A stretch of DNA of 64,000 nt from Aggregatibacter segnis ATCC 33393 (lineage in GTDB: Bacteria; Pseudomonadota; Gammaproteobacteria; Enterobacterales; Pasteurellaceae), in NCBI RefSeq assembly GCF_000185305.1, contig NZ_GL622200.1, positions 1,662,330 through 1,726,329 on the forward strand. Direction: 5' to 3'. Made by a program: the position numbers and the translations under genes. A model generated the notes under the pieces. It had not been told where the DNA came from and ran no database searches. It saw only the letters and a program-made list of their open reading frames with translations. Positions within the stretch are counted from its first letter, which is position 1, and each line of letters begins with the position of its first letter. Below, piece after piece: positions 1 through 64,000 of this stretch.

Positions 1-1184
<1,184 letters not shown>

Positions 1185-1204
1185 TTGATAATAAACCTAA
1201 TTAG

Positions 1205-1234
1205 AAAGGCGTATCGAATGGTACGCCTTTTTGT
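1205..1234 (+). terminator. Rho-independent terminator of tuf
   Basis: Nine-base perfect stem (AAAGGCGTA / TACGCCTTT) with an 8-nt loop, followed by a T-rich run, 20 bases after the tuf stop. Confidence 0.9.
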
Positions 1235-1280
1235 TTTCATCATGTTGATAAAACGAATCTGGTGAAAACACAATAAAAAA

Positions 1281-1317
1281 TGACCGCACTTTAATGAAAT
1301 AAAGTGCGGTCATTTTT
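1281..1317. terminator. Inverted uptake-signal pair acting as terminator
   Basis: Two complete uptake signals in opposite orientation (GACCGCACTTT and AAAGTGCGGTC) form an 11-bp stem around a 7-8 nt loop, with a T-run on the plus side and A-rich sequence on the other. It lies between the convergent tuf and tex genes and probably terminates tex on the minus strand. Confidence 0.8.
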
Positions 1318-1345
1318 TTAAATATTTTTAGTAAACTAGCATTTA

Positions 1346-3661
1346 CTATTTCTTCCAATTCTTCAACGCATCCGCAAAGGCATTGCCCATCGCATTATTT
1401 ACTCGTGGATTACTACGATCTTGGCGGGCATTATCTGAACGCGATTTTGCGGATAAAGTACGGTCAGATTTTCCGTCATTTTTCACCGCACTTTCATCTA
1501 AACGCATGGTTAATGCAATACGACGACGTGCCACATCCACTTCCAATACTTTCACTTTTACGACATCGCCGGTTTTCACCACTTGATGCGGATCTTCCAC
1601 GAATTTATCACTGAGGGAAGAAATATGAACCAAGCCGTCTTGGTGTACACCAATATCCACAAAGGCACCGAAATTGGTCACGTTAGTTACCGTACCTTCT
1701 AAGATCATACCTGCTTTCAAATCTGTGATTTCTTCCACACCCTCAGCAAAGGTGGCAGTTTTAAATTCACCGCGCGGGTCGCGCCCCGGTTTTTCCAATT
1801 CTTTGAAAATATCTTGAACCGTCGGCAAACCAAATTGCTCATCGGTAAACTGTTTTGCATCAAGCTGGCGCACTAAACTGGCATTGCCCATTAAATCCAG
1901 AATCGATTGCTCTGTTGCTTGCAGGATTTTTTCCACCACAGGATAGGCTTCCGGATGTACGCCGGAGGCATCTAATGGATTGTTGCCTGCGGCGATACGC
2001 ATAAACCCTGCGCATTGTTCAAAGGCTTTAGGGCCTAAACGCGGAACTTTTTTCAGTTGCTCACGGCTGTCAAAACGCCCGTTTTCATCACGGTATGTCA
2101 CAATATTCTGCGCTATCGTTTTGGTCATCCCCGCCACACGGGCTAATAACGGTACAGAGGCGGTGTTGAGATCCACCCCGACTGCATTTACACAGTCTTC
2201 CACCACCGCATCTAGTTTACGCGCTAATTGGCTTTGATTCACGTCATGTTGATACTGCCCCACACCAATGGCTTTCGGCTCAATTTTCACCAATTCTGCC
2301 AACGGATCCTGCAAACGACGAGCGATTGACACGGCTCCACGCAAGGATACATCCAAATCCGGAAATTCCTGTGCTGCCAATTCGGAAGCGGAATAGACGG
2401 AAGCACCCGCTTCGCTCACCACCACTGTTTGTGGTTTATTTTCTTTAATTTCCTTGATCACATCTTTGGCGAAACGTTCAGTCTCACGAGAGGCTGTCCC
2501 ATTTCCGATAGCAATCAATTCCACGTTGTGTTGTTTAATTAATTGGAAAATAGACAACATCGCACGCTCCATCTGCCCAGTGTGGGGATAAATGGTATCG
2601 GTTGCCAATAACTTACCAGTGTTATCCACCACAGCCACTTTCACGCCGGTACGTAGCCCCGGGTCTAACCCCATCGTGTTCTTGGCGCCTGCCGGTGCAG
2701 CCATTAAAAGTGCGGTCAGATTTCGTGCAAACACATCAATAGCTTCATCTTCCGCTTTCTCACGCAAGGTTGCCATAAGTTCCGTTTCCAAATGCAAGGC
2801 CACTTTAATTTTCCATGTCCAAGCAATCACTTGCTCACGCCATTTATCGGCAGGTTGGTCATTAAAACGAACACCTAAATAATCACGAATAATCTCTTCG
2901 CAATAACTCTGGCGACTCCCCTCTTCCGCTTCAGGATCCGCATTTAAACTTAATTGTAAAATGCCTTCATTACGGCCACGGAACATCGCCAAAGCACGAT
3001 GAGACGGCACATTTTTAAGCAGCTCTTGGTGATCAAAATAATCTTGGAATTTCGCACCTTCCGCCTCTTTACCCTCAATCACTTTAGAAACAATCAGCGC
3101 ATTTTTGCTTAAATAATCACGCACTTTCGCCAATAATCCAGCATCTTCGGCAAAACGTTCCATCAAAATATAACGAGCTCCGTCTAATGCAGCCTTAACA
3201 TCTGGTACGCCTTTCTCTGCATTTACATAATCAAGCGCGGTGCTTTCCGGCGATGTTTTTGGCTCATTCCAAAGCAAATCCGCCAATGGCTCAAGCCCCG
3301 CCTCAATGGCAATTTGACCTTTCGTACGGCGTTTGGGTTTAAACGGTAAATACAAATCTTCCAACTCGGTTTTGCTTTGCGTAGCTTGGATTTTGTCACG
3401 CAATTCATCCGTTAATTTGCCTTGTTCTTCAATGGATTTCAGAATAGTTTGGCGACGGTCTTCCAATTCGCGTAAATAAATTAAGCGGGTTTCAAAATGA
3501 CGCAATTGGGTGTCGTCTAGGCCGCCGGTGGCTTCTTTACGATAACGGGCAATAAAAGGAATCGTGTTTCCATCGTCTAATAATTGAATGGCGGCAAGAA
3601 TTTGACTATCGCGTACATTTAACTCTTGCGCGATAAGTTGGCTAATTTGCTGGTTTAACAT
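1346..3661 (-). CDS. tex: Tex-family S1 RNA-binding transcription accessory protein
   Basis: Cytoplasmic nucleic-acid-binding protein of the Tex family, implicated elsewhere in transcription and stress or toxin-gene expression. The 771 aa match the family length. Order of domains: N-terminal Tex helical region, a YqgF/RNase H-like domain starting near residue 330 ([12 protein letters not shown]), helix-hairpin-helix segments around 490-570 ([27 protein letters not shown]), and an S1 domain at about 650-720 ([25 protein letters not shown]). The C-terminal tail is basic and low in complexity. It is a single gene, divergent from greB; the start ATG is about 110 bases from the greB start. Confidence 0.96.
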
Positions 3662-3743
3662 GATATGTACTTCTTAATAATGAAAAAACGGGCATAGCAT
3701 ACTGTTTTTGCGCAAGAGGCTCAAATGTTTGTTCCTTTTTCGG

Positions 3744-3749
3744 TATAAT
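3744..3749 (+). promoter_or_regulatory. Probable -10 box of the greB promoter
   Basis: A perfect TATAAT lies 25 bases ahead of the greB start. No good -35 box is visible at the usual spacing, so the assignment rests on the -10 only. Confidence 0.45.
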
Positions 3750-3773
3750 TTTACGGCAATTGAGGACAGGATG

Positions 3774-4253
3774 ATGGCAAAGTCAAATTACATTACCCGA
3801 CAAGGCTGGAATGTGTTGGATCGGGAATTAAAATTTTTATGGAAAGAAGAACGCCCGCAAGTCACACAGGCGGTATCTGATGCTGCCGCATTGGGCGATC
3901 GCAGTGAAAACGCGGAATATATTTACGGTAAACGCCGATTACGGGAAATTGATCGCCGTGTACGCTTTCTCACTAAACGGCTGGAAGTACTACAAATCGT
4001 GGATTATTCCCCGAAGCAAGAAGGAAAAGTGTTTTTCGGTGCGTGGGTGGAGCTAGAAAACGAAGATGGCGAAGTTAAACAATATCGTATTGTGGGCTGT
4101 GATGAATTTGATCCGGCGAAAAACTGGATTTCCATTGATTCACCGGTAGCTCGCGCCTTAATTGGTAAAGAAGAAGACGATGAAATTACCGTAGAAACGC
4201 CTTCCGGTAAGATTCAGCTCTATGTGAACCGTATTTGGTATGAAAAGGTTTAG
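3774..4253 (+). CDS. greB: Transcription elongation factor GreB
   Basis: Binds the RNA polymerase secondary channel and stimulates cleavage of backtracked transcripts. N-terminal coiled coil with the acidic tip residues in LGDRSENAEY (D42 and E45), the GreB-typical basic stretch KRRLREIDRRVRFLTKR, and a C-terminal FKBP-like domain containing VDYSPKQEGKVFFGAWVE. I chose the second of two adjacent ATGs (3771 and 3774) because GAGG at 3762 is then 8 nt away and the N-terminus fits E. coli GreB; an upstream extension to 3708 would run through the promoter. 159 aa. A USS-derived hairpin follows the stop. Confidence 0.95.
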   Translation: MAKSNYITRQGWNVLDRELKFLWKEERPQVTQAVSDAAALGDRSENAEYIYGKRRLREIDRRVRFLTKRLEVLQIVDYSPKQEGKVFFGAWVELENEDGEVKQYRIVGCDEFDPAKNWISIDSPVARALIGKEEDDEITVETPSGKIQLYVNRIWYEKV

Positions 4254-4260
4254 TTAAGGT

Positions 4261-4301
4261 AAAGTGCGGTCAGAAAATTCAGTGAATTTTCTGCGCACAT
4301 T
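4261..4301. terminator. Long USS-derived hairpin between convergent greB and mreD
   Basis: The left arm is a full uptake signal followed by CAGAAAATTC. The right arm GAATTTTCTG continues into CGCACATT, a degenerate reverse uptake signal, giving a stem close to 20 bp with a 3-nt loop. It ends on the mreD stop codon and could serve both converging genes. Confidence 0.65.
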
Positions 4302-4788
4302 AACTCAAACTTAAATAACGACGGATTTTTCTGAGAAGTAAGAAAATCCAAGGCCAAAGTACACCACTGGCTAACGCCCCGAAAATTTCTTGCCAGTTAA
4401 AATTGGCGCTATGCAAAACAAATTCAATCAAGAAAATACTGACTCGAATAGCAAAAACGAAGCCCACCAGCAACAAACTTTGCATCCATAAGGAAAGGTT
4501 GCGCAACCGTAAATGATGTCGAGTAATGAGATACGCGAATAAGGACATCACTAAGGCATGCACACCAAGTGTTGAGCCAAGCACCATATCCCAGATAATA
4601 CCGATAATAAACGCCCACCCAATATTGACTTTATGCGGAATTGACAACGCCCAATAGGCAAACACCAAAACAATCCATGCCGGTTTAAAACTCTGGAAAC
4701 CAGATGGCCATGGCGCCAATTCCATCACTAAAGCAATCGTAAAAATTGCCGTCAGCACAAGACATTGAAAGAAAAATCGACCTTGCAT
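4300..4788 (-). CDS. mreD: Rod shape-determining membrane protein MreD
   Basis: Integral inner-membrane partner of MreC and MreB in the elongasome, which directs lateral wall synthesis in rod-shaped cells. The 162 residues are almost all hydrophobic, with about five to six predicted membrane segments and short basic loops (RHHLRLRN, RKIRRYL at the C-terminus), as usual for MreD. The start overlaps the last base of mreC, implying translational coupling. Third gene of mreBCD. Confidence 0.95.
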   Translation of the reverse strand: MQGRFFFQCLVLTAIFTIALVMELAPWPSGFQSFKPAWIVLVFAYWALSIPHKVNIGWAFIIGIIWDMVLGSTLGVHALVMSLFAYLITRHHLRLRNLSLWMQSLLLVGFVFAIRVSIFLIEFVLHSANFNWQEIFGALASGVLWPWIFLLLRKIRRYLSLS

Positions 4789-5864
4789 TAATCTTCCTCT
4801 CTGTGAGATTGATTTGGTAACGGTGGATGATTCATCTCATTTTGCGAATCCGTTGGTGCTTCTGCCGGCATGTATTCAGTTGGTAATGGCGAAGTCATAT
4901 TATTGCTCGGGTCATTCTCTACCGGGACAACGGTTTTCTTCACTTTATTGGCTTCGGCCCCTTGATTATCAAGACGTTGTTGAACCACCTTACGCACTTC
5001 TTCCGGCGTAATGGTTTTCGCTTTACGCATATCTTCATTCGTTGGCCACAATAAAAGCACATAACGCAATTTATCAATAGAAGCCAAGGGTTTTGCCGTT
5101 ACTGTCGCAAAATAATTTTTTCCATTTCTGGAAACTGATTCCACGATCGCCACCGGATAGCCTTCCAAGAAACGCCCGCCTAAACCCGATGTGACTAATA
5201 AATCGCCTTTTTGAATATCAACGGAACGCGGCACATTATCTAACGTCAATTCATCACTATGTCCTGTTCCGTTAGCGATCAAACGTACGTCATTACGCAA
5301 TACTTGAACCGGAACGGCATGCGTCACATCCGTAATCAACAAAATACGGCTGGTGTTTTCCCCCACTGAAATAATTTGTCCAACGACGCCTTTCTCATCA
5401 ATCACCGGCTGACCGACATAAGCCCCGTCTTTTTCACCTTGATTGATCACGATTTGTTGACGATAAACATCTGTTTCGGCAGTCAATACTTCTGCAATTT
5501 TTTTGTATTCGTCGGTTCGTAATGGTGAATTTAGTAATAAACGTAAACGTTGGTTTTCAACTCTTAACTGATCAAGCAACAGTAAATCGGCATTTTTTTC
5601 ACGCAATTGCTCTTTTAACACGCGATTTTCAATTTGCAGTTTATTGGTATCCACCAAATTATCAGAAACACCATCTAACACCGCACGAGGTGTATTTGCT
5701 AAATAATAGAGACTACCGACCGCTGTTTCTAGAAAGCCGCGGGCTTGAATTATCGCATTCGTTTGTCCGTCAGATAGGATTAAACCGACAGAAGCGGTAA
5801 CAGCTAAAAAGAGTTTCAATCCTAAGGGAGGGGTCTTACCGAAGATAGGTTTCATTGTCGTCAA
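4788..5864 (-). CDS. mreC: Cell shape-determining protein MreC
   Basis: Bitopic periplasmic scaffold linking MreB and MreD to the elongation-specific penicillin-binding protein and RodA. The 358 aa contain a short cytoplasmic N-terminus, one membrane segment at about 15-32 (LKLFLAVTASVGLIL), a coiled coil at about 75-112 (ENRVLKEQLREKNADLLLL), two beta-barrel domains at about 115-275, and a Pro/Asn-rich, poorly conserved tail after about residue 300. The long tail resembles other Pasteurellaceae MreC proteins. An inverted uptake-signal hairpin separates it from mreB. Confidence 0.95.
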   Translation of the reverse strand: MTTMKPIFGKTPPLGLKLFLAVTASVGLILSDGQTNAIIQARGFLETAVGSLYYLANTPRAVLDGVSDNLVDTNKLQIENRVLKEQLREKNADLLLLDQLRVENQRLRLLLNSPLRTDEYKKIAEVLTAETDVYRQQIVINQGEKDGAYVGQPVIDEKGVVGQIISVGENTSRILLITDVTHAVPVQVLRNDVRLIANGTGHSDELTLDNVPRSVDIQKGDLLVTSGLGGRFLEGYPVAIVESVSRNGKNYFATVTAKPLASIDKLRYVLLLWPTNEDMRKAKTITPEEVRKVVQQRLDNQGAEANKVKKTVVPVENDPSNNMTSPLPTEYMPAEAPTDSQNEMNHPPLPNQSHREED

Positions 5865-5875
5865 TTCCGACTAAA

Positions 5876-5911
5876 TAAAAGTGCGGTCATTTTTAACCGC
5901 ACTTTTTCTTG
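5876..5911 (-). terminator. Inverted USS hairpin inside the mreBCD operon
   Basis: AAAAGTGCGGT and ACCGCACTTTT form a stem with a loop of about 8 nt in the 57-base gap between mreB and mreC, with T-runs outside on both strands. It has the shape of an intrinsic terminator but sits within an operon, so partial termination is possible. Confidence 0.6.
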
Positions 5912-5921
5912 TTCATCAAGC

Positions 5922-6977
5922 TTAAATTTCGTCGCTGAAAATATCGCCGCCGTGCATATCAATCATATCCAAGGCCTCACCGCCGCCACGAGCAACACAA
6001 GTAAGCGGATCTTCTGCCACAATCGTCGGCACGCCGGATTCTTTCGCTAACAATATATCAATATTGCGTAACAAAGCACCACCACCGGTCAACACCATGC
6101 CGCGCTCGAAAATATCGGCAGCATGTTCCGGTTGGCATTCTTCTAATGCAGTACGTACTGCCGCGACAATGCCACTCAATGGTTGGCGAATCGCCTCTAA
6201 AACATCTTGAGAGGTTAAGGTAATGGAACGTGGTGCACCTTCTGCAATATTGGAACAATGCACTTCCATTTGTTTGACTTCATCGCCTTCTTGAATGTAC
6301 GCAATACCAATTTCTTGTTTAATACGTTCAGCGGTTGGTTCACCAATAATGGAACCAAAGTTTTTACGCACATAAGACACGATAGCTTCATCAAAACTGT
6401 CACCACCAATGCGCACAGAAGAAGAATAAACGATGCCGTTTAAAGAAATTACTGCAACTTCTGTCGTACCACCACCGATATCAATGACCATGGAACCTGT
6501 TGCAGTCGAAACCGGTAACTTCGCCCCAATAGCTGCTGCCATTGGTTCTTCGATTAAATACACTTCGCGAGCACCAGCCCCCATGGCAGATTCTTTAATC
6601 GCACGACGTTCTACTTGAGTTGCACCTGCCGGCACACAAATCAACACACGCGGACTTGGACGCATGAAGTTGCCGCTGTGAACCTGTTTAATAAAGTACT
6701 GCAACATTTTTTCGGTCACGAAAAAGTCTGCAATCACGCCATCTTTCATCGGACGGATAGCTTCGATACTTTTCGGTGTACGCCCTAACATTTGTTTCGC
6801 TTCTTTACCTACCGCAGCAATGCTTTTTAATGAGCCGCTACGATCGCGACGAATCGCTACGACGGAAGGCTCATCAAGAACAATACCCTGTCCTTTCACA
6901 TAAATTAATGTATTTGCTGTACCAAGATCGATTGAAAGATCGTTAGAAAATAAACCGCGAATTTTTTTAAATAACAT
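5922..6977 (-). CDS. mreB: Rod shape-determining actin homologue MreB
   Basis: ATP-binding bacterial actin that positions the wall elongation machinery under the inner membrane. 351 aa, slightly longer than E. coli MreB (347). Actin-fold motifs: phosphate-1 [13 protein letters not shown] near residues 17-29, phosphate-2 [13 protein letters not shown] near 167-179, adenosine motif [12 protein letters not shown] near 300. The N-terminal [12 protein letters not shown] is the amphipathic membrane-binding helix. First gene of mreBCD; the 236 bases upstream hold the divergent mreB and rnr promoters. Confidence 0.98.
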
Positions 6978-7213
6978 ACGTATTCCACTGAACTAAATTG
7001 AATAAAACAAGCTCATTTTCGAGCGTTAAAAAATTGCGCTAAATGTACCAAAAAATGCGCGCCTATAACAGAAAATTTTATGTTTCAGCGGCAAAAAATT
7101 ACAATTTAACGATGAGCTTGATGCTTTTCCACAAGCTACCGAACCGCAATTTCCCTTGCTTTAGACAAAACAGCGTGTAAACTGACCGCACTTTATTTGA
7201 TGAAAAGAAAATT
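6978..7213. other. Divergent mreB/rnr intergenic region
   Basis: AT-rich gap that must contain both divergent promoters. An uptake signal (ACCGCACTT near 7185) lies about 20 bases ahead of the rnr start. I see no convincing operator, and no -35/-10 pair with canonical spacing that I would defend. Confidence 0.5.
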
Positions 7214-9604
7214 ATGGCGAAAAAAACAAACAAAGCGATATTGCAAGATCCGAATTATGCAAAGGAATTGGCAAAATATGACAATCCGATTCCGAGTCGT
7301 GACTTTATTCTGCAAGTGATTCGCAAACAGAATTCTCCTATGAGCAAAGAGGAGATTTTTAAAACCCTTGCCATTGTAAATGAAGAACAACAAGAAGCCA
7401 TGCGCCGTCGTTTACGCGCCATGGAAAATGACGGCCAGTTAGTGTTCACCAAACGCAAATGTTATGCCTTACCGGAAAAACTGGATTTACTTAAAGGCAT
7501 GGTGATAGGCCATCGAGAAGGCTTCGGTTTTTTACAAGTCGAAGGAAAAAAAGAAGACTTTTTTATTCCCAATGTGCAAATGCAGAAAGTCATGCACGGC
7601 GATTATGTGTTGGCGCAACCTAACGGATTTGACCGCAAAGGTCGTCCGGAAGTGCGCATTGTGCGTGTATTGGAAGCGAATAAAAAACAAATTGTCGGTC
7701 GTTTTTTCCTTGAGCAAGGCATAGGTTATGTAGTGCCGGACGACAGCCGTATTACACGCGATATTTTAATTCCTGATAACGCCCGTCTTGGTGCCCGCAT
7801 GGGGCAAGTCGTAGTGGTGGAACTCCACCCGCGTACAGCGCCGTTTTTCCAACCTATCGGCAAAATTACCGAAGTACTGGGTGACAATATGGCGAAGGGC
7901 ATGGAAGTGGAAATTGCCATTCGTAAACATGATATTCCCCACAGTTTCCCAAGTGCGGTAGAAAAACAACTTAAAAAATGGGCTGAAAACGTGCCTGAAG
8001 AGGCTAAACGTAGTCGTGTAGATTTGCGTGACTTGCCGTTAGTGACCATTGATGGAGAAGATGCACGCGATTTTGACGATGCGGTATTTTGCCAAAAACA
8101 AGGCAAAGGCTGGAAACTTTGGGTGGCCATTGCTGATGTAAGCTATTACGTTCGACCGAAAAGCGCATTGGACACAGAAGCCTATAATCGAGGCAATTCC
8201 GTCTATTTTCCAAATCGCGTCGTACCGATGTTGCCGGAAAAACTCTCCAATGGTTTGTGCTCGTTAAATCCGCAAGTGGATCGCTTATGCATGGTGTGTG
8301 AAATCACGCTCTCCGCTAAAGGCAAAATGACAGACTATCAATTTTACGAAGCAGTGATGAATTCCCATGCCCGTTTAACCTATAACAAAGTGGCAAAAAT
8401 ACTGGAAAAAGACACCGCACTTTGTGAACGTTACGCCTCATTAGCGCCTCATTTGCAAGATCTGCATGACATGTATCAAGCATTAGTGAAAGCCCGCCAG
8501 CAACGTGGTGCCATTGAATTTGAAACCATTGAAAGTAAATTTATTTTCAATGCGTTGGGACGTATTGAACGTATTGAGCCGGTTGTGCGTAACGATGCCC
8601 ATAAAATCATTGAAGAATGTATGATTTTGGCAAATATTGCGTCTGCCAACTTCATGGCGAAACATCAAGAACCGGCGCTATACCGCATTCATGCCGTACC
8701 AAGTGAAGAAAAACTCACGGCATTTCGCAGTTTCTTGGCGGAATGTGGCTTGAGTCTATCCGGTGGGAATAAACCGACACCGATGGATTACGCACAGTTA
8801 CTTGAACAGATTAAACAACGCCCGGATCATGAATTAATTCAAACCATGTTGTTACGTTCCATGAGCCAAGCGGTTTACAGCGCCGACAACATCGGCCACT
8901 TCGGATTGGCGCTAGAAGAATATGCTCATTTCACCTCACCGATTCGCCGTTATCCCGATTTAACCTTGCACCGCAGCATTAAATATTTATTAGCGAAAAA
9001 GAAAGGTTCTAAACGTAAAACCACCGACACCGGCGGATATCATTATCAACTTGAGGAAATGGATGTCTTTGGCGCACATTGTTCCTCCACAGAACGCCGT
9101 GCCGACGATGCCACCCGTGAAGTCGCCGATTGGCTAAAATGCGAATACATGCAAGATCATGTGGGCGAAGAATTTGACGGTGTCATTTCTTCCGTGACCG
9201 GTTTCGGCTTCTTTGTCCGTTTGAATGATCTGTTTATCGATGGCTTAGTGCATATTTCCGGTTTGGCGAATGACTACTACTTATTCGATATGCCGAAACA
9301 ACGCCTTATTGGTGAAAACAACGGCATGATTTTCCGACTCGGTGATGCCGTGAAAGTGCGTGTAGAAGCCGTGAGTTTAGAACAAAAACAAATTGATTTT
9401 TCCTTAATTTCAAGTGAACGCAAGCCGAAACGTAGTGGTAAAACGGCACGAACGAAAGCCAAGAAAACCGAAGTAAAGCCTTCCAAGAAGACGTCGACCA
9501 AGAAAAAGGCAAAAGCAGAAAAAAGTGCGGTCAAAAAAAGTCACGTATCTAAAATGAAACCGAAAGCCACCAAAACGAACAAGGTAAAGAAAAAACATGA
9601 GTGA
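7214..9604 (+). CDS. rnr: Ribonuclease R
   Basis: Processive 3'-5' exoribonuclease of the RNB family, able to degrade structured RNA, rRNA fragments and trans-translated messages. 796 aa: N-terminal winged-helix region (about 25-80), two cold-shock domains (about 85-240), RNB catalytic domain with its metal-binding acidic cluster [12 protein letters not shown] near 280-291, S1 domain at about 655-735 ([15 protein letters not shown]), then a Lys/Thr-rich tail of about 60 residues. The tail is strongly basic and contains an uptake signal read as Lys-Ser-Ala-Val-Lys. The gene overlaps rlmB by 8 bases. Confidence 0.98.
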
Positions 9605-10334
9605 AACAATTTATGGCATCCATGCAGTAAAAGCATTTGTCTCTAATCATCCGGAACGTTTAATTGAAGTGTTAGCGTTAAAAGGCCGAGACGACCAACG
9701 TTTGCAACCCTTAATTAATGAAATTCAACGACTTGGTATTTCTGTTCAGTTTTTGAATCGTCAAACGTTGGACAAAAAAGCAGAGGGTGAAGTGCACCAA
9801 GGCATTATTGCGCGAGTGCACTCGTTACCTGAATTAAATGAGCATGATTTGGATCGTTTACTCGAAACGCGCAACGTGCCTTTGTTATTGGTTTTAGATG
9901 GTGTCACCGATCCACATAACCTTGGTGCTTGTTTGCGAACGGCAGATGCTGCAGGCGTAAGTGCGGTGATTGTGCCGAAAGATAAATCTGCCCAACTTAA
10001 TTCTACTGCACGAAAGGTCGCCTGTGGCGCAGCAGAAAATGTCCCGCTTATTCGAGTGACTAACCTTGCCCGTACCCTGCGTGATCTACAAGAACGACAC
10101 AATGTATGGGTTGTTGGCACCGCCGGTGAAGCCACCGAAACCCTCTATCAAACCAAGCTCACTGGTGCCTTGGCATTGGTCATGGGGGCAGAAGGCGAAG
10201 GCATGCGCCGCTTAACCCGTGAGCATTGCGATCAACTGATCAGCATTCCAATGGCCGGCTCGGTTTCATCTCTCAATGTCTCCGTAGCGACCGGTGTTTG
10301 TTTGTTTGAAATCGTCCGCCAACGGTTAGGCTGA
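9597..10334 (+). CDS. rlmB: 23S rRNA (guanosine-2'-O-)-methyltransferase RlmB
   Basis: SPOUT-class methyltransferase for G2251 of 23S rRNA (E. coli numbering), using S-adenosylmethionine. 245 aa with an N-terminal L30e-like substrate-binding domain (about 1-75) and the SpoU domain carrying [21 protein letters not shown] (motif 1, about 100-120), [11 protein letters not shown] (motif 2, about 196-206) and [16 protein letters not shown] (motif 3). It overlaps the rnr stop, so the two are co-transcribed and probably coupled, an arrangement also seen in Enterobacteriaceae. Confidence 0.97.
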
Positions 10335-10352
10335 TTTAGCGAGTAAGATATT

Positions 10353-10387
10353 GAAAAAGTGAGGCGATTTTTGACCGCACTTTTTCT
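10353..10387 (+). terminator. Degenerate inverted USS hairpin after rlmB
   Basis: A perfect reverse uptake signal (GACCGCACTTTTT) faces an imperfect one (AAAAAGTGAGGC). The arms pair with two mismatches and end in a T-run, 20-50 bases past the rlmB stop. Confidence 0.55.
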
Positions 10388-10396
10388 CATCCAGAT

Positions 10397-10432
10397 AAAA
10401 ATAAGCGCTTAGAATAGCGCTTATTTTTTTAT
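10397..10432 (+). terminator. Rho-independent terminator after rnr-rlmB
   Basis: Ten-base stem AATAAGCGCT / AGCGCTTATT with a 6-nt loop followed by seven further T residues. A second, stronger terminator behind the USS hairpin. Confidence 0.85.
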
Positions 10433-10455
10433 TTACCCCTACAATTTATGAGCGA

Positions 10456-10478
10456 AAATGAACAGCTGATGTTCATTT
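10456..10478. promoter_or_regulatory. Palindrome upstream of glpT, candidate GlpR operator
   Basis: AAATGAACA and TGTTCATTT form a perfect 9-base inverted repeat separated by 5 nt, about 45 bases before the CRP site. GlpR operators in E. coli are built from TGTTCG-type half sites, so a GlpR role is plausible from sequence and context but unproven, and the half sites here face the other way. Confidence 0.4.
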
Positions 10479-10520
10479 AGCAACGACAAACATTTCGTAT
10501 TCAATCAAAAGTGCGATTAT

Positions 10521-10542
10521 TTTTGTGATATTTCTCACAAAA
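10521..10542. promoter_or_regulatory. CRP-binding site upstream of glpT
   Basis: TGTGA-N6-TCACA matches the CRP consensus at all ten core positions. If transcription starts near 10592, downstream of the -10-like TATCAT at 10579, the site is centred near -60, the classic class I position. Fits catabolite control of glycerol-3-phosphate uptake. Confidence 0.8.
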
Positions 10543-10640
10543 CACCATAATTTTGCTTTCCTGTTTTTATATTTGCTTTATCATTCCTGCGTTCTTTTCA
10601 TATAAAGACAATATTACTTATTTAACTCTTGGAGAATTTT

Positions 10641-12083
10641 ATGTTTGGTCCATTTAAACCAGCTCCACATATTGCTGAGCTGCCGGCTGACAAAATCGAT
10701 TCCACCTACAAACGCCTACGTTGGCAAGTGTTTGCAGGGATCTTCTTTGGTTATGCCGCTTACTATTTTGTACGTGCAAACTTTGACTTAGCACAACCCG
10801 GTTTAATTCAACAGGGCTTGTACACAAAAGCGCAACTAGGTGTTATCGGCTCAGCGGCTGGTCTTGCCTATGGTTTATCTAAGTTCGTAATGGCAGGTAT
10901 GTCTGACCGTTCAAACCCTCGCGTATTTTTACCATTTGGTTTATTGCTTTCTGGTCTCTGTATGACCATGATGGGTTTATTCCCATGGGCAACCTCTGGC
11001 GTAGCCATCATGTGGGTAATGATCTTCTTAAATGGTTGGTTCCAAGGGATGGGCTGGCCGCCATGTGGTCGTACAATGGTACACTGGTGGTCTAAATCAG
11101 AACGCGGTACTATCGTATCTATCTGGAATACAGCGCATAACATCGGTGGTATGATGCCGGGTGCAATGGTGCTATTAGCAAGTGCCGTTTTCTTCAGTAC
11201 TCATGGTATCGAAGCACAAGCAAAAGACATTTGGCAACAATCCCTCTACTATCCGGGTATTGCAGCAATGCTCTGTGCAATTCCAGTTTACTTCGTCATG
11301 CGTGATACTCCACAATCTTGTGGTTTACCATCAATCGAAAAATGGCGTAATGACTACCCAGATGACTATAACGAAAAAACTTACGAAAACGATTTAAGTA
11401 CAAAAGAAATCTTCGTAACTTATGTGTTGAAAAACAAATTGTTATGGTACATCGCGATTGCTAACGTATTCGTATACTTAATCCGCTACGGCGTATTAAA
11501 ATGGTCTCCGGTTTACTTAAGTGAAGTAAAACACTTCAACATCAAAGGTACCGCATGGGCTTACACAATCTATGAATTAGCCGCAGTTCCAGGTACATTA
11601 TTATGTGGTTGGGTATCAGATAAAGTCTTCAAAGGTAAACGTGGTTTAACCGGTTTCATCTTCATGATCTTAACTACAGCAGCTGTAGTGGCATACTGGA
11701 TGAACCCAGCTACACCGGAAGCAGAATTAGCAAATTACGCAGCGTGGTATGAAAACCCATATCAATTAACCGACTTCATCTTAATGACCTTAATCGGTTT
11801 CTTAATCTACGGTCCGGTTATGCTTATCGGCTTACATGCTCTTGAACTTGCACCGAAAAAAGCGGCAGGTACAGCAGCAGGATTTACCGGTTTATTCGGT
11901 TACTTAGGTGGTACAGTATCAGCTTCTGCCGTTATTGGTTGGGCTGCACAACACTACGGTTGGGACGGTGGTTTCTACGTCATGATCGGTGGTGGTGTTC
12001 TCGCGGTGCTCTTGCTCTTTATCGTCATGATTGAAGAAGGCAAACACAAAGCTAAAATAGGTGACACCTACGGCACTAAATAA
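10641..12083 (+). CDS. glpT: Glycerol-3-phosphate:phosphate antiporter GlpT
   Basis: Inner-membrane transporter of the organophosphate:phosphate antiporter branch of the major facilitator superfamily. 480 aa with about 12 membrane segments. The substrate-binding arginines are visible in [14 protein letters not shown] (first helix) and [15 protein letters not shown] (middle of the protein), and the OPA signature region [18 protein letters not shown] is present. I prefer ATG at 10641 with GGAGA at 10631 as ribosome site; the reading frame also allows TTG at 10629, which would destroy that site. GlpQ just downstream supplies its substrate. Confidence 0.97.
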
Positions 12084-12094
12084 TTAAACAATAC

Positions 12095-12127
12095 AAAGGC
12101 GCAGGCGAAAGCTTAGCGCCTTTTTTG
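12095..12127 (+). terminator. Terminator after glpT
   Basis: AAAGGCGC / GCGCCTTT stem with a 13-nt loop and a six-T run, 12 bases after the glpT stop. It implies glpQ has its own promoter or depends on readthrough. Confidence 0.8.
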
Positions 12128-12238
12128 TACATGAATTTTTAAGTTAAATGATTTTATCCAACATAAGTTTCTGTCGCTGCATTTGGGTAGAATCAAAAAC
12201 ACCCAAAAAATCAACCGCACTTTCAGGGAGAAATGCTG

Positions 12239-13324
12239 ATGAAATTAAAAACCTTAGCCGTTACATTAATTGCAGCAGGCGTATTAGCCGGTTGTAGCCA
12301 CCAATCCGCCGTAAACAACATGAAATCAGACAAAATTATTATTGCCCATCGTGGTGCAAGCGGTTATTTACCTGAGCATACATTGGAATCTAAAGCGCTT
12401 GCTTTTGCACAACAAGCCGATTATTTAGAACAAGATTTGGCGATGACAAAAGACGGTCGCTTAGTCGTCATTCATGATCATTTCTTAGACGGTTTAACTG
12501 ATGTTGCAAAAAAATTCCCAAATCGTCATCGTAAAGACGGCCGTTACTACGTTATCGACTTTACATTAAAAGAAATTCAAAGTTTGAATATGACAGAAAA
12601 CTTTGAAATGAAGGAAGGAAAACAGGTCGCTGTTTACCCTGGACGTTTTCCTCTGTGGCAATCTCATTTCAAAATTCATACATTTGAAGATGAAATCGAA
12701 TTTATCCAAGGTTTAGAAAAATCCACCGGTAAAAAAGTGGGTATCTACCCTGAAATAAAAGCGCCTTGGTTCCACCACCAAAATGGCAAAGATATTGCTG
12801 TAGAAACTCTCAAAGTGTTAAAAAAATACGGCTATGACAAGAAAAGTGATCTAGTTTATTTGCAAACTTTCGATTTCAATGAGTTAAAACGTATTAGAAC
12901 GGAATTACTACCGAAAATGGGCATGGATTTAAAACTTGTCCAGTTAGTGGCATATACCGATTGGCATGAAACGGAAGAAAAAAATGCCAAAGGCAAATGG
13001 GTAAATTATGACTATGATTGGATGTTCAAACCAGGCGCCATGGCAGAAGTTGTAAAATATGCCGATGGTGTTGGTCCAGGCTGGTATATGTTAATTGACA
13101 AAGATAAATCCAAACTGGGGCAAATTGAATATACGCCTTTAGTGAGAGAATTGGCGCAATATAAGGTTGAATTGCACCCATATACCGTGCGTAAAGATGC
13201 ATTGCCTGAATTCTTTACTGACGTAAACCAAATGTATGATGCCTTGTTAAACAAATCAGGCGCAACGGGTGTCTTTACCGACTTCCCGGATACGGGCATA
13301 GAGTTTTTAAGAAAACAAAAATAA
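12239..13324 (+). CDS. glpQ: Glycerophosphodiester phosphodiesterase, protein D-type lipoprotein
   Basis: Hydrolyses glycerophosphodiesters such as glycerophosphocholine to glycerol-3-phosphate and alcohol. 361 aa; signal peptide with lipobox LAGC, so the mature protein begins at Cys20 or so and is lipid-anchored. GDPD catalytic motifs HRGASGYLPEHT near 36-47 and HDHFLDG near 80 are intact. Most of the chain is recognisably the H. influenzae protein D (Hpd/GlpQ), a known surface lipoprotein and vaccine antigen. I chose the second ATG (12239), eight bases after AGGGAG, rather than 12233, which is only two bases from it. It works with glpT next door. Confidence 0.97.
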   Translation: MKLKTLAVTLIAAGVLAGCSHQSAVNNMKSDKIIIAHRGASGYLPEHTLESKALAFAQQADYLEQDLAMTKDGRLVVIHDHFLDGLTDVAKKFPNRHRKDGRYYVIDFTLKEIQSLNMTENFEMKEGKQVAVYPGRFPLWQSHFKIHTFEDEIEFIQGLEKSTGKKVGIYPEIKAPWFHHQNGKDIAVETLKVLKKYGYDKKSDLVYLQTFDFNELKRIRTELLPKMGMDLKLVQLVAYTDWHETEEKNAKGKWVNYDYDWMFKPGAMAEVVKYADGVGPGWYMLIDKDKSKLGQIEYTPLVRELAQYKVELHPYTVRKDALPEFFTDVNQMYDALLNKSGATGVFTDFPDTGIEFLRKQK

Positions 13325-13378
13325 TGCACGAATCAAATATGTGAATTAAGCACATTTAATTGCTTATCAACATAAATA

Positions 13379-13412
13379 AAAAAGGCTTGGAAATCCAAGC
13401 CTTTTCTTTTTT
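13379..13412. terminator. Bidirectional terminator between glpQ and rplS
   Basis: AAAAGGCTTGG / CCAAGCCTTTT perfect 11-bp stem with a 4-nt loop, T-run on the plus side and A-run before it. Lies between converging genes. Confidence 0.9.
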
Positions 13413-13425
13413 CTGGTTTGCGAAA

Positions 13426-13794
<369 letters not shown>

Positions 13795-13800
13795 CTAGAT

Positions 13801-14550
13801 TTAACTGAGTTTACTGTTATATTCGGCTTGCGCCTGTTTTAACAGCTTACGTTGTTCGTCAGTCAGAGCTAGGCCTTCCAGTAGCTCAGGGCGTCGTAAC
13901 CATGTTCTCAATAACGATTGTTTTAACCGCCATTTGCGAATTTCCTCATGGTGTCCCGACATCAGCACGGGTGGCACGGTTAATCCATCAAGCACTTCAG
14001 GACGCGTATAATGCGGACAATCCAGTAATCCGTCGGCAAACGAATCTTCCTCAGCGGAAGCTTGTTTACCAAGCACACCTGGGATAAATCGGGCAACTGC
14101 ATCAATTAACGTCATTGCCGGTAATTCACCGCCGGTGAGGACATAATCACCTACCGACCATTCTTGATCAACAACCGTTTCAATTAAACGCTCATCAATG
14201 CCTTCATATCGGCCGCATAACAAAATCAATTTCTGATTCTGCGCTAATTCCTCTACGCCTTGTTGATCGAGTTTACGACCTTGCGGCGAGAGATAAATCA
14301 CTTTTGCACCTTCGCCTGCTACTTCTTTTGCTGAATCGATAGCGTCCTTTAATGGTTGCACCATCATCAGCATTCCCGGACCTCCGCCATAAGGACGGTC
14401 ATCCACGGTTTTATGCTTATCGTGCGTAAAATCTCTTGGATTCCAGCACCGCACTTGTAACAGGTTTTGCTTAACAGCCCTGCCGGTTACCCCATATTCC
14501 GTAATTGCTTTAAACATTTCAGGGAACAGACTTATTACCCCAATCCACAT
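13801..14550 (-). CDS. trmD: tRNA (guanine-37-N1)-methyltransferase TrmD
   Basis: SPOUT-class enzyme that methylates G37 next to the anticodon, preventing +1 frameshifting. 249 aa. Trefoil-knot motifs [13 protein letters not shown] (about 110-122) and [15 protein letters not shown] (about 131-145) are intact, and the catalytic-site Asp of the linker lies in [15 protein letters not shown]. The start is [12 protein letters not shown]-like, as in the family. Third gene of the operon, 64 bases after rimM. Confidence 0.98.
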
Positions 14551-14614
14551 AATTTAGCCTTAACTTTTGAGCCTTATGTTAATGTTACCGCAAAGCGCTA
14601 CGGCATACCTGAGA

Positions 14615-15142
14615 TTAGAAACCAGCGTCCCAATCCACTGTAATCGTCTTAGTGGCGGGATCGACTCTTTTAACTACTTGTTCATACAAAAACGGAATTA
14701 ACCGCTCTTGTTTCCCGAAAGCATCTTTTACATTGGCTTTTACCACCAATACATCATTAGAACCGGTTTCCATCATTTCAGTCACCGTTCCCATGGCATA
14801 ACCTTCCAGATTCACCACCGCACAACCAATTAAATCGTGCCAGTAGTAATCCCCTTCTTCCAGTTGCGGAAATACTGATAAATCGACACCGATTTCCACA
14901 TTGGCAAGAGTTTGCGCCGCCTCACGATCATCCACGCCCTTTAATTTAACGATCAGTTCGTGATTATGATGACGCCAGTTTTCCAGTTCGGTTGGCTGCC
15001 ACTGCCCTTTGATTTTCAAAAACCAAGGTTGATAATCAAAGATACTTTCAGCTTGTTCTGTGGATGAGTAAATACGTAACCAACCGCGAATACCATAAGT
15101 CGAACCTAATTTGCCGACCGTTTCGATTCTTTGTTGTTGCAT
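14615..15142 (-). CDS. rimM: Ribosome maturation factor RimM
   Basis: Binds S19 and helps assemble the 30S head. 175 aa: N-terminal barrel (about 8-85, with [16 protein letters not shown]) and C-terminal PRC barrel (about 98-172, [13 protein letters not shown] to WDAGF). I chose ATG at 15142, which leaves 8 nt from the GAGG at 15154-15151 and gives the family N-terminus MQQQRIE; ATG at 15148 and GTG at 15151 are in frame but too close to, or inside, the ribosome site. Confidence 0.96.
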
Positions 15143-15166
15143 ATTCATCACCTCAAAAAAGTAAAA

Positions 15167-15415
15167 TTACGCAGCTTTTTGCGCTTCTTTTACTAAAGTC
15201 GCAACGCGATCAGACAATGAAGCACCTTGACTAACCCAGTGGTTAACACGGTCTAAATTGATACGAACACGTTCTGCATTGCCTTGTGCGATTGGATTGA
15301 AGAAACCAACACGCTCAATGAAACGACCGTCACGTGGTGAACGGCTGTCAGCAACGACGATTTGGTAAAATGGGCGTTTTTTAGCTCCGCCACGAGATAA
15401 ACGAATGGTTACCAT
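15167..15415 (-). CDS. rpsP: 30S ribosomal protein S16
   Basis: Small-subunit assembly protein binding 16S rRNA. 82 aa; begins [20 protein letters not shown], the family signature, and has the normal length. First gene of rpsP-rimM-trmD-rplS; preceded by AGGAAGG and a leader of about 100 nt. Confidence 0.99.
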
Positions 15416-15523
15416 AACCTTCCTCTAATTATTTGATTACAAAAAGAAAACCCTCAAATATCGAAAGTTAAATGAGAGTTAAACTTACTTTTTTCTCTGT
15501 ATATATAGACAAAAAGCCCGTGG

Positions 15524-15551
15524 ATTGTACTCTTTTTCGCATAAAAAGCAA
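15524..15551 (-). promoter_or_regulatory. Promoter of the rpsP operon
   Basis: On the minus strand TTGCTT and TACAAT are separated by 16 bases, placing the start near 15517 and leaving about 100 nt of leader before rpsP. I saw no regulatory structure in that leader. Confidence 0.65.
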
Positions 15552-15663
15552 GTTAAAATCCATGTTCGGGCGTTGTTGAAATAGGCGTTTTTCAGATAGC
15601 GTGAAACTAAAGTGCGGTCGTTTTTCAGAACGTTTTTAAGTGCTATTTTTACCGCGCCAAAAA

Positions 15664-16959
15664 TTACGCATCTGCCATTAATTTTTCAATATCAGCAATT
15701 TCTTTCGGTGCAGCAGACGTCAGATTTTTGTTGCCGTAATCGGTAATCAACAAATTGTCTTCAATCCGAATGCCAATGCCTTTGTATTGTTCCGGAATAT
15801 CCGCCTCTTTAGATAAATACAATCCCGGTTCTACAGTAAGTACCATGCCGGGTTCCAAAGTGCGATCGCGATTTTCACCATATTCACCCACATCATGTAC
15901 ATCCAAACCGAGCCAATGCCCTAACCCGTGCATATAAAATTCACGATAGGCTTTTTGTTCGATTAATTCATCTACGTCGCCTTTCAAAATACCTAAACGG
16001 ACCAAACCTTCGGTTTTAATACGAATGACTTCTTCATTCGCTTTCGCAATGGAGCCGCCCGGTACCAGCAATTCAATGGCGCGTTTTTGTGCTTGTAGGA
16101 CAATCTCATAGATCGCTTTTTGCACTTCGGTAAATTGACCATTCACCGGGAAAGTCCGGGTAATATCGCCGGCATACATGGCAAATTCGCAGCCTGCATC
16201 AATCAGCACCAAATCGCCGTCGCGCAACGGCATATCATTTTCCGAATAATGCAAAATGCAGGCGTTTTCACCACCAGCAATAATGCTGTTATAGGAAGGA
16301 TAACGCGCACCGAAGCGGTTAAATTCATGCAAAATATCGCTTTCCACTTCATATTCTAAACGGTTCGGGCGAGTTTGTTGCATAACTTTAATGTGTGCAA
16401 GCGCACTGATTTGCCCCGCTTGTTGCATGAGCGCTATTTCATTTTCCGATTTGAACAGGCGCATCTCACCAAGCATCGGCTTCCAATTAAAAACACTCAA
16501 AAACTCCACCGCACTTTGTTCCAGCAAGGCATCACCCCAAGGCTGTTGCTTTGGTGCATAATAAAGTGCGGTCTGTTTTTGTACTAAATTTTTAAACTGC
16601 GGCACAAACTCGTCGATGGCATAAGCGGTATCCACCAACAACGTTTGCGGCGCATTGTCCACGCCAAGACGGCGTCCGTTCCAAATTTCCAGTAATTTAT
16701 CGGACGGGCGTACAAACATGATCGCCTGCTGTTCACCTTGCTGTTTACGCAATAACAATGCCGAATTCGGCTCATTAAAACCGGTTAAATACCAGAAATA
16801 ACTGTCCTGACGGAAAGGATAATCACAGCCGTCATTGCGGCGACGTTCTATGTCGGAAAACACCAAAAATAAGGAATCTTCCTGCATTAGTTCGAAAACC
16901 TTAGCGCGGCGTTGGGCAAATTCTTCCATCGGTAACGCTGCCATGTATGCGAGATCCAT
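15664..16959 (-). CDS. pepP: Xaa-Pro aminopeptidase (proline aminopeptidase II)
   Basis: Cytoplasmic metallopeptidase removing N-terminal residues before proline. 431 aa: N-terminal creatinase-like domain (about 1-170) and pita-bread catalytic domain. The dimetal ligands are in place: Asp in LIDAGCE (near 253), Asp in GDITRTFP (near 264), His in MHGLGHWLGLDVHD (near 345), Glu in VLTVEPGLY and Glu in GIRIEDNLLIT. It lies 12 bases downstream of the ygfB-like gene, as pepP follows ygfB in many enterics, so the two are likely co-transcribed. Confidence 0.97.
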   Translation of the reverse strand: MDLAYMAALPMEEFAQRRAKVFELMQEDSLFLVFSDIERRRNDGCDYPFRQDSYFWYLTGFNEPNSALLLRKQQGEQQAIMFVRPSDKLLEIWNGRRLGVDNAPQTLLVDTAYAIDEFVPQFKNLVQKQTALYYAPKQQPWGDALLEQSAVEFLSVFNWKPMLGEMRLFKSENEIALMQQAGQISALAHIKVMQQTRPNRLEYEVESDILHEFNRFGARYPSYNSIIAGGENACILHYSENDMPLRDGDLVLIDAGCEFAMYAGDITRTFPVNGQFTEVQKAIYEIVLQAQKRAIELLVPGGSIAKANEEVIRIKTEGLVRLGILKGDVDELIEQKAYREFYMHGLGHWLGLDVHDVGEYGENRDRTLEPGMVLTVEPGLYLSKEADIPEQYKGIGIRIEDNLLITDYGNKNLTSAAPKEIADIEKLMADA

Positions 16960-16971
16960 ATTGTATCCTTA

Positions 16972-17520
16972 TTAATGTAACGTCGGTTGTTTGTCTTCTT
17001 GTTTGGTGAAATGGGTAAAAAACAAGGTGGCGATGGTGCGCACATATTCCACGATCTCTTCCACCGCTTGCGCCAGTTCCTCAGGATCATCGTCTTCTTC
17101 GTAACCTAACTGGCAAATATCGTGTAAATCGTCCACGGCTTCGCCAATATCGCCTTTTTCTTTATCCAAATGCGGTTGAGCCAAACCTAAACCGAGCAGA
17201 AAGTGATTCGACCATTCCGCTAAGCCATCCGCCTGTTCAAACACATTTTCCGTATCGGGCAAACAAAGCTCAAAGTCAAAAGCTTCATTGTCCGCCAATT
17301 GGCGATGAACTTGTTGATAAATGTCGCTAACTTGCGTTAAAAGCGCAGTAGGATAGGCATGATTATCATTGGTAAATTGATAGAGTAATGGCTGCCAACT
17401 TTGATCTTGAATGCCTCCGCAAATTAAGCCGCTCAAAAAGCCGTGTAATTCGGCGGCAGAAAGTGGAATAGAGGCTTGTTGGAGTTGTTGATTCAAGTTT
17501 TGATAAGAAATTGTTGTCAT
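16972..17520 (-). CDS. ygfB: YgfB/UPF0149 family protein
   Basis: Cytoplasmic, acidic all-helical protein of the UPF0149 (YgfB/YecA) family; biochemical role not established for this genus. 182 aa with the family features [13 protein letters not shown] near 23-35 and a very acidic loop [22 protein letters not shown] near 140-160. Upstream of pepP and divergent from zapA; the ygfB-pepP / zapA-6S RNA-ygfA neighbourhood is conserved in gamma-proteobacteria. Confidence 0.92.
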
Positions 17521-17586
17521 TGAAATTATCCTTGTTGAGATTACGCTTAGTTTATCATTCTACACCGCAGGCAACCAGTTTAGAAA

Positions 17587-17615
17587 TTGGCAAGTTTTTT
17601 TGCCTATGGCATAAT
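17587..17615 (+). promoter_or_regulatory. Promoter of zapA
   Basis: TTGGCA and CATAAT with exactly 17 bases between them, the -10 preceded closely by TG; the start would fall about 30 bases before the zapA ATG. Confidence 0.75.
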
Positions 17616-17649
17616 ACAGGCAGTTTTGATTAAGGAATTTGAGGCTAAA

Positions 17650-17955
17650 ATGTCATCAAAAAGTATTGAAATTTCCGTCTTAGGGCAGGTATTACGTTTA
17701 AATTGTCCGGAAGAACAACATGAAGCTTTACGCAACGCTGCCCGCGAATTAGATCAACGCGTCTTGGAAATGAAAGAGCGCACCGGCATGTTACAAGTTG
17801 AAAAGGTCCTTTCCATCGTCGCCTTAAATTTAAGTTTTGAGCTTATGCAAGAGCAACAAAAAACGCATCTCATTGAGGATGTGCTAAAAAACAGAATTTT
17901 ACGTCCGCTCGATCATTCTCTTGAAAATATCGGGGCACAAAAGCTCAATTCCTGA
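17650..17955 (+). CDS. zapA: Cell division protein ZapA
   Basis: Stabilises FtsZ protofilament bundles in the Z-ring at mid-cell. 101 aa: N-terminal alpha/beta head (KSIEISVLGQVLRLNCPEEQ) and a long C-terminal coiled-coil helix. I chose ATG at 17650, five bases after GAGG; the frame opens earlier at 17587 but that extension covers the promoter. It sits directly upstream of the 6S RNA gene, as in E. coli. Confidence 0.95.
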   Translation: MSSKSIEISVLGQVLRLNCPEEQHEALRNAARELDQRVLEMKERTGMLQVEKVLSIVALNLSFELMQEQQKTHLIEDVLKNRILRPLDHSLENIGAQKLNS

Positions 17956-17999
17956 TAATTTCAGATAACAAAATGTCATCTGAGAAAAAGAATTAGTGC

Positions 18000-18028
18000 T
18001 AGTCATTAAACCTAATTTCGAGTAGTAT
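18000..18028 (+). promoter_or_regulatory. Probable promoter of the 6S RNA
   Basis: TAGTCA and TAGTAT with 17 bases between, each matching four of six consensus positions; the predicted start coincides with the 5' end expected from 6S alignment. Confidence 0.5.
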
Positions 18029-18038
18029 TGAATAAAAG

Positions 18039-18222
18039 AAATTCCTGAGGTGTTCGCCAGTGGATTACGTCCCTGAGCCGATACTTTTAATCTTATGAAT
18101 TGGTTTCCTGTCATTGGTGTGCAGGCTTAGCTCCGCTAAGAAGCCTAAAAATGATTTCAACTAATTCCCTTGAACCGTCGGGTTCAAGGACCGACCATCC
18201 ACAACGGCACCTCGGGTCCTCT
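18039..18222 (+). ncRNA. ssrS: 6S RNA
   Basis: Regulatory RNA that mimics an open promoter and sequesters sigma70 RNA polymerase in stationary phase. Recognised by position (zapA - 6S - 5-formyl-THF cyclo-ligase) and by elements shared with E. coli 6S: 5' CTGAGGTGTTCGCCAG, CCCTGAGCCGATA near 18071, GAAGCCTAAAA near 18140, the hairpin CCTTGAACCGTCGGGTTCAAGG at 18169-18190 (arms of 8-9 bp) and the closing CACCTCGGG. Its two ends pair (CCTGAGGTG with CACCTCGGG), as the terminal stem requires. Ends are accurate to a few bases; processing from a longer transcript into the next gene is known in E. coli. Confidence 0.93.
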
Positions 18223-18234
18223 CAAACAACAACT

Positions 18235-18810
18235 ATGCGTTTATTTTCCTCAACCGCCTCTCTTCGCCAACAACTTCGTCAGCAAATGCGAGAAACTCGG
18301 CAAAAACTGACCGCACTTCAACAGCAACAAGCTGCGCAACATATTACTGAACAGGCGCTAAAACTTATCGAACAACAGCAGGCGAGGAACATTGCGCTCT
18401 ATCTTGCCTTCGACGGTGAAATTTCAACAAAACCGCTTATTAACGAACTTTGGCAACAAGGAAAACATATTTATTTGCCGGTACTGCATCCTTTTGTTCG
18501 TGGTCATTTATTATTTCTGCGCTACTTGCCTGATACGCCGATGAAAGCCAATAAATTCAGGATTTTTGAACCGCACTTAAATGTACAAAATGTAATTCCA
18601 CTTGAGCAATTAGATGTGATCTTCACGCCGTTGGTCGCCTTTGATAAGCGGGGAAACCGTCTAGGCATGGGGGGAGGATTTTACGATCGTACGTTACAAA
18701 ACTCACAACGCCGTTTCATCACCGTGGGTTTAGCACATCAATGCCAACAAGTAGAAGCACTCCCAATCGAAAGCTGGGATATTCCGTTAGAACAAATTTT
18801 AGCGGGATAA
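18235..18810 (+). CDS. ygfA: 5-formyltetrahydrofolate cyclo-ligase
   Basis: ATP-dependent conversion of 5-formyl-THF to 5,10-methenyl-THF. 191 aa with the family motifs ALYLAFDGEISTKPL (about 62-76), HIYLPVLHPF (about 85-94), DVIFTPLVAFDKRGNRLGMGGGFYDRTL (about 124-151). I placed the start at ATG 18235 because the longer frame from 18100 runs inside the 6S RNA; there is no clear ribosome site, so translation may rely on the processed 6S transcript. An uptake signal lies in the coding sequence near 18309. Confidence 0.93.
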   Translation: MRLFSSTASLRQQLRQQMRETRQKLTALQQQQAAQHITEQALKLIEQQQARNIALYLAFDGEISTKPLINELWQQGKHIYLPVLHPFVRGHLLFLRYLPDTPMKANKFRIFEPHLNVQNVIPLEQLDVIFTPLVAFDKRGNRLGMGGGFYDRTLQNSQRRFITVGLAHQCQQVEALPIESWDIPLEQILAG

Positions 18811-18840
18811 AAAAACCTCCGAAAATTCGGAGGTTTTTTA
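18811..18840. terminator. Bidirectional terminator between ygfA and bamD
   Basis: AAAAACCTCCGAA / TTCGGAGGTTTTT perfect stem with a 2-4 nt loop, ending in T-runs on both strands. Confidence 0.9.
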
Positions 18841-18844
18841 TGGA

Positions 18845-19630
18845 TTATTGTGGCGCTTTCAATTCCGGTTCTTTTGGTTTTTCCGGCTCATCAAATTTCT
18901 TGCCTTCATTAGCTGCAATAATTTTTGCGGTTTGATCTGCTAAGTGAGTCAAGTTCATCTTTTCATAAGATGCTTTCATCAACGGTAATGCATCCAAAGT
19001 CGCTTGCGTATCCGGATACAGTTTCAACATAGAAACCACACGATTTGCTGTTGCCACATAAGCATCACGTTTAAAATAAAACTTCGCAATCGCTAACTCA
19101 TGACGAGCAAGACTCGCTTTAATGTAAGTCATACGCGCCAAGGCATCCGGCGTATAAGGACTATTAGGGAAATGTTGCACTAAATTTTGGAAGTTGGCAA
19201 AGGCCGTTTTAATGGATGTATTTTCACGGGTTGCGCGATCCACACCAAAGAAATCTTGGAAGAAATTATCACCCAATGCAGAATTAGTTAAACCCGCCAT
19301 ATAAAGAGCATAGTCTAAATGACTACTGTTTGGGAAACGTTGAATAAAACGATCAATGGTGACTAAGGTTTCGGAGTAGTCCTGCGTTTTATAGTAGGCA
19401 TAAATCAAATTTAATTGTACTTGTTCGCTATAAGAACTCCCCGGAAAACGACTACTCACAGCATTTAAATAACGGATTGCCTGAGAATAATCACCGTCCT
19501 GCAAATAGGTTTGTCCTGTGCTGTATAAGGTTTGTTCCGGTGCTTGTTCTACATCTTGTTTAGAGCTTGAACATGCGGTCACCGCCAACGCCATAGCGGT
19601 AAGCAATGCAAAGGATTTAAGTTTACGCAT
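18845..19630 (-). CDS. bamD: Outer-membrane assembly lipoprotein BamD
   Basis: Essential lipoprotein of the BAM complex, contacting BamA on the periplasmic face of the outer membrane. 261 aa: signal peptide with lipobox VTAC (Cys20), then about five TPR motifs over residues 30-235 (YLQDGDYSQAIRYLNAV, YKTQDYSETLVTIDRF, and so on), and a Pro/Glu/Lys-rich tail (PEKPKEPELKAPQ). Divergent from rluD, as in E. coli. Historically called ComL in Neisseria. Confidence 0.97.
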   Translation of the reverse strand: MRKLKSFALLTAMALAVTACSSSKQDVEQAPEQTLYSTGQTYLQDGDYSQAIRYLNAVSSRFPGSSYSEQVQLNLIYAYYKTQDYSETLVTIDRFIQRFPNSSHLDYALYMAGLTNSALGDNFFQDFFGVDRATRENTSIKTAFANFQNLVQHFPNSPYTPDALARMTYIKASLARHELAIAKFYFKRDAYVATANRVVSMLKLYPDTQATLDALPLMKASYEKMNLTHLADQTAKIIAANEGKKFDEPEKPKEPELKAPQ

Positions 19631-19684
19631 TGAATAGAATCCTTATTTTTACGAAAAATGAGAAATGAGTTACAATTGCCCGAT

Positions 19685-19712
19685 ATTGTATAGAACATTG
19701 CTAAATAAGCAA
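19685..19712 (-). promoter_or_regulatory. Promoter of bamD
   Basis: Minus strand TTGCTT and TACAAT with 16 bases between; start near 19678, about 48 bases before the bamD ATG. Confidence 0.6.
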
Positions 19713-19736
19713 ACTTGATTAACGGATTTTTTATTT

Positions 19737-20711
19737 ATGGCACAAATTACTCTCTCGGCCACCGTGCAACCGCAACAAATGGGACAGCGCTTAGACCAAA
19801 CCTTAGCGGAATTGTTCCCCGACTATTCCCGCTCCCGCTTAAAAACATGGATTGAGGAGGATTTGGTGTTGGTCAACGGTGTCGTGCAAAATGTGCCACG
19901 TACCAAAGTTTACGGTGACGAACACATTGAGATTACTGTAGAAATTGAAGATGAAACCCGCTTTGAGCCGGAAGCTATTCCGTTAAATATCGTTTATGAA
20001 GACGAGGACATTCTCGTTATCAACAAACCCAAAGATCTTGTAGTCCACCCCGGTGCAGGCAATCCTAAAGGTACTGTTCTCAATGCGCTACTTTACCATT
20101 ACCCACAAATTGCCGAAGTGCCGCGCGCGGGCATTGTACACCGTTTAGATAAAGACACCACGGGTTTAATGGTCGTCGCAAAAACTATTCCCGCGCAAAC
20201 GCAACTGGTACGTGATTTGCAAAAACGCAAAATCACCCGCGAATATGAAGCCGTTGCCTGCGGCATCATGACCAAAGGCGGCACAGTGGATGAGCCTATG
20301 GCACGCCACCCAACCAAACGTACTCATATGGCCGTGCATCCGATGGGGAAACCCGCCGTTACCCACTATCGCATTATGGAACGTTTCCGCGATTACACGC
20401 GCTTGCGTTTGCGTTTAGAAACTGGCCGCACCCACCAAATCCGTGTGCACATGGCACATATCGCCCACCCGTTATTAGGCGATCAAACCTATGGTGGTCG
20501 TCCGCGTCCCCCAAAAAATGCCAGCGAAGAACTCATGGAGGTACTACGCAATTTTAAGCGTCAGGCACTACATGCTGTGATGTTACGTTTACAACACCCG
20601 ATTAGCGGCGAAATGATGGAATGGTACGCACCATTGCCGGACGATTTTGTGGAATTAGTGACCGCTTTAAAAGCGGATTATGTTCTCCACAAAGACGAAT
20701 TGGATTATTAA
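19737..20711 (+). CDS. rluD: 23S rRNA pseudouridine(1911/1915/1917) synthase RluD
   Basis: Makes three pseudouridines in helix 69 of 23S rRNA. 324 aa: N-terminal S4 domain (about 15-75, SRSRLKTWIEEDLVLVNG) and RluA-type catalytic domain with HRLDKDTTGLMVVAKT, in which the Asp near 138 is the nucleophile. LETGRTHQIRVHMAHI (about 222-237) is the third conserved motif. pgeF begins one base after the stop, indicating an operon with coupled translation. Confidence 0.97.
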   Translation: MAQITLSATVQPQQMGQRLDQTLAELFPDYSRSRLKTWIEEDLVLVNGVVQNVPRTKVYGDEHIEITVEIEDETRFEPEAIPLNIVYEDEDILVINKPKDLVVHPGAGNPKGTVLNALLYHYPQIAEVPRAGIVHRLDKDTTGLMVVAKTIPAQTQLVRDLQKRKITREYEAVACGIMTKGGTVDEPMARHPTKRTHMAVHPMGKPAVTHYRIMERFRDYTRLRLRLETGRTHQIRVHMAHIAHPLLGDQTYGGRPRPPKNASEELMEVLRNFKRQALHAVMLRLQHPISGEMMEWYAPLPDDFVELVTALKADYVLHKDELDY

Positions 20712-20712
20712 T

Positions 20713-21450
20713 ATGCAAGCCATTAAACCGAACTGGAAAGTCCCTCAAAACGTGAAGGCGTTCACCACGCTTCGCCATGGCGGTGTGAGCCTTGCGCCTT
20801 ATGACAGTTTTAATTTGGGTGATCATGTAGAGGACGATAAAAACGCCGTGAAAATCAACCGCACTTTATTGGTAGAAAAATTCCATTTACCACAAATGCC
20901 GTTGTTCTTAAACCAAACTCATAGCACGCGCGTATTAACCCTGCCTTATGACGGGGAAGATTTCAATGCCGATGCGGTTTATACCTGCCAACCGAATCAA
21001 GTGTGTTTAGTGATGACTGCCGATTGTTTGCCCGTGTTATTTACCAATAAACAGGGCACGGAAGTGGCCGCTGCCCATGCCGGTTGGCGCGGATTATGCG
21101 ACGGCGTGTTAGAGCAAACTGTCGCCAAATTTCACTGTCCGCATGAAGACATCTTAGCGTGGTTCGGACCGGCTATTGGCCCAACGGCTTTCCAAGTAGG
21201 TCAAGAAGTTATCGATCAATTTGTTGCCCAAGATCCCCAAGCCACATCCGCCTTTATCGCAGATCCGAAAGCGAAAGACAAATTCCTCGGCAACCTTTAC
21301 CAAATCGCTACGCAACGCCTCAACGCCCTTGGTATTACCCAAATCAGCGGCGGCGAACACTGCACTTATCTTGAAGCAGACAAATTCTTTTCTTATCGCC
21401 GAGAGAATGTCACAGGAAGAATGGCGTCGGTAGTATGGATTAACGAATAA
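20713..21450 (+). CDS. pgeF: Polyphenol oxidase family / purine nucleoside phosphorylase PgeF (YfiH)
   Basis: Cu-oxidase_4 (multicopper polyphenol oxidoreductase) family. In E. coli the homologue edits a wrong amino acid out of the peptidoglycan precursor, and other members have been assigned purine nucleoside activity. 245 aa with the metal-binding motifs NQTHSTRV (about 67), TADCLPVLF (about 105) and AAHAGWRGLCDGV (about 120). ATG 20713 was chosen because it follows the rluD stop by one base and begins like homologues; an earlier in-frame start would overlap rluD by 32 bases. Confidence 0.92.
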   Translation: MQAIKPNWKVPQNVKAFTTLRHGGVSLAPYDSFNLGDHVEDDKNAVKINRTLLVEKFHLPQMPLFLNQTHSTRVLTLPYDGEDFNADAVYTCQPNQVCLVMTADCLPVLFTNKQGTEVAAAHAGWRGLCDGVLEQTVAKFHCPHEDILAWFGPAIGPTAFQVGQEVIDQFVAQDPQATSAFIADPKAKDKFLGNLYQIATQRLNALGITQISGGEHCTYLEADKFFSYRRENVTGRMASVVWINE

Positions 21451-21474
21451 TTTGATTTTTAATCTTTTTCATAA

Positions 21475-21506
21475 AAAAAGTGCGGTCATTTTTAACCGCA
21501 CTTTTA
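21475..21506. terminator. Inverted USS terminator between pgeF and fepA
   Basis: AAAAGTGCGGT and ACCGCACTTTT face each other across about 8 nt with A- and T-runs outside; it serves both converging genes. Confidence 0.85.
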
Positions 21507-21523
21507 TTTATCAAGGAAAGAAA

Positions 21524-23749
21524 TTAAAACGTATATTTCAACGTTGCATAATAAGCACGACCCGGCTCATTGTAAGTATGCGCGTTATAATTGGTACTAC
21601 TTGAAGAGCGATAAAGTCGTTTATCAAATAAGTTATTTACACCAACTCGAACACTCACGGTATTTTTCCAGTTGTAACCAGCACTTAAGCCCCAAATTGC
21701 ATAGCTACCGATATCAGAAGAATTTGCTAACTTACCACTTTCCATTCGATTCTCCGGATTCTTACGAGAAGTTTGCTTGCCGTATTGCGTATAGGTCAAC
21801 ATGGTATCGAACGCCTCTGTAATTTGATAGTTCAAACTGGAATTCAATGTATATTTTGGCACGATAGAAAGCGGGTTGCCGGTATCTTTATTTTTGGTTT
21901 TATGCATATAGGTGAAATTATTAACCCAAGATAATTTATCTTCAATTAATGGCAAGGTTAGGTTTCCTTCCAAACCTTCAATTACCGCACGGTTTGCATT
22001 GCCCCATTTATACACATAGTTTCCAAGAGTACTAAGACCAACAAACTTGCCATCAGATACAATTTTGTTACGGTAATCGTTGCGGAAATAGGCAATGGAG
22101 GCTAATAGACCATCTTTATCATATTCAATACCAATTTCCTTGTTCCAGCTAGTTTCCGGTTTAATCTCGCTGTTTCCTTGGAAATAACAGGTTTTGCCAT
22201 TCGGTACATAGGTTGGACAACCTTGGCCTAGGGTAAATAAAAGATAGTTCGGATTGGTTTGATAGAGGTTCGGTGCTTTATAAGCGCGAGCAATGCCACC
22301 TTTTATTTTCCAGTGTTCAGTTAAACCTTGTAAAAAGTTTAATCCTCCACTGATATTCGAACCGGAATAAGTATTGTAATCGTAACGTAGCGATGGCGTT
22401 AAAACCATTGACTTAGTAGCTGAGATATTGTCTTCAATAAAGAAAGCCCATTCACTTTGACTAGAATGCCCACCGCGAACATTATGTACACCGCTCGGTA
22501 AGGTTTCTGGAAGATCATAAATAACCTTACCGGAACGGTCACGTCTTCCCCCGAGCAATTGTGTCATAGAGGAAGCATCGTCTAAGCTACTGTGTGCTCC
22601 TTCAAAACCAACCGTCAGCATATGCTCGACGCCGAAAGTAAACGGAATATAGAATTCTGAACTAAAACGCGTATTTTTAAGAATAGAATCGCTAAAAGCT
22701 GATGTACTAGAATAACTGCCCTCTGGACCTCCTGCTAAGTATTCTGGTAAACGGCTATTTTTAGTTTTATCAAAAGTAATATAAGTTTTATTGTCGAAAT
22801 GATCGAATTTGCCTTCATAAGTTAAAGCATAGTTCTGACGATATAAACGAGCGGTTTCAGCTTTGCTTCCTGCCAACGTTTTAGTTTCAGGATAGTTTTT
22901 ATTATTGTAAAGCCCTGCTGAGCTATTTTGTGTATCACCGTTGTAAATATTGCCTTGGCGACTGAAACCAGAATCCAAGGTTAATTTATTTTTCTCATTG
23001 ATATTCCAAACTAAACGACCGTTAATATCTTTGTTACGTACACCTTCACGACCTGCAATAGCCGGATCGCCATTAATGCCCACATCGTCCGCTTGAGTCT
23101 TATTCCAGTTACCATATAGGCGGAATTGCAATATGTCTTTAATTAGTGCACCGCTTAAATTGAAACCTACACGATTCGTCGCACCTTCTTTTCTATCTTC
23201 CGGTTGATTCGTATAATAGCTTACGCTCCCATGCAAATCATTGGTGACAGGTTTGGTAATAATATTTACTACACCACCCATTGCTCCCGAACCATAACGT
23301 GCAGCTGCCGGACCACGCAACACCTCAACAGATTCAATGGCCTCTATCGGTATCCAGTTACTATCACCGCGAGAATTTCGCTCTCCTCTCACCCCATAAC
23401 GCTCCGCATTACGTGAAGTCACAGGTTTTCCATCGACTAAAATCAGCGTATTTTCAGGTCCCATTCCACGAATATCAATTTGGCGTTTATTTCCACGTTG
23501 CCCTGTAGCTGAGTTGCCAGTTAAGTTTACCCCTGGCATTGTTCGTAACACCTCAGAAATATCATTGGTGACGGGGCGTTTTGCTAAATCTTTTTCACTC
23601 ACTATTGAAACACCAAGCGACTGTTTTACTTGACTTTCCGCTGTAACACGAATTTCATCCAACTGTTGTGTAGCCACCGCAGCGTTTGCATTATTTACAA
23701 ATAATGCAGTACTGAGCAAACTCAACATGAAAATAGATTGTTTTTGCAT
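21524..23749 (-). CDS. fepA: FepA-type TonB-dependent catecholate siderophore receptor
   Basis: Outer-membrane receptor predicted to import ferric enterobactin or related catecholates using TonB energy. 741 aa: signal peptide (cleavage after NANA, about residue 23), TonB-box region DEIRVTAE near 31-38, plug domain (about 45-165) with TMPGVNLTGNSATGQRGN and DIRGMGPENTLILVDGKP, and a 22-strand barrel ending in ATLKYTF with C-terminal Phe. Many blocks are nearly identical to E. coli FepA (RAYKAPNLYQTNPNY, NNLFDKRLYRS, YNEPGR), so family is secure; exact ligand is inferred. AGGAG lies 8 nt before the ATG. No fepBDGC, ent or esterase gene lies nearby. Confidence 0.9.
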   Translation of the reverse strand: MQKQSIFMLSLLSTALFVNNANAAVATQQLDEIRVTAESQVKQSLGVSIVSEKDLAKRPVTNDISEVLRTMPGVNLTGNSATGQRGNKRQIDIRGMGPENTLILVDGKPVTSRNAERYGVRGERNSRGDSNWIPIEAIESVEVLRGPAAARYGSGAMGGVVNIITKPVTNDLHGSVSYYTNQPEDRKEGATNRVGFNLSGALIKDILQFRLYGNWNKTQADDVGINGDPAIAGREGVRNKDINGRLVWNINEKNKLTLDSGFSRQGNIYNGDTQNSSAGLYNNKNYPETKTLAGSKAETARLYRQNYALTYEGKFDHFDNKTYITFDKTKNSRLPEYLAGGPEGSYSSTSAFSDSILKNTRFSSEFYIPFTFGVEHMLTVGFEGAHSSLDDASSMTQLLGGRRDRSGKVIYDLPETLPSGVHNVRGGHSSQSEWAFFIEDNISATKSMVLTPSLRYDYNTYSGSNISGGLNFLQGLTEHWKIKGGIARAYKAPNLYQTNPNYLLFTLGQGCPTYVPNGKTCYFQGNSEIKPETSWNKEIGIEYDKDGLLASIAYFRNDYRNKIVSDGKFVGLSTLGNYVYKWGNANRAVIEGLEGNLTLPLIEDKLSWVNNFTYMHKTKNKDTGNPLSIVPKYTLNSSLNYQITEAFDTMLTYTQYGKQTSRKNPENRMESGKLANSSDIGSYAIWGLSAGYNWKNTVSVRVGVNNLFDKRLYRSSSSTNYNAHTYNEPGRAYYATLKYTF

Positions 23750-23902
23750 AAAATGCTCCTAAAGAAAAAGTATGTAATATATAAGGCGCTTATTCTAACG
23801 AAATAACACCCATTGTTGCAAATACGAATTAATTCTATTTATAAAATATTCTGTTTGGTTGGTATTTTCATATTGTGATTATGTTTCAATACTTAATTCT
23901 GG

Positions 23903-23930
23903 TTGAATTATTTTTTTGATGCAGTATTAT
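23903..23930 (+). promoter_or_regulatory. Promoter of the yhhQ leader
   Basis: TTGAAT and TATTAT with 16 bases between; start near 23937 would put the small hairpin and the riboswitch in the leader. Confidence 0.6.
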
Positions 23931-23964
23931 TTGCGCCCTGCATTTTTGCAGGCTCACAATATGT

Positions 23965-23999
23965 TCTGGGTTCCCTAACCCCAATTTAAACTAAAAAGG
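23965..23999 (+). promoter_or_regulatory. preQ1-I riboswitch controlling yhhQ
   Basis: The sequence CTGGGTTCCCTAACCCC followed by an A-rich tail AACTAAAAAGG fits the preQ1 class I aptamer: a short P1 stem (TGGG with CCCA), a C-rich loop, and a 3' tail that folds back as a pseudoknot. The tail contains AAGG at 23996-23999, seven bases before the yhhQ ATG, so ligand binding should hide the ribosome site (translational control). It resembles the Thermoanaerobacter tengcongensis aptamer closely. The gene it precedes transports preQ1 precursors, which supports the call. Confidence 0.85.
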
Positions 24000-24006
24000 T
24001 ATTCAA

Positions 24007-24735
24007 ATGACACACGCATTTTCGATTTTTAGCGATCGCCAAAAACGTCGAGCATTAGTTTTGCTCAGTTTCTTCCACATTTTTATCATTGCTGTCAGTA
24101 ACTATTTAGTGCAGCTTCCTTTTGAAATTCATGTGCCACTGACATTCTTCGGCGCACAAGAAGACTTTATGTTCCACAGCACCTGGGGCGCAATTACCTT
24201 CCCATTTATTTTCTTGGCGACGGATTTAACCGTGCGTATCTTCGGTGCGAAAGAAGCACGTTGGATCATTTTCGTGGTAATGATTCCGGCATTAATTATC
24301 AGCTATGTGGTCTCAACCCTCTTTTCAGATACCCAATATCAAGGTCTACAAGCATTAACCGAATTTAATATGTTTGTGTTCCGCATTGCAGTCGCGAGTT
24401 TCTTCGCCTATGTTTTCGGACAATTATTAGATGTTTTGGTATTCAATCGCTTACGCCAACTCAAAACTTGGTGGATAGCGCCAACCAGCTCCATGGTATT
24501 TGGTTCTATGGCAGACACTTATTTGTTCTTCGCGATTGCCTTCTATGCAAGCAGCGATCCGTTTATGGCGGAACACTGGATGGAAATCGGCTTCGTCGAT
24601 TATTTATTTAAATTATTCATCGGGTTACTGTTATTCGTCCCTGCTTACGGTGTATTCTTAAATATGATTCTGCGTAAGATTCAGCAACTGACTGCAGTGC
24701 TCGAAAATGACATGGAATTACCCCAAAATTCTTAA
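24007..24735 (+). CDS. yhhQ: Queuosine precursor transporter YhhQ
   Basis: Inner-membrane importer of 7-cyano- or 7-aminomethyl-7-deazaguanine (preQ0/preQ1) for tRNA queuosine synthesis (COG1738/DUF165 family). 242 aa with about six to seven membrane segments: near 18-36, 55-75, 82-102, 123-143, 155-178 and 197-222. The family pattern FLATDLTVRIFGAKEAR (about 70-86) and a conserved GSMADTYLFF are visible. Translation is predicted to be controlled by the preQ1 riboswitch directly upstream, giving feedback by the transported base. Confidence 0.93.
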   Translation: MTHAFSIFSDRQKRRALVLLSFFHIFIIAVSNYLVQLPFEIHVPLTFFGAQEDFMFHSTWGAITFPFIFLATDLTVRIFGAKEARWIIFVVMIPALIISYVVSTLFSDTQYQGLQALTEFNMFVFRIAVASFFAYVFGQLLDVLVFNRLRQLKTWWIAPTSSMVFGSMADTYLFFAIAFYASSDPFMAEHWMEIGFVDYLFKLFIGLLLFVPAYGVFLNMILRKIQQLTAVLENDMELPQNS

Positions 24736-24747
24736 AAAAGAAAGAAT

Positions 24748-24785
24748 AAAAAAATGCCCTGAATCATCAGGGCATTTTGTTTTTT
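24748..24785. terminator. Bidirectional terminator between yhhQ and hemY
   Basis: AAAATGCCCTGA / TCAGGGCATTTT perfect 12-bp stem with a 4-nt loop flanked by A- and T-runs, between converging genes. Confidence 0.9.
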
Positions 24786-24792
24786 GAAGAGA

Positions 24793-26067
24793 TTATTTTT
24801 GCGCTAAAAGTGCGGTCGGATTTTCTGATGTTTCTTCCGATAAGTTGAGATTTTCAACCGCCATCACAGACTTCAAACCGTCTTCACGTAATTGTTGTGC
24901 TGCCACCTTATCACCAACTTGCTCAAAGACATAAGATGCCATTGTAATGTCCGCCGGCTCCAATTTCTCTTTATTGGCGATTAACGCTTTAAACACCTCA
25001 TTGGCTTTAGCAAAATCATTGTTACGCACATATAAATAACCGAGTGCACGATGCGCACAACATTGCACCGATGTGTTTGCGCCTTTTAACCACTTGCTGA
25101 TAAATTTCACCAACTTGCTATTATCTTCAGGTTGCAAACGGCTGATTTGTTTAAACAATTCTTGCGTTAACGGGCTATTGTCACTATCTAATTTTTTCAC
25201 TAACTCCAACATGAATTCATAAGCGGACTCATGATCATTGGCATCAATCAAACGCGTAATTAACGCCAGTTTCACACGGGCATCATTGCGGCGTTTACGA
25301 GATTGTTCATCCCACCAATCTAACAAACCATCGACGCCTTCTTCATTCATTTTCTCATCAAGCAATCCATCTTCCACTTGGGTTTGTAATGCAACAAATT
25401 CCTGTGAGGCATACAAGCCGGATTTTTCGATTTGGTCTAAAATATTATCTAGCGCCTGGTAAGCTTTTGATTTTAAATAAATCTCAACGGCTAATTTAAG
25501 TACTTCCTTATTTTTCCCTGCCATCAACAATAAGCTGTCAACTGAACTACGCGCTGCCGGTAATTTATTTTGTTGTAATAAAATACGGATACGGGCAATT
25601 TCTAAAACCAAGCTATCAGAACCGGCAATTTCCGTTGCTTCCATTAAATAACGGTTTGCACTAAATTCATCACCACGCTGTTGTGCTGCTTCTGCTGCTT
25701 TAATGAAGTTCAGCACCGGCTCATCAGAATGCTTCGCATTTTTACCAATTAATTTTTCCGCTTTAGAATAATCCCCTTCATCCATACGCATTAAGCCTTC
25801 CAATGTTTGCTTTTGCGCTTTCGTGCGTTTACGACGAGAAAACCAGCTGTATGTGTTGTTGCTTAAACGGAAAAAACGGCTAATGACGACTTCAATGCTG
25901 TACACCAAGGCTAAAGCGAGCACGAAGAAGATCACTAAAGTAGTAATGGACATTTCGACGATATGACTTGCCGTTTCAATTCGCACATAGCCTTGCTTAC
26001 CCGCTAAATACGGCCCGGCAATTAAACTTGCCAGTAACAACAACATTAAAAATAGCACTCGTAACAT
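24793..26067 (-). CDS. hemY: HemY, TPR inner-membrane protein of the hem operon
   Basis: Membrane protein encoded with heme-biosynthesis genes in gamma-proteobacteria; not the protoporphyrinogen oxidase of Gram-positives also named HemY. 424 aa: two membrane segments at about 4-20 and 39-62, a basic segment [11 protein letters not shown] near 77-87, then TPR-type helical repeats to the end ([42 protein letters not shown]). Last gene of hemCDXY, 12 bases after hemX. Confidence 0.93.
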
Positions 26068-26079
26068 AATCTATTTCTC

Positions 26080-27507
26080 CTATTGTTGTCCTTGATTGAC
26101 TTCCGGTTTGGTTTCATTCGCCGGCGCGGTGGCAGCCTCATTTTCTTTTCCTGTTGGCTCAGTTCCCGAATTACCGTGCGACTCGAGTTCTTTATCCACA
26201 GAAAGCATGATTTTTTGCACTTCTTGTGTTGGCTTATTCAACAATTTATCTAAGGCATTTAACCCACTTAACTGAGTCGGCACATCCACGTAAATTGATT
26301 GTTCCGATAATTCATCCAAATTCTTCAAGAAGTTTTGAGCCACATCGGTATTGGTATCAAAATACGTCCGAATCCAAGAAGCTACAGTTTGCAAAGATTG
26401 TTTGTATAAATCGTCTTGTTGGCGTGGCACAGATAAAATTGCAATTTGTAAACGTAAACGAATATTCTCACGTAAATAAATATCTTGGTTTGGCGCTAAC
26501 AACGCTTTGTCATTCGCTTTCTTTGGGGTCACACGAATAAAATGATTTAAAAAACTCACCGCACTTTTTTCTGCATTTTCTTTCCAATCATCCAAAGAAT
26601 CCGTCAATTTATCGTTGTTCGGATCTTCATCAAAATTCACGTTTAACACCGTTAATTCGTCAACATTGTTCGCAAGCTCGGATAAATCTTGCATGATGGC
26701 GTTTTGGTCTACGTTATTAAGCGATAATAAGTTTTTCAAATCTGCGTGAATGGCGTTACGCACTGAAGTCACCTCTGGCAACGCAACTTTCGATAAAGTT
26801 TCATCGGCTACTTTTAACAACGCAATGCTGGTGTCCACATCATTATCTAACACCAATTTACGTAACGCATTATTGAGTAGAAAGTCTGCCTCGGTAAGCA
26901 ACCAATCATTGGGTTGCTCTGCTTTTGCTTGGTTCGCCAAGCGTTGCACTTCTTGTTTCAACGCTGATAAGCTTTGTTCTTTAACGGCAACTTCCTGATG
27001 TAACGCACCTATTTGCTCACTAGCGGCTTGAGAAAATACAATAAGTTGCTGAAGCTGTGCTCTTTCAGCTTCAAAATTTTGCCCTTCAGCTATTACTGCC
27101 GGTACTGACTGTTGTACTTTCCCTGAAAGTGCGGTCAATTTTTGTTGTATTTCCTCAACCTGTAACTGACCAAAATAATAGCCCGCGCCACCCAAACCTA
27201 GCGCAATTAAAATTGCTAACAAACCTAATGCAGAACCGCCTTTTTTTACAACTACCGTTTCTTTTACAGGTGTTTCTTTCGTTGTAGAAGCGTTAGCAAC
27301 AGTTTCCGCTACAGCAGATTGCTGTTCCGAAGAGAGCGTCTTTTCATTGTGTTCTTGTTGCATAGTGTTTACTTTATCCTCTATTGGAGCCTCAATTTGT
27401 TCAGTTAATGCCTCATCTTGTGTCGCTAAATCAAGATCTTCACTGATATCAATTTTCTGTTCCACTTCTGCATTCCGTTTCGACGGGTGAGATTTCTTGT
27501 TAGCCAT
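26080..27507 (-). CDS. hemX: HemX, putative uroporphyrinogen-III C-methyltransferase-like membrane protein
   Basis: Bitopic membrane protein of the hem operon; often annotated as a uroporphyrinogen methyltransferase, but no SAM-binding motif is visible, so I would not assert that activity. 475 aa: acidic, low-complexity cytoplasmic N-terminus (about 1-90), one membrane segment at about 95-114 (ALGLLAILIALGLGGAGYYF), a coiled coil at about 118-195, a helical periplasmic domain, and a Glu/Ala/Pro-rich tail. Third in hemCDXY; uptake signals occur near 26558 and 27128. Confidence 0.92.
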   Translation of the reverse strand: MANKKSHPSKRNAEVEQKIDISEDLDLATQDEALTEQIEAPIEDKVNTMQQEHNEKTLSSEQQSAVAETVANASTTKETPVKETVVVKKGGSALGLLAILIALGLGGAGYYFGQLQVEEIQQKLTALSGKVQQSVPAVIAEGQNFEAERAQLQQLIVFSQAASEQIGALHQEVAVKEQSLSALKQEVQRLANQAKAEQPNDWLLTEADFLLNNALRKLVLDNDVDTSIALLKVADETLSKVALPEVTSVRNAIHADLKNLLSLNNVDQNAIMQDLSELANNVDELTVLNVNFDEDPNNDKLTDSLDDWKENAEKSAVSFLNHFIRVTPKKANDKALLAPNQDIYLRENIRLRLQIAILSVPRQQDDLYKQSLQTVASWIRTYFDTNTDVAQNFLKNLDELSEQSIYVDVPTQLSGLNALDKLLNKPTQEVQKIMLSVDKELESHGNSGTEPTGKENEAATAPANETKPEVNQGQQ

Positions 27508-27536
27508 AAAATTTACCTATAAAGAAAAAATGTGGT

Positions 27537-28289
27537 TTAACGACATTGTAATAAGGTTTGTAATAACGTTCTATTGTCTGAACACGGACAAACCGTCACT
27601 TGTTGCCAACCTAACGCTTGCGCCAAATGGGCAATACGCTCACTGATTGTAATAAGGTGACAACTTTTTAGCCAATTATGTTCGCTTTGCGGAACAAAAT
27701 CCACTAATTGGGTGAGTATTTCAGCACTGGTCACGACTATCGTTTGTACGCCGGCTCGTTTGCACAAACTGGTTTGCTCCGCTTGATTGTAAACGAGAGG
27801 TTCACGTCGATAGCATTCGACAATTTCAATACTGCCACCACGTTGTTGTGCCTGTTCGGCAAAAAATTCCCGACCACCATTGCCGCGCAAAATTAATACC
27901 GTTTTCTCAGACAAATCTTGCATCATGGATATCTGCAATAATCCTTCACTATTTTCTTGCGTAGTCGGATAGTGAACAGCCATTTCTGTCATGGCAGCAA
28001 AATACTGAGCCGTACTTTTACCGACGGCGAAATAGGATAAGTCATCACGCCACTTGAAACCGGTATTTTTAATGGCTTTATCCGCAAAATCTACCGCATT
28101 TTTAGAAACAGCAAAGACATAATCGCCAGGTTTCAGCCTCGCTAATCTTGCAGGCAATTCATTCAGCTCCGCCCCACGAGTAATTTGAAATAGGGGTAAA
28201 TGCAACGCAACAATGCCGGCTTTCACCAACATCTCAACCAGTTGCTCCCCACGTTCATCAGGGCGTGTCACCAAAACAGCCATATTCAA
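27537..28289 (-). CDS. hemD: Uroporphyrinogen-III synthase
   Basis: Cyclises hydroxymethylbilane with inversion of ring D to uroporphyrinogen III, the branch point to heme and siroheme. 250 aa, normal length; low conservation is usual for HemD, but VTRPDERGEQLVEML at the N-terminus and TIVVTSAEILTQLVDFV near 185-200 match the two-domain fold. It follows hemC by three bases and precedes hemX. Confidence 0.94.
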   Translation of the reverse strand: MNMAVLVTRPDERGEQLVEMLVKAGIVALHLPLFQITRGAELNELPARLARLKPGDYVFAVSKNAVDFADKAIKNTGFKWRDDLSYFAVGKSTAQYFAAMTEMAVHYPTTQENSEGLLQISMMQDLSEKTVLILRGNGGREFFAEQAQQRGGSIEIVECYRREPLVYNQAEQTSLCKRAGVQTIVVTSAEILTQLVDFVPQSEHNWLKSCHLITISERIAHLAQALGWQQVTVCPCSDNRTLLQTLLQCR

Positions 28290-28292
28290 CTC

Positions 28293-29219
28293 TTATGCGT
28301 AAATATTTTGCAAAATCTTGTCAGCACCTTGTGCCAAAAGTTGCTCGGCAATTTGCACACCTAAAATTTCAGCATTTTCTACCGCACTTTGACCTTCCGC
28401 ACGAATAATTGTTGAACCGTCAACACTGCCCACCAAGGCTCGCAAGTTCAACATGCTCTCACGCAACACGGCATAACCACCAATAGGCACTTGGCAACCG
28501 CCTTGTAAGCGATTATTCATGGCGCGTTCCGCCAACACACAATAAGTCGTTTCGACATCAGCCAACGGTGCTAATAATTGTTTTACCTGTTCGTCATTCG
28601 TACGGCATTCAATCCCTACGGCGCCTTGCCCGGCAGCAGGAAGTGACTGTTCTACCTCAATAAAAGAAGTAATTCGATCTGCCAATCCCAAACGGATTAA
28701 ACCGGCAGAAGCCAAAATAATCGCATCAAAATCACCGTTGTCCAGTTTGCTCAAACGCGTTCCCACATTGCCTCGCAAAGAGCGAATTTCCAAATCCGGA
28801 CGTAAGGCTTTTAGCTGACACTGACGACGCAAACTGGATGTACCGACGATGGCTCCCGGAGGCAACTCGGCTAAAGTGCGGTAAGTATTTGAAACGAATG
28901 CATCACGCGGATCTTCACGCTTACAAATGACGGATAAACCTAGCCCCTCAGGAAATTGCATCGGCACGTCTTTCATAGAATGCACAGCGATGTCCGCTTC
29001 ATTATTCAACAATGCATTTTCCAATTCTTTCACAAACAAACCTTTACCGCCGATTTTCGCCAACGGAGAATCTAAAATCACATCGCCTTTAGTGACCATC
29101 GTCACTAACTCGATAGATAAATCGGGATACAACTGCTGTAAACGCGCTTTCACAAAGTTTGCCTGCCACAATGCTAATGGGCTTTGACGAGTGGCAATTT
29201 TTAAAGTTTTTTTAAACAT
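28293..29219 (-). CDS. hemC: Porphobilinogen deaminase (hydroxymethylbilane synthase)
   Basis: Polymerises four porphobilinogen units into hydroxymethylbilane on a covalent dipyrromethane cofactor. 308 aa. The cofactor-attachment Cys is in [13 protein letters not shown] near residue 241; the arginine-rich catalytic motifs [17 protein letters not shown] and [14 protein letters not shown] (about 128-160) and the HSMKDVP motif near 80 are intact. ATG 29219 begins [20 protein letters not shown] as in the family; the longer frame to 29333 covers the promoter. First gene of hemCDXY, divergent from cyaA. Confidence 0.98.
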
Positions 29220-29253
29220 AATAACGAGATATGAAAGTGATCTTATGTGCTTT

Positions 29254-29282
29254 ATCCTACCATTGTTAGCCCGTATTGTCAG
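29254..29282 (-). promoter_or_regulatory. Promoter of hemCDXY
   Basis: Minus strand CTGACA and TAGGAT with exactly 17 bases between; start near 29247, about 28 bases before the hemC ATG. Confidence 0.7.
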
Positions 29283-29342
29283 TTTCCATTTAATTTTTTT
29301 GCTTTCCTGAAGTACTGGTGATAGAGTACCCACCAGCCAAGT

Positions 29343-31874
29343 ATGACTGTTGTAAAAAAGTTAGGATACGAATTGAAGTTTGATCTCAATGAAGCCAAAA
29401 AACGCGTGGACTTTCTAGATAAATTACGCATTGATCGCGCTTTATCCGACACGACTGAATCCTTTCAACTTGTCTTTAAACTCATTCCTTTATTACTTCA
29501 TTTTAACCATCCGGATCTTCCTGGCTATGTTGCGAACGCGCCAACCGGGATTGCACGCTTTTCTCTCAGTGGTTTTCAACAAGATTACCTTGCTAGAACA
29601 CTTTCTGAAGAACAAAGAAAAAACATTCAAAAAAACCACCGCACTTTTGAGCAAGAAGCAATTCTAGGCGTATATGTGATGGGCAGTATTGCTTCCATCG
29701 CCCAAACACCATCTTCTGATTTGGATATCTGGATTTGTCATCGGGAAGATCTAAGCCAAAGCGCGCTCGAGCTGTTACAACAAAAAACCAATGTGATTCA
29801 ACAATGTGCAAAACGCTTTCAAGTAGAAATTAACTTCTATTTAATGGATCAAAAGCGTTTCCGTTGTTTCCGTTATACCGAACTGATGGACGGTGAAAAT
29901 TGTGGTTCAACACAATATATGTTATTGCTAGATGAGTTTTATCGTTCCGCCATACGCCTTGCCGGCAAACCTTTGTTGTGGCTACATTTATTGGTTGAAC
30001 GTGAAGAAAATTATGAAGCGGAAATTGAGCGTTTAACTCAAGAAGGACAACTGGATTTAAACGATTGGGTCGATTTTGGGGGATTAGGCTCGTTCTCAGC
30101 AAACGAATATTTTGGCGCAAGCTTGTGGCAGCTTTATAAAGGCATTGATTATCCGTATAAATCGCTGCTCAAAATTTTATTACTCGAAGCTTATTCTTGG
30201 GATTACCCAAACACCTTCTTGATTTCTCGCGAATTTAAGCAAGCTTTACTAAGTGGTGATCTGAACGTTGAACACCAATTTGATGCTTATTTAGCCATGT
30301 TGCAGCGGGTAACCGATTATTTAACGCGTCAAAAAGAATTCAAACGGTTGGACTTTGTGCGTTGCTGTTTTTATATCAAAGTACACGAAAACGAAGTGGC
30401 CCCCGGGGAAACGAACTGGCGTTTGGATGAACTGTTCAAACTGGCTCAACAATGGGGATGGAAATGCGGTCAATTAGAGTGCCTCAATAATCGCCGACAT
30501 TGGAAAATCAAACAAACCATGAAAATACATAATAGTTTGATTAAATTCCTCATGTTGAGCTATCGCAACTTAGTCCATTTTGCACGTAAACACCAAGTGA
30601 ATGCCAGCATCATGCCACAAGACATGAGTGTGCTGACACGTAAACTATACGCTGCTTTTGAAGAATTGCCGGGTAAAGTGACCTTGCTCAACCCACAACT
30701 GGCTGTGGATTTATCAGAGCCGGCATTGACGTTTATTGAAGTCAAACATAATCGACATTTTAAAGACGGTTGGTATGTCATCAATCAAACACCAGATGTA
30801 GAAGGTTGTTGTCATCCTCGTTATATCGAATACAACGAAAGCTTGAATAAGCTTGTGGCTTGGGCCTATTTCAATCGTTTATTAACCGCCAATACGCAAC
30901 TGTTCATTTCCAGCGATAACGTCGAATTAAAAACGTTGCGCCAATTTGTCACCGATCTTCGTTTAACATTCCCAATTGAAACGACTTTTGCAAGCAACGC
31001 CGATCTCAGCCATCCTTGCGAAATCCGTAGTCTTGCCGTCATTATCAATTTAACTCAAGATCCGACGCAACAGTTGAAGGATATCAAGCCCACCATCCAA
31101 GCCAGTGATTTGTTTAGCTTTGGTCCGAATGAAGAAAGCTTGGTCGGCAGCATTGACTTAACCTACCGTAATGTATGGAATGAGGTCAGAACGCTACATT
31201 TTGAAGGAGCGAATGCGATTTTATTGGCGTTAAAAGTGCTTTCCAACAAAATTTATCGTGGTGCGCCATCACCGAAATTCGTACAAGTTTTTTGTTATAG
31301 CCGCTACTATCGACATGCCTTACGCCGCATCGTCACGACACTCATTAATAAATGTATCAGCATCCAACTCGGGGTCACCGAACCGCCGAAAAACAATTTA
31401 TTGCGAGTAGCGGGAAAAAACTGGCAATTTTTCTTTGAAGAACGCGGTATTAGTTTGCAAGAAATTCATCACGGACGAGTCACAAAAACACATCAATTTG
31501 ACACCGCACTTAATAAAAAAGCTGCAGCGACGGATCCGGTGCCAACAAAGCACCAAAAGTATCCACGAGAAATCGATCGATTTGCAACGGAAGGTTTCCT
31601 GCAATTCTTCTTTGAAGATAATCCGAACGGCAGTTTTAACGTTTATATTTTAGATGAACTTAATCGCCTTGAGGTTTACCGCAACTGTGATGGTACAAAA
31701 GAGAAAAAAATTCATGAGATAAATAGAATTTATCAACTCTCAGGCTTGGATGAAAATGAGAATCCGTATAAAATCGTACAACGCGATTTTAATTATCCAC
31801 AATTCTACCAATTATTAATGACAGAAGAAGGAATAACGATTGTTCCTTTCCATAGCCGTTTGGCTTTGTCTTGA
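29343..31874 (+). CDS. cyaA: Class I adenylate cyclase
   Basis: Makes cAMP from ATP, the co-activator of CRP; in H. influenzae cAMP-CRP also switches on natural competence. 843 aa. The N-terminal catalytic half carries the nucleotidyltransferase motif [18 protein letters not shown] (about 114-131) with the paired aspartates, and a second acidic segment near FYLMDQ (about 165). The C-terminal half is the regulatory domain responding to the glucose phosphotransferase system in enterics. Divergent from hemC, as in E. coli. The narP ribosome site overlaps its stop codon. Confidence 0.97.
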
Positions 31875-31882
31875 GGTGTAAC

Positions 31883-32512
31883 ATGAATGACAAATTAAAA
31901 GTTTTAATTATTGACGACCATCCGTTAATGCGCCGTGGCATACAACAACTTGTTGAATTAGAAGAAGGTTTCGAGGTTGTTGGCGGTGCAGGCAATGGTT
32001 CTGAAGGGATTAATTTAGCGCTACAAACCTCACCGGATCTCATTATTTTAGATCTGAATATGAAAGGACTCTCCGGTTTAGATACGCTTAAAGCATTGAG
32101 AGCAGAAGACGTTGATGCTCGCATTGTCATTTTGACCGTGTCTGATGCTAAAAACGACATTTTTACCTTAATTGATGCCGGTGCGGACGGGTATTTATTA
32201 AAAGATACCGAACCAGACACATTGCTTTCTCAACTAAAACGCATCGCTCAAGGTGAAGTTATCCTCAGTGATTCCATTAAAAATCTCTTATTAGAGCGTC
32301 AATCTTCGCAAAGCCCTATTGACTCTCTTACCGATCGTGAAATTGACGTATTGCGTTTAGTGGCAACCGGTCTTTCCAATAAACAAATTGCCGGCCAATT
32401 ATTTATTTCGGAAGAAACCGTCAAAGTACACATTCGTAATTTGCTACGTAAACTTAACGTTCACTCACGCGTTGCCGCCACAGTGCTTTATTTTGAGCAT
32501 AAAAACGGCTAA
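31883..32512 (+). CDS. narP: Nitrate/nitrite response regulator NarP
   Basis: Two-component response regulator of the NarL/FixJ family, in Haemophilus paired with the sensor NarQ to control anaerobic respiratory genes. 209 aa: receiver domain with acidic pocket DD (11-12), phosphoacceptor Asp57 in LIILDLNMKG, Thr in ILTVSDA and Lys in LLKDTEP; LuxR-type helix-turn-helix at about 147-192 (TDREIDVLRLVATGLSNKQIA). I chose ATG 31883, six bases after GAGG at 31873-31876; that GAGG overlaps the cyaA stop, suggesting co-transcription. No sensor kinase lies nearby. Confidence 0.93.
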   Translation: MNDKLKVLIIDDHPLMRRGIQQLVELEEGFEVVGGAGNGSEGINLALQTSPDLIILDLNMKGLSGLDTLKALRAEDVDARIVILTVSDAKNDIFTLIDAGADGYLLKDTEPDTLLSQLKRIAQGEVILSDSIKNLLLERQSSQSPIDSLTDREIDVLRLVATGLSNKQIAGQLFISEETVKVHIRNLLRKLNVHSRVAATVLYFEHKNG

Positions 32513-32530
32513 ACCGTATAATTTCATAAG

Positions 32531-32563
32531 AAATAGCCGACAATGCTGTCGGCTATTTTTTTA
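32531..32563 (+). terminator. Terminator after narP
   Basis: AAATAGCCGACA / TGTCGGCTATTT perfect 12-bp stem, 4-nt loop and a T-run. Confidence 0.9.
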
Positions 32564-32686
32564 TTATCAATTTACTCGTTCCCTTTTCTTAAAAATATCG
32601 AAAAAATCCACCGCACTTTGTATAGGCGAAGCATTGCAGGGAAAAAACCTAACGAGTAAACTACCAAGGTTTAATGTGGGAGTTAT

Positions 32687-34444
32687 ATGAAGCAATTGTT
32701 CAATAAAAAAGCAAGTCAACGTTTCTATGCACTTGTATTTTCGTGCTTATTTTGGCATTCCTCTGCCTACGCCGAACATCTCGTTGATTTACAAATTGAT
32801 GGGGTAAAAAACGACGCTTTGAAAAACAATATCCAGATTCACCTCAATGCCATCGATAAAGAAGAGGCTGACGGCTCCGAACGTTATCAAGATATTGTCA
32901 GCAAAGCCGTTGATAAAGGTCTGCGTGCTTTAGGCTATTATGATCACCAGATTCAATTTGAATTAAAACCGCGAGCCAAGAACAAGCCGCTATTAATCGC
33001 TCACATTACCGTAGGCGAACCGGTAAAAATCTCTACCACAGACATCGTGATTAAAGGGGAGGCCAAACAAGATCCGGAATTCATTCAACTGGAAAAACAG
33101 GTTCCTAAAACCGGCACCATACTCAATCACGAAACTTACGAAGATTATAAAAACCAACTGCAACAACTCGCGCTATTTCGTGGTTATTTTGATGCAGAAT
33201 TTGAACAATCCCGTTTAGAAGTGATGAAATCCACACACGAAGCTTGGTGGAATCTCACCTTCGATAGCAAAAAACGCTACCACTATGGGAAAATTCATTT
33301 CTTACACGCGCAAATTCGAGAAGAATATTTACGCAACATGCTCAACATTCACTCAAATGAACCCTATTTAATGAGTGATTTTTCTACCTTAACCAACAAT
33401 TATTCCTCCTCAAACTGGTTCAGCTCAGTACTATTGCAACCGCACTTAGACGATAAAAAGAAATTAGTGGATGTGGATGTGCTGCTCTATCCACGCAAAA
33501 AAAATATTATGAACGTCGGACTAGGTTATTCCACTGATGTTGGGCCTCGTTTTCAATGGAGTTGGACGAAACCTTGGATCAATGATCGCGGGCATAGTGT
33601 CAGAAGTAATCTCTATTTTTCCTCACCGAAGCAAACGCTCGAACTGACCTATAAAATGCCCCTACTGAAAAATCCGCTGAATTATTACTATGAATATTCC
33701 GGCGGTTTTGAACGTGAAAATAAGAACGATACCAAAACAACCTCATCGACTCTTGCCGCACTACGCTATTGGAACCATCCTACCGGATGGCAGTATTCCT
33801 TAGGTTTACGCTTGCGCTACGACGCCTTTACCCAAGCAGATATCGCCGACAAAACGCTATTACTATATCCGACAACCTCGTTAACCCGTACCCGTTTACG
33901 CGGTGGTGCCTTTCCTGATTGGGGTGATTCACAACGTATTACCTTCGATTTTGGACGTAAATTGGGGATTTCTGATGTCAATTTCTGGAAAATTCAAGCG
34001 TCCACCGCTTGGGTCAGAACCTATGCGCAAAATCACCGTTTTCTTACTCGTCTAGAAATTGGCGTACTCAACACTGCAGATATTCACCGAATTCCACCCT
34101 CATTACGTTTCTTTGCCGGCGGCGATCGCAGCGTACGTGGTTATGGTTATAAAAAAATCTCGCCAAAAGATCGAAATGGCAAATTAGTCGGTGGTTCTCG
34201 TTTAGCGACAGGAACGATTGAATACCAATATCAGGCTTATCCCGACTGGTGGCTGGCCACCTTTGCTGATACAGGTCTAGCGGCAAATAGCTTTAAACCT
34301 GATGAATTACGCTATGGTGCCGGTTTCGGCTTGCGCTGGGCATCACCGGTAGGCGCCATTAAATTTGATGTTGCCACCCCGATAAAAGACAAAGACAAGA
34401 GTAAAAACATTCAGTTTTATATCGGGCTGGGTAGTGAAATATAG
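32687..34444 (+). CDS. tamA: Outer-membrane translocation module component TamA
   Basis: Omp85-superfamily barrel that, with TamB, helps insert autotransporters and supports outer-membrane lipid homeostasis. 585 aa: signal peptide (about 1-29, cleaved after AYA), three POTRA domains (about 30-265), and a 16-strand barrel. The hallmark lid motif [14 protein letters not shown] is at about 480-493 and the final strand ends FYIGLGSEI. The ribosome site GGGAG lies 8 bases before the ATG. Co-transcribed with tamB 21 bases downstream. Confidence 0.95.
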
Positions 34445-34465
34445 CAACATAAAACGGATTACTTC

Positions 34466-37400
34466 ATGACAGAACAGACAGAAAAAACGGCTCAAACAAC
34501 AAAAGCAAAATCGCCAAAACGCCTTTGGCGGTGGATTTTATGCCTTGTAAGTGCGGTCATTTTTTTACCTATTTTGGCCCTCTTCGCCCTCCTTTCAACA
34601 GAAAGTGGTCAGCACAAACTCCTCCAGTGGGCAGATGCAGGGCTCGATACTCTTTCCATTGAACAAGCACAAGGCAACTTAAAGGAAGGGTTAACATTAA
34701 AACATCTGCGCTTTCAAACAGAAGGTGTGGATGCCCATATTGAGGAAGCGCATCTGCAGCTACAATTAAGCTGTTTATGGCATTTAGACGTGTGCATTGA
34801 TGATATCACCCTGACACAACCATCCATTCTGATTGACACCTCCTTGCTGCCAGCCTCTGAACCTAAAAAGAACAGCAACGGGAAGATGAAACATGTGTTC
34901 TTACCTATCTCAGTTAAAATCAATCGGTTAGCTGTTAACGATTTCTCATTATCTCTTGATAAAAATAAAATCACTTTAGGTACATTCCATACAGCAGCAA
35001 GTTTAAATAACGCCAATGGATTAACATTAGCGCCGACACAAATTGAGAATTTCAGTTTTATTCACGATTTAACCTCAACCACAAAAAACACCGATACACC
35101 TAAAAAGACTGAAACTTCCACACCAATTCAATGGGAAGAGTTGGAACAGTCTCTCCGTAAACCGCTGTTTAGTGAATTGCAGCAAATTGAACTGCCTTTT
35201 GCAATACACATTCAAGGCGTGCAAGGCAAAAACTGGCGATATCAAAGTCTCAGTGGGAAAAATACTGTCGAGCAAGATATCCTCGTTTCTTCCGCTGAGC
35301 TTCAAGCACACGCAACTGATGATATTATCGAACTAGCTAAATTTGATGTGCAAAGCTCACTTGGTCAGTTACAAGCGAATGGGCAAGTGGCTTTTCAACA
35401 AGATTTCCCATTGCAATTTGATGCCTTCGCTAAAATTAATGACATACGCCAAAATAACGACCTCGTTTTGCCTGCAAGCCAAGCGGAAATCCATCTTTCA
35501 GGCGCATTAAAAAAACAGACCGCACTTTCTTGGCAAACCCAAGGCGCGTTGGAATCACAACTAAATGCTCAAATTCAAGCTGCTGAACCCAACCTTCCAC
35601 TTCAAGTGAACTTGACTGTGCCTCAAGCACAATACCCTTTTAATAACAAAGATCCGTTAAAAATCCAGGATTTCAATTTCACCCTAGACGGCAACTTAGC
35701 TACCGCACAAATACAACTTAAAAGTGCGGTCAGTGGTATGGGAATACCAAACAGTAATTTAGCATTACAAGCCGTCTCACATTTATCCGGCATAGAAATC
35801 CATCAACTTAAACTCAATACATCAAATGGAACAGCAGATTTAACAGGCAACCTCAATTGGCGTGATGGTGTGGAATGGAACTGGCATTTAGCATTGGCAA
35901 AGATGGCGCTTGGTGCCTACTTATCTGATTTTCCGGCAATCATTTCCGGCAGCTTAAATTCACAAGGAAAAATCACTCAAGACAAGCAACAAATTTCGGT
36001 TTCAGATATAGATCTGCAAGGCTCACTGTCGCAACGCCCATTGAGCCTAACCGGCAATTTACATATGGCAGAACAACCATTACTTAATGTACCGCAGCTC
36101 ACCTTCACTTACGGCGACAACAAGATCAACGCTCAAGGCAACCTTGGTTCCGTCTCCGATTTTACTCTTGATATTAATGCGCCGAATTTAAGCGGTTTAT
36201 TGATCGGTTTATCCGCCTCAGTTAATGGCAAGGGCGCAGTAACCGGCAACATTATGCACCCAAATCTTGTTATGGATTTAACCGCAAAACAGTTTCATTT
36301 CCGCGACATAGGACTTACCCAAGCCGGCATTAAGGGGCAGCTGAATACGGAACAACAAATCCAAGGTCAGCTTAATGCCCAGCTCAATGGATTTCATTAC
36401 AATGACATCAAGGTGAATAGCCTCCAGCTCTCTGCTTCTGGAGATGAACAAAAACACAGTTTGCAGTTGATTTCAGAGGGGTACCCCATTGCTGCCAACA
36501 TGAATATCATCGGAAATTTCGACCGCACTTTACAACAATGGCAAGGCACGATTAGCCAACTTATGCTAAAAACGGAGTTTGGCCACATCCAAACAAACAA
36601 AAGCGTGTCTGTCACATACGACAATAAAAGCACCCAAAGCACCATTGCCGCCCATTGCTGGATGCACAGCAACATAGATCTTTGTTTTCCGCAAACCTTT
36701 AATGTCGGCACTAATGGTGAAATACCTTTTGAAATCAAACGCTTTGATTTAGCATTTATCAATAAAATACTTGAAGAGGATCTTTTGAAAGGCAAGCTGA
36801 ATAGCAAAGGAAAAGTAGCCTGGTCAACACAGGCACCACTATCAGCTGAGATACAAATCAACGGCAATGCCTTATCTTTGGCAAAAAAATTAGATTACCG
36901 GACTTTTAAATTAGACATGCCAAAAGTCGTGCTAAATGCCAACTTAGCAAATAACGATCTTGCCTTAAAAACAGAGATTCATGTTCAGGAACAAGGCAAA
37001 ATCAATGCTGATTTAAAATTACAGGACATTGCTAACACCCGTAAACTCAGTGGAACTTTTACAATTCCGCACCTCAATCCCGCGATTGTTAACCAACTTT
37101 TAGCCAATGATGAAAAAGTCAGTGGAGAACTCAAAGCCAATCTCACATTAGGTGGAAACCTAAGCGCACCAACACTGAACGGCGATATTCTACTTAAACA
37201 ACTAAACGCAAAAATTCGGGCATTACCTTTCGATATTAAAAATAGCGAATTGGCGTTACATTTTGCCGGTACCAACTCCACGCTAAAAGGGTTTGTACAA
37301 ACAGATGACAGTCGCTTAAATCTCAGCGGTGAAGCCCATTGGAAGAATATCAATGAGTGGCGCACCCGCTTGAACGCGCAAGCAGAGAAATTTAAAGTGG

Positions 37401-38341
37401 ATATCCCATCAATGGCAAAATTGACCATCAGTCCGAATGTTGAAATCACTGCCTCGCCAAAACTCTTAGAATTATCGGGAAATATTGAGATCCCCAAAGC
37501 GCGAATCGCCATTGAAAGCTTGCCGGAGAGCGCCATTGAAGTCAGTACTGACGAAGTCATTTTAGACGGTAAGACAAAAAGAACATTGCCAAAAAATATT
37601 CCGGCAGAAACACGAAGCGGCATAGCGGTAAAATCTGATCTGAAAATTCATATTGGGGATGATGTCAGCTTAAAGGCTTATGGGCTCAAAACCTATTTAC
37701 ATGGTTTACTTAGCGTAAGACAAGAAAAGGGGAACCTGGGTTTATACGGCGAAGTTAATCTTAAAAATGGGCGTTACGCCTCCTTTGGGCAAGATTTGAT
37801 TATTCGCAAAGGCTTAATCAGTTTTGTGGGCCAACCTTCCCAACCATTCTTAAATATTGAAGCCATTCGCAACCCAGAAGCGATGGAGGACAATAGCGTC
37901 ACTGCCGGCGTGAAAGTCACTGGGTTAGCCGGCTCACCAAGCATGACTGTTTTCTCCGAGCCCGGCATGCCACAGGATCAGGCTTTAGCCTACATTCTCA
38001 CCGGACGTTCTTTAGAAAACAGTGGCGATGCATCTTCAAGTGGCTCTGTGGGTGCGGCCCTATTAGGCATGGGGTTAGCTAAAACCGGGAATGTTGTAGG
38101 CGGCATTGGAAAAGCCTTCGGAATTAAAGATCTGAATCTCGGCACACAAGGCGTCGGTGACAGTTCTAAAGTGGTAGTGAGCGGCAATATCACACCACGT
38201 TTACAAGTCAAATACGGTGTGGGTTTGTTCGATGGCTTAGCTGAAGTGACCTTGCGTTATCGCTTGTTACCACAACTTTATGTACAATCGGTGTCAGGCG
38301 TTAATCAAGCCTTTGATTTACTCTACCAGTTTGAATTTTAA
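34466..38341 (+). CDS. tamB: Translocation and assembly module protein TamB
   Basis: Inner-membrane-anchored AsmA-like protein spanning the periplasm to TamA; related proteins carry phospholipids along a hydrophobic groove. 1291 aa: basic N-terminus (KSPKRLWRW), one membrane anchor at about 23-46, a very long repetitive beta-taco region, and the conserved C-terminal DUF490/TamB domain (about 940-1291) with GLAGSPSMTVFSEPGMPQDQALAYILTGR. The anchor helix is partly encoded by an uptake signal (34549-34557). Several more uptake signals lie inside the gene (near 35518, 35721 and 36522). Confidence 0.95.
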   Translation: MTEQTEKTAQTTKAKSPKRLWRWILCLVSAVIFLPILALFALLSTESGQHKLLQWADAGLDTLSIEQAQGNLKEGLTLKHLRFQTEGVDAHIEEAHLQLQLSCLWHLDVCIDDITLTQPSILIDTSLLPASEPKKNSNGKMKHVFLPISVKINRLAVNDFSLSLDKNKITLGTFHTAASLNNANGLTLAPTQIENFSFIHDLTSTTKNTDTPKKTETSTPIQWEELEQSLRKPLFSELQQIELPFAIHIQGVQGKNWRYQSLSGKNTVEQDILVSSAELQAHATDDIIELAKFDVQSSLGQLQANGQVAFQQDFPLQFDAFAKINDIRQNNDLVLPASQAEIHLSGALKKQTALSWQTQGALESQLNAQIQAAEPNLPLQVNLTVPQAQYPFNNKDPLKIQDFNFTLDGNLATAQIQLKSAVSGMGIPNSNLALQAVSHLSGIEIHQLKLNTSNGTADLTGNLNWRDGVEWNWHLALAKMALGAYLSDFPAIISGSLNSQGKITQDKQQISVSDIDLQGSLSQRPLSLTGNLHMAEQPLLNVPQLTFTYGDNKINAQGNLGSVSDFTLDINAPNLSGLLIGLSASVNGKGAVTGNIMHPNLVMDLTAKQFHFRDIGLTQAGIKGQLNTEQQIQGQLNAQLNGFHYNDIKVNSLQLSASGDEQKHSLQLISEGYPIAANMNIIGNFDRTLQQWQGTISQLMLKTEFGHIQTNKSVSVTYDNKSTQSTIAAHCWMHSNIDLCFPQTFNVGTNGEIPFEIKRFDLAFINKILEEDLLKGKLNSKGKVAWSTQAPLSAEIQINGNALSLAKKLDYRTFKLDMPKVVLNANLANNDLALKTEIHVQEQGKINADLKLQDIANTRKLSGTFTIPHLNPAIVNQLLANDEKVSGELKANLTLGGNLSAPTLNGDILLKQLNAKIRALPFDIKNSELALHFAGTNSTLKGFVQTDDSRLNLSGEAHWKNINEWRTRLNAQAEKFKVDIPSMAKLTISPNVEITASPKLLELSGNIEIPKARIAIESLPESAIEVSTDEVILDGKTKRTLPKNIPAETRSGIAVKSDLKIHIGDDVSLKAYGLKTYLHGLLSVRQEKGNLGLYGEVNLKNGRYASFGQDLIIRKGLISFVGQPSQPFLNIEAIRNPEAMEDNSVTAGVKVTGLAGSPSMTVFSEPGMPQDQALAYILTGRSLENSGDASSSGSVGAALLGMGLAKTGNVVGGIGKAFGIKDLNLGTQGVGDSSKVVVSGNITPRLQVKYGVGLFDGLAEVTLRYRLLPQLYVQSVSGVNQAFDLLYQFEF

Positions 38342-38344
38342 TCT

Positions 38345-39892
38345 ATGAATAACGAAAACTTACTCAGTAAAGCCAATGAACTGCATGCGCGACGCGGCGA
38401 AGTGCGTGAAATTGCTGCCATTGATCTCGGCTCTAATAGCTTTCACATGATTATTGCCCGCATTGTAAACGGCACACTACAAGTACTTTCCCGTCTTAAG
38501 CAAAAAGTACAGCTTGCCGAGGGGTTAGATGAGAATCAAGTGCTAAGTCCAGCCGCGATTGAACGTGGTGTTAACTGTTTAGCATTATTTGCAGAACGCT
38601 TACAGGGGTTTCCTGCCGACAACGTCAATGTCGTCGGCACATATACCTTACGCCGTGCTGTGAACAATGAAGAATTCCTACGTCAAGCGGCAAAAGTCTT
38701 CCCTTATCCTATTCACATCATCAGCGGTAAAACGGAAGCGAAAACCATCTACGCCGGCGTTTGCCATACACAGCCTGAAATTGGTCGAAAATTTGTTATC
38801 GATATCGGGGGCGGGTCAACAGAGATGATCATCGGCGATAACTTTACGCCATTAATTTACGAAAGCCGCCATATGGGTTGTGTGAGTTTTGCCAAGCAAT
38901 TTTTTCCTCACGGTCAAATCAATGAAGAAAATTTTCGTCTGGCAAAACAAAGCGCTTTAAACAAAATTGAAGATCTCGCTTGGGAATACCGAAATTTGGG
39001 TTGGCAATCCGTGCTCGGCTCGTCCGGTACAATTAAAACCGTCCATCAAGTTATTTGTGAAAACATTGATCCGAATGGCACTATTACTGCTGAACGCTTG
39101 AACCGACTCATTCAACAAACTTTGCAATTTAGCCACTTTGATCAAATCCAATTTAACGGACTAAATCATGATCGTGCTGACGTTTTTGTGCCGGGCTTAG
39201 CCATTTTAAGTGCGGTTTTTGAAAACTTTCAAATTGAGAAAATGCGTTATTCCGATGGTGCTCTGCGGGAAGGGGTAATGTATAGCTTGGAGCAAAACTT
39301 CCAAGTCAATAATATTCGTGAACGCACCGCACTTGGTCTGATGGAACAGTTTAATATTGACCAAGCACAGAGTGAACGGGTATATCAAAGCGCCTCGTTA
39401 CTATTTGAGCAATACCAACATTGGCAAAACCAAGAAATGGTTGCTGAAATGAAAGACGTTCTCTTGTGGGCTGCGCGTTTACATGAAGTGGGGATTGTCA
39501 TCAATCACAAAAATCTACAAAAACACTCTGCGTATATTTTATACAACACTGAGTTACCGGGTTATGACAACGAGCAACATCGTTTACTGTCAACTTTGGC
39601 ACGTTATCACTTAGGGAATTTCAAATTGCCGGAGATGTTTAAATTTTCTCGTTATCACGAGCAAGATGTGTTGGCATTAATTCGCATTTTACGCTTAGCA
39701 ATTATTCTCAATCGAGCCCGTCAAGCGACAGAAAAACCTCAAAAAATTACATTAAAAACTGACCGCACTTTGGTAGATTGGCACTTAACATTTGAAACGG
39801 ATTATCTACAACATAACCCATTAGTAAAAAACGATCTGGCATTAGAACATCGTTTCTTGCAGACATTGGGATTATCCTTATCAGCTCGTTAA
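38345..39892 (+). CDS. ppx: Exopolyphosphatase (Ppx/GppA family)
   Basis: Releases orthophosphate from polyphosphate chains; the paralogue GppA also cleaves pppGpp. 515 aa. N-terminal actin/Hsp70-like fold with DLGSNSFHMIIARI (about 27-40) and DIGGGSTEMIIGD (about 152-164); C-terminal HD-type helical domain (about 320-515, with ARLHEVGIVINHKNLQKHSAYI). Overall it aligns with E. coli Ppx better than GppA. It starts three bases after the tamB stop, so it is likely the last gene of tamAB-ppx. Confidence 0.94.
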   Translation: MNNENLLSKANELHARRGEVREIAAIDLGSNSFHMIIARIVNGTLQVLSRLKQKVQLAEGLDENQVLSPAAIERGVNCLALFAERLQGFPADNVNVVGTYTLRRAVNNEEFLRQAAKVFPYPIHIISGKTEAKTIYAGVCHTQPEIGRKFVIDIGGGSTEMIIGDNFTPLIYESRHMGCVSFAKQFFPHGQINEENFRLAKQSALNKIEDLAWEYRNLGWQSVLGSSGTIKTVHQVICENIDPNGTITAERLNRLIQQTLQFSHFDQIQFNGLNHDRADVFVPGLAILSAVFENFQIEKMRYSDGALREGVMYSLEQNFQVNNIRERTALGLMEQFNIDQAQSERVYQSASLLFEQYQHWQNQEMVAEMKDVLLWAARLHEVGIVINHKNLQKHSAYILYNTELPGYDNEQHRLLSTLARYHLGNFKLPEMFKFSRYHEQDVLALIRILRLAIILNRARQATEKPQKITLKTDRTLVDWHLTFETDYLQHNPLVKNDLALEHRFLQTLGLSLSAR

Positions 39893-39908
39893 TTGATTTA
39901 CTCTTCCA

Positions 39909-39948
39909 TAAAAAAATCCCCGCGGATAATAGCGGGGATTTTTATTCT
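39909..39948. terminator. Bidirectional terminator between ppx and pckA
   Basis: AAAAATCCCCGC / GCGGGGATTTTT 12-bp stem with an 8-nt loop between converging genes. Confidence 0.9.
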
Positions 39949-39957
39949 TTCGTCAGA

Positions 39958-41574
39958 TTACGCTTTAGGACCTGCAGCAATCAATGCTTTACCTTCAGCA
40001 TTTGTTGCATATTTTTCGAAGTTCTTCACGAAACGACCAGCAAGATCTTTCGCTTTTGCTTCCCATTGTGCTTTGTCTGCGTAAGTGTCACGCGGATCTA
40101 AGATAGCTGGGTCAACACCTGGTAAAGCGTTAGGAATTGCCAAATTGAAGATTGGTAATTCGCCCATTTCAGCTTTTTCGATAGAACCATCTAAGATCGC
40201 GTCGATAATACCGCGAGTATCTTTAATAGAGATACGTTTACCTGTACCGTTCCAACCGGTGTTCACTAAGTAAGCTTCCGCACCTACCGCTTGCATACGT
40301 TTCACTAACACTTCCGCATACTGAGTTGGGTGTAAAGTTAAGAACGCTGCACCAAAACAAGCTGAGAAAGTTGGGGTTGGTTCGGTAATACCACGTTCTG
40401 TACCCGCTAATTTTGCAGTAAAGCCAGATAAGAAGTAGTATTTGGTTTGTTCCGGAGTTAATTTAGAAACCGGTGGCAACACGCCGAATGCATCTGCAGT
40501 TAAGAAAATTACTTTCGTTGCGTGGCCTGCACGGGAAACCGGTTTAACGATGTTATCGATGTGATAAATCGGGTAGGACACGCGAGTATTTTCTGTTTTG
40601 GAACCGTCATCAAAGTCAACAGAACCATCTGCACGCACAACCACGTTTTCTAATAACGCATCACGACGGATTGCGCGATAAATATCCGGTTCGTTTTCTT
40701 CAGAAAGGTGAATAGTTTTCGCATAGCAGCCACCTTCAAAGTTGAAGATACCCACATCATCCCAACCGTGTTCATCGTCACCGATTAATTCACGTTTTGG
40801 ATCGGTAGAAAGGGTGGTTTTACCGGTACCGGATAAGCCGAAGAATACAGCCACATCGCCATCTTTACCTACGTTAGCGGAACAGTGCATTGCACCAACA
40901 CCTTTAAGCGGTAGGAAGTAGTTCATCATGGAGAACATACCTTTCTTCATTTCACCGCCGTACCAAGTACCGCCGATTAATTGAACACGTTCAGTCAAGT
41001 TAAATGCAACGAAGTTCTCAGAGTTCAAACCTTGTTCTTTCCAGTTCGGGTTGGTGCATTTAGAACCATTCATTACTACGAAACCTGGTTTGAAATTTTT
41101 CAATTCAGCTTCTGTCGGACGAATAAACATGTTTTTCACGAAATGTGCTTGCCATGCCACTTCAGTCACGATACGTACCGCAATGCGGTCTTGTTCGCTA
41201 GCACCACAGAAACCATCAACCACAAATAGACGTTTACCGGAAAGTTGTTTAGTCACAATGCCTTTCAAGCTTGCCCAAGTTTCTTGGGTCATTGGTTTAT
41301 TATCGTTTTTCGCTGCATCGGAAGTCCACCAAACAGTGTCTTTTGTGGTGTCATCCAACACAATATATTTATCTTTAGGTGAACGACCGGTAAAGATGCC
41401 GGTATCAACAGCTACGGCGCCGGTTGTGGTCAACGTACCTTTTTCAAAACCTTCCAAGCCTGGTTTAGTTTCTTCTTCAAATAATTGTTCATAACTTGGG
41501 TTATAAACAACCTCTTTGACATCATGAATACCAAGCGCTTCAAGTTCTTTAATAACTTTACTTAAGTCAGTCAT
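39958..41574 (-). CDS. pckA: Phosphoenolpyruvate carboxykinase (ATP)
   Basis: Converts oxaloacetate and ATP to phosphoenolpyruvate; in Pasteurellaceae it often runs in the reverse, CO2-fixing direction toward succinate. 538 aa, normal length. The kinase loop [14 protein letters not shown] (about 246-259), the metal and substrate motif [22 protein letters not shown] (first residues near 266), and HCSANVG near 230 are present. GAGGTAATCT precedes the ATG. A CRP-like site lies about 80 bases upstream, in keeping with gluconeogenic control. Confidence 0.98.
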
Positions 41575-41644
41575 AGATTACCTCTTTGTGTTAAAAGTGT
41601 TAAAAATAAAAACTGTCCTTATTCTATGAAAATTTCTACCTAAA

Positions 41645-41666
41645 AACTGTTATCTTGATCAAATAT
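41645..41666. promoter_or_regulatory. CRP-like site upstream of pckA
   Basis: On the minus strand TTTGA-N6-TAACA matches eight of ten core CRP positions; the centre is about 80 bases before the pckA start. pckA is a reported CRP target in H. influenzae. A standard (not competence-type) site by its T6/A17 bases. Confidence 0.55.
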
Positions 41667-41840
41667 TTGAACATTACTTTCTTTTTTATTCGATTTTAGG
41701 GAGAATTTATCCGCCTTTTGGAAAAGCCGCTCACCGCTTTATCAAAACGCGTCCAAAAAGCACCGCACTTTCAAGTGGGAACTTATGCTTGAAGGCTCGT
41801 TCTAAGTTGCACAACAATTTAATGAGATAAAAGGAATCAC

Positions 41841-42485
41841 ATGAAATTACTCAAATTATTTTTACTTGCTACATTACTTTATATTCCCGGTGTACAAGCT
41901 GCCGAAGCAACGGATTTGAACATCAAATACAGCTCCAATTATCTCATGCCTGCTTATGTGCATTTTCACTCCGATGGCTTTGAATATACGATCAATGCCA
42001 ACATCAATATCCCCTTGTACAAAATTCAATTTATCTCGAAAGGTGCGCAAAGTAGCAATGTTTTTAACATGTTCAGCTACAAAGACACGCGTAATGACAA
42101 ACCTTATGCGGAAGCAAAAATTGCCAATCGAAAAATTGAGTACGGCAAAATAAAAAATGGACTCAAAACTGAAGAGTTAACCTTACCAACCTATGATTTA
42201 TTTACGGTAGCCTTCCAGCTAAGTTATTACGGCAAGTTGCCAAATAGCTTCCAAATCACGAATGGTAAAAAGCTTTATCCGATGGAAAACGTAGTGCTAA
42301 ACACAACGAAAAAACAAGTGAAATACAACAAACAAGAGGTGACTGAAATCACCTATCAATTTAAAACTGGTGGCAAAGATATTGTGGTAAAAAAACACGA
42401 AGGGGAAAAATTCCCGCGCTTTATTTCCTACAGTCGGGATGGTGATGAATACGAGCTTACTTTTAGCGATTTTGTCAAAAATTAA
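41841..42485 (+). CDS. Secreted DUF3108-like protein of unknown function
   Basis: I do not know a function. 214 aa; signal peptide of about 20 residues ending VQA, so it should be periplasmic. The rest is beta-rich with the DUF3108 pattern: an early IKYSSNYLMPAYVHFHSDGF segment, KGAQSSNVFNMFSYKDTR, a middle segment ELTLPTYDLFTVAFQLSYYG (about 111-130), and a C-terminal GEKFPRFISYSRDGDEYELTFSDF. It stands alone, divergent from pckA, and is followed by a strong terminator. Ribosome site AAGGAA lies seven bases before the ATG. Confidence 0.75.
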   Translation: MKLLKLFLLATLLYIPGVQAAEATDLNIKYSSNYLMPAYVHFHSDGFEYTINANINIPLYKIQFISKGAQSSNVFNMFSYKDTRNDKPYAEAKIANRKIEYGKIKNGLKTEELTLPTYDLFTVAFQLSYYGKLPNSFQITNGKKLYPMENVVLNTTKKQVKYNKQEVTEITYQFKTGGKDIVVKKHEGEKFPRFISYSRDGDEYELTFSDFVKN

Positions 42486-42498
42486 TCTTTTCATGAAA

Positions 42499-42530
42499 AA
42501 ATAAAGCCACCAAATAGGTGGCTTTATTAT
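42499..42530. terminator. Terminator after the DUF3108-like gene
   Basis: AATAAAGCCACC / AGGTGGCTTTATT stem of about 12 bp with a 3-4 nt loop, immediately followed by the first 36-bp repeat. Confidence 0.85.
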
Positions 42531-42534
42531 TGTG

Positions 42535-42570
42535 CGGTCTAAAAAACATATGAATTTTAGACCGCACTTT
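42535..42570. repeat. 36-bp direct repeat, copy 1 (USS-containing hairpin)
   Basis: Identical over 36 bases to 43429-43464. Internally it is an inverted repeat: CGGTCTAAAA ... TTTTAGACCG with the centre AACATATGAA, and its right arm is a full reverse uptake signal ACCGCACTT. The left extension GTG makes a near-complete forward signal. It lies just beyond the stop codon of the YD-type gene and can terminate it. Confidence 0.9.
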
Positions 42571-42573
42571 AAG

Positions 42574-43395
42574 CTAATAATATTCGTATGAATTTTCAAC
42601 AATAGTACTGCTAGGATTATTACGATTATCAAACTCTTCAATTCTCACTACATTACCATAGTTATCCAACGTGTTTTTCCAGATTTTTACGGAAGATACG
42701 CTACCATCACCAAATCCATAAGGAGGAAAATCTTCAAATTGGATTTTATTTCCATTGGTATCAAAAGTCGTTACTTCTCGCCCACCATATGCAAATTGCG
42801 TTTGTTCAACTAATTTACCATCAACATATTTGTTGACATATTTAAAAGGTTCGCCACCAAAAATCTCATTTCGAGTTTCCAGAATATTTCCATGCTCATC
42901 ATAATGATGGCTATATTTGTTCATCCCATTTTCAAGTTTTTCGCAACCTTCTTCACAAGACTCATCTTCTGTTTTTTCAACGAGTAACAACCCATTTTTG
43001 TCATAGGTATTTTCAGATACGATCCGTGTTGGGGAGCCTTCCATTTTTAATTTCTGAATAACTGTCAACGTCCCATCAGGATTAGTGCGATAGTGATATT
43101 CATTAAAAACATTATCACCCGTCTCAAAAGATTTAACCAATCGCCCTTGTTCATCATAAACAAAGTGTAATACCTGTGTAAAACGCCCTAAAATCTCTTG
43201 TCTAGTTTTAAATCCCTGAGGATTAAAGTAGGTAATCTCATGTTCATCAACTTTAGAGCTATCACGATCAATCAATTTTCTTTCCCATTTTTTAACTGCC
43301 CCTTTTAGATTTAATAAGGCTAAATCAGTTTTTGGGGTGGCAAAAAGTACGGTGGAAAACAGGGTTAAAAGGCATCCTAATAAAATGTGTCGCAT
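42574..43395 (-). CDS. Secreted YD-repeat-like protein of unknown function
   Basis: 273 aa with a signal peptide (about 1-19, cleaved near LFA). The mature part carries six loosely spaced YD/RHS-like motifs: YFNPQG at 56-61, YDEQG at 80, YDKNG at 131, YDEHG at 165, FDTNG at 211, LDNYG at 243. Each begins a short beta-hairpin followed by polar or charged residues. Cys147 and Cys151 could form a disulfide in a Glu-rich loop. I placed the start at 43395; the frame reaches 43461, but that extension lies in the flanking repeat. The gene is a monocistron bracketed by identical 36-bp repeats. It is too small for an RHS toxin, and the function is unknown. Confidence 0.8.
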   Translation of the reverse strand: MRHILLGCLLTLFSTVLFATPKTDLALLNLKGAVKKWERKLIDRDSSKVDEHEITYFNPQGFKTRQEILGRFTQVLHFVYDEQGRLVKSFETGDNVFNEYHYRTNPDGTLTVIQKLKMEGSPTRIVSENTYDKNGLLLVEKTEDESCEEGCEKLENGMNKYSHHYDEHGNILETRNEIFGGEPFKYVNKYVDGKLVEQTQFAYGGREVTTFDTNGNKIQFEDFPPYGFGDGSVSSVKIWKNTLDNYGNVVRIEEFDNRNNPSSTIVENSYEYY

Positions 43396-43428
43396 AGAAG
43401 ATCCGTTAGATAAATAACTAAAAAAGTA

Positions 43429-43464
43429 CGGTCTAAAAAACATATGAATTTTAGACCGCACTTT
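43429..43464. repeat. 36-bp direct repeat, copy 2 (USS-containing hairpin)
   Basis: Identical over 36 bases to 42535-42570. Here it lies between the YD-type gene and mnmA and can act as the mnmA terminator on the minus strand. The left flank reads AAGTACGG, an uptake signal with one change. Confidence 0.9.
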
Positions 43465-43470
43465 TCTGTT

Positions 43471-44622
43471 CTATTTTAGCTGTTGCTCAATGATACCACC
43501 ACCAAGGCAAACTTCATCCAAATAGAAGACGGCTGATTGCCCCGGCGTGACCGCAATTTGCGGCTCATCAAAAATGACTTTGATACTTTCGTCGTCAATC
43601 GGCTCAATCGTACAAGGCACATCCGTTTGGCGATAACGGGTTTTCACGGTACAACGCAACGGTTCACGAATCGGTTGACGATCGACCCAATGCAATTGTT
43701 GTGCGATTAAACCGGTAGAAAGTAACGCTGAGTGATCATGCCCCTGTGCCACAATTAACTCGTTATTGACAAGATCTTTTTCCACCACATACCAAGCTTC
43801 TTCACTAGCCCCCTTCACGCCACCAATGCCCAAGCCTTTGCGTTGGCCCAATGTGTGATACATCAAACCATCGTGGCGACCAATAATGTCACCCTCTACC
43901 GTGCGAATGTTGCCCGGTTGCGCCGGCAAGTAACGGGCTAAGAAATCCTTAAATTTACGCTCACCAATAAAACAAATGCCGGTAGAATCTTTTTTCTTCG
44001 CCGTGATCAAACCTAAATCTTCGGCAATCGCACGTACAATCGGTTTTTCAATGTCGCCAACAGGAAACAGACTTTGTCCCACTTGTTTTTTACTTAAGGT
44101 GTAAAGGAAATAACTTTGGTCTTTGTTGGCATCCAAACCGCGTAATAATTGTGCGTTATCATCTGCTCCTCGGCGGCGTACATAATGTCCGGTAGCGATA
44201 TAGTTCGCGCCTAAATCTTCTGCGGCATATTCTAAAAAGGCTTTAAATTTAATTTCTTTGTTACACAGAATATCCGGATTCGGAGTACGACCAGCCTTGT
44301 ATTCGTTAAGGAAATGTTCAAATACATTATCCCAATACTCTGCCGCAAAATTGATTTTATGCAGCTTAATGCCAAGCTTGTCGCACACAGCTTGAGCGTC
44401 AGCTAAGTCCGCAGCAGCTGTACAATAATCGGTGTCGTCATCCTCTTCCCAATTCTTCATAAACAAGCCTTCCACTTGGTAGCCTTGTTGTTGCAGAATA
44501 AAAGCAGACACAGAGGAATCTACCCCGCCTGACATGCCACAAATGACTTTTTTCGTGCCATTTTCGGCAAGTTGTTCAGCAGAGAGTTTCGGGAAATGTT
44601 TTTCGTAGGTTTGTGATTTCAT
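43471..44622 (-). CDS. mnmA: tRNA-specific 2-thiouridylase MnmA
   Basis: Installs sulfur at C2 of the wobble uridine in tRNA-Lys, -Glu and -Gln, taking sulfur from the IscS-Tus relay. 383 aa. PP-loop [12 protein letters not shown] (about 28-39), first catalytic Cys in [14 protein letters not shown] (near 68, disulfide or nucleophile pair) and the second in [11 protein letters not shown] (near 215) are intact; C-terminal barrel after about 280. Monocistronic, with a USS hairpin as terminator. Confidence 0.97.
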
Positions 44623-44685
44623 AGTTTAGTAATAAACGTTCCACTAAATAAATAATTTGGCATTCTACCGCAAATCAAGTAAGAG

Positions 44686-44714
44686 TAAAAATGCCCGACA
44701 ATTTCGGGCACTTT
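44686..44714 (-). terminator. Terminator after the tautomerase gene
   Basis: On the minus strand GTGCCCGAAATTGTCGGGCA forms a 7-bp GC-rich stem followed by five T residues. Confidence 0.75.
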
Positions 44715-44733
44715 CATACAGGTTACGGTATGA

Positions 44734-44940
44734 TCACTTCATTGAACGTCGAGAAGTTACCGTTTTCCCTCTAATCCCCCAGTTATCCATATCGACTTCG
44801 TCAATAATCACCACTGTCGTTTCGGGATTTTTGTTTAACACTTTCTGTAATAAATGGGTGACACCTTCAATTAACTCCTCTTTTTGTTTAGCTGTCGGCG
44901 CCTCTGCACCACCAGTCACTTTAATATTGACATAGGGCAT
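44734..44940 (-). CDS. 4-oxalocrotonate tautomerase family protein
   Basis: Small enzyme of the tautomerase superfamily. 68 aa; the initiator Met is followed directly by Pro, the catalytic base of the family, then YVNIKVTGG. TAKQKEELIEGVTHLLQKVL is the long helix, and VVIIDEVDMDNWGIRGK includes the conserved trailing strand and Trp. Homologues of this type occur in H. influenzae as 'probable tautomerase'; the physiological substrate is unknown. Confidence 0.88.
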   Translation of the reverse strand: MPYVNIKVTGGAEAPTAKQKEELIEGVTHLLQKVLNKNPETTVVIIDEVDMDNWGIRGKTVTSRRSMK

Positions 44941-44970
44941 ACTGTTCTCTCATCACAACGTTAAATGGAA

Positions 44971-45228
44971 CTACTTCACTTCGTAAAATTGAGCTTTCTC
45001 TTTTTGCGCAAATTTTTGTTCATATTCTGCCTTTGCGTTTTCATCGCCTGCATCCAATTTTTCTTGGAGCGTATCGCAAGGTTTATCGCAGTCACAGGCT
45101 TTCGCAATCCCTAAAGACGATAAACCGCCACAACTGCCTTTCAGCGCTTGGCGTTTCACAATATAGCCCAATGCCATGGCCAAAATAATCAGGATGAAAA
45201 TCCCAAAAGTCACTAAGAATAATTTCAT
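44971..45228 (-). CDS. nqrM: Na+-NQR maturation factor NqrM
   Basis: Small membrane protein of the DUF539 family required to assemble the Na+-translocating NADH:quinone oxidoreductase, thought to deliver iron to the NqrD/NqrE site. 85 aa: one membrane segment at about 4-22, then the cysteine motif GSCGGLSSLGIAKACDCDKPC with Cys33, 45, 47 and 51. The tail is charged. Encoded downstream of apbE and the nqr operon. Confidence 0.93.
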   Translation of the reverse strand: MKLFLVTFGIFILIILAMALGYIVKRQALKGSCGGLSSLGIAKACDCDKPCDTLQEKLDAGDENAKAEYEQKFAQKEKAQFYEVK

Positions 45229-45254
45229 AATCTCTCCATAAATACTCTAAATAT

Positions 45255-45286
45255 CTACCGCACTTTATCACTCAAAGTGCGGTCCT
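45255..45286 (-). terminator. Inverted USS hairpin after apbE
   Basis: ACCGCACTTT and AAAGTGCGGT face each other with a 7-nt loop in the apbE-nqrM gap; T-rich sequence follows on either side. Confidence 0.65.
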
Positions 45287-45301
45287 TTCTAACTCTGTTT
45301 T

Positions 45302-46390
45302 TTACTGAGCCAAGAATTGCTTAAATGCAGAAGACATTTCCGTACGATAACCTTTGCCGTCCTTAATGATCATAAAAATCGGCAAATTTTCCCGTTCAGC
45401 CACCGCTAAGGCTTTTTCCTCGCCTAATACAAATAAACCGGTGGAAAGGCCGTCAGCCGTCATAGAGCTTGGCGCTAATACGGTAATTGAGGCTAACGCG
45501 TGTTGAATCGGGTAGCCTGTTTTCGGATCAATTTCGTGGGAAAAACGCACACCATCTTGTTCAAAATAATTACGATAGTCACCTGACGTTGCCATCGCCA
45601 TATTATTTAATCCGATGATCTGTTGAGCGGCTTGTTTGCCATCAAACGTCGGACGTTCAATCGCAATCTGCCACAGTTTATTTTCGGCATTTTTTCCTTT
45701 AGCACGAATTTCACCGCCGATTTCCACCATGTAGTTTTGCACATGAATACTTTCTAAATAATCCGCTACTTGATCAACACCGAAACCTTTCGCGATAGAA
45801 GAAAGATCCACATAAAGCTGTGGTACGCTTTTTGCGAGAAAAAACTTACCACTCTCTTCAGTGAGTGATAGCTTATCAATCCCGACCCAAGCTTGTCGCT
45901 CAGTAATTTGCTCTTGCGTTGGCTGTTTTTCCACGCGCTTTTCCGGTCCAAAGCCCCAAAGATTAACCACTGGCCCAACAGTCACATCCAACGCCCCTTG
46001 GGTCACTTGATTTAAGCGCATTGCTTCTTTAACCACAAGCGCAAAATCTGCCGAGATTTCGATCGGTGTATTTGTCTGTGTATTTTGATTAAAACGACTG
46101 ATTTCAGAATCCTGGATGTAAGTGGACATTTTGGCGTTCACCGCTTTCAGAATCGACTCAATCTGTTCATGCGCTTGTTGTGATGTGATAGAAACTTCAT
46201 TATTACCCCAATATTTAATGTGATAAGTGGTTCCCATCGTTTTACCACTCAGGGCAACTATTTCATTTTTTGCTGCCACTGCTTGCTGCGTTTCTGCTTG
46301 TTGTGAGGCTGCTTTCTGATCGCAAGCGCTTAACGTCAATGCGATGGCGACAAAAGCAAGCCCGCGAACGAATAAATGAGAGATTTGCAC
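45302..46390 (-). CDS. apbE: FAD:protein FMN transferase ApbE
   Basis: Flavin transferase that attaches FMN through a phosphodiester to threonine in NqrB and NqrC. 362 aa; lipoprotein signal with LSAC (Cys23), so it acts in the periplasm. Key segments: TMGTTYHIKYWG (about 51-62), YVDLSSIAKGFGVDQ (about 193-207), ATSGDYRNYFE (about 270-280) and FSHEIDPKTGYPI (about 286-298), which include the Mg2+- and FAD-binding residues. Immediately downstream of the nqr operon whose proteins it modifies. Confidence 0.96.
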   Translation of the reverse strand: MQISHLFVRGLAFVAIALTLSACDQKAASQQAETQQAVAAKNEIVALSGKTMGTTYHIKYWGNNEVSITSQQAHEQIESILKAVNAKMSTYIQDSEISRFNQNTQTNTPIEISADFALVVKEAMRLNQVTQGALDVTVGPVVNLWGFGPEKRVEKQPTQEQITERQAWVGIDKLSLTEESGKFFLAKSVPQLYVDLSSIAKGFGVDQVADYLESIHVQNYMVEIGGEIRAKGKNAENKLWQIAIERPTFDGKQAAQQIIGLNNMAMATSGDYRNYFEQDGVRFSHEIDPKTGYPIQHALASITVLAPSSMTADGLSTGLFVLGEEKALAVAERENLPIFMIIKDGKGYRTEMSSAFKQFLAQ

Positions 46391-46414
46391 AATACTTTCC
46401 TAACATAAAATGGA

Positions 46415-46453
46415 TCACACGCAAACCAACTGTTGAAATTGATTTGCGTGTGA
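46415..46453 (-). other. Long inverted repeat in the nqrF-apbE gap
   Basis: TCACACGCAAA and TTTGCGTGTGA are perfect 11-base complements separated by 17 nt, just upstream of apbE. No T-run follows on the minus strand, so it does not look like a terminator. It could be a leader stem, a processing site or an operator. Confidence 0.7.
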
Positions 46454-46482
46454 TGAATCAAGATGGAAAACGCTGTAAAAAT

Positions 46483-46516
46483 TGACCGCACTTAAGAAGA
46501 AAGTGCGGTCGTTTTT
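46483..46516 (-). terminator. Inverted USS hairpin after nqrF
   Basis: GACCGCACTT and AAGTGCGGTC form a 10-bp stem around 8 nt, 25-60 bases after the nqrF stop; the following minus-strand T-run is AATTTTT. Confidence 0.7.
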
Positions 46517-46541
46517 ATGGTGTTTTTAAACCAAAACGGGA

Positions 46542-47777
46542 TTAACCACCGAAGTCATCTAATAGGATGTTTTCGTCTTCAACACCGAGGTCTTTCAACA
46601 TTTTGATTACCGCAGCGTTCATGACCGGAGGTCCACACATGTAGTATTCACAATCTTCAGGTGCTTCATGATTTTTCAAATAGTTTTCATAAAGCACGTT
46701 ATGAATAAAGCCTGTGTAGCCTGTCCAGTTGTCTTCCGGCAATGCGTCAGAAAGTGCCACATGCCATACGAAGTTATCGTTTTCAGCTTGTAATTGGTCA
46801 AAGTCTTCTTGATAGAAAATTTCACGTTTAGAACGTGCACCATACCAGAAAGACATTTTACGTTTAGAGTGCAAACGTTTTAATTGGTCGAAGATATGAG
46901 AACGCATTGGCGCCATACCTGCACCACCACCGATGAAGACCATTTCATTATCAGTTTCTTTCGCGAAGAATTCACCGAATGGACCTGAAATGATCACTTT
47001 ATCACCCGGTTTTAATGACCAAATATAAGAAGACATTTGTCCCGGAGGCGCATCCGGTTGACGTGGTGGAGGCGTTGCAATACGCACGTTCAACATGATG
47101 ATGCCTTTTTCTTCCGGATAAGATGCCATGGAGTAAGCACGGATAATATGCTCATCGACCTTGGACACATAACGCCACAAGTCATATTTATCCCAGTCTT
47201 CATGGTATTCTTTCGGAATATCAAAATCTTTATAGTAAACCGTATGTGGATCGGCTTCAATTTGGATATAACCACCGGCACGGAATGGTACCTCTTCGCC
47301 TTCAGGAATCGCCAACTTAAGCTCTTTGATGAAGGTTGCTTTGTTATCATTAGAAATAACGGTACATTCCCATTTTTTCACACCAAAGATTTCTTCCGGC
47401 AATTCAATATCCATATTGCCTTTAACGTTAACTTGGCAAGAAAGACGATAGCCTTCTTTCGCTTCACGTTTAGTAATGTGAGATAGCTCTGTCGGTAAAA
47501 TTTCACCGCCGCCGCTTTTTACTTTCACCACACATTGACCGCAGGAACCACCGCCACCACAAGCAGACGACACAAAAATCCCTTTGCTGGCAAGTGCACC
47601 GAGTAATTTTCCACCTGCCGGTAAGGTAATGGCTTTACTCGGGTCATCGTTAATTTGAATGGTAATGTCGCCGGAATCAACTAGTTTGGATTTAGCAAAC
47701 AGGATAATTGCAACAAGCACCAAAACAATCGCTGTAAAGGCTGCAACACCGAGTACAAGAATTGTTGTTTCGTTCAT
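46542..47777 (-). CDS. nqrF: Na+-NQR subunit F (NADH dehydrogenase)
   Basis: Entry subunit that oxidises NADH and passes electrons through FAD and a [2Fe-2S] cluster. 411 aa: N-terminal membrane helix (about 5-28), ferredoxin domain with Cys73, Cys79, Cys82 and Cys114 ([11 protein letters not shown]), FAD domain with RAYSMASYP (about 212), and NADH domain with [17 protein letters not shown] (about 277) and YYMCGPPVM near the end. Last of nqrABCDEF. Confidence 0.98.
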
Positions 47778-47788
47778 TTATGTACTCC

Positions 47789-48385
47789 TTATAACTGAAT
47801 ACCGGAGAATGACATAAAGCCAAGCGCCATCAAGCCCGCGGAGATAAAGGTAATCCCTAAACCGCGTAAACCTGCCGGCACGTCAGCATATTTCATTTTC
47901 TCAGTTAAGCCGGCCAATGCAACAATCGCCAGCATCCAACCTAAGCCTGCACCAATACCGTACACGGCGGATTCTGCGAAGGTATATTCACGTTGAATCG
48001 CAAAGGATACGCCACCGAAGATCGCACAGTTTACAGCAATAAGCGGAAGGAAAATCCCCAATGCGTTATAAAGTGCCGGGAAGAATTTATCGAGCGTCAT
48101 TTCAAGAATTTGAACGATACCCGCGATAATCCCGATAAACGTAATAAAGCTTAAGAAGGATAAATCTACGCCTTCAACTAAAGCACCATCTTTTAACACG
48201 TGTTCAAACACAAATTGGTTCGCCGGTACAGAAATGCCAAGCACAACGGTGACCGCAACCCCTAAGCCGAACGCTGTTGACACTTTTTTCGATACGGCAA
48301 GGAAAGTACACATTCCTAAGAAGAAAGAAAGCGCCATATTTTCAATGAAGATCGCCTTCACAAATAGGCTAATATAATGTTCCAT
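47789..48385 (-). CDS. nqrE: Na+-NQR subunit E
   Basis: Integral membrane subunit of the RnfA/NqrE type, forming with NqrD the pseudo-symmetric core that holds a membrane Fe centre. 198 aa with six membrane segments; [14 protein letters not shown] (about 15-28) and the second half [12 protein letters not shown] (about 117-129) each contribute conserved cysteines. 11 bases after nqrF's start in transcription order, 3 after nqrD. Confidence 0.97.
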
Positions 48386-48388
48386 TGA

Positions 48389-49018
48389 TTATTTCTCCTG
48401 TTGCTCAGGTTTCCACGTTCTTAAGCCCCAAATCACGAAGCCGATAATAAAGAACGCACTTGGTGCAAGAAGGAACAAACCGTTCGGTTGATACCAACCG
48501 CCGTCTTGAATAGTTTGGAATACCGGGAAGCCAAATAAACGACCGGAACCGATTAATTCACGTAAGGTTGCCACGATCAATAAAATCGCACCGTAGCCTA
48601 AACCATTACCGATACCATCCACAAAACTTTCTAACGGACGGGATTTCATCGCGAAAGCTTCTGCGCGGCCCATTACGATACAGTTGGTAATAATCAAGCC
48701 TACAAATACGGATAACTGCTTGGATAAACCATAAGCAAAGGCTTTTAACACTTGGTCAACCAAGATTACCAAAGACGCGATAATTGCCAATTGCACAATG
48801 ATACGAATACTGTTTGGGATGTAATGACGAATCATTGAGATAAACATACTGGAAAAACCGGTTACCAAACACACGGCGACAGCCATAACGATTGCCGTTT
48901 GTAATTGAGTGGTGACCGCTAATGCAGAACAAATACCCAAAATTTGCAGCGCAATTGGGTTATTTTTTGCGATCGGATCAAGCAAAAGTGCTTTTAAATT
49001 GCTTTTTGCATCAGCCAT
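48389..49018 (-). CDS. nqrD: Na+-NQR subunit D
   Basis: Integral membrane subunit, paralogue of NqrE. 209 aa with six membrane segments; the conserved half-motifs [16 protein letters not shown] (about 20-35) and [17 protein letters not shown] (about 107-123) contain the paired cysteines that bind iron in the NqrD/E core. Its start overlaps the nqrC stop by one base. Confidence 0.97.
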
Positions 49019-49803
49019 TATCTTGCCCCCGCTTTAAATTTTGCTAAGAATGGACCAAAACCATTTTGGCTAAACCAATAATCAAAAGAACCTTGCACAC
49101 CATTTGAGGTTAAAGTTGCACCTGATAAGGCATCAACGCCGTGTTCTTTGTTAGAAGACGCATTTTTAGCAACACGAATAGCCACACGTTGATTATCATC
49201 AAACAGTTTTTTATCTACGAAAAGTGCTTGCCAACGCGGATTAGCGATTTCACCACCAAGACCGGCTGTTTCACCTTGATCATAGTAAGTAATGCCTTTG
49301 ATGGTATTGGCATCTGGGGCAACCGCAACGAAACCGTACATTGTTGACCATAAACCACGACCATACATTGGTAATACCACTTGGCTGACATTACCTTGTT
49401 CATCTTTAACAAGGTAAACACGCGCCTGATTTGCACGCACTTTAATACCCGCTTTATCTTGTTCAGCAGGAATTGCTTGGCTAAGTGCGGTCGATTTTAC
49501 CGCTGTTTTTGGATCAAATTTTTCCACATCATCTTTTGATGCTTGAATAAAATCACCGCTTTGCAAATCCACTAAACGCGGTTCAATAAACTTGTTATAA
49601 GTGTCTTTAATGACAGAAGCATTATCTTCTTTCATTAGGCCGGCAACCGTTAAAATATTACGCTGAACGTCAAGTGCTTTTTGTTCATCTTGTTTTGATT
49701 TCAATGCAACTGCGGCACCGGAAACCACGATAGAACACACCAAACTTAGCAATACAACAACGGTAACTGTACCGCCAACGCTATCTTTATTAAATTTAGC
49801 CAT
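49018..49803 (-). CDS. nqrC: Na+-NQR subunit C
   Basis: Periplasmic flavoprotein subunit carrying covalent FMN. 261 aa: one membrane helix at about 10-32, then a soluble domain with the ApbE target motif SGAT near the C-terminus, FMN being expected on Thr230. ATG 49803 gives the usual [12 protein letters not shown] start and overlaps nqrB by 8 bases; a longer frame to 49878 runs further into nqrB and lacks family similarity. Confidence 0.97.
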
Positions 49804-51031
49804 TTGTTCTTGCTCTCCGACGTTTGATATTTGCTTGAACCACGATATAGTCGAAAATTGGTGCAAATAAGTTTGCAAATAAGATCGCTAACATCATCCC
49901 TTCTGGGTAAGCTGGGTTCACTGTACGAATTAATACTGCCATCACACCAATTAACGCGCCGTACCACCATTTACCGGTATTAGTAAATGAAGCAGAAACA
50001 GGGTCAGTTGCCATGAAGATCATACCAAGCGCAAAACCACCTAATACGAAGTGCCAATGCCAAGGCATGGAGAACATTGGGTTAGAATCGGAACCGATAA
50101 GGTTGAATAGTGTTGCTGTACCGACCATACCGATCATCACACCCGCTATAATGCGCCAAGAGGCGATACGGGTGAATACGATCACTGCACCACCGATTAA
50201 TAATGCGAGCGTTGAAACCTCACCCATTGAACCAGGAATATTACCAATGAATGCATCCATCCAAGTAATTGGTTCACCGGTGACCGTATGTTGCAATGCT
50301 GCTTGACCACCTTGTGACCATTGGGAAAGTGCAGTTGCACCGGAAAAACCATCTGCAGCAGTCCATACTAAGTCACCGGAAATTTGAGCCGGGTAAGCAA
50401 AGAATAAGAACGCACGACCAGCAAGCGCAGGATTCATAAAGTTACGACCTACACCACCGAAGATTTCTTTTGCTACCACGATACCAAAGCTGATACCAAG
50501 TGCAGCTTGCCATAATGGCAATGTTGGCGGAACGATTAAGGCAAACAGAATCGTAGAAACGAACATCCCTTCATTCACTTCGTGGCCACGTACAACCGAG
50601 AATAATAATTCCCACATCGTACATACGGTAAATACCACTAAGTAAATTGGTAAGAAGAAAATCGCCCCTAATGCCATTTTGGAACCCCAAGTTGCATTAT
50701 TGGTTAAATCTAAACCTAATGAACTTGCAAGGGCATAGTGCCAATCACTCGCAATTAATTGTTCTAAATTGCCTAATTGATTCAAGGCCGGGATCGCTTG
50801 GTTACCCACATTATACATCCCGTAGAAAATCGCAGGGAACAATGCTAGGAAAACCGTAATCATCATACGTTTTGAGTCTAACGCATCGCGAACGTGTGTG
50901 TTTTTGTGCGTTACCGTACCCGGTGTATAAAGCAAGGTATAAATCGATTCAAAGATCGGATAAAGCTTGCTGTATTTACCGCCTGGTAAAAACGCGGGTT
51001 CCATTTTTTCAAAAAGATTTTTCAAACCCAT
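49796..51031 (-). CDS. nqrB: Na+-NQR subunit B
   Basis: Membrane subunit with ten helices that carries riboflavin and covalent FMN and couples electron transfer to Na+ movement. 411 aa. The flavinylation motif FSGAT places FMN on Thr233; [20 protein letters not shown] (about 195-214) and [14 protein letters not shown] near 345 are conserved. It overlaps nqrC by 8 bases and follows nqrA by 2. Confidence 0.98.
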
Positions 51032-51033
51032 TT

Positions 51034-52374
51034 TTAACCTTCCTTCTCAATCTTATCTAAAACGTGACGCAAGATTGAACCGTATTCATATTTGCCCGGG
51101 CAAACGAAAGAGCATAACGCTAAGTCTTCTTCGTCTAATTCAAGACAGCCTAACGCTTGTGCACCATCGGTATCGCCCACGATTAAATCACGTAATAATA
51201 ATGTCGGTAAAATATCCAACGGCATGACACGCTCATAACTACCGATTGGTACCATCGCACGCTCACCACCATTTTCTGCGGTAGTAAAGTTGAATAATTT
51301 TTTACCGAAATGACCTAATACGGTACGGGTAATCGAATATTTATTCGGTTGTGGCGTAATCCAGCCGAAGAATTCTTTCTCGTTACCTTCTTCGATCACA
51401 GAAACTTGCAATGCATAACGACCGAGATAGTCGTGAGCACCTTTTGCTGTTTGACCGCAAAGTACCGAACCGGAAATAACGCGATTTTCACCCGCACTTA
51501 ACTCATCCTTCATTAATTGGGAAAGGTTAGCCCCAATAACCGTACGCACTAAACGTGGCGATTTGACTTGTGGTCCTGCAAGAGAAATCACACGTTCTAC
51601 ATTGAGCTCACCAGTGGTAAATAATTTACCGATAGCAATCACATCTTGATAGTTGATATACCAAACGGTTTTATTGATTCCCACCGGATCAATAAAATGG
51701 ATATGTGTGCCACTTAATCCTGCCGGATGCAGCCCGGCAAATTCATTAATCACCACATTACTCGCATGTGATGCCGGAATTTTATCGTCAGGCGCTTTAC
51801 ATAGGTGAATGTTGCCGTCATGTAAACGACTTAACACGGTTAAACCGTTGACGAAATCATTTTCGGACGCAGCAATAATAACCGCAGGATCTGCCGCTAA
51901 CGGATTCGTGTCCATCGCATTAACGAAAATGGATGAAGGTACGCCATCAATCGCAGGAACTTTGCTGAATGGACGGGTACGGAATGCTGTCCATAAACCA
52001 GATTCCTGTAAATTTTTACGCACTTGCTCCGCACTTAACGTGTTCAATTCAGCTGCAGGGTATTTATCGAAAGAAAGCGCTTCATCGCCTTCAACTTTAA
52101 TTACCACAGATTGCAATACACGCTTTTCGCCACGATGAATTGCTGTGATCGTGCCACTCGCAGGTGCGGTGAAAATGACACCAGGATTCTTTTTGTCTTC
52201 AAAAAGCACCTGACCTTTTTTCACTACATCACCTTCGCGAACCTTCATAGAAGGGCGCATTCCCACATACTCTTCACCAAGCAAAGCAACTTCAGTAACG
52301 GTATTCCCGTTATGGATTACCTGCTCCGGTTTTCCTGCAATAGGAAGATCCAAGCCTTTTTTAATCGTAATCAT
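51034..52374 (-). CDS. nqrA: Na+-NQR subunit A
   Basis: Cytosolic subunit of the Na+-pumping NADH:quinone oxidoreductase, involved in ubiquinone binding. 446 aa, normal length, beginning [18 protein letters not shown] as in the family; [40 protein letters not shown] near the C-terminus contains conserved cysteines (last one about residue 427). First gene of nqrABCDEF; translation starts about 230 nt into a predicted long leader. Confidence 0.98.
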
Positions 52375-52731
52375 ATTGTTTGCACTACTTTTGTTAGATT
52401 AAAAATACAGCAATAACCCTAAGGTTATTACCTCGTCTTGAGTGATAGTTGTTGAAATGATTAAAGAAGAAAACGGCAAAACACAGCTATGCCTAAATAA
52501 CCACTCTCCAACCGATAAAAATAAAACTCAAATTCTGTTTCAATTTTATGGACATTTTCGTCCGTAAAAACGTTAAATTTTTGCTAAAAAAATTAGCTTA
52601 TTTTAACCAAATAATAACGTTCTTACCACTTTGAAAGCCGATTGTTTATGTATTTTTGTGAAAAACTTCACATTATTTGCCAAAAATCAATTTTTTAATT
52701 TTTATTGGGTAATTACAAAGAGGTAAGGGAC
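52375..52731 (-). promoter_or_regulatory. Long control region and leader of the nqr operon
   Basis: 357 bases without a gene. From the distal end: a perfect CRP core at 52657-52672; a -10-like TATTAT on the minus strand at 52616-52611, which puts CRP near -61 if the start is near 52604; an inverted repeat TTTTAYGGAC/GTCCRTAAAA at 52544-52569; and an AATAACC/GGTTATT hairpin at 52412-52429 about 40 bases before nqrA. The predicted leader is about 230 nt. No open reading frame of note. Confidence 0.6.
52654..52675. promoter_or_regulatory. CRP-binding site upstream of the nqr operon
   Basis: TGTGA-N6-TCACA, ten of ten core positions, with A/T-rich flanks. It lies downstream of the bolA stop and about 285 bases before nqrA. 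Confidence 0.7.
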
Positions 52732-53043
52732 TTATTGCCCAACACCCGCACAATGAGGTGATTTTGGGAATTGTTGCCCCAATTCATCCCATTCTTGCTT
52801 GGTGTAAAGATGCAATGCCAAGGCATGAATGCCATTTTGTAAATCTTGAGAGAGTAATTGATAAATTTTGCGGTGACGAGCAACTTTGCTGCTCACCTCA
52901 AAGGCGTCACTTACTAATACGATTTTAAAATGTGAATCCGCACCACGCCCGGAACTATGCATATAACTTTCGTTTTCGACGGCAATAAAGTGCGGTTGAA
53001 ATTCTTGGCATAATCGTTGCTCTAATTCTTGTTGTTTTGACAT
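52732..53043 (-). CDS. bolA: BolA family protein
   Basis: Partner of monothiol glutaredoxins in Fe-S trafficking and a morphology/stress regulator in E. coli. 103 aa; class II KH-like fold with the signature VSDAFEVSSKVARHRKIYQLL (about 44-64) and a conserved His in ENESYMHSSG near 24-33. Divergent from yajG, which is its neighbour in E. coli too. Confidence 0.95.
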   Translation of the reverse strand: MSKQQELEQRLCQEFQPHFIAVENESYMHSSGRGADSHFKIVLVSDAFEVSSKVARHRKIYQLLSQDLQNGIHALALHLYTKQEWDELGQQFPKSPHCAGVGQ

Positions 53044-53145
53044 ATTTCTTCCTAAAACGAATGATTAAATTAAATGAGAGAGACTATACAATCCATTGTA
53101 ACTTTGTAAGAATAACGCAAATTTATTCAAACTAATGAGGATATT

Positions 53146-53739
53146 ATGAAATTTAATATGAAAACCTTAATGCTCGGTTCAATCTTACTTTCAAGTGCAT
53201 TATTGAGCGGCTGTCAAAGTGAATCAAACACATTGCGTTTCACACCTACTGCCCCACAAGCGAGCATGAATGTAAACCAATCCGCTGTTGTTTACGTCAC
53301 CACTCGCGATATGCGCCAAGCACCTGAAATTTCCAGTTATGTTGCCGATGGGAAACTCGTCAAATTATCCGCGATGCCAAGTGTCACCGAGCTATTCCAA
53401 CAAGTTGAACAACAAAACCTTATCAGTAAAGGATTTCGCATCGGCACGGCAAATAACGCGAATGCGGCAGTCACTGTAAACGTGCAAGAGTTTTTTGCCA
53501 AAGTGAATCAAGGAAACTTACGCTATGATATCGATAGCAAAATCCAGTTAGCCATTCATGTGCAAGGCGCTAAAGGTCAATTCACCAAAAATATTGGTAC
53601 AACACGTAGCCACTCGGGTGCATTCTCTGCCAAAAACTCAGAGATCCAAAAGGTGTTAGGTGAAACCTTTAATGACATTGTTCAATCTATTTATAAAGAC
53701 CAAGAAGTCACTCAGGCAATTAATCAATACGCTAACTAA
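53146..53739 (+). CDS. yajG: YajG-like lipoprotein
   Basis: Predicted outer-membrane lipoprotein of unknown function. 197 aa; signal peptide with lipobox LLSGC (Cys23). The mature domain contains the YajG pattern VVYVTTRDMRQAPEIS (about 48-63), LLIGT-like KGFRIGTANNANAAVTVNVQEF, and a C-terminal FNDIVQSIYKDQEVTQAI helix. GAGG precedes the ATG by 5-6 bases; a second in-frame ATG four codons in is less likely. Confidence 0.85.
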   Translation: MKFNMKTLMLGSILLSSALLSGCQSESNTLRFTPTAPQASMNVNQSAVVYVTTRDMRQAPEISSYVADGKLVKLSAMPSVTELFQQVEQQNLISKGFRIGTANNANAAVTVNVQEFFAKVNQGNLRYDIDSKIQLAIHVQGAKGQFTKNIGTTRSHSGAFSAKNSEIQKVLGETFNDIVQSIYKDQEVTQAINQYAN

Positions 53740-53840
53740 AAACACAGTGAAAAACCACCGCACTTTCTAGCTGAGTTTAGCTGAGTTCAGAAAAGAGCGG
53801 TAAAAAAAAACAAGTGTTTTTAGGTCACAATCCCAAAGAT

Positions 53841-53886
53841 AAAAATAACGCATAAATTTGATTCCGATTTATGCGTTATTTTTTGC
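53841..53886 (+). terminator. Terminator after yajG
   Basis: AATAACGCATAAAT / ATTTATGCGTTATT 14-bp perfect stem with a 9-nt loop followed by a run of T. Confidence 0.85.
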
Positions 53887-53910
53887 TTTGCAAAATACAA
53901 AATCAGAAAA

Positions 53911-53942
53911 AACAAAAGCCGCTAATTACTTAGCGGCTTTCT
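53911..53942 (-). terminator. Terminator of the tRNA-Phe/tRNA-Asn transcript
   Basis: AAAGCCGCTAA / TTAGCGGCTTT 11-bp stem with a 4-nt loop; on the minus strand it is followed by TTTTGTTTTTT. Confidence 0.85.
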
Positions 53943-53948
53943 AGAATT

Positions 53949-54024
53949 TGGCTCCTCCTGCGGGACTCGAACCTGCGACATATGGATTAACAGTCCACCG
54001 TTCTACCGACTGAACTAAGGAGGA
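53949..54024 (-). tRNA. tRNA-Asn (GUU)
   Basis: 76 nt with encoded CCA. Acceptor TCCTCCT/AGGAGGA, D-stem GTTC/GAAC, anticodon loop CTGTTAA, T-arm GCAGG TTCGAGT CCCGC; all stems pair. Co-transcribed behind tRNA-Phe, four bases apart. Confidence 0.98.
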
Positions 54025-54028
54025 ATAG

Positions 54029-54104
54029 TGGTGCCTCGAGGCGGAATCGAACCACCGACACGGGGATTTTCAATCCCCTGCTCTACCGACTGAGCTATCG
54101 AGGC
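54029..54104 (-). tRNA. tRNA-Phe (GAA)
   Basis: 76 nt with encoded CCA. Acceptor GCCTCGA/TCGAGGC, D-stem GCTC/GAGC, anticodon loop TTGAAAA, T-arm GGTGG TTCGATT CCGCC; all stems pair. Confidence 0.98.
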
Positions 54105-54122
54105 AACTCATCAGTGGTGCGT

Positions 54123-54151
54123 ATTAAACGTTTTTTTGAATTTCAAGTCAA
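54123..54151 (-). promoter_or_regulatory. Promoter of the tRNA-Phe/tRNA-Asn genes
   Basis: Minus strand TTGACT and TTTAAT with exactly 17 bases between; start near 54116, 12 bases before tRNA-Phe. Confidence 0.75.
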
Positions 54152-54255
54152 CATCTATTTTTAAAAAATACGAAATAATTAACTTGTTTGCACATTTAAC
54201 AAGCGAAACGTACATAAATGCTACATTTATCGAAAAATATTTACTTCTTATATAA

Positions 54256-54290
54256 AAAGAAAACCCGCTCAATATTTATTAAGCGGGCAA
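54256..54290 (-). terminator. Terminator after mltC
   Basis: On the minus strand GCCCGCTTAATA/TATTGAGCGGG pairs into an imperfect 10-11 bp stem followed by TTTTCTTTTT. Confidence 0.8.
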
Positions 54291-54312
54291 TAAATTTCAC
54301 AAAAGATTGCGA

Positions 54313-55389
54313 TTAACGTCTGACACGATAGCTCTTTTGCGCTTTATCAACTTTCACCAAATAATTTCGCGCCTGCGCAGATGGGTGGCTAGTAGTCAAA
54401 ATACGATACACTTGTTCCGGATAAAGCTGGTTAATTTTCATCATGGCCATCTCTTTATCATCGTTAAATACACGCAATACCGCACCGGCACCGCTGTTAT
54501 ACGCCGAAATCATGGCAAAGCGTTTTGATGTCGGATTCGTAATACCATCTAAGTATTTATTTTGTAGCAACCATAAATACGCAGCACCGGCATCAATGTT
54601 TTTCTCAGGAGCAAACAAATAATTTTTACTTGGTTGACCACTCATGCCTTTCATTTGGAACACATCACGTCCCGCGGTGTGCGGTACCACTTGCATTAAG
54701 CCCATGGCGTTAGCATAGCTTATCGCATACGGGTTAAAGCTCGATTCCGTTTGCATAATGCCCAGAATTAAACTTTCATCTAATCCATAACGACGCGCAA
54801 CTTTACGCACAATCGGTAAATATTTTTGTGCACGTACTTCCACGTGATTAGCAATCATTGGAATCACCACAAATTGCACTTGATTGCCATTCGATAAACG
54901 ACGCGTTTGCAATTTATTTTGAATTAAATACGTGGCGAAATTACTTGCGGCAAACTGATCCGCAATAGAGCCGCCACGGTTATCGATCACCTGTCCAACC
55001 AAGAAAGGACGAGAACTAATCGGCACATCACCGGAGGCAAATAAATCGATGCCATTCGCATCAGACCCCATCAATAATGTATGCACGATAGCATTATGTA
55101 AACGGTTTAAATCTGCCTGCGTTTCGATGGTAATCAAACCTTCATCAAAACTCACATGGCTACGGGTAAAATAACGATCCGTATATTTCACATAGTCCTT
55201 ACGACTTGCGACCAACAGCTCGTTTACCCCCCAGATGCGGTCGATATTATTGGCAAATTGTCCGGTTAAAATATCCAATCCACGGGTATCTTTCGCAAAA
55301 GCTTCATCGTAATCCAATCCCCGATGATGCGAACCGCCGCCACAAGCATATAAAAAAGGGATAAGGGCTAAAATTAAATACTTCTTCAT
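54313..55389 (-). CDS. mltC: Membrane-bound lytic murein transglycosylase C
   Basis: Lipoprotein that cleaves peptidoglycan glycan strands with formation of 1,6-anhydro-muramyl ends. 358 aa: signal peptide with lipobox LYAC (Cys16), DUF3393 N-terminal domain (about 30-185), and the goose-lysozyme-like SLT domain with catalytic Glu in [13 protein letters not shown] (near 215) and motifs [10 protein letters not shown] and [12 protein letters not shown]. Downstream of yggX by three bases; the order mutY-yggX-mltC matches E. coli. Confidence 0.97.
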
Positions 55390-55392
55390 TTT

Positions 55393-55668
55393 TTATTTCG
55401 CTTCAGGAGGAGTGTAACCTTCAATATGCACATCTTTGCCTTCAAAAAGAAAGCTAACCATTTCCTGTTCCAATAACTTACGATGATCCGCATTCATCAT
55501 GTTTAATTTTTTCTCATTCACCAACATGGTTTGTTTTTTCATCCATTCGCCCCATGCCTGTTTACTAATAGAATCAAAAATACGTTTACCCAATTCACCC
55601 GGATATAACTGAAAATCCAACCCTTCAGCTTCTTGTTTTAAACGTTCACAAAATACCATTCTTGCCAT
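55393..55668 (-). CDS. yggX: Fe(2+)-trafficking protein YggX
   Basis: Small cytoplasmic protein thought to hold ferrous iron and protect Fe-S clusters from oxidative damage. 91 aa; begins [20 protein letters not shown] with the conserved Cys7, and contains [19 protein letters not shown]. Its start lies 22 bases inside the 3' end of mutY, so the two genes overlap and are presumably coupled; both handle iron-sulfur chemistry. Confidence 0.97.
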
Positions 55669-56803
55669 AATGATTCCTTACATATTGAGTTAATAAATTC
55701 TTCACGGGCGTTGCCAACCCGATAGGTTCAGGATGCTGCGGATCATACCAATATTTGACCGCACTTAACAGGTCTGATTGATATTCCTCCGTCTTTTCCG
55801 GCACTTTTTTCCAAGGGGAACAATCCACATCTGCGGTCTCGGTTAAGCCGCCAACTTGCGCATAAATTGGATAAATATCTAAATGAAAATGGCTAAACGT
55901 ATGGCGAAATGCCGGCCATTCCTGATATTGCTTAATCCCGTTTGCCGCCAAATAAGCTAGCAACGCCTGCTTTTCAGTAAATTGTGGGAAACAATACAAC
56001 CCGCCCCACAAGCCGCTATTTTCCCGTTGTTCCAACGCAATCTTGCCGTTTTGTTCTAACAACAAGAAATAACTTTCCCGTTCCGGTAGCGTTTTTTTCG
56101 GTTTTTTGCCGGGGTAAGCCAGCCAATTTTGTTCGGCATTTGCTCGACAATCCTTTTTTAGCGGGCAAAGATCGCACTTTGGCTTGGTTCGCGTACATAC
56201 CATTGCGCCAAGATCCATCATTGCCTGATTGAAATCCGCCACCTGTTCCGTTGGCGTCACCTGAGCCGTTAACTGCCACAAACGGTCTTCCGTTTTCTTC
56301 TCACCAGGCCAACCGTCTATGGCAAAATAACGGGATAACACCCGCTTCACGTTACCGTCCAAAATGGGATAAGGCGCATTCAAACAAGAAGATAACACTG
56401 CCCCCGCCGTGCTTCGCCCCACGCCTGGCAATGCCCAGACTTGTTCAAATTCTGTCGGAAACATACCGCCATATTGATCACGCATGATTTGCGCGGCTTT
56501 ATGCAAATTTCGCGCCCGCGCGTAATAACCCAAGCCCGTCCACAAATGCAGTACCTCGTCTAACGGCGCATCAGCAAGTGCGGTCAAATTGGGGAACGTT
56601 TTAACAAAACGCTCAAAATACGGAATGACCGTTGCCACCTGCGTTTGCTGCAGCATCACTTCTGACAACCAAACGCCATACAAGGTTTTATGTTGTTGCC
56701 ACGGCAAATTTTTTCGCCCGAACTTGGCATACCACGACAGTACGGCATGTGCAAAAGGCGCATGGGGAGATGATTGAGCGAGCATAAATCCTGATATATT
56801 CAT
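55646..56803 (-). CDS. mutY: A/G-specific adenine DNA glycosylase MutY
   Basis: Removes adenine mispaired with 8-oxoguanine. 385 aa. Catalytic Glu in SEVMLQQTQ (near 48), helix-hairpin-helix [12 protein letters not shown] with Asp in [13 protein letters not shown] (near 149), [4Fe-4S] ligands [17 protein letters not shown] (C-x6-C-x2-C-x5-C, about 203-219), and a C-terminal NUDIX-like domain that recognises 8-oxoG. The start is uncertain: ATG 56803 (used) has no clear ribosome site, ATG 56785 has AGGA only three bases away. Divergent from trmB. Confidence 0.95.
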
Positions 56804-57086
56804 AAAAGTACGGTCGTAAAAAACAATGTTTTTAAGCGTCAATTTGCCGCCAATCCAAGGTGGCAAATAACCTAATTTAATTCAATTGTGTGTAAAATAT
56901 TCGCTGTTTTTTAACCGCTTGATAACTCAAAAACCGGCAAAGTTTATCACAAAGTACAATGCACCTTCAGCAAACTTCAAGAAATCTCTTAGGGTTTAAC
57001 CGGGCTAAATTGCTAATGCATTGGAAACAGCCTATAATCAGCCGCTAAAATTTTCCGCAGACAATAATTTCAACTTCAAAGAATTC
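56804..57086. other. Divergent mutY/trmB intergenic region
   Basis: AT-rich. A one-mismatch uptake signal (AAAGTACGGTC) sits at the mutY start, and an AT-rich run with TAAAAT near 56893 could be a -10 for trmB, without a good -35. I see no gene or stable hairpin. Confidence 0.4.
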
Positions 57087-57854
57087 ATGTTAGAAACGCA
57101 ACCAGAACATTCCATTCAACCGACTTTTGCCGACCAAAAACGCAAAACCGTTGAAGCTGCCGAGTTTACCGAAGACGGACGTTATAAACGCAAAGTGCGC
57201 AGCTTCGTGTTACGCACCGGACGCTTAAGCGATTATCAAAAAAACGCCATGAACCAAAACTGGGCCGCACTCGGCTTGGACTATCAACCGCAGCCATTTG
57301 ATTTTAATGCAATTTACGGCAACGACAATCCAGTAATTTTGGAAATTGGCTTCGGCATGGGCAGCTCACTGGTGGAAATGGCAGCGCAAAATCCGGATAA
57401 AAACTACTTAGGCATTGAAGTGCATACACCGGGTGTAGGCGCTTGTATCGCTTATGCCGTAGAAAAAGGCGTCACTAATTTACGCGTTATTTGCCACGAT
57501 GCCACTGAAATTCTGCGTGACAGCATTGCCGATCAAAGTCTCGGCGGGTTACAACTGTTTTTCCCGGATCCGTGGCATAAAGCGAGACATCACAAACGCC
57601 GTATCGTACAACCGCACTTTATCGACCGTTTATTAAATAAATTGCAGGCAGGTGCTTTCATTCACATGGCAACCGACTGGCAAAACTATGCGGAACATAT
57701 GTTGGACGTGTTGCAACAATATCCGCAATTACGCAATACGTCAGACACAAACGACTACATCCCTCGCCCTGATTTTCGCCCGTTGACCAAATTTGAACAA
57801 CGTGGTCACCGTCTTGGCCACGGCGTATGGGATCTGTATTTCATCAAATCTTAA
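57087..57854 (+). CDS. trmB: tRNA (guanine-46-N7)-methyltransferase
   Basis: Methylates N7 of G46 in the variable loop of tRNA. 255 aa from ATG 57087 (residues from [18 protein letters not shown] on match H. influenzae TrmB; a TTG at 57021 would add 22 unlike residues). SAM motif [12 protein letters not shown] near 81-92, HTPGVGACI near 115-123, and the catalytic-site motif [15 protein letters not shown] near 158-172. Likely co-transcribed with yggL 30 bases downstream. Confidence 0.96.
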
Positions 57855-57884
57855 TTTCATCCACCTCAATAGAAGGAAATCATC

Positions 57885-58223
57885 ATGGCTATTAAACGCA
57901 ACCAAAGACAACGCAAAAAAATGCATATCGCCGAATTCCAAGAATTAGGCTTTTTAGTGCAATGGCAATTTGCTGAAGGTACTTCCGTAGAACAAATCGA
58001 CAGCACCGTTGACCGCTTCATCAGCGAAGTGATCCAACAAAACGGTTTGGCTTACGAAGGCAGCGGCTACTTACACTGGGAAGGTTTAGTGTGCTTAGAA
58101 AAAATCGGTAAATGCGATGCGTCTCACCAAGAATTAGTGAAAAACTGGTTAACGCAAAACGGCTTACAACAAGTGGAAGTTAGCGAATTATTTGATATTT
58201 GGTGGGATTACCCAACAAAATAA
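57885..58223 (+). CDS. yggL: YggL family protein (DUF469)
   Basis: Small cytoplasmic protein of the DUF469 family, implicated in ribosome assembly in E. coli. 112 aa; basic N-terminus MAIKRNQRQRKKMHIAEFQELGF typical of the family, and FDIWWDYP at the end. The neighbourhood mutY - trmB - yggL is the same as in E. coli. AAGGAAATC precedes the ATG. Confidence 0.93.
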   Translation: MAIKRNQRQRKKMHIAEFQELGFLVQWQFAEGTSVEQIDSTVDRFISEVIQQNGLAYEGSGYLHWEGLVCLEKIGKCDASHQELVKNWLTQNGLQQVEVSELFDIWWDYPTK

Positions 58224-58248
58224 TCGCTATTAAAAATAGCTAAAAAAC

Positions 58249-58302
58249 AGACCGCACTTTCTGCGCTCACAAAGAGCAATAAAAAGTGCGGTCATTTTTT
58301 TA
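58249..58302. terminator. Inverted USS pair between yggL and the PCu(A)C gene
   Basis: GACCGCACTTT and AAAGTGCGGTC lie about 24 nt apart; the loop itself contains GCGCTC/GAGC complementarity. T-run on the plus side. Lies between converging genes. Confidence 0.75.
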
Positions 58303-58319
58303 AGTCTTTTTACAGAATA

Positions 58320-58736
58320 TTACTGTGAATACTTAACGACATTCGCCTTAACTTGAATTTTCTCACCATTATCAAACAGCAACGTCAGCGGAAAATGTCC
58401 CCCAGCCTGCAAAGCCGTAGCAGAATCAAACACCATAATATGCAAACCGCCCGGCTTCAGTTTTACGTTACCTTTAGCAGGAATTTCAATGCCGTCCGAG
58501 GTGATCATTTTGCCGTTTTGTGTGCCGTGCAAAACCAAATTTGCCGGCTGACTGCTCTGCACCATCGCAAGATTAACGGCTTCGTTACCGTCATTATGCA
58601 ATTCCATAAAAACAGCCGTTGGTTCACCCGCCTGTTGGGTTGCAAAAATGATCGGATTGGTCACACTGATTTTTGCCAATGCGCCAAGAGGCAAAAGTGC
58701 GGTCATAAAAAACAACGTTTTAAAAATACATCGCAT
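58320..58736 (-). CDS. PCu(A)C-type periplasmic copper chaperone
   Basis: Copper chaperone family that delivers Cu(I) toward the CuA site of terminal oxidases or other periplasmic cuproenzymes. 138 aa; signal peptide of about 21 residues (LGALA). The copper motif is visible as His in VLHGTQNGKM (H-x6-M) followed by KLKPGGLHIMVFD (H-x-M). ATG 58736 was chosen because AAGGAG is six bases away; the frame extends six codons further through that site. It stands alone. Confidence 0.88.
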   Translation of the reverse strand: MRCIFKTLFFMTALLPLGALAKISVTNPIIFATQQAGEPTAVFMELHNDGNEAVNLAMVQSSQPANLVLHGTQNGKMITSDGIEIPAKGNVKLKPGGLHIMVFDSATALQAGGHFPLTLLFDNGEKIQVKANVVKYSQ

Positions 58737-58861
58737 CGTTTTCTCCTTTTTCATTTCTTATTGATTTCGTCGGCATTGCCGATTGCCTTTAAAATATAGC
58801 AGAAAAATGCTATATTACCGCCCACTTTTTCATACCTATTTTATGCAATTCTAAAACCTCA

Positions 58862-62080
<3,219 letters not shown>

Positions 62081-62087
62081 TCACATC

Positions 62088-62118
62088 CCACGGTATCTCT
62101 CAAAATGAAATACCGTGG
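62088..62118 (+). other. Inverted repeat after fbpA
   Basis: CCACGGTAT and ATACCGTGG form a perfect 9-bp stem with a 13-nt loop directly after the stop codon, without a T-run. Could protect or terminate the message. Confidence 0.5.
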
Positions 62119-62216
62119 ATACGGTTAAAAATATAAAAAGCCACCTGAAAGTGCGGTCGTTTTTCAACGCGTTTTTCGGGTGTTTTTTTGTTGTAAGAAG
62201 AATAATAGCTAAACAA

Positions 62217-62248
62217 GAAAAAGCTTCCAATAAGATGGAAGCTTTTTG
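62217..62248. terminator. Bidirectional terminator between fbpA and the TPR-DUF2971 gene
   Basis: AAAAAGCTTCCA / TGGAAGCTTTTT perfect 12-bp stem with a 6-nt loop, T-run on the plus side and A-run on the other. Confidence 0.9.
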
Positions 62249-62251
62249 GTT

Positions 62252-64000
62252 TTAGTCTTTCTTAATCGGAGGGTTCGCATAAATTGGCAATGATGAACGA
62301 GAAATCTTCACATTTGGGCATTTTTGTCTCATTTGATGTTGAAATACTTCTACTTTGTGTCTGCTATTGGTTTTCTCATAATTGGTGCCCAAAATCACTT
62401 CATCTACTACGTTGCTGATATCAGCATAAGGTAAATAAATAGATTGAGTCGTTTTGCAATATTTAATCTCTTCCGAGCCGATTTCTGCCATTTTTAGCAC
62501 ACGGAATTCTTCTTCATCACGAAAAGCAAAGTCTTTGAATAAATAGCGAATATATTCCAACGCATTTTTGTTTTTATCATTAACATGGTCTTTCTCCTTA
62601 AAAAAGCCAATAAGCTCTTGTAGAGCCTCTTTAAGTTGATCAAGACGAAAATTATGCCAATCTTTATTTCCACCTATCGTCTTCAAACAGATTCCAAATG
62701 AGTTATCTAGCCATCTTTGACATTTTTCTTCAGCAATGTATTCATCTTTATATGCGATATAAGCAACTTGATAAAGTGGTAGGTTTTCGTATTCCACATT
62801 GGAAATATTAGCCTCCTTAAATTCAGCTAAATTTTCGTCCTGATTTTTGGTAATACTACGGAAGGGTGCTGAAATGTCAGGTACTTTTAGCCAATCTCCG
62901 TTTTTATTGAATACCAAACAACAGCCCGAAGCTTCAACCCCATCTTCTTTGCCATACAGACGGAATTGATTCAAATCGTTCACCCGGCTAGAAAAGCAGG
63001 CAAAAAAAGCATTGTGGTGTAAACAATCCGTTTTATTTTCTAATTCCAAATCTTGTAGCGATAACAATTCCAGTAACCCTTCTCCCTCAGAAGGATCATT
63101 CATATAAGAAGAACTGCCTATTCTCATTGGGCTAGAATCATCCTCATTAACAACACCAAACAGTTTGTTACACACTGAGGAAGACGCGTAATGCGCAAGC
63201 GGAGTTAAACCCAGTTCAATCGGAGGAATATGTAAAACTGCTAAAACAGTAGAAATTGCTTTCTTTAGTTTTTCATCTAGGATGTTATTCTCATTTGAAA
63301 ATAAAAACTCATGTATCTCTTGCTTTTTCTCATTAAAATAACCCTCCCAGTTCGTTTCAAGAAAGTCAATATTTCTGGAACAATGTTTAATTCCAGATTG
63401 AGCATTGATTTGCTTTTGAATGCTTATTTGCTTATCAGTCAGCTGTTCGGCTAGTTCGAGCTGCTTTCTGAAATACTCAATTGCTTGTAAAAATAAACCC
63501 TTTGCTTCACTTATGTCTTTAACCTTCATTGCCTGTTCTAAATAACAACCACCAAGCCAAGATTGAGCATTAATTTGCTTTTGAATGCTTATTTGCTTAT
63601 CAGTCAGCTGTTCGGCTAGTTCGAGTTGCTCTTGGTGATACTTAACGGCTTGGGCAAATAAATCCTTCGCTTCCCTTATGTCTTTAACCTTCAGTGCCTG
63701 CTCGAAATAACAACGACCAAGCCCAAATTGGGCATTGATTTGCTGTTGAATTCTTGTTTGCTCATCAGTTAACTGTTCGGCTAGTTTAAGTTGCTCTTGG
63801 TTGTGCTCAATAGCTTGGGCAAATAACCCTTTCGCCTCCGTTATATCTCTAACCTTCCGTGCCTGCTCAAAATAACAACCACCAAGCCAAGATTGGGCAT
63901 TGATTTGCTTTTGAATGCTTATTTGCTTATCAGTCAGCTGTTCGGCTAGTTTGAGTTGCTCTTGATGATACTTAACGGCTTGGGCAAATAAATCCTTCGC
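62252..64000 (-). CDS. TPR tandem-repeat protein with C-terminal DUF2971 domain (5' end outside window)
   Basis: The reading frame stays open from the stop at 62252 to the window edge, so the 582 visible residues lack the true N-terminus; the Met at 63529 is internal. The visible N-terminal part is three full 55-residue TPR-like repeats plus a fourth that breaks off after INAQSGIKHC; a typical unit contains INAQSWLGGCYFEQA, EAKDLFAQAVKYHQEQL and LAEQLTDKQISIQKQ. The C-terminal 300 residues fit DUF2971: LAHYASSS, a SSSYMNDPSEGEG block, FFACFSSRVNDLNQFRLYGKEDG, FAFRDEEEFRVLKM and ISNVVDEVILGTNY. The role of DUF2971 is not established; an effector or defence-type function is only a guess. No signal peptide or membrane segment is visible in this part. 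Confidence 0.85.
   Translation of the reverse strand, partial: AKDLFAQAVKYHQEQLKLAEQLTDKQISIQKQINAQSWLGGCYFEQARKVRDITEAKGLFAQAIEHNQEQLKLAEQLTDEQTRIQQQINAQFGLGRCYFEQALKVKDIREAKDLFAQAVKYHQEQLELAEQLTDKQISIQKQINAQSWLGGCYLEQAMKVKDISEAKGLFLQAIEYFRKQLELAEQLTDKQISIQKQINAQSGIKHCSRNIDFLETNWEGYFNEKKQEIHEFLFSNENNILDEKLKKAISTVLAVLHIPPIELGLTPLAHYASSSVCNKLFGVVNEDDSSPMRIGSSSYMNDPSEGEGLLELLSLQDLELENKTDCLHHNAFFACFSSRVNDLNQFRLYGKEDGVEASGCCLVFNKNGDWLKVPDISAPFRSITKNQDENLAEFKEANISNVEYENLPLYQVAYIAYKDEYIAEEKCQRWLDNSFGICLKTIGGNKDWHNFRLDQLKEALQELIGFFKEKDHVNDKNKNALEYIRYLFKDFAFRDEEEFRVLKMAEIGSEEIKYCKTTQSIYLPYADISNVVDEVILGTNYEKTNSRHKVEVFQHQMRQKCPNVKISRSSLPIYANPPIKKD
63341..64000 (-). repeat. Tandem 165-bp repeats encoding 55-residue TPR units
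   Basis: Landmarks recur at exactly 165-base steps (for example the TGCCTG block at 63530, 63695 and 63860, and GATTG at 63396 and 63561). The fourth, gene-internal unit is partly degenerate. Blocks 330 bases apart (63541-63670 and 63871-64000) differ at only 4 of 130 bases. The array continues past the window edge. Confidence 0.95.

Follow-up and report, generated by a model that had tools for sequence, protein, structure and literature searches.

A YD-repeat gene between duplicated uptake-signal terminator hairpins after mnmA in Aggregatibacter: a probable single-gene cassette

Natural transformation is usually viewed as a swap of homologous alleles, and the addition of genes without mobility enzymes is less clear. 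The locus described here raises this question. It lies in a window of 64,000 nucleotides (the whole stretch of DNA that was analysed) from an Aggregatibacter genome, referred to as G000, in which a single gene for a predicted exported YD-repeat protein stands between two identical repeats made from uptake signals. Is this gene a cassette that comes and goes by way of its repeats, and do repeats of this kind receive other genes elsewhere?

The repeat pair and the gene between its copies

The 36-bp sequence CGGTCTAAAAAACATATGAATTTTAGACCGCACTTT is identical at positions 42535-42570 and 43429-43464 of the window, with a start-to-start distance of 894 bp. It belongs to a 39-bp block (42532-42570 and 43426-43464) in which 38 of 39 bases are identical, the mismatch being GTGCGG versus GTACGG. 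The initial annotation had claimed that the 36 bp occur on either side of one gene and had noticed no other copy, and this was confirmed, as no third copy was found at up to 3 mismatches in the whole of G000 (2.01 Mb). Each repeat is an inverted pair of uptake signals (dUSS), and the two copies are predicted to fold into hairpins of -21.5 and -25 kcal/mol, with z-scores of about -8 to -9; none of the shuffled sequences folded as well as either copy. A looser hairpin pattern matched just these two places in the window and gave 0 matches in 100 shuffles. Each copy had also been described as a hairpin with a full uptake signal. The hairpin and one full USS arm per copy (AAAGTGCGGT, minus strand) were found as described; the other arm is degenerate (TTGTGCGGT or AAGTACGGT).

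Both hairpins are terminator-like and directly follow a stop codon. The left, mnmA-proximal copy (43426..43464, minus strand) comes after mnmA (43471..44622, minus strand), the conserved upstream flank, and lies upstream of the YD gene; it is the terminator of mnmA. The right copy (42532..42570, minus strand) comes after the YD gene. It is abutted by an ordinary, non-USS terminator hairpin (42497..42531), which is also found in alleles that lack the YD gene and belongs to the conserved downstream flank, a convergent gene for a 214-aa predicted exported protein (41841..42485, plus strand). No Pfam or NCBIfam match was obtained for the 214-aa protein. The outer flank is pckA (39958..41574, minus strand). 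The pckA gene is collinear in alleles with and without the YD gene.

The gene between the repeats (42574..43395, minus strand, ATG start) encodes 273 amino acids with a signal-peptide-like N-terminus. A longer frame with a GTG start, reaching 43461, was rejected because it runs into the hairpin. The protein resembles RHS/YD-repeat proteins through weak repeat matches: NCBIfam TIGR01643 scored 21.6 bits against a cut-off of 15.8, and Pfam RHS_repeat fell just below its cut-off for this protein and above it for the H. sputorum homologue. The predicted structure, a model of low confidence (pLDDT 66.5), is an all-strand fold whose best PDB matches, at low TM-scores, include RHS-repeat proteins. 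Unlike those proteins, it is just 273 aa long and exported-like, with no toxin domain seen. The gene has a GC content of 34.7%, compared to 42.1% for the window, and its dN/dS of roughly 0.13-0.33 in the compared pairs suggests that it is kept as a protein. It is the only open reading frame of substance between the repeats, and no transposase or integrase was found there. An origin from a phage or plasmid was considered and rejected, as searches for the gene among phage and plasmid records gave no match.

There is nothing unusual in the hairpin as such, since the exact dUSS pattern has 113 matches in G000. Paired-USS terminators after stop codons are a known feature of the Pasteurellaceae, as is an extended USS consensus (PMC1852404). 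It could therefore be argued that neighbouring dUSS look alike without a common origin, through chance or selection on an AT-rich extended consensus, parts of which other dUSS in G000 do share. Among the matches listed in three genomes (100 of the 113 in G000, most of those in G001 and some of those in G002), interiors at least 85% alike were seen in 4 of 5 dUSS pairs less than 1 kb apart and in 38 of 4408 distant pairs (Fisher 3.5e-8, with pairs that are not fully independent and 1 of the 4 in a cdiA-like cluster). The window pair is the only one with identical interiors among the matches listed, and these interiors equal the single copy of a sister species exactly. Chance repeats were rejected from this near and far comparison and from the genome-wide search, which found no other dUSS of G000 within 3 mismatches of the 36 bp. 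We consider this explanation extremely improbable.

Filled and empty alleles after mnmA

The comparison genomes, one per species, covered 140 Pasteurellaceae species, 9 of them of the genus. The initial annotation had stated that a gene carried by all relatives, with repeats absent or different in most of them, would speak against a cassette. The YD gene was instead present in only 6 of the 140 species, including 3 of the 9 genus genomes, and the repeats track lineage. The genes mnmA and the 214-aa gene with pckA are conserved in G000 and in G003 to G007, and three of these six genomes carry the YD gene between them.

An allele with one repeat and no gene, which had been proposed as a check on the cassette reading, was found in G007, which by its mnmA is the nearest relative among the genomes compared. 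In this genome, mnmA is followed by one hairpin with the same 22-nt interior as in G000, then by the 214-aa gene and pckA, with no YD gene. Similar pairs of alleles were found independently. A. kilianii (G005) has the YD gene between two identical copies of another hairpin, and its sister G004 lacks the gene and carries a single copy of this hairpin. G152, of the H. parainfluenzae group, has the YD gene at mnmA flanked by two near-identical hairpins whose sequence is different again; five genomes of this group (G153, G154, G156, G158 and G159) lack the gene and have one copy of a related hairpin. G006 carries the gene with a right hairpin that resembles the single hairpin of its relative G003, in which the gene is absent; the left hairpin is unlike it, with an interior 86% like the G000 type and equally like its own right copy inverted.

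When filled and empty alleles were aligned (G000 with G007, G005 with G004, G006 with G003, and G152 with G156 and G158), the flank alignments overlapped by 41-46 bp, and this overlap is the hairpin. Compared with an empty mnmA allele, a filled one has in addition the YD gene and a duplicated stretch of 41-46 bp coincident with the hairpin. The interiors are alike at 22 of 22 bases between both copies of G000 and G007, between both copies of G005 and G004, and between the left copy of G152 and G156. Across the groups of G000, G005 and G152, interior identity is 59-68%, compared to 95-100% between resident-type copies of filled alleles and related empty alleles. Since the interiors match within a lineage and differ across groups, it is the gene that comes and goes, and the repeat stays with the lineage. 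In G006 and in G155, a further genome described below, the two hairpins are not alike, and a duplication of the resident copy is therefore not universal.

These alleles bear on a second explanation, in which the flanks drive the movement. The gene would be replaced as in a minimal mobile element, through the shared mnmA and downstream gene, and the hairpins would merely be the terminators of two neighbouring genes. The homology of mnmA and its neighbours across species and the unlike hairpins of G006 and G155 are in agreement with this. Such replacement would be expected to bring in donor hairpins, yet both copies in G000 and in G005 match those of the recipient lineage.

As a side observation, G153 has two full mnmA genes 12 kb apart on the same strand (C1:176437-177576 and 188459-189601), one ending in a dUSS hairpin and the other in an ordinary terminator.

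Movement of the gene and the same architecture at other loci

Divergence at synonymous sites indicates that the YD gene has moved between lineages. Between G000 and G005, dS is 0.23 for the YD gene, compared to 0.34 for pckA, 0.69 for mnmA and 2.35 for the 214-aa gene. The gene is less diverged than all three flanking genes, which transfer predicts and vertical inheritance together with the flanks does not. The values to the H. parainfluenzae group are 0.84-0.95 for the YD gene versus 1.8-2.3 for mnmA, and are near saturation.

These values weigh on an ancestral origin, in which an old ancestor already had the gene with two hairpins behind mnmA, local gene conversion kept the copies alike, and recombination between the hairpins deleted the gene in most lineages. 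Consistent with such a history, the gene has the same place behind mnmA in both Aggregatibacter and the H. parainfluenzae group, the single-hairpin alleles are clean, and the repeats agree inside each genome but not from one lineage to another, as concerted evolution would lead one to expect. Vertical descent does not predict a cargo dS below that of every flanking gene tested, and presence in 6 of 140 species would need very many losses. We regard ancestral loss as unlikely. The flank-driven explanation also has difficulty with these data, as the cargo has diverged far less between G000 and G005 than have mnmA and the 214-aa gene. For the YD gene itself, gain and loss are both possible.

Two genomes carry the gene away from the mnmA site. 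In G155 (H. parainfluenzae C2004000280; C11, L071:3746-5353), the YD gene and two hairpins are ectopic and are accompanied by a 5'-truncated piece of mnmA (235 aa open), with the intact mnmA on another contig. The locus adjoins an acyl-CoA dehydrogenase gene that is absent from the other ten genomes of its genus. It was considered as an insertion at a known site and set aside, because that gene is missing in the ten relatives and an empty site could not be named. The locus looks like a fragment brought in with part of its former flank, and its displaced YD gene counts in favour of a mobile cassette; the mnmA piece beside the gene is also a point in favour of flank-driven movement. In H. sputorum (G061), the YD gene lies elsewhere in the genome, with a hairpin of the other USS dialect on one side only.

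At mnmA, no cargo other than the YD gene was seen. The proposed check for other genes between such repeats came out in favour at other loci, where other cargo was found between duplicated resident dUSS. In the glnS-ykgJ interval of G002 (C11, L073:1788-2540), a HigB/HigA toxin-antitoxin pair lies between two near-identical dUSS, so that the order is glnS, dUSS, higBA, dUSS, ykgJ, with 47 bp duplicated relative to G001. At the empty sites of G001, G004, G005 and G006, a single dUSS precedes the ykgJ-like gene. In G003 (C17, L081:3204-4110), this site is occupied by another single gene, named phzF-like by eye, and only the left of the two hairpins is present. Downstream of clpX, a RelE-like/HTH toxin-antitoxin pair lies between two dUSS in G001 (C6, L075:1687-2522) and G002 (L089). 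G003 to G007 have one dUSS and no pair here, and the filled alleles have a 44-bp duplication. The left hairpin interior of G001 at clpX is inverted relative to the right. Finally, an EmaA-type trimeric autotransporter (adhesin) gene beside a fadD-like gene in G001 (C9, L077:1793-8090) lies between dUSS whose interiors agree in 20 of 21 bases. No empty site for it was found among the genomes compared; a single hairpin in G002:C2 was rejected as a candidate because the hairpin alone matched, making it a different locus.

Because the cargo at glnS and clpX is confined to one species or one species pair, gain is the simpler reading at least for the toxin-antitoxin cassettes, and this is a further difficulty for ancestral loss. 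The recurrence of the same duplication at unrelated loci with unrelated cargo also counts against flank-driven replacement at mnmA, an explanation that we find improbable. When 30 higB loci from across the family were examined, only that of G002 was found to lie between Haemophilus-type dUSS, so higB cargo does not generally travel with dUSS.

The nearly constant length of the duplicated stretch (41-47 bp) and its coincidence with the hairpin could also be the mark of an enzyme, namely a recombinase or hairpin-recognizing transposase that acts in trans, inserts genes at dUSS and duplicates its target. No recombinase or transposase gene was found in the cassettes read, and apart from the USS no sequence is obviously common to the ends of their cargos. 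The hairpins of some cassettes are unlike or single, a state that an enzyme, on duplicating its target, would not have produced at the time of insertion. We give enzymatic insertion hardly any credence.

Two other loci with clustered hairpins were recorded. In G000 itself, the filamentous-haemagglutinin/cdiA-like modules at C1:920627-932750 (L069), a stretch that is partly masked, are interspersed with 51-nt dUSS hairpins, of which four within 12 kb are near-identical. In G055, long hairpins of the other USS dialect (CAAGCGGT; L112:114, 1133 and 2085) surround a higB-like gene; two of these hairpins, separated by 1 kb, are near-identical.

Proposed route of gain and loss and comparison with known systems

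The explanation that we consider probable is that the YD gene is a single-gene, transformation-borne cassette docked at the dUSS terminator of mnmA, and that recombination between such hairpins inserts and removes it. The earlier reading as a small cassette without a transposase is supported by the single-hairpin empty alleles and by the other cargo between duplicated dUSS elsewhere. We infer the uptake by transformation, the recombination route and the deletion through the repeats. DNA with the YD gene and USS at its ends would enter by natural transformation. Homology sufficient for recombination between each end of the insert and the resident dUSS would come from the USS arms and the AT-rich interior, and the outcome would be an inserted gene plus one extra copy of the resident hairpin. 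The copies could stay resident-like through mismatch correction toward the resident sequence or through later conversion between the copies. A donor hairpin that survived would give unlike copies, as in G006 and G155. Two direct copies would then permit precise deletion back to one hairpin. The same process may take place at other dUSS terminators, where the cargo seen to date consists mostly of small toxin-antitoxin pairs.

Several observations count against this explanation. The left and right hairpins are unlike in G006 and G155, the left interior is inverted at clpX in G001, the hairpin is one-sided in H. sputorum and at glnS in G003, and just 1 of the 30 higB loci lies between Haemophilus-type dUSS. 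In addition, about 40 bp of unbroken homology is short for RecA-dependent exchange. Neither ancestral loss nor flank-driven replacement explains the low divergence of the cargo together with recipient-type hairpins on both sides as well as dUSS recombination does, and the three may act together.

Because sister species without the gene carry the same hairpin once, the terminator hairpins appear, from the alleles compared, to be reusable docking sites for genes without their own transposase. A broader proposal, that paired-USS terminators are general docking sites in the Pasteurellaceae at which unrelated accessory genes, often toxin-antitoxin genes, are inserted by recombination with the resident dUSS duplicated each time, seems to us to have an even chance of being correct. 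If it is, uptake signals would both bring DNA in and supply the homology that places non-homologous genes. There would also be a simple sequence rule for spotting recently gained Pasteurellaceae genes, and an easily testable route of gain and loss.

The closest precedent is the tna cluster of H. influenzae, reportedly described in 1998 (J Bacteriol 180:107-118, listed among the references of PMC3928620), in which accessory genes are said to lie at a USS-containing intergenic sequence, between 43-bp direct repeats of it, and to vary among strains. The YD gene similarly lies between direct repeats of a USS-containing sequence (39 bp, 38 of 39 identical), and genomes without the gene have a single copy. 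By this analogy, the YD cassette is best regarded as a single-gene relative of a tna-type insertion. They differ in that tna is a three-kilobase operon at one site in one species, whereas here a single gene has lineage-following repeats in several species, and further loci carry toxin-antitoxin and possibly adhesin cargo.

The minimal mobile elements of Neisseria (Saunders and Snyder 2002) are defined as whole-gene cassettes between two conserved genes that vary among genomes, are incorporated by homologous recombination and have no mobility gene (PMC3898611). The locus after mnmA is likewise a variable whole-gene cassette without mobility genes between conserved mnmA and the 214-aa gene with pckA. 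Classical minimal mobile elements recombine through the flanking genes, whereas the junctions here are a dUSS hairpin that is present once when the site is empty and twice when it is filled. The cargo is less diverged than the flanks and recipient-type hairpins lie on both sides, which suggests that exchange occurred at the hairpins rather than in the flanking genes.

The hairpins resemble the paired-USS Rho-independent terminators of the Pasteurellaceae (PMC1852404) in that both consist of paired, inverted USS, follow stop codons and have the potential to act as terminators. That study treats dUSS as terminators, and the words 'horizontal' and 'inserted' are absent from its text. Judged against the open-licence literature, in which the comparison was made, two features are apparently new: that one site is reused across several species, with hairpins matched to the lineage, and that the arrangement recurs at other terminators with toxin-antitoxin cargo. 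An earlier description may exist. In Neisseria, recent insertions are reported to be without uptake sequences (PMC2397512); here, in contrast, an uptake-signal hairpin stands at both ends of the insert.
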